Shown piece by piece: positions 1 to 10,652 of a stretch of 10,652 nucleotides of DNA. This DNA is from Cytophagaceae bacterium. Lineage in GTDB: Bacteria; Bacteroidota; Bacteroidia; Cytophagales; Spirosomataceae. The stretch is from contig CANHKE010000019.1 of assembly GCA_947461155.1 (NCBI GenBank), positions 1-10,652 on the forward strand, read 5' to 3'. Under the pieces are notes generated by a model. The model was given only the letters and a program-made list of their open reading frames with translations, did not search any database and was not told where the DNA came from. A program made the position numbers and the translations under genes. The first letter of the stretch is position 1, and each line of letters starts with the position of its first letter.

Positions 1-971
1 AAATTTAATTTTTTCGCCTGCAAACCACCTCGAATACCACCTTGCTCTAATGTCATTCCTAAAGCACCATTTAAAATTGGGTAGGTATCACCATAACCTG
101 GATAAAACAAATCGTACACCTCAGATGTGAAATACGGCCATTTTTGTTTATCAAATAAGGTCGCAAAAGATTTCCCCACACTTGTTTGAAGGTCTTTGGT
201 TGAACTAGAAATAAAATTCAGATACGGTTTTGCCGCTGGAGGAAAGTAATAAGAGTGTTGATACGACTGCTCATGAAAATCCGCATGAACCATAGGTAAC
301 CACGATTGAAAAAATGCAATCCGTTGTTGGGTTTCAACCTGCGTTTGCCATACCCAATCCCGATTTAAATCAAAGGAAAAATGATTGTACCGACCGGATG
401 TTGGACCTTCAAAATGCTCCTGATCATTTGGATCCGCATTTCCGCCGGCGGTAAAATTTCGGCGATTGAATTGAGTTACGTAGGCATCTCTTCCATCTGG
501 ATTGATACATGGATCCATTAATACCACAAAATCTTTTGAAGCGTTCGCTAATAATCCGCCATCTTTAACTAAATCAAATATAGCTCCTAAAGACGCCTCA
601 GACCCAGCGGCTTCGTTACCATGCACATTAAAGGACAAATTGATAATGACTGGCAATTCACTAGAAATACCCTTTTGGCCTTGAATAACCTGGTGATGAT
701 TGGACTTGATATCGGCTAATTTATCCTTTATAGCAGGAGAACTTAGCAACAAAATTCCCAATTCTCTGTTTTCATTCGTTTTGCCATAGGAAACCCATTG
801 TGCAATTCCCGGTTTTTGACTAGCGATGTATTTACAATAATCGACTAATTGATGATGATAGGTGAAACGAGAACCTAATGGGTAACCCAAAAATTCATCT
901 GGACTTTTCAATTGACCAAATGAATTAAAAGTCAATAAGGTAATACAAAAGCTAAATAGAAATTTGATCAT
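1..971 (-). CDS. Secreted M14 zinc carboxypeptidase, N-terminal part (runs off left edge)
   Basis: My reading of the minus strand from the ATG at 971 stays open for 323 codons to the window edge, so the C-terminus is missing. Residues 1-19 form a signal peptide (Met-Ile-Lys, then a hydrophobic stretch ending Ser-Phe-Gly before Gln20), placing the enzyme outside the cytoplasm. M14 hallmarks follow: the zinc pair His117/Glu120 in NVHGNEAAGSEA; NPDGRD at 157-162; NRDW at 203-206; a probable third zinc ligand His233 in HADFHE; and a probable catalytic Glu309 in TLEQGG. Bacteroidota members of this type are often much longer, so a large C-terminal portion probably lies outside the window. It likely cleaves peptides, but its substrate cannot be told. 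It is transcribed away from the fucose operon and shares its upstream region; a functional link to fucose is not shown. The family call is firm; the specificity is unknown. Confidence 0.9.
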   Translation of the reverse strand, partial: MIKFLFSFCITLLTFNSFGQLKSPDEFLGYPLGSRFTYHHQLVDYCKYIASQKPGIAQWVSYGKTNENRELGILLLSSPAIKDKLADIKSNHHQVIQGQKGISSELPVIINLSFNVHGNEAAGSEASLGAIFDLVKDGGLLANASKDFVVLMDPCINPDGRDAYVTQFNRRNFTAGGNADPNDQEHFEGPTSGRYNHFSFDLNRDWVWQTQVETQQRIAFFQSWLPMVHADFHEQSYQHSYYFPPAAKPYLNFISSSTKDLQTSVGKSFATLFDKQKWPYFTSEVYDLFYPGYGDTYPILNGALGMTLEQGGIRGGLQAKKLN

Positions 972-1055
972 AGTTTGTTCGCTGAAAAAATTAAAATTAA
1001 AGAAAAAAGAAGGTAAATTGAAAGAACTTTTGACTTTCACTTAAAACAAATTCAC
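972..1055. promoter_or_regulatory. Divergent intergenic region between M14 peptidase and fucP
   Basis: This 84-bp, very AT-rich spacer separates two outward-facing start codons (971 minus, 1056 plus) and must hold the promoters for both, unless they lie inside the neighbouring genes. I looked for the Bacteroidota promoter elements (TTTG near -33, TAnnTTTG near -7) on both strands. I found only imperfect matches, for example TAAATTG at 1014-1020 on the plus strand with no well-spaced upstream TTTG. No Shine-Dalgarno-like sequence precedes either ATG, as is usual in this phylum. The role is inferred from gene layout. Confidence 0.5.
1019..1039. promoter_or_regulatory. Short inverted repeat, possible operator before fucP
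   Basis: TGAAAG (1019-1024) and its exact complement CTTTCA (1034-1039) are separated by 9 nt and lie 16-36 nt upstream of the fucP start. The arms are only 6 bp and the region is AT-rich, so chance is a real possibility. The position would suit an operator for a fucose-responsive regulator. No regulator gene is present in the window to pair it with. Confidence 0.25.
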
Positions 1056-2390
1056 ATGGCATTACCACAATCAGATCATGATGCAATAAAGCTAGATTCA
1101 TCCGAAAAAAGCAATTACACCATTCCTTTAATTCTTGTAACAAGTTTATTTTTTCTGTGGGGATTGGCCAATAGTTTAAATGGAACATTAGTCAAGCAAT
1201 TTCAAACCGCATTAGACTTGCAGCGCTGGCAAGCCAATATCGTCGAAACAGCCTTTTATGCTGGTTATTTCGTGATGGCGCTACCCGCGGGGATTGTCAT
1301 GCGGAAATACGGTTATAAAATGGGAATCCTGTTAGGATTAATTTTATACGCAGCTGGCGCATTTTTATTCTATCCGGCGGCAGATGTACGCGCTTATTCA
1401 TTTTTCTTGGTAGCATTATTCATGATTGCCAGCGGCATTGCATTTCTTGAAACAGCCGCTAACTTATATGTTACTGTATTGGGTGATCCAGCCAAAGGCG
1501 ATTACCGATTAAACTTTGCACAGTCATTCAATGGGATGAGTATCATTTTAGGGCCTGTTATCGGTGGATTTTTTATTTTTTCGGATAAAGAATATTCAAG
1601 TGAGGCGCTTGCAGCAATGCCCATCGCTGAATCAGAAGCCATTCGAGCAGCACATGCTGCCTCCGTACAAACACCCTATTTGCTAATCGGTTGCATCGTA
1701 GCTTTTGTAGCCGTTTTATTTGCGGTAACGAAAATGCCTGAATTAAAGTCGGCAGAACAAAAAGCATCCAATATCTCTATTCGAGATTTACTGAAAAATA
1801 AACATTTGGTACTGGGAATCATTGCACAATTTCTGAATGTAGGAGCCCAAGTAACGCTATGGGGTAATTTTGTCGATTTAAAACTCGATTATGCACCGAA
1901 TACGAATTTATGGATTGTTGAAAAGATCTATCAAGTAACAGCCAATATGTCGGCCACGCAAATGGCCAGTTTCCATGCATCCTTTGCCTTTATTTTATTT
2001 CTAATTGGTCGGTTCTTAGGTACCTTTCTAATGGGCAAATACAAATCGAATCAAATACTTGGTTTATACGCCGTTGGTGCTGTAATCTCACTAATCGTTG
2101 CCATGACAGGCGGAGGAATTATCGCCGTAGTAGCACTTATGATGGTCTATTTTTGCCAATCCATTATGTTCCCGACCATCTTTGCCCTTTCTTGTAAAAA
2201 CCTAGGGGAAGGATCCAAATTGGCTTCTTCATTAATTATTATGTCGATTGTGGGCGGATCCATCATCCCGCCGATTGCGGCGTCATTATTTAAAGTTAAC
2301 ACCAACATGGCATTGGCGATTCCTTTGTTTTGCTTTAGTTACATCGTATTTTTTGCTTATCGCGGATTTAGAGTAAAGGAAAATGAATAG
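1056..2390 (+). CDS. fucP: L-fucose:H+ symporter family permease (MFS, FucP)
   Basis: This 444-residue, highly hydrophobic protein has about twelve membrane segments and close resemblance to E. coli FucP. Shared stretches include SLFFLWGLAN (30-39), the loop AGIVMRKYGYK (78-88) after the second helix, LETAAN (131-136) and VQTPYLL. It would import L-fucose, or a related 6-deoxy sugar, with a proton across the inner membrane. Glu132 aligns with E. coli Glu135, one of two acidic residues important for transport. The other, Asp46, aligns with Gly43 here (codon 1182-1184, GGA), with identical spacing between the two sites. It is the first gene of the operon and overlaps the mutarotase gene by 8 nt. 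The ATG at 1056 gives a short hydrophilic N-terminus like that of E. coli FucP. The family is near certain; fucose as the substrate is inferred from the downstream genes. Confidence 0.9.
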   Translation: MALPQSDHDAIKLDSSEKSNYTIPLILVTSLFFLWGLANSLNGTLVKQFQTALDLQRWQANIVETAFYAGYFVMALPAGIVMRKYGYKMGILLGLILYAAGAFLFYPAADVRAYSFFLVALFMIASGIAFLETAANLYVTVLGDPAKGDYRLNFAQSFNGMSIILGPVIGGFFIFSDKEYSSEALAAMPIAESEAIRAAHAASVQTPYLLIGCIVAFVAVLFAVTKMPELKSAEQKASNISIRDLLKNKHLVLGIIAQFLNVGAQVTLWGNFVDLKLDYAPNTNLWIVEKIYQVTANMSATQMASFHASFAFILFLIGRFLGTFLMGKYKSNQILGLYAVGAVISLIVAMTGGGIIAVVALMMVYFCQSIMFPTIFALSCKNLGEGSKLASSLIIMSIVGGSIIPPIAASLFKVNTNMALAIPLFCFSYIVFFAYRGFRVKENE

Positions 2391-2715
2391 GTATATTTTA
2401 ATTTTAGATTTAGTGGATGAAGAAGCGTCCATCAAACAGTATGAAGCATATCATGAGCGAATTCCACAAGAAATCGAAAAGAGTATACGAGATGCTGGAA
2501 TCACCTCGATGGAAATTTTTCGGTATGCCAATCGACTAATCATGGAGATGGTCACAGATGAAAAATTTTCATTTGAAGCCAAGGCCAAAGCAGATCAGGA
2601 AAGTGAAGCCGTACAAGCCTGGGAAAATTTAATGAATCAATTTCAACAACGGATCCCTGGATCCAAACCCACAGAAAAATGGGTATTAACAGAACGAATT
2701 TTTAGCCTTAATTAA
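2383..2715 (+). CDS. RhaM-type (L-rhamnose mutarotase family) sugar mutarotase, probably for L-fucose
   Basis: This 110-residue cytoplasmic protein has the size of L-rhamnose mutarotase (COG3254, about 104 residues). It carries the Tyr-x3-His pair (Tyr20, His24 in YEAYHERIP) that corresponds to the conserved Tyr18/His22 of E. coli RhaM. A later aromatic patch, AWENLMNQF (79-87), also fits the family. The family interconverts the alpha and beta anomers of 6-deoxy-hexoses. Here the neighbours suggest it supplies the correct fucopyranose anomer to the dehydrogenase. Its ATG lies inside the end of fucP (8-nt overlap), suggesting translational coupling, and the next gene starts 4 nt after its stop. 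It is not a FucU/RbsD-type mutarotase. The sequence alone does not separate fucose from rhamnose use. Confidence 0.85.
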   Translation: MNRYILILDLVDEEASIKQYEAYHERIPQEIEKSIRDAGITSMEIFRYANRLIMEMVTDEKFSFEAKAKADQESEAVQAWENLMNQFQQRIPGSKPTEKWVLTERIFSLN

Positions 2716-2719
2716 ACTT

Positions 2720-4366
2720 ATGTCACGTACTTTTTTACAAATTAATCCATCCGATAATTTACTAGTTGCCCTACAGGATTTAAAAGCAGGAACAATTATC
2801 CAGCACGATGGAAACGAAATAACCCTTGTTGATGACATCGCTGCAAAGCACAAGTTTACCACAGAGGCGATAGCGAAAGATGGAAATGCATATATGTATG
2901 GCGTTTTAGTAGGCCATGCTAGTCAAGATATTCCCAAAGGAGGATTAATCCATACCTTTAATCTACACCATGCTTCTCAAGATTTTGCGGGTAAACTAAA
3001 GGATTACACATGGACAAGTCCAGACGTATCCAAATTCCAAAATCGTACATTTAACGGCTATCATCGGGGAGATGGACAAGTAGGGACTCAAAATTATTGG
3101 TTAGTTATCCCACTTGTATTTTGTGAAAATCGGAATATTGAATTGTTGAAAAATGCATTTATTCAAGGCTTAGGTTTTCAAAAAAATGATTCGGTGACGG
3201 ATCAAGTGATTCGCTTACGCAATCAATTTGTAGCTGGTGAAAAATTAAGTTTAGGCGCTAGTTCTTCGGAAGCAATTATTTCCAAAAGTCCATTATTTCC
3301 GAACGTCGACGGAATCAAGTTTTTAACACATGAAAGTGGTTGCGGTGAAAACAAAGATGATTCGGAAAATTTGTGCGCGCTATTAGCTGGATATTGCGTC
3401 AATCCGAATGTTGGCGGTATAACCATTTTAAGTTTAGGATGTCAGCATTCCCAAATAGCCGTTTTTAAACAAAAATTAAGCGAAAAAGATCCGAGCTTCA
3501 ATAAGCCTATGTACATCTTTGAACAACAACAAGATGAGGGTAGTGGTGTAGAAAAACTTTTGAATGATGTGGTTATTAAAACCTTTGAAGGCTTAATTGA
3601 AATCAATCAAATCGATCGGAAACCAGCACCCTTATCCGCCTTGCGCTTAGGCGTGAAATGTGGCGGATCGGATGGATTTTCAGGGATTTCGGCGAATCCT
3701 GCCATTGGGCATACGGCAGATTTACTGGTAGGACTTGGAGGAACCGTCATGATTGCGGAATTCCCTGAACTATGTGGTGTAGAGCAAGAATTACAAAATA
3801 GGTCAGTTAATGCTGAAGTGGCAGACAATTTTGGGAAAATGATGCGGGAATACGCGAAACGTGCTGCGGCAGTGGGCGCTGGATTTGACATGAATCCATC
3901 TCCGGGAAATATTAAAGATGGCCTAATCACCGATGCCATCAAATCCGCAGGAGCTGCTAAAAAAGCAGGTTCATCACCCATCGTGGATGCCTTAGGCTAT
4001 GGTCAATACGCAACTAAAAAAGGTTTAAACTTGGTCTGTACACCAGGAAATGATGTATTAGCGACGACAGGTATGGCAGGTGCAGGAGCAACAGTACAGT
4101 TATTTACAACTGGATTAGGTACGCCTACTGGAAATCCAATTAGTCCAATGGTTAAATTAGCCACCAACACGCGTTTAGCGGAAAAATTACCTGAAATTAT
4201 TGACATCGATTGTGGAGCCATTATTCGAGGGGAGAAATCAGTGGAGCAAATGGGTGAAGAGGTACTTGAATATATCATCAAACTGGCTTCTGGTGAAATA
4301 ACCACCAAAGCGATGGATTTGGGACAAGATGACTTTATGTTCTGGAGACGAGGAGTGTCACTTTAG
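2720..4366 (+). CDS. SAF-UxaA (altronate dehydratase) family enzyme, predicted L-fuconate dehydratase
   Basis: The 548-residue protein has an N-terminal SAF domain (about 1-95, ending near GGLIHTFNLHH) fused to the UxaA/GarD catalytic region (about 110-548). Typical family blocks are visible: GYHRGDGQVGTQNYW (113-127), HESGCGE (204-210), LSLGCQHSQ (238-246), KCGGSDGFSGISANP (313-327), EFPELCGVE (347-355), TPGND (441-445) and the C-terminal WRRGVSL. Known members dehydrate hexonates and hexarates such as altronate and galactarate. The usual enolase-superfamily FucD is absent here, and this is the only dehydratase among fucose-pathway genes, so I infer it converts L-fuconate to 2-keto-3-deoxy-L-fuconate. 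It is longer than E. coli UxaA (about 495) and shows no frameshift. A stretch of repeats follows its stop. Family call firm; substrate inferred from context. Confidence 0.88.
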   Translation: MSRTFLQINPSDNLLVALQDLKAGTIIQHDGNEITLVDDIAAKHKFTTEAIAKDGNAYMYGVLVGHASQDIPKGGLIHTFNLHHASQDFAGKLKDYTWTSPDVSKFQNRTFNGYHRGDGQVGTQNYWLVIPLVFCENRNIELLKNAFIQGLGFQKNDSVTDQVIRLRNQFVAGEKLSLGASSSEAIISKSPLFPNVDGIKFLTHESGCGENKDDSENLCALLAGYCVNPNVGGITILSLGCQHSQIAVFKQKLSEKDPSFNKPMYIFEQQQDEGSGVEKLLNDVVIKTFEGLIEINQIDRKPAPLSALRLGVKCGGSDGFSGISANPAIGHTADLLVGLGGTVMIAEFPELCGVEQELQNRSVNAEVADNFGKMMREYAKRAAAVGAGFDMNPSPGNIKDGLITDAIKSAGAAKKAGSSPIVDALGYGQYATKKGLNLVCTPGNDVLATTGMAGAGATVQLFTTGLGTPTGNPISPMVKLATNTRLAEKLPEIIDIDCGAIIRGEKSVEQMGEEVLEYIIKLASGEITTKAMDLGQDDFMFWRRGVSL

Positions 4367-4422
4367 ACGTTGGACGTTAGACATTGGACATTGTACATTA
4401 GTCGTTAGACATTAGACAATTG
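4367..4422. repeat. 7-bp tandem repeat array, consensus ACRTTRG
   Basis: Immediately after the stop of the UxaA-like gene come seven consecutive 7-bp units (4367-4415). Units 1-3 are ACGTTGG, ACGTTAG and ACATTGG; units 4-7 vary at a few positions, one beginning with T. A degenerate eighth unit, ACAATTG, follows (4416-4422). The period is read directly from the sequence. I recall similar heptamer arrays in intergenic regions of Bacteroidota, but cannot verify that here. It sits in the only sizeable gap of the operon, is non-coding, and its function is unknown. Confidence 0.85.
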
Positions 4423-4427
4423 TGTAG

Positions 4428-4447
4428 AGACGCGATACTTCGCGTCT
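4428..4447. repeat. Perfect 8-bp stem / 4-nt loop palindrome (REP-like)
   Basis: AGACGCGA (4428-4435) pairs exactly with TCGCGTCT (4440-4447) around the loop TACT. The stem is GC-rich against an AT-rich background. No run of T follows (ATTAAATTTAAAC instead), so it does not look like an intrinsic terminator. It may be a scattered REP-type element, or a hairpin that protects or attenuates the operon mRNA. It lies 15 nt before the start codon of the next gene. Confidence 0.75.
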
Positions 4448-4462
4448 ATTAAATTTAAACAT

Positions 4463-5206
4463 ATGCTGTTCTCATTAAAAGGTAAAAAAGTAGTTGTCAC
4501 AGGGGGTTGTTCCGGAATTGGAAAATCAATCGCGTTAACCTTCATGCAACAAGGGGCAGAAGTACATGTCATTGATTTACAGGAATCGGTTGAGCCGCTG
4601 CCTGTACAAATCAACTTCCATCAAGCAGATATTACAAACCTGGAAGTAGTCGAACAAATTGCCACGCGATTAACTACTATCGACATTCTAGTAAATAACG
4701 CAGGTATACCGCAAATCGGCAATCTGGAAAAAACCAGTCCTGCCGATTTTCAACGCATATTTGATGTCAATGTAAAAGGTGCTTATCATTGTATGTACGC
4801 ATTTATTCCACATATGGTCAAGCAAGGTTCAGGCGTTATTTTGAACATGGCCTCCGTTGCTGCATCCGTAGGAATTCCAGATCGATTCGGCTATTCCATG
4901 ACCAAAGGAGCTATTAGATCCATGACTCAATCCGTCGCGAAAGATTACATCCAACAAGGCATTCGGTGCAACTGTATTTCACCCGGACGCGTACATACCC
5001 CGTTCGTGGATGGATTTATCGCTAAAAATTACCCAGACAATCAAGCCGAAATGTTTGAAAAACTGTCCAAAACCCAACCCTTGGGTCGAATGGCGAAACC
5101 GAATGAAATTGCCAATTTAGCCTTATATTTATGTTCCGATGAAGCCGCTTTTATCACCGGTTGTGATTATCCAATTGACGGTGGATTCATTTATCTAAAC
5201 AACTAA
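4463..5206 (+). CDS. SDR oxidoreductase, predicted 2-keto-3-deoxy-L-fuconate 4-dehydrogenase
   Basis: This is a classical short-chain dehydrogenase of 247 residues: TGGCSGIG (13-20) for the cofactor, NNAG (78-81), and catalytic Ser131, Tyr144 and Lys148 in YSMTK. Asp38 at the end of the second strand (VIDLQ) predicts NAD over NADP. The stretch DYIQQGIRCNCISPGRVHTP (161-180) closely resembles the BDH2/DHRS6-like branch, which as I recall includes characterised 2-keto-3-deoxy-L-fuconate dehydrogenases. It would oxidise the C4 hydroxyl of 2-keto-3-deoxy-L-fuconate to give the 2,4-diketo acid, the substrate of the FAH enzyme two genes downstream. It starts 15 nt after a palindrome and ends 5 nt before the next gene. 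Family certain; substrate well supported by context. A 3-hydroxybutyrate dehydrogenase-like activity is the main alternative. Confidence 0.85.
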   Translation: MLFSLKGKKVVVTGGCSGIGKSIALTFMQQGAEVHVIDLQESVEPLPVQINFHQADITNLEVVEQIATRLTTIDILVNNAGIPQIGNLEKTSPADFQRIFDVNVKGAYHCMYAFIPHMVKQGSGVILNMASVAASVGIPDRFGYSMTKGAIRSMTQSVAKDYIQQGIRCNCISPGRVHTPFVDGFIAKNYPDNQAEMFEKLSKTQPLGRMAKPNEIANLALYLCSDEAAFITGCDYPIDGGFIYLNN

Positions 5207-5211
5207 AACCT

Positions 5212-5889
5212 ATGAAAACGAAAATTTTAAGCATCCTGCTCTTCATTTCCTTGAGCGTTACTTCTTTTACTACGCTAGATAACCCTACACGTATCGTGTT
5301 TTTCGGGGATTCCATCACCCAAGCGGGTGTAGGTAAAACAGGATATATCACCAAAATGGCTGAAATGCTGGGAACACTCGGACTAGCAAGTAAATATGAA
5401 TTAATCGGCGCTGGTATTGGCGGAAATAAGATTTATGATTTATACCTACGTCACGAAGAGGATGTCATCGCGAAAAAGCCCAATATCGTTATCATATATG
5501 TGGGTATTAATGACGTTTGGCATAAAACAACTTCGCGTACTGGAACGGATGCCGACAAATTCGAAAGATTCTATTCTGCTTTAATAAAGCGACTACAAAA
5601 AGCTAATATTCAGGTAGTTATATGCACGCCAACTGTGATTGGCGAAAAATTTGATGCCACGAATGAGAACGATGGTGACCTAAATGCGTATTCGAATATC
5701 ATTCGAAAAATTGCGGCCGACAATCAATGTAAATTAATTGATTTACGGAAGTCATTCTTAGCGTACGAAGAGAAAAACAACATTGAAAATAAAGCATCAG
5801 GTATATTAACGACAGATCGCGTACATTTAAATGAAGCAGGAAATCAGTTTTTGGCTGAGACCATGTGGGAAACAATTAAAACTTTATAG
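5212..5889 (+). CDS. Secreted SGNH/GDSL-family hydrolase (esterase or lipase type)
   Basis: The 225-residue protein starts with a signal peptide (KTK, then a hydrophobic stretch through about residue 20), so it acts in the periplasm or outside the cell. SGNH blocks are all present: GDSI with nucleophile Ser34 (32-35), the Gly in GAGIGGN (67-72), Asn100 in VGIND, and the Asp202-x2-His205 pair in DRVHLN. These enzymes remove acyl or acetyl groups from sugars and lipids. Here a natural inference is deacetylation of a fucose-containing glycan before sugar uptake, but nothing in the sequence proves the substrate. It sits 5 nt after the SDR and 3 nt before the FAH gene, so it is co-transcribed with otherwise cytoplasmic catabolic enzymes. 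Confidence 0.87.
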   Translation: MKTKILSILLFISLSVTSFTTLDNPTRIVFFGDSITQAGVGKTGYITKMAEMLGTLGLASKYELIGAGIGGNKIYDLYLRHEEDVIAKKPNIVIIYVGINDVWHKTTSRTGTDADKFERFYSALIKRLQKANIQVVICTPTVIGEKFDATNENDGDLNAYSNIIRKIAADNQCKLIDLRKSFLAYEEKNNIENKASGILTTDRVHLNEAGNQFLAETMWETIKTL

Positions 5890-5892
5890 TTC

Positions 5893-6741
5893 ATGCAATT
5901 AGTACGAATCGGAGCATTTGAGCAAGAAAAACCCGCTCTATTGATTAATGGGGATTATTTTGATGTATCTGCCCATGTGGTCGATTACAATGAAGCCTTT
6001 TTTGCCCAAGATGGCCTTGCTAAATTAGCACATGTTGTCGCAACAAAGGATTTACCAAAAATTGAGAAACCTGCGCGAATCGGATCTTGTGTCGCAAGAC
6101 CCTCTAAAATCATTTGCGTGGGCCTAAATTACGCAGATCATGCGCGTGAAACAGGAGCAGAGATTCCGAGTGAACCCATCCTGTTTTTCAAATCCACAAC
6201 GGCATTATCAGGGCCAAATGATGCGGTGATCATTCCAAGAGGGTCAACTAAAACCGATTGGGAAGTTGAACTAGCCATTGTCATTGGCAAAAAAGCGCAA
6301 TATGTAACTGAATCAGAAGCATACGACTATGTGGCTGGTTATTGTTTACACAATGATTATTCAGAACGCGAATACCAACTGGAACGTGGGGGGAATTGGT
6401 CCAAAGGAAAAGGTTGCGATACCTTTGCGCCATTAGGTCCAGCATTAGTCACAAAAGATGAAATTTCCGATGTGCATAACCTAAACATGTGGCTGGACGT
6501 CAATGGAAAGCGTTTTCAAACCTCAAATACGAACCAACTCATTTTCAATGTACCGCAAGTCGTTTCCTATATTTCCCAATTCATGACACTGTTACCTGGT
6601 GATGTCATTTCAACGGGCACACCACATGGCGTAGGATTAGGATTCAAACCGCCGATCTACTTACAAGCTGGAGACGTTGTTACGTTAGGCATGGACGGAT
6701 TAGGTGAACAAAAACAACAAGCCGTTGCCTATTCAAAATGA
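5893..6741 (+). CDS. FAH-family hydrolase, predicted 2,4-diketo-3-deoxy-L-fuconate hydrolase
   Basis: The 282-residue protein has the fumarylacetoacetate hydrolase fold. A variable N-terminal part (1-65) precedes the core with CVGLNYADHA (75-84). The metal-binding acidic residues are Glu124 and Glu126 in DWEVELAIVIG and Asp155 in HNDYSER. KGKGCDTFAPLGP (171-183) and LPGDVISTGTPHGVG (234-248) complete the fingerprint. Family members use Mg2+ or Mn2+ to cleave C-C bonds of acylpyruvate-like acids. In this operon it would split 2,4-diketo-3-deoxy-L-fuconate to pyruvate and L-lactate, ending the pathway without an aldolase. Its stop overlaps the next start by 4 nt (ATGA). No signal peptide, so cytoplasmic. 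The family is certain; the exact substrate is inferred from neighbours, with the equivalent rhamnose-derived diketo acid as the alternative. Confidence 0.9.
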   Translation: MQLVRIGAFEQEKPALLINGDYFDVSAHVVDYNEAFFAQDGLAKLAHVVATKDLPKIEKPARIGSCVARPSKIICVGLNYADHARETGAEIPSEPILFFKSTTALSGPNDAVIIPRGSTKTDWEVELAIVIGKKAQYVTESEAYDYVAGYCLHNDYSEREYQLERGGNWSKGKGCDTFAPLGPALVTKDEISDVHNLNMWLDVNGKRFQTSNTNQLIFNVPQVVSYISQFMTLLPGDVISTGTPHGVGLGFKPPIYLQAGDVVTLGMDGLGEQKQQAVAYSK

Positions 6742-7556
6742 TTGATTCGCACCAACATTTCTGGAATTACGACGAAGAGCGAGATGCATGGATAACACCC
6801 GATATGTCGATCATTCGTGCTGATTTTTACCCAGATGAGGAATTCTTTCGATCAAAAGGAATTGAAGGTTGCGTCGCCGTGCAAGCCGCGTCATCTGAAG
6901 AAGAAACTTTGTTTTTATTAGCGCTGGCTGAACAATCTAATTTTATTCAAGGTGTTGTGGGTTGGGTCGATTTGCAACAAGCCAACATTGAAGACCGATT
7001 AGCCTATTTCTCCCAATTTGAAACACTAAAAGGATTTAGGCACGTTGTCCAAGGAGAAAAAGATCCTGATTTTTTAGCAAAGAAGGAATTTAGAAGAGGG
7101 GTTCGAGCGTTAGATGCTTTTGATTATACCTACGATTTACTGATTTTACCACATCAATTAGCGGCAGGTATTCAATTCTGTGAATCAATGGACCAAAAAA
7201 TTGTATTGGACCATCTAGCTAAACCACCCATTAAATCGGCCGATTTAACGCGTTGGAAAAAAGAAATGCAAGCGTTCAAAACCTTAGACCATGTATCGGC
7301 TAAAATATCCGGCCTAGTCACTGAGGCAGATTGGCAACATTGGACGCCTATCCAAATAAATGAAGTGATTGATTGTGCGCTTGAGGTTTTTGGTACAGAT
7401 CGTTTGCTATTTGGCACCGATTATCCAGTCGTGAAAGTGGCATCAGATGTAGATAAATGGCTCGAAGTCTATACTTTTAGTATTCATTCGTTGAGTAAAA
7501 CAGAACAAGAAAAATTGAATCACTTGAATTGCACCCACTTCTATACATTAGACTAA
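6738..7556 (+). CDS. Amidohydrolase-superfamily lactonase, predicted L-fuconolactonase
   Basis: The 272-residue protein is a COG3618-type amidohydrolase with IDSHQHFW at its start (Asp3, His5, His7). GFRHVVQ (99-105), LDHLAKPP (157-164), KISGL (189-193) and LLFGTDYPV (223-231, acidic Asp228) follow in family order. Characterised relatives open sugar lactones such as L-fucono- and L-rhamnono-1,4/1,5-lactone. It would hydrolyse the lactone made by the dehydrogenase encoded just downstream, giving L-fuconate for the UxaA-like dehydratase. It overlaps the FAH gene by 4 nt and is followed after 1 nt by the dehydrogenase start, so coupling is tight. No signal peptide; cytoplasmic. All expected motif residues are present. 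Confidence 0.87.
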   Translation: MIDSHQHFWNYDEERDAWITPDMSIIRADFYPDEEFFRSKGIEGCVAVQAASSEEETLFLLALAEQSNFIQGVVGWVDLQQANIEDRLAYFSQFETLKGFRHVVQGEKDPDFLAKKEFRRGVRALDAFDYTYDLLILPHQLAAGIQFCESMDQKIVLDHLAKPPIKSADLTRWKKEMQAFKTLDHVSAKISGLVTEADWQHWTPIQINEVIDCALEVFGTDRLLFGTDYPVVKVASDVDKWLEVYTFSIHSLSKTEQEKLNHLNCTHFYTLD

Positions 7557-7557
7557 T

Positions 7558-8337
7558 ATGAATTTAGGACTCAAAGAAAAAGTCATTATAGTTACAGGTG
7601 GCGCCAAAGGAATCGGTGCCGGAATTAGTCAAACGCTCGGTTTGGAATCCGCTATGGTTGTCATTGTGGGTCGAAACGAAAAAGACAATCAATCCTGCAT
7701 CGAAATAATTCAAGCAACAGGAGGCCAAGCCTTTTCATTTGTGGCTGAATTAACGAACCCAGAAGCATGTACGCGCGTCGTAGCGGAAATTGTCAACATG
7801 TTTGGCCGCATCGATGGATTAGTGAACAATGCTGGGGTCAATGACGGGGTAGGACTCGAAAATGGGACCTATGAGCGCTTTATGCAATCCTTACATGCCA
7901 ACTTAATTCATTATTATTTATTGGCACAAGCCTGTTTGCCTTATCTAAAAAAATCAAAAGGTTCGATCGTAAATATCGGATCGAAAACGGCAGAAACAGG
8001 GCAGGGAGGTACTTCTGCCTATGCCGCGGCCAATGGAGGAAGAAATGCCTTGACGCGCGAATGGGCAGTAGAATTGTTGCCATTCCACATTCGGGTTAAT
8101 TCTGTTATTGTAGCGGAATGTTATACACCCCTCTATGAAAAATGGATTCAAACTTTGCCAAATCCAACAGAGAAAAAAGCTGAAATAGAGGCTAAAATAC
8201 CACTAGGCCAACGAATGACTACGTCTGATGAAATAGGTGCCATGGTTGCTTTCTTACTTTCGCCGAAATCGAGCCATACAACAGGCCAATTAATTCATGT
8301 GGATGGTGGATATGTTCATCTTGATCGTGCCTTATGA
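7558..8337 (+). CDS. SDR oxidoreductase, predicted L-fucose dehydrogenase (catalytic Lys replaced by Asn)
   Basis: This 259-residue SDR resembles characterised bacterial L-fucose dehydrogenases in diagnostic places: NNAGVNDGVGL (90-100), LIHYY (116-120), SKTAETGQGGTSAY (142-155), LTREWAVEL (165-173), TPLYEKWI (190-197) and the C-terminal HTTG...VDGGYVHLDRAL. It would oxidise L-fucose at C1 to L-fuconolactone. Cofactor motif TGGAKGIG (13-20) has Lys17, and the second strand ends in Gly38-Arg39, which leans toward NADP. Ser142 and Tyr155 are in place, but the residue four after the Tyr is Asn159 (codon AAT at 8032-8034), not the nearly universal Lys of YxxxK. The reading frame is intact, so this is a substitution, not a frameshift. 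It overlaps the next gene by 4 nt. The role is well supported; the active-site change is the caveat. Confidence 0.86.
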   Translation: MNLGLKEKVIIVTGGAKGIGAGISQTLGLESAMVVIVGRNEKDNQSCIEIIQATGGQAFSFVAELTNPEACTRVVAEIVNMFGRIDGLVNNAGVNDGVGLENGTYERFMQSLHANLIHYYLLAQACLPYLKKSKGSIVNIGSKTAETGQGGTSAYAAANGGRNALTREWAVELLPFHIRVNSVIVAECYTPLYEKWIQTLPNPTEKKAEIEAKIPLGQRMTTSDEIGAMVAFLLSPKSSHTTGQLIHVDGGYVHLDRAL

Positions 8338-9389
8338 TTCCTGAAGCCAATTTAGTTAGTCCTGGTTTACTTGTTGACCCTCAACTTGTTCAAGCCAATA
8401 TTGATTGGATTTTGAACCAAGTAGCCAATAATCCTCAACGGCTACGGCCACACATTAAGACGCACAAAACACGTGAAGTCAATCAAATGTTATTGGCATC
8501 AGGCATTTTTAAATTCAAAGCTGCCACGATTTCTGAAGCCGAATTACTTGCATTAGACGAAGCACCTGATGTTTTATTATCGATGCAACCCACGGGAACA
8601 ACGCTCACTCGATTCATCGAACTACAAAAAAAATACCCAAAAACATCGTTTGCATGCCTTTTAGACGACCGAGTAGCTGCTAGCCAGTTGGCGGCAGTCT
8701 GCACAAACCAACGCGTCTTTGTAGATTTAAACATGGGCATGAACCGAACCGGAATCCGTCCTGAAGAAGCATTGCCGCTTATCCAATACATCCAAGCTAC
8801 ATCTTCCTTACGATTAGTTGGCTTACATGCCTATGACGGTCACATTCGCGACGTTCACATGGAGGATCGTAAAACCCATGTACAAAAAGACTTTAAGTCA
8901 TTTTTTGAATTAATAGATCAATTGGCTGCTGATTTGGAATTAGTGGTCGGAGGAACACCCAGTTTTTTAGTACATCATCAAAATCCAAACTTTGTTTGTA
9001 GTCCAGGTACCTTTGTATTTTTCGATACGGGTTATGCGAAATTATACCCCAAAGAAAGTATTCAATTAGCTGTTCAAATAATAGGACGCATCATTTCAAA
9101 GCCAACCAACCACACCATCTGCATGGACGTTGGCCATAAATCAGTAGCGCCTGAAAATGCCATTGAAAATCGGGTGACTTTTATCGATCATCCAGCCTGG
9201 CAATTAGTAAGTCAGAGTGAGGAACATGGCATTGTGGAAGTAGGAGACTCTACGCAATATGCAATAGGTGATGTGATTCGCATGTATCCGTATCACATTT
9301 GTCCGACCGTAGCTTTGCATCAATCTTTACAGGTAACAGACGGATCCACCTGGAAAGTCTTAGCCAGAGACCGAAAAATAACCATTTAA
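8334..9389 (+). CDS. Fold-III PLP enzyme, D-threonine aldolase / D-serine dehydratase family
   Basis: This 351-residue protein has the alanine-racemase-type N-terminal barrel and the DSD1-like C-terminal domain. The signature RPHIKTHKT (38-46) holds the likely PLP lysine, Lys42. MGMNRTG (134-140), GLHAYDGH (163-170), GGTPS (206-210) and GTFVFFDTGY (225-234) follow. His321 and Cys323 in PYHICPTVAL match the metal site of D-serine dehydratases and D-threonine aldolases. Known family members cleave D-threonine or other D-3-hydroxy amino acids to glycine plus an aldehyde, or deaminate D-serine. No such step exists in fucose breakdown, so its place in the operon is unexplained. It overlaps the dehydrogenase gene by 4 nt and is followed after 1 nt by the dipeptidase, suggesting those two form a pair. 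Family firm; reaction not decided. Confidence 0.85.
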   Translation: MIPEANLVSPGLLVDPQLVQANIDWILNQVANNPQRLRPHIKTHKTREVNQMLLASGIFKFKAATISEAELLALDEAPDVLLSMQPTGTTLTRFIELQKKYPKTSFACLLDDRVAASQLAAVCTNQRVFVDLNMGMNRTGIRPEEALPLIQYIQATSSLRLVGLHAYDGHIRDVHMEDRKTHVQKDFKSFFELIDQLAADLELVVGGTPSFLVHHQNPNFVCSPGTFVFFDTGYAKLYPKESIQLAVQIIGRIISKPTNHTICMDVGHKSVAPENAIENRVTFIDHPAWQLVSQSEEHGIVEVGDSTQYAIGDVIRMYPYHICPTVALHQSLQVTDGSTWKVLARDRKITI

Positions 9390-9390
9390 G

Positions 9391-10449
9391 ATGTTTATCG
9401 TAGACGCACATTTAGATTTAAGCATGAATGCCTTGGAATGGAATCGTGATTTACGATCCTCCATTCAAGAGATAAATGCGCGTGAAAAAGGGTTAAACGA
9501 CAAACCAGACCGCGGACTCGCAACTGTTTCCTTAGAAGAATTACGCAAAGGCAATATCGGATTAGTCGTAGCCACACAAATCGCGCGCTATGTGGATCGG
9601 AATTCAACGCTCCCTGGCTGGAACTCACCCGAACAGGCGTGGGCGCAAACGCAAGGTCAATTAGCCTATTATAAAGCACTTGAACGAAGCGGAGATCTAA
9701 CACCGATTCGGAATTTACCCGAATTATATACGCATTTGGAGAAATGGCCAAACGATCAAAAGACAATCGGATATATCTTAAGTTTAGAGGGAGCGGATTC
9801 CATTGTTTCATTGGAATATTTGGAAATCGCCCATGAAGAAGGATTGCGCGCATTAGGACCCGCACATTACGGACCGGGACGTTATGCGCAAGGAACAAAT
9901 GCTACAGGGGGTATCGGTCCAAAAGGGCGTGAATTATTGCATAAAATGCAGGAATTGAATATAATTCTCGATGCTACCCACCTATGTGACGATAGTTTTG
10001 ATGAGGCCATGGAACATTTTAGTGGATCCGTGTGGGCTAGCCATCATAATTGTAGGGCTTTAGTCGATCACAACCGGCAATTCACCGACGATCAATTTAG
10101 AGAATTAATTCGTCGCGGAGCGGTTATCGGCCTGCCGATGGATGCTTGGATGATGGTTCCCAATTGGGAACGCGGAAAATCAACGCCAAAATCCATGGGT
10201 GTTACCTTAAACATCATGATTGATCATTTGACGCATATTTGTGAGCTAGCGGGAAATACCGATCATGTAGGAATGGGAACGGATTTAGATGGTGGATTTG
10301 GGAAGGAACAATGTCCGTATGATTTGGAGACCATTGCCGACTTGCAAAAAATCCCTGATTTATTGAGCGCGAGAGGATTTTCTGAAGCTGACATCAAAAA
10401 AATCTGTCATCAAAACTGGCTAAATTTTTTAGAAAAAGCCTGGGCTTAA
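9391..10449 (+). CDS. M19-family membrane dipeptidase-like metallohydrolase (cytoplasmic form)
   Basis: The 352-residue protein has the renal/membrane dipeptidase (M19) zinc site: His7 and Asp9 in DAHLDL, bridging Glu133 in SLEGAD, His197 in DATHL, His218 in SHHNCRAL, and Asp298 in GTDLDGG. There is no signal peptide or lipid attachment motif, so unlike the mammalian enzyme it should be cytoplasmic. Family members hydrolyse dipeptides, often with a D-residue at the C-terminus, and some act on other amide or lactone substrates. Together with the upstream PLP enzyme it could release and then break down a D-amino acid. It is the last plus-strand gene, and its stop overlaps the stop of the converging SDR gene. 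Family call firm; substrate and link to fucose unknown. Confidence 0.87.
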   Translation: MFIVDAHLDLSMNALEWNRDLRSSIQEINAREKGLNDKPDRGLATVSLEELRKGNIGLVVATQIARYVDRNSTLPGWNSPEQAWAQTQGQLAYYKALERSGDLTPIRNLPELYTHLEKWPNDQKTIGYILSLEGADSIVSLEYLEIAHEEGLRALGPAHYGPGRYAQGTNATGGIGPKGRELLHKMQELNIILDATHLCDDSFDEAMEHFSGSVWASHHNCRALVDHNRQFTDDQFRELIRRGAVIGLPMDAWMMVPNWERGKSTPKSMGVTLNIMIDHLTHICELAGNTDHVGMGTDLDGGFGKEQCPYDLETIADLQKIPDLLSARGFSEADIKKICHQNWLNFLEKAWA

Positions 10450-10652
10450 TGTCTCGGCGCTGGACTGATGGAGGTCCAGCCACCATCTACTACTAAGGTT
10501 TGACCTGTGATGTGTTTGGCTTGTTCCGATAAGAAAAATAAGGTAGCAGCGGCAATATCTGTCACCTCTGCCGCTTTCCCCAACGGGGTAATCTCAGACC
10601 AATCTGCTTGATATTCCGTGTTTTTCAAGGTTCGTTCGGTAATCGTGGCACC
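10446..10652 (-). CDS. SDR family oxidoreductase, C-terminal fragment (runs off right edge)
   Basis: Reading the minus strand, 68 codons from the window edge to the TAA at 10446-10448 give the C-terminal end of a classical SDR. It begins GATITERT, then has ITPLGKAAEVTDIAAATLFFL, AKHITGQTLVVDGGW and a short tail ending APRH. The PLG...EV..IA..FL...ITGQ.L.VDGG pattern is the standard SDR C-terminus with cofactor and tetramer contacts. The start, the glycine motif and the active site lie outside the window, so no substrate can be suggested. The frame stays open to the edge, so the in-frame TTG at 10626-10628 is an internal Leu and not the start. It converges with the dipeptidase gene and overlaps it by 4 nt. 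It could belong to a second, oppositely transcribed unit of the same sugar locus. Confidence 0.85.
   Translation of the reverse strand, partial: GATITERTLKNTEYQADWSEITPLGKAAEVTDIAAATLFFLSEQAKHITGQTLVVDGGWTSISPAPRH

Follow-up and report, generated by a model that had tools for sequence, protein, structure and literature searches.

We asked which enzyme dehydrates L-fuconate in the putative L-fucose operon at positions 1056-8337 of our window, that is, of the whole analysed stretch of 10,652 nucleotides, whose source organism is a freshwater-type Bacteroidota. The place of the enolase-superfamily dehydratase FucD appears to be taken there by a UxaA/GarD-family protein, and these two groups are unrelated in fold. 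All genes of the operon lie on the + strand at the positions given in the preliminary description, which reading frames, families and strand bear out. They are closely packed: neighbours overlap by 4-8 bases or stand 1-5 bases apart, and only uxaA is followed by a longer gap, of 96 bases. Two further genes follow 3' of the operon in the same direction (8334-10449); the preliminary description had left them out.

The sugar is indicated by two proteins. The FucP-type L-fucose:H+ symporter (1056-2390) reaches 361.7 bits with TIGR00885 (cut-off 280.4), and 323 bits with NF007524, under the cut-off of 427. The L-fucose dehydrogenase, a short-chain dehydrogenase (SDR, 7558-8337), passes NF052481 with 396.4 bits (cut-off 300). 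With FucP and the dehydrogenase over curated cut-offs, the assignment of the operon to oxidative L-fucose breakdown is well supported, and the earlier reading as fucose rather than rhamnose stands. For the amidohydrolase (6738-7556), a proposed L-fucono-1,5-lactonase, the sole solved relative is 4dlf, and the best model is that of L-fucono-1,5-lactonase (NF052480, 254.9 bits, under the cut-off of 400). The second SDR (4463-5206), a proposed L-2-keto-3-deoxyfuconate 4-dehydrogenase, is closest to 2ag5 (SDR member 6), followed by 8xwk, 8y4j and 8y11; 8Y11 is the Herbaspirillum L-KDF dehydrogenase and 2AG5 is BDH2 (PMC13406643). The FAH-family hydrolase (5893-6741), a proposed L-2,4-diketo-3-deoxyfuconate hydrolase, scores 366.8 bits with NF053535 (under the cut-off of 500) and has as its nearest structure 8gsr, an L-2,4-diketo-3-deoxyrhamnonate hydrolase. 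We see that the best solved matches of these three proteins are enzymes of the L-fucose route or near it.

The window set is complete for a route ending with a dehydrogenase and a hydrolase (transporter, dehydrogenase, lactonase, KDF dehydrogenase and FAH hydrolase), the lactonase and the FAH hydrolase being assigned via their nearest solved structures and lying under the NCBIfam cut-offs. The claim that each step of the pathway has a candidate holds, judging by family and solved-structure matches. Within the operon there is also a GDSL-family hydrolase (5212-5889; PF13472), which may be accessory, perhaps a deacetylase. Its N-terminus, judged by eye, resembles a signal peptide, and the gene is retained within the operon of Aquirufa- and Flectobacillus-type relatives; the position of this conserved gene was absent from the preliminary description.

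Another gene encodes a RhaM-family mutarotase (2383-2715; PF05336, 86.9 bits), a probable L-fucose mutarotase, for which searches of NCBIfam and of solved structures returned no match. It had been called ambiguous between the two sugars. Its family is indeed of the RhaM type, which, together with the similarity of the FAH protein to the rhamnose-route hydrolase 8gsr, would fit an L-rhamnose operon; however, the same family is found beside FucP and an annotated L-fuconate dehydratase (FucD) in Rahnella and Duffyella clusters. Since FucP and the L-fucose dehydrogenase exceed their curated cut-offs, and the top lactonase model, albeit under its cut-off, is L-fucono-1,5-lactonase with 4dlf as the only lactonase match, a rhamnose operon has next to no probability.

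The protein in the FucD place (2720-4366) contains the SAF, GD_AH_second and GD_AH_C domains (PF08666, PF04295 and PF20629), and its earlier description as a SAF-UxaA protein is confirmed by all three. It is encoded by one frame of 548 codons and is not split into a small SAF subunit and a large subunit as in the heteromeric L-fuconate dehydratase. Both by sequence and by model its best solved relative is GarD (6u7l). The predicted model has a mean pLDDT of 75.9, with several stretches bearing conserved residues below pLDDT 50, and its top fold match is 6u7l (E = 2.7e-36, TM 0.83 by target), so that the protein is predicted to have the GarD fold. The identity is 33% to E. coli UxaA and 26% to GarD across the structural match; the equivalog model of the galactarate dehydratase GarD (TIGR03248) gives 285.4 bits, short of the cut-off of 730.85, and E. 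coli UxaA scores 275.3. Cys208, Cys241 and Cys314 are present in 90 of 90 alignment rows and Cys135 in 83 of 90. We propose that these four residues form a putative iron site, equating them through their conservation with the iron-site cysteines that, along with a dehydration mechanism, are proposed for a Herbaspirillum member of the UxaA/GarD family in PMC6336799.

From gene content, family membership, conservation and distribution we infer the activities and the dehydratase substrate, and a full L-fucose route with the UxaA/GarD protein in place of FucD is very probable. FucP would import L-fucose and the mutarotase would equilibrate its anomers. The SDR at 7558 would oxidise L-fucose to L-fucono-1,5-lactone, which the amidohydrolase at 6738 would open. 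The single-chain UxaA/GarD-family protein would then dehydrate L-fuconate to 2-keto-3-deoxy-L-fuconate, replacing the enolase-superfamily enzyme. As in the mechanism given for the Herbaspirillum protein, the alpha proton of a (2S,3R) aldonate would be abstracted and beta-elimination would follow; L-fuconate, D-arabinonate and D-altronate are grouped as (2S,3R) acids in PMC10079672. Finally, the SDR at 4463 would oxidise this product at C4, and the FAH hydrolase at 5893 would cleave the result into pyruvate and L-lactate.

With the Rahnella copy of FucD as a probe, no FucD-like frame was found in the window or in 45 related loci at E ≤ 1e-3, and the own genome, which is 71.6% complete, has no FucD match at E ≤ 1e-20; its enolase-superfamily matches are an enolase, an epimerase/racemase-like protein, a MenC-like protein and an epimerase-like fragment. 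In a census of 296 Bacteroidota genomes, with FucD and UxaA scored at >500 bits, L-fucose dehydrogenase occurs in 43 genomes and FucD in 11, every one among those 43. As for the 32 dehydrogenase genomes without FucD, 30 have a single-chain UxaA above 500 bits and two a distant UxaA-family protein. Within 20 kb of the 47 dehydrogenase loci, we see UxaA at 14, FucD at 10, both at none and neither at 23; in eight fucose loci without UxaA or FucD, whose frames were listed and judged by eye, no third kind of dehydratase was recognised. The co-occurrence proposed earlier as a check is borne out, within limits. UxaA adjoins at least two fucose genes in 16 of the 32 and lies beside uronate genes or in no known context in the other 16 (two of which, G150 and G190, have a FucD-like protein, 40-43% identical, on a separate contig), and UxaA of this kind is also found in 26 of the 253 genomes without L-fucose dehydrogenase.

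Potentially, the protein could be a plain D-altronate dehydratase lodged in the fucose operon, with an unseen enzyme dehydrating L-fuconate. The 16 genomes with UxaA away from fucose genes fit this, as do the incompleteness of the own genome and the names of the 120 listed homologues, which, where given, are altronate dehydratase, altronate hydrolase or UxaA family hydrolase. On the other hand, UxaA and FucD have complementary distributions, and uxaA is surrounded by fucose genes, with no uxaB or uxaC inside the window. This arrangement is retained: at least two more genes of the operon stand next to uxaA in 43 of the 45 loci, a sample biased by its collection through close similarity to the own UxaA protein. 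The exceptions are L036, where the contig stops after uxaA, and L040, which has the lactonase alone. Across loci found through uxaA the operon is thus conserved more than by chance, and we give the plain altronate reading very little credence.

A broader reading, which overlaps with ours, is that UxaA acts on both L-fuconate and D-altronate and that its gene is merely housed in the fucose operon. A second, altronate role is possible, as all 12 relatives searched have UxaC; in eight of them, all near relatives, the only UxaA-family gene is the one inside the fucose operon. The sole mannitol-dehydrogenase-family gene of these eight argues against dual use, since it resembles the Flectobacillus-type copies next to UxuA (64-68%) more than those of the uxaBAC cluster (55-57%), whereas both kinds are closer to E. 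coli UxaB (33-35%) than to UxuB (23-28%), which favours it. As references for sorting the two kinds of copies, E. coli UxaB and UxuB gave no separation.

A plain column comparison of fucose-linked with uronate-linked copies brought up residue 243, two positions past the conserved Cys241. It is His in the window protein and in 22 of 24 fucose-linked census copies, whereas 36 of 37 uronate-linked ones have Asn; 18 further copies follow the same division (9/9 His fucose-linked, 9/9 Asn uronate-linked). E. coli UxaA has Asn and GarD has Lys. Position 313 is weaker, with Lys in 19/24 fucose-linked versus 5/37 uronate-linked copies. Scoring convergent subgroup columns by the least of three contrasts yielded mainly variable positions and was abandoned. 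The His243 mark is not strict, because Asn occurs within the same fucose operon in 9 of 44 close relatives; together with the two census fucose-linked copies that have Asn243, as in altronate enzymes, this speaks for dual use. In genomes carrying both copies, such as Flectobacillus, however, the fucose-linked UxaA has His and the uronate-linked one Asn, and on balance we consider dual use rather unlikely. The fucose-linked UxaAs do not form one clade; an independent-pairs test at residue 243 comprised 3 pairs only (mean 2.5 the same way, 0 opposed), at which number significance is unreachable. We tentatively suggest that in Bacteroidota single-chain altronate-type dehydratases may have been recruited for L-fuconate on several occasions. 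Residue 243 may then recognise the substrate at its far end, where His would fit L-fuconate, Asn D-altronate and Lys galactarate.

In another reading C5 is epimerised first, as happens when L-galactonate is used: the pair of a zinc alcohol dehydrogenase and a UxaB-like reductase would yield an altronate-type acid, on which UxaA would then act. Clusters with a zinc alcohol dehydrogenase, a UxaB-like gene, UxaA, lactonase and L-fucose dehydrogenase do exist (G154, G182, G134; such a cluster is also found in Sphingomonas), and PMC5507952 describes Halomonas loci in which fuconate genes stand together with lgoD, uxaA and uxaB. Both of these dehydrogenases are absent from the window operon, whereas the KDF-dehydrogenase-like SDR and the FAH hydrolase of the direct route are present, which makes the detour very improbable here.

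What would direct dehydration of L-fuconate by UxaA mean for annotation? Since the listed homologues, where named, are called altronate dehydratase, altronate hydrolase or UxaA family hydrolase, fucose use in Bacteroidota of this kind may be overlooked or taken for uronate use. A 2017 reconstruction (PMC5507952) left a gap for FucD in Algoriphagus marincola HL-49, a member of the Bacteroidetes, and single-chain UxaA is a candidate for such gaps. A UxaA-family replacement of FucD has reported precedents in Paraburkholderia (heteromeric, PMC6336799) and in Campylobacter (uxaA', PMC7685106), on which the preliminary description was silent. Apparently new are the fused single-chain form in the FucD slot, which extends the heteromeric replacement, its distribution in Bacteroidota and the mark at residue 243, which suggests that a single residue may govern which substrate these dehydratases prefer.

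Compared with known systems, the protein shares its domains, the four conserved cysteines and the GarD-like model fold with E. coli UxaA (D-altronate dehydratase) and GarD (galactarate dehydratase), but differs in sequence, in residue 243 and in having no uronate neighbours. Xanthomonas FucD (XCC4069) takes the same step within otherwise homologous operons, but is an enolase-superfamily enzyme. The Paraburkholderia mimosarum L-fuconate dehydratase studied in 2024 is reportedly of the UxaA type. PMC13406643 cites a 2024 paper on this novel enzyme but sets the enzyme beside the enolase-type ENOSF1, so that its UxaA membership is tentative. In PMC6336799 a UxaA/GarD protein of P. mimosarum (A19U_RS0100650/655) is assigned to L-fuconate by gene context in a non-phosphorylating L-fucose cluster; it has two subunits, whereas the window protein is one chain. 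Four split proteins in our material (L133, L219, L220, L221) have Ser at the His243 position, and one of them is 29% identical over 332 columns. The Campylobacter jejuni fuc operon (uxaA', FucP, FucX, Cj0487, Cj0488) likewise brings together a UxaA-type dehydratase, FucP, a dehydrogenase, a hydrolase and a mutarotase; in PMC7685106 and PMC6946681 the dehydratase role of uxaA' is predicted only. By its gene list the C. jejuni operon resembles ours, but where the window has the FAH hydrolase, a synthase resembling DapA and one more dehydrogenase are listed.

The genome to which the window belongs (1.72 Mb in 305 contigs, 71.6% complete; the window is contig 19) carries a run of ten forward-strand genes, spanning 1056-10449, which all abut or overlap except for a gap of 96 bases after uxaA (2720..4366, 548 residues). 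By family scan these are FucP (361.7 bits, curated cut-off 280.4), a RhaM-type mutarotase, the UxaA/GarD-type dehydratase, an SDR (4463), a GDSL hydrolase (5212-5889), an FAH hydrolase (366.8 bits, below the cut-off of 500 of a rhamnonate-route model), an amidohydrolase (lactonase; 254.9 bits, below the cut-off of 400), an L-fucose dehydrogenase (396.4 bits, curated cut-off 300) and, within 8334-10449, a protein that combines alanine-racemase and serine-dehydratase domains, followed by an M19 dipeptidase. Among solved structures, the sole match of the lactonase is 4dlf, which we take to be the Burkholderia L-fucono-1,5-lactonase; the FAH protein matches 8gsr best, and the SDR is nearest to 2ag5, then 8xwk, 8y4j and 8y11. 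A passage of PMC13406643 gives 8Y11 as the Herbaspirillum dehydrogenase of 2-keto-3-deoxy-L-fuconate (L-KDF) and 2AG5 as BDH2.

The preliminary description had assigned the operon to L-fucose. This assignment is well supported by FucP and the L-fucose dehydrogenase, both above curated thresholds, and by the mutarotase family, members of which in Rahnella and Duffyella also adjoin FucP and a gene annotated as L-fuconate dehydratase. GH29-type fucosidase domains are present in 13/13 genomes searched and the C-terminal domain of L-fucose isomerase in five of them, the own genome not being among the five. The loci nearest to the window belong to Cytophagaceae MAGs and Aquirufa, and the named proteins in the best 120 of at least 8000 scored homologues, several of them from Aquirufa, bear one of the names altronate hydrolase, altronate dehydratase and UxaA family hydrolase. 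The GDSL gene, whose product may deacetylate fucose, holds its place between the KDF-dehydrogenase-like SDR gene and the FAH gene in operons of the Aquirufa and Flectobacillus types and has no match in loci L039-L043. The last two genes stay 3' of the fucose dehydrogenase in Aquirufa-type loci with sufficient flank (in one, L015, the M19 gene is inverted) and were not seen in Flectobacillus-type loci.

The usual enzyme of L-fuconate dehydration, the step proposed for the window UxaA, is the enolase-superfamily dehydratase FucD. A Rahnella FucD probe gave zero matches at E<=1e-20 in the own genome (71.6% complete) and zero at E<=1e-3 in the window or any of 45 related loci. The absence of an enolase-type FucD from the window, noted at the outset, stands. 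Searching the own genome for the enolase superfamily gave enolase itself, one protein resembling DgcA/epimerase, one resembling MenC and a fragment resembling an epimerase; those scanned against NCBIfam all stayed below its cut-offs.

In a sample of 296 Bacteroidota genomes, UxaA and FucD were counted above 500 bits. For FucD this cut was chosen post hoc with the scores known: E<=1e-20 is reached in 22 genomes, and beneath the 11 counted there are matches of 331-357 bits (G150, G190; second ones in G158, G203) and others below 100 bits. L-fucose dehydrogenase is found in 43 genomes, which include 11/11 of those with FucD (Fisher p = 1.8e-10) and 34 of the 60 with UxaA (p = 3.1e-20); the 43 divide into UxaA only (30), FucD only (7), both (4) and neither (2), with p = 3e-4 for avoidance, kinship being ignored in all three values. 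Each of the two genomes with neither has a distant UxaA. UxaA does accompany L-fucose dehydrogenase where FucD is missing, as the preliminary description suggested checking, in 30 of 32 FucD-less genomes above 500 bits and as a distant form in the other 2, but it adjoins at least two fucose genes in 16 of the 32. These 16 comprise 13 clusters of the direct type, 2 with a UxaB-like gene and 1 split form (G135). In the remaining 16, UxaA lies by uronate genes (12) or its context is not known (4), and several carry a fucose cluster in which no dehydratase was recognised. Such clusters (SDR, FAH, lactonase, dehydrogenase; 15-19 kb fetched) were seen in L156, L158-L161 and L164-L167, from G150, G111, G194, G292, G076, G118, G206, G021 and G202. 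Within 20 kb of 47 dehydrogenase loci there is UxaA at 14 (including the distant, split UxaA of G135), FucD at 10, both at 0 and neither at 23; in G286 FucD lies 32 kb away.

To place the fucose-linked copies we used a tree of 90 UxaA-family rows: the 79 census places minus 4 scoring below 200 bits, 12 of the 45 contig loci (those found with the window UxaA), a Runella plasmid copy, E. coli UxaA and GarD. A row was labelled fucose-linked if at least two of dehydrogenase, lactonase, SDR, FAH and mutarotase adjoin it with no UxaB, and uronate-linked if UxaB or UxaC adjoins and the first rule does not apply; for 11 contig loci the label was assigned manually. The window UxaA falls within a supported group in which 12 of the 13 rows are fucose-linked, and over the whole tree the label requires 8 changes, 6 forced by supported branches. 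This scatter implies that UxaA would have been recruited to fucose use repeatedly, or that its use would have switched back and forth. A single fucose clade was rejected (p-AU 5e-41) in a 40-row subset with 23 of the 24 fucose-linked rows (a long-branch row omitted) and 16 uronate rows, a test made with the first tree already known.

Residue 243, two after the conserved Cys241, was singled out post hoc from 548 columns in a comparison of 24 fucose-linked with 37 uronate-linked single-chain rows, and is His in 22/24 of the former (as in the window) and Asn in 36/37 of the latter. It is Asn in E. coli UxaA and in 7/7 E. coli-like Bacteroidota rows, and Lys in GarD. In 20 unused loci (16 from 14 new genomes, 4 second copies), where context and residue were printed together and thus not blind, we find His243 in 9/9 fucose-linked copies (8/8 without L215, which is fucose-linked only when FucP beside the dehydrogenase counts) and Asn243 in 9/9 uronate-linked ones; a cluster with FucDH and a UxaB-like gene and a locus without context both have Asn. 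Genomes with one copy per context (G033, G253, G025, G170, G222, G606, G645) have His in the fucose copy and Asn in the uronate copy. Furthermore, the dehydrogenase is present in 14/14 census genomes with a His copy, versus 34/60 UxaA genomes (p = 8e-5, kinship ignored). His243 is strongly associated with the fucose context but not required, because Asn is found in the fucose copies of G099 and G214 and in 9/44 full-length UxaAs of the contig loci (0/9 among the 12 in the tree), with operon order kept as far as the contigs extend. The nine, all close relatives, are L022, L024, L028-L032, L047 and L048. The uronate-labelled copy of G111 has His; its label depends on a 33% UxaB-like neighbour and the genome has a dehydratase-less fucose cluster, which, read after the fact, could explain it. 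Other genomes with such clusters have Asn copies only.

In the predicted model, residue 243 lies in the loop joining strand 231-239 to helix 245-256, and we infer that it contacts the distal end of the substrate. Lys243, as in GarD, occurs in the UxaA of a Runella rosea plasmid (L056, 1500-3152) and of L062 (G190); the Runella copy adjoins an NADP aldehyde dehydrogenase, which suggests galactarate or a similar acid.

As to altronate, we compared the own genome with 12 relatives (one a MAG; completeness of the 12 unstated). UxaC is found in 12/13, the own genome being the exception. The own genome and its eight nearest relatives have one UxaA-family gene each, and L033, L034, L035 (Flectobacillus type) and L044 (Pseudarcicella) have two, the second adjoining mannitol dehydrogenase and, in 3/4, UxaC. 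In the eight relatives the lone mannitol dehydrogenase shares 64-68% identity with those Flectobacillus-type copies that lie near UxuA and 55-57% with those in uxaBAC; for the own genome the values are 67-68% and 53-54%. Because this sole enzyme groups with the copies near UxuA, the near relatives seem to lack a reductase dedicated to forming altronate, a reading from orthology and not proof, since both kinds are closer to E. coli UxaB than to UxuB.

A second cluster type combines a UxaB-like reductase, UxaA and L-fucose dehydrogenase with no FAH match (L064, L076, L088 and L209, from G154, G182, G134 and G487; residue 243 Asn, Asn, His and Asn); the first three also carry a zinc ADH and a lactonase. 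It may serve L-galactose handling or C5 epimerisation of fuconate. Split UxaA pairs are found in Sphingomonas beside FucP, SDR, amidohydrolase and mutarotase, and in Ponticoccus with mutarotase, SDR and FAH. The fucose cluster of G135 (L133, 8892-10435) has split small and large subunits resembling these proteobacterial pairs, with Ser at the position equivalent to 243. A mobilizable-typed plasmid of Rufibacter tibetensis (L052) has a fucose cluster with a fucosidase and no dehydratase among the genes of its incomplete gene table.

As seen in parts of the earlier literature, the Campylobacter operon is listed with uxaA' (PMC7685106) and its dehydratase given as Cj0483 (PMC6946681); Algoriphagus marincola HL-49 (Bacteroidetes) is said to miss FucD, with the dehydrogenase substituted, and Halomonas loci to combine fuconate and L-galactonate genes (PMC5507952); a passage on Maribacter mentions a fuconate dehydratase gene, its family not given there (PMC8072126). 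Passages of PMC13406643 and PMC12263773 cite a 2024 article describing a novel L-fuconate dehydratase, which the former sets alongside the enolase-type ENOSF1. In the open literature searched, mostly at title or listing level, we found no description of the fused Bacteroidota form in the fucose slot. The central proposal, a UxaA-family enzyme in the L-fuconate dehydratase slot, is sound as annotation and has precedent in Paraburkholderia and Campylobacter. Apparently new here are the fused form in the FucD slot, its phylum-wide complementarity with FucD and the residue-243 association. The UxaA/GarD L-fuconate dehydratase of Paraburkholderia mimosarum, assigned by context in the passage available (PMC6336799), is heteromeric, whereas the window UxaA is a fused single chain.
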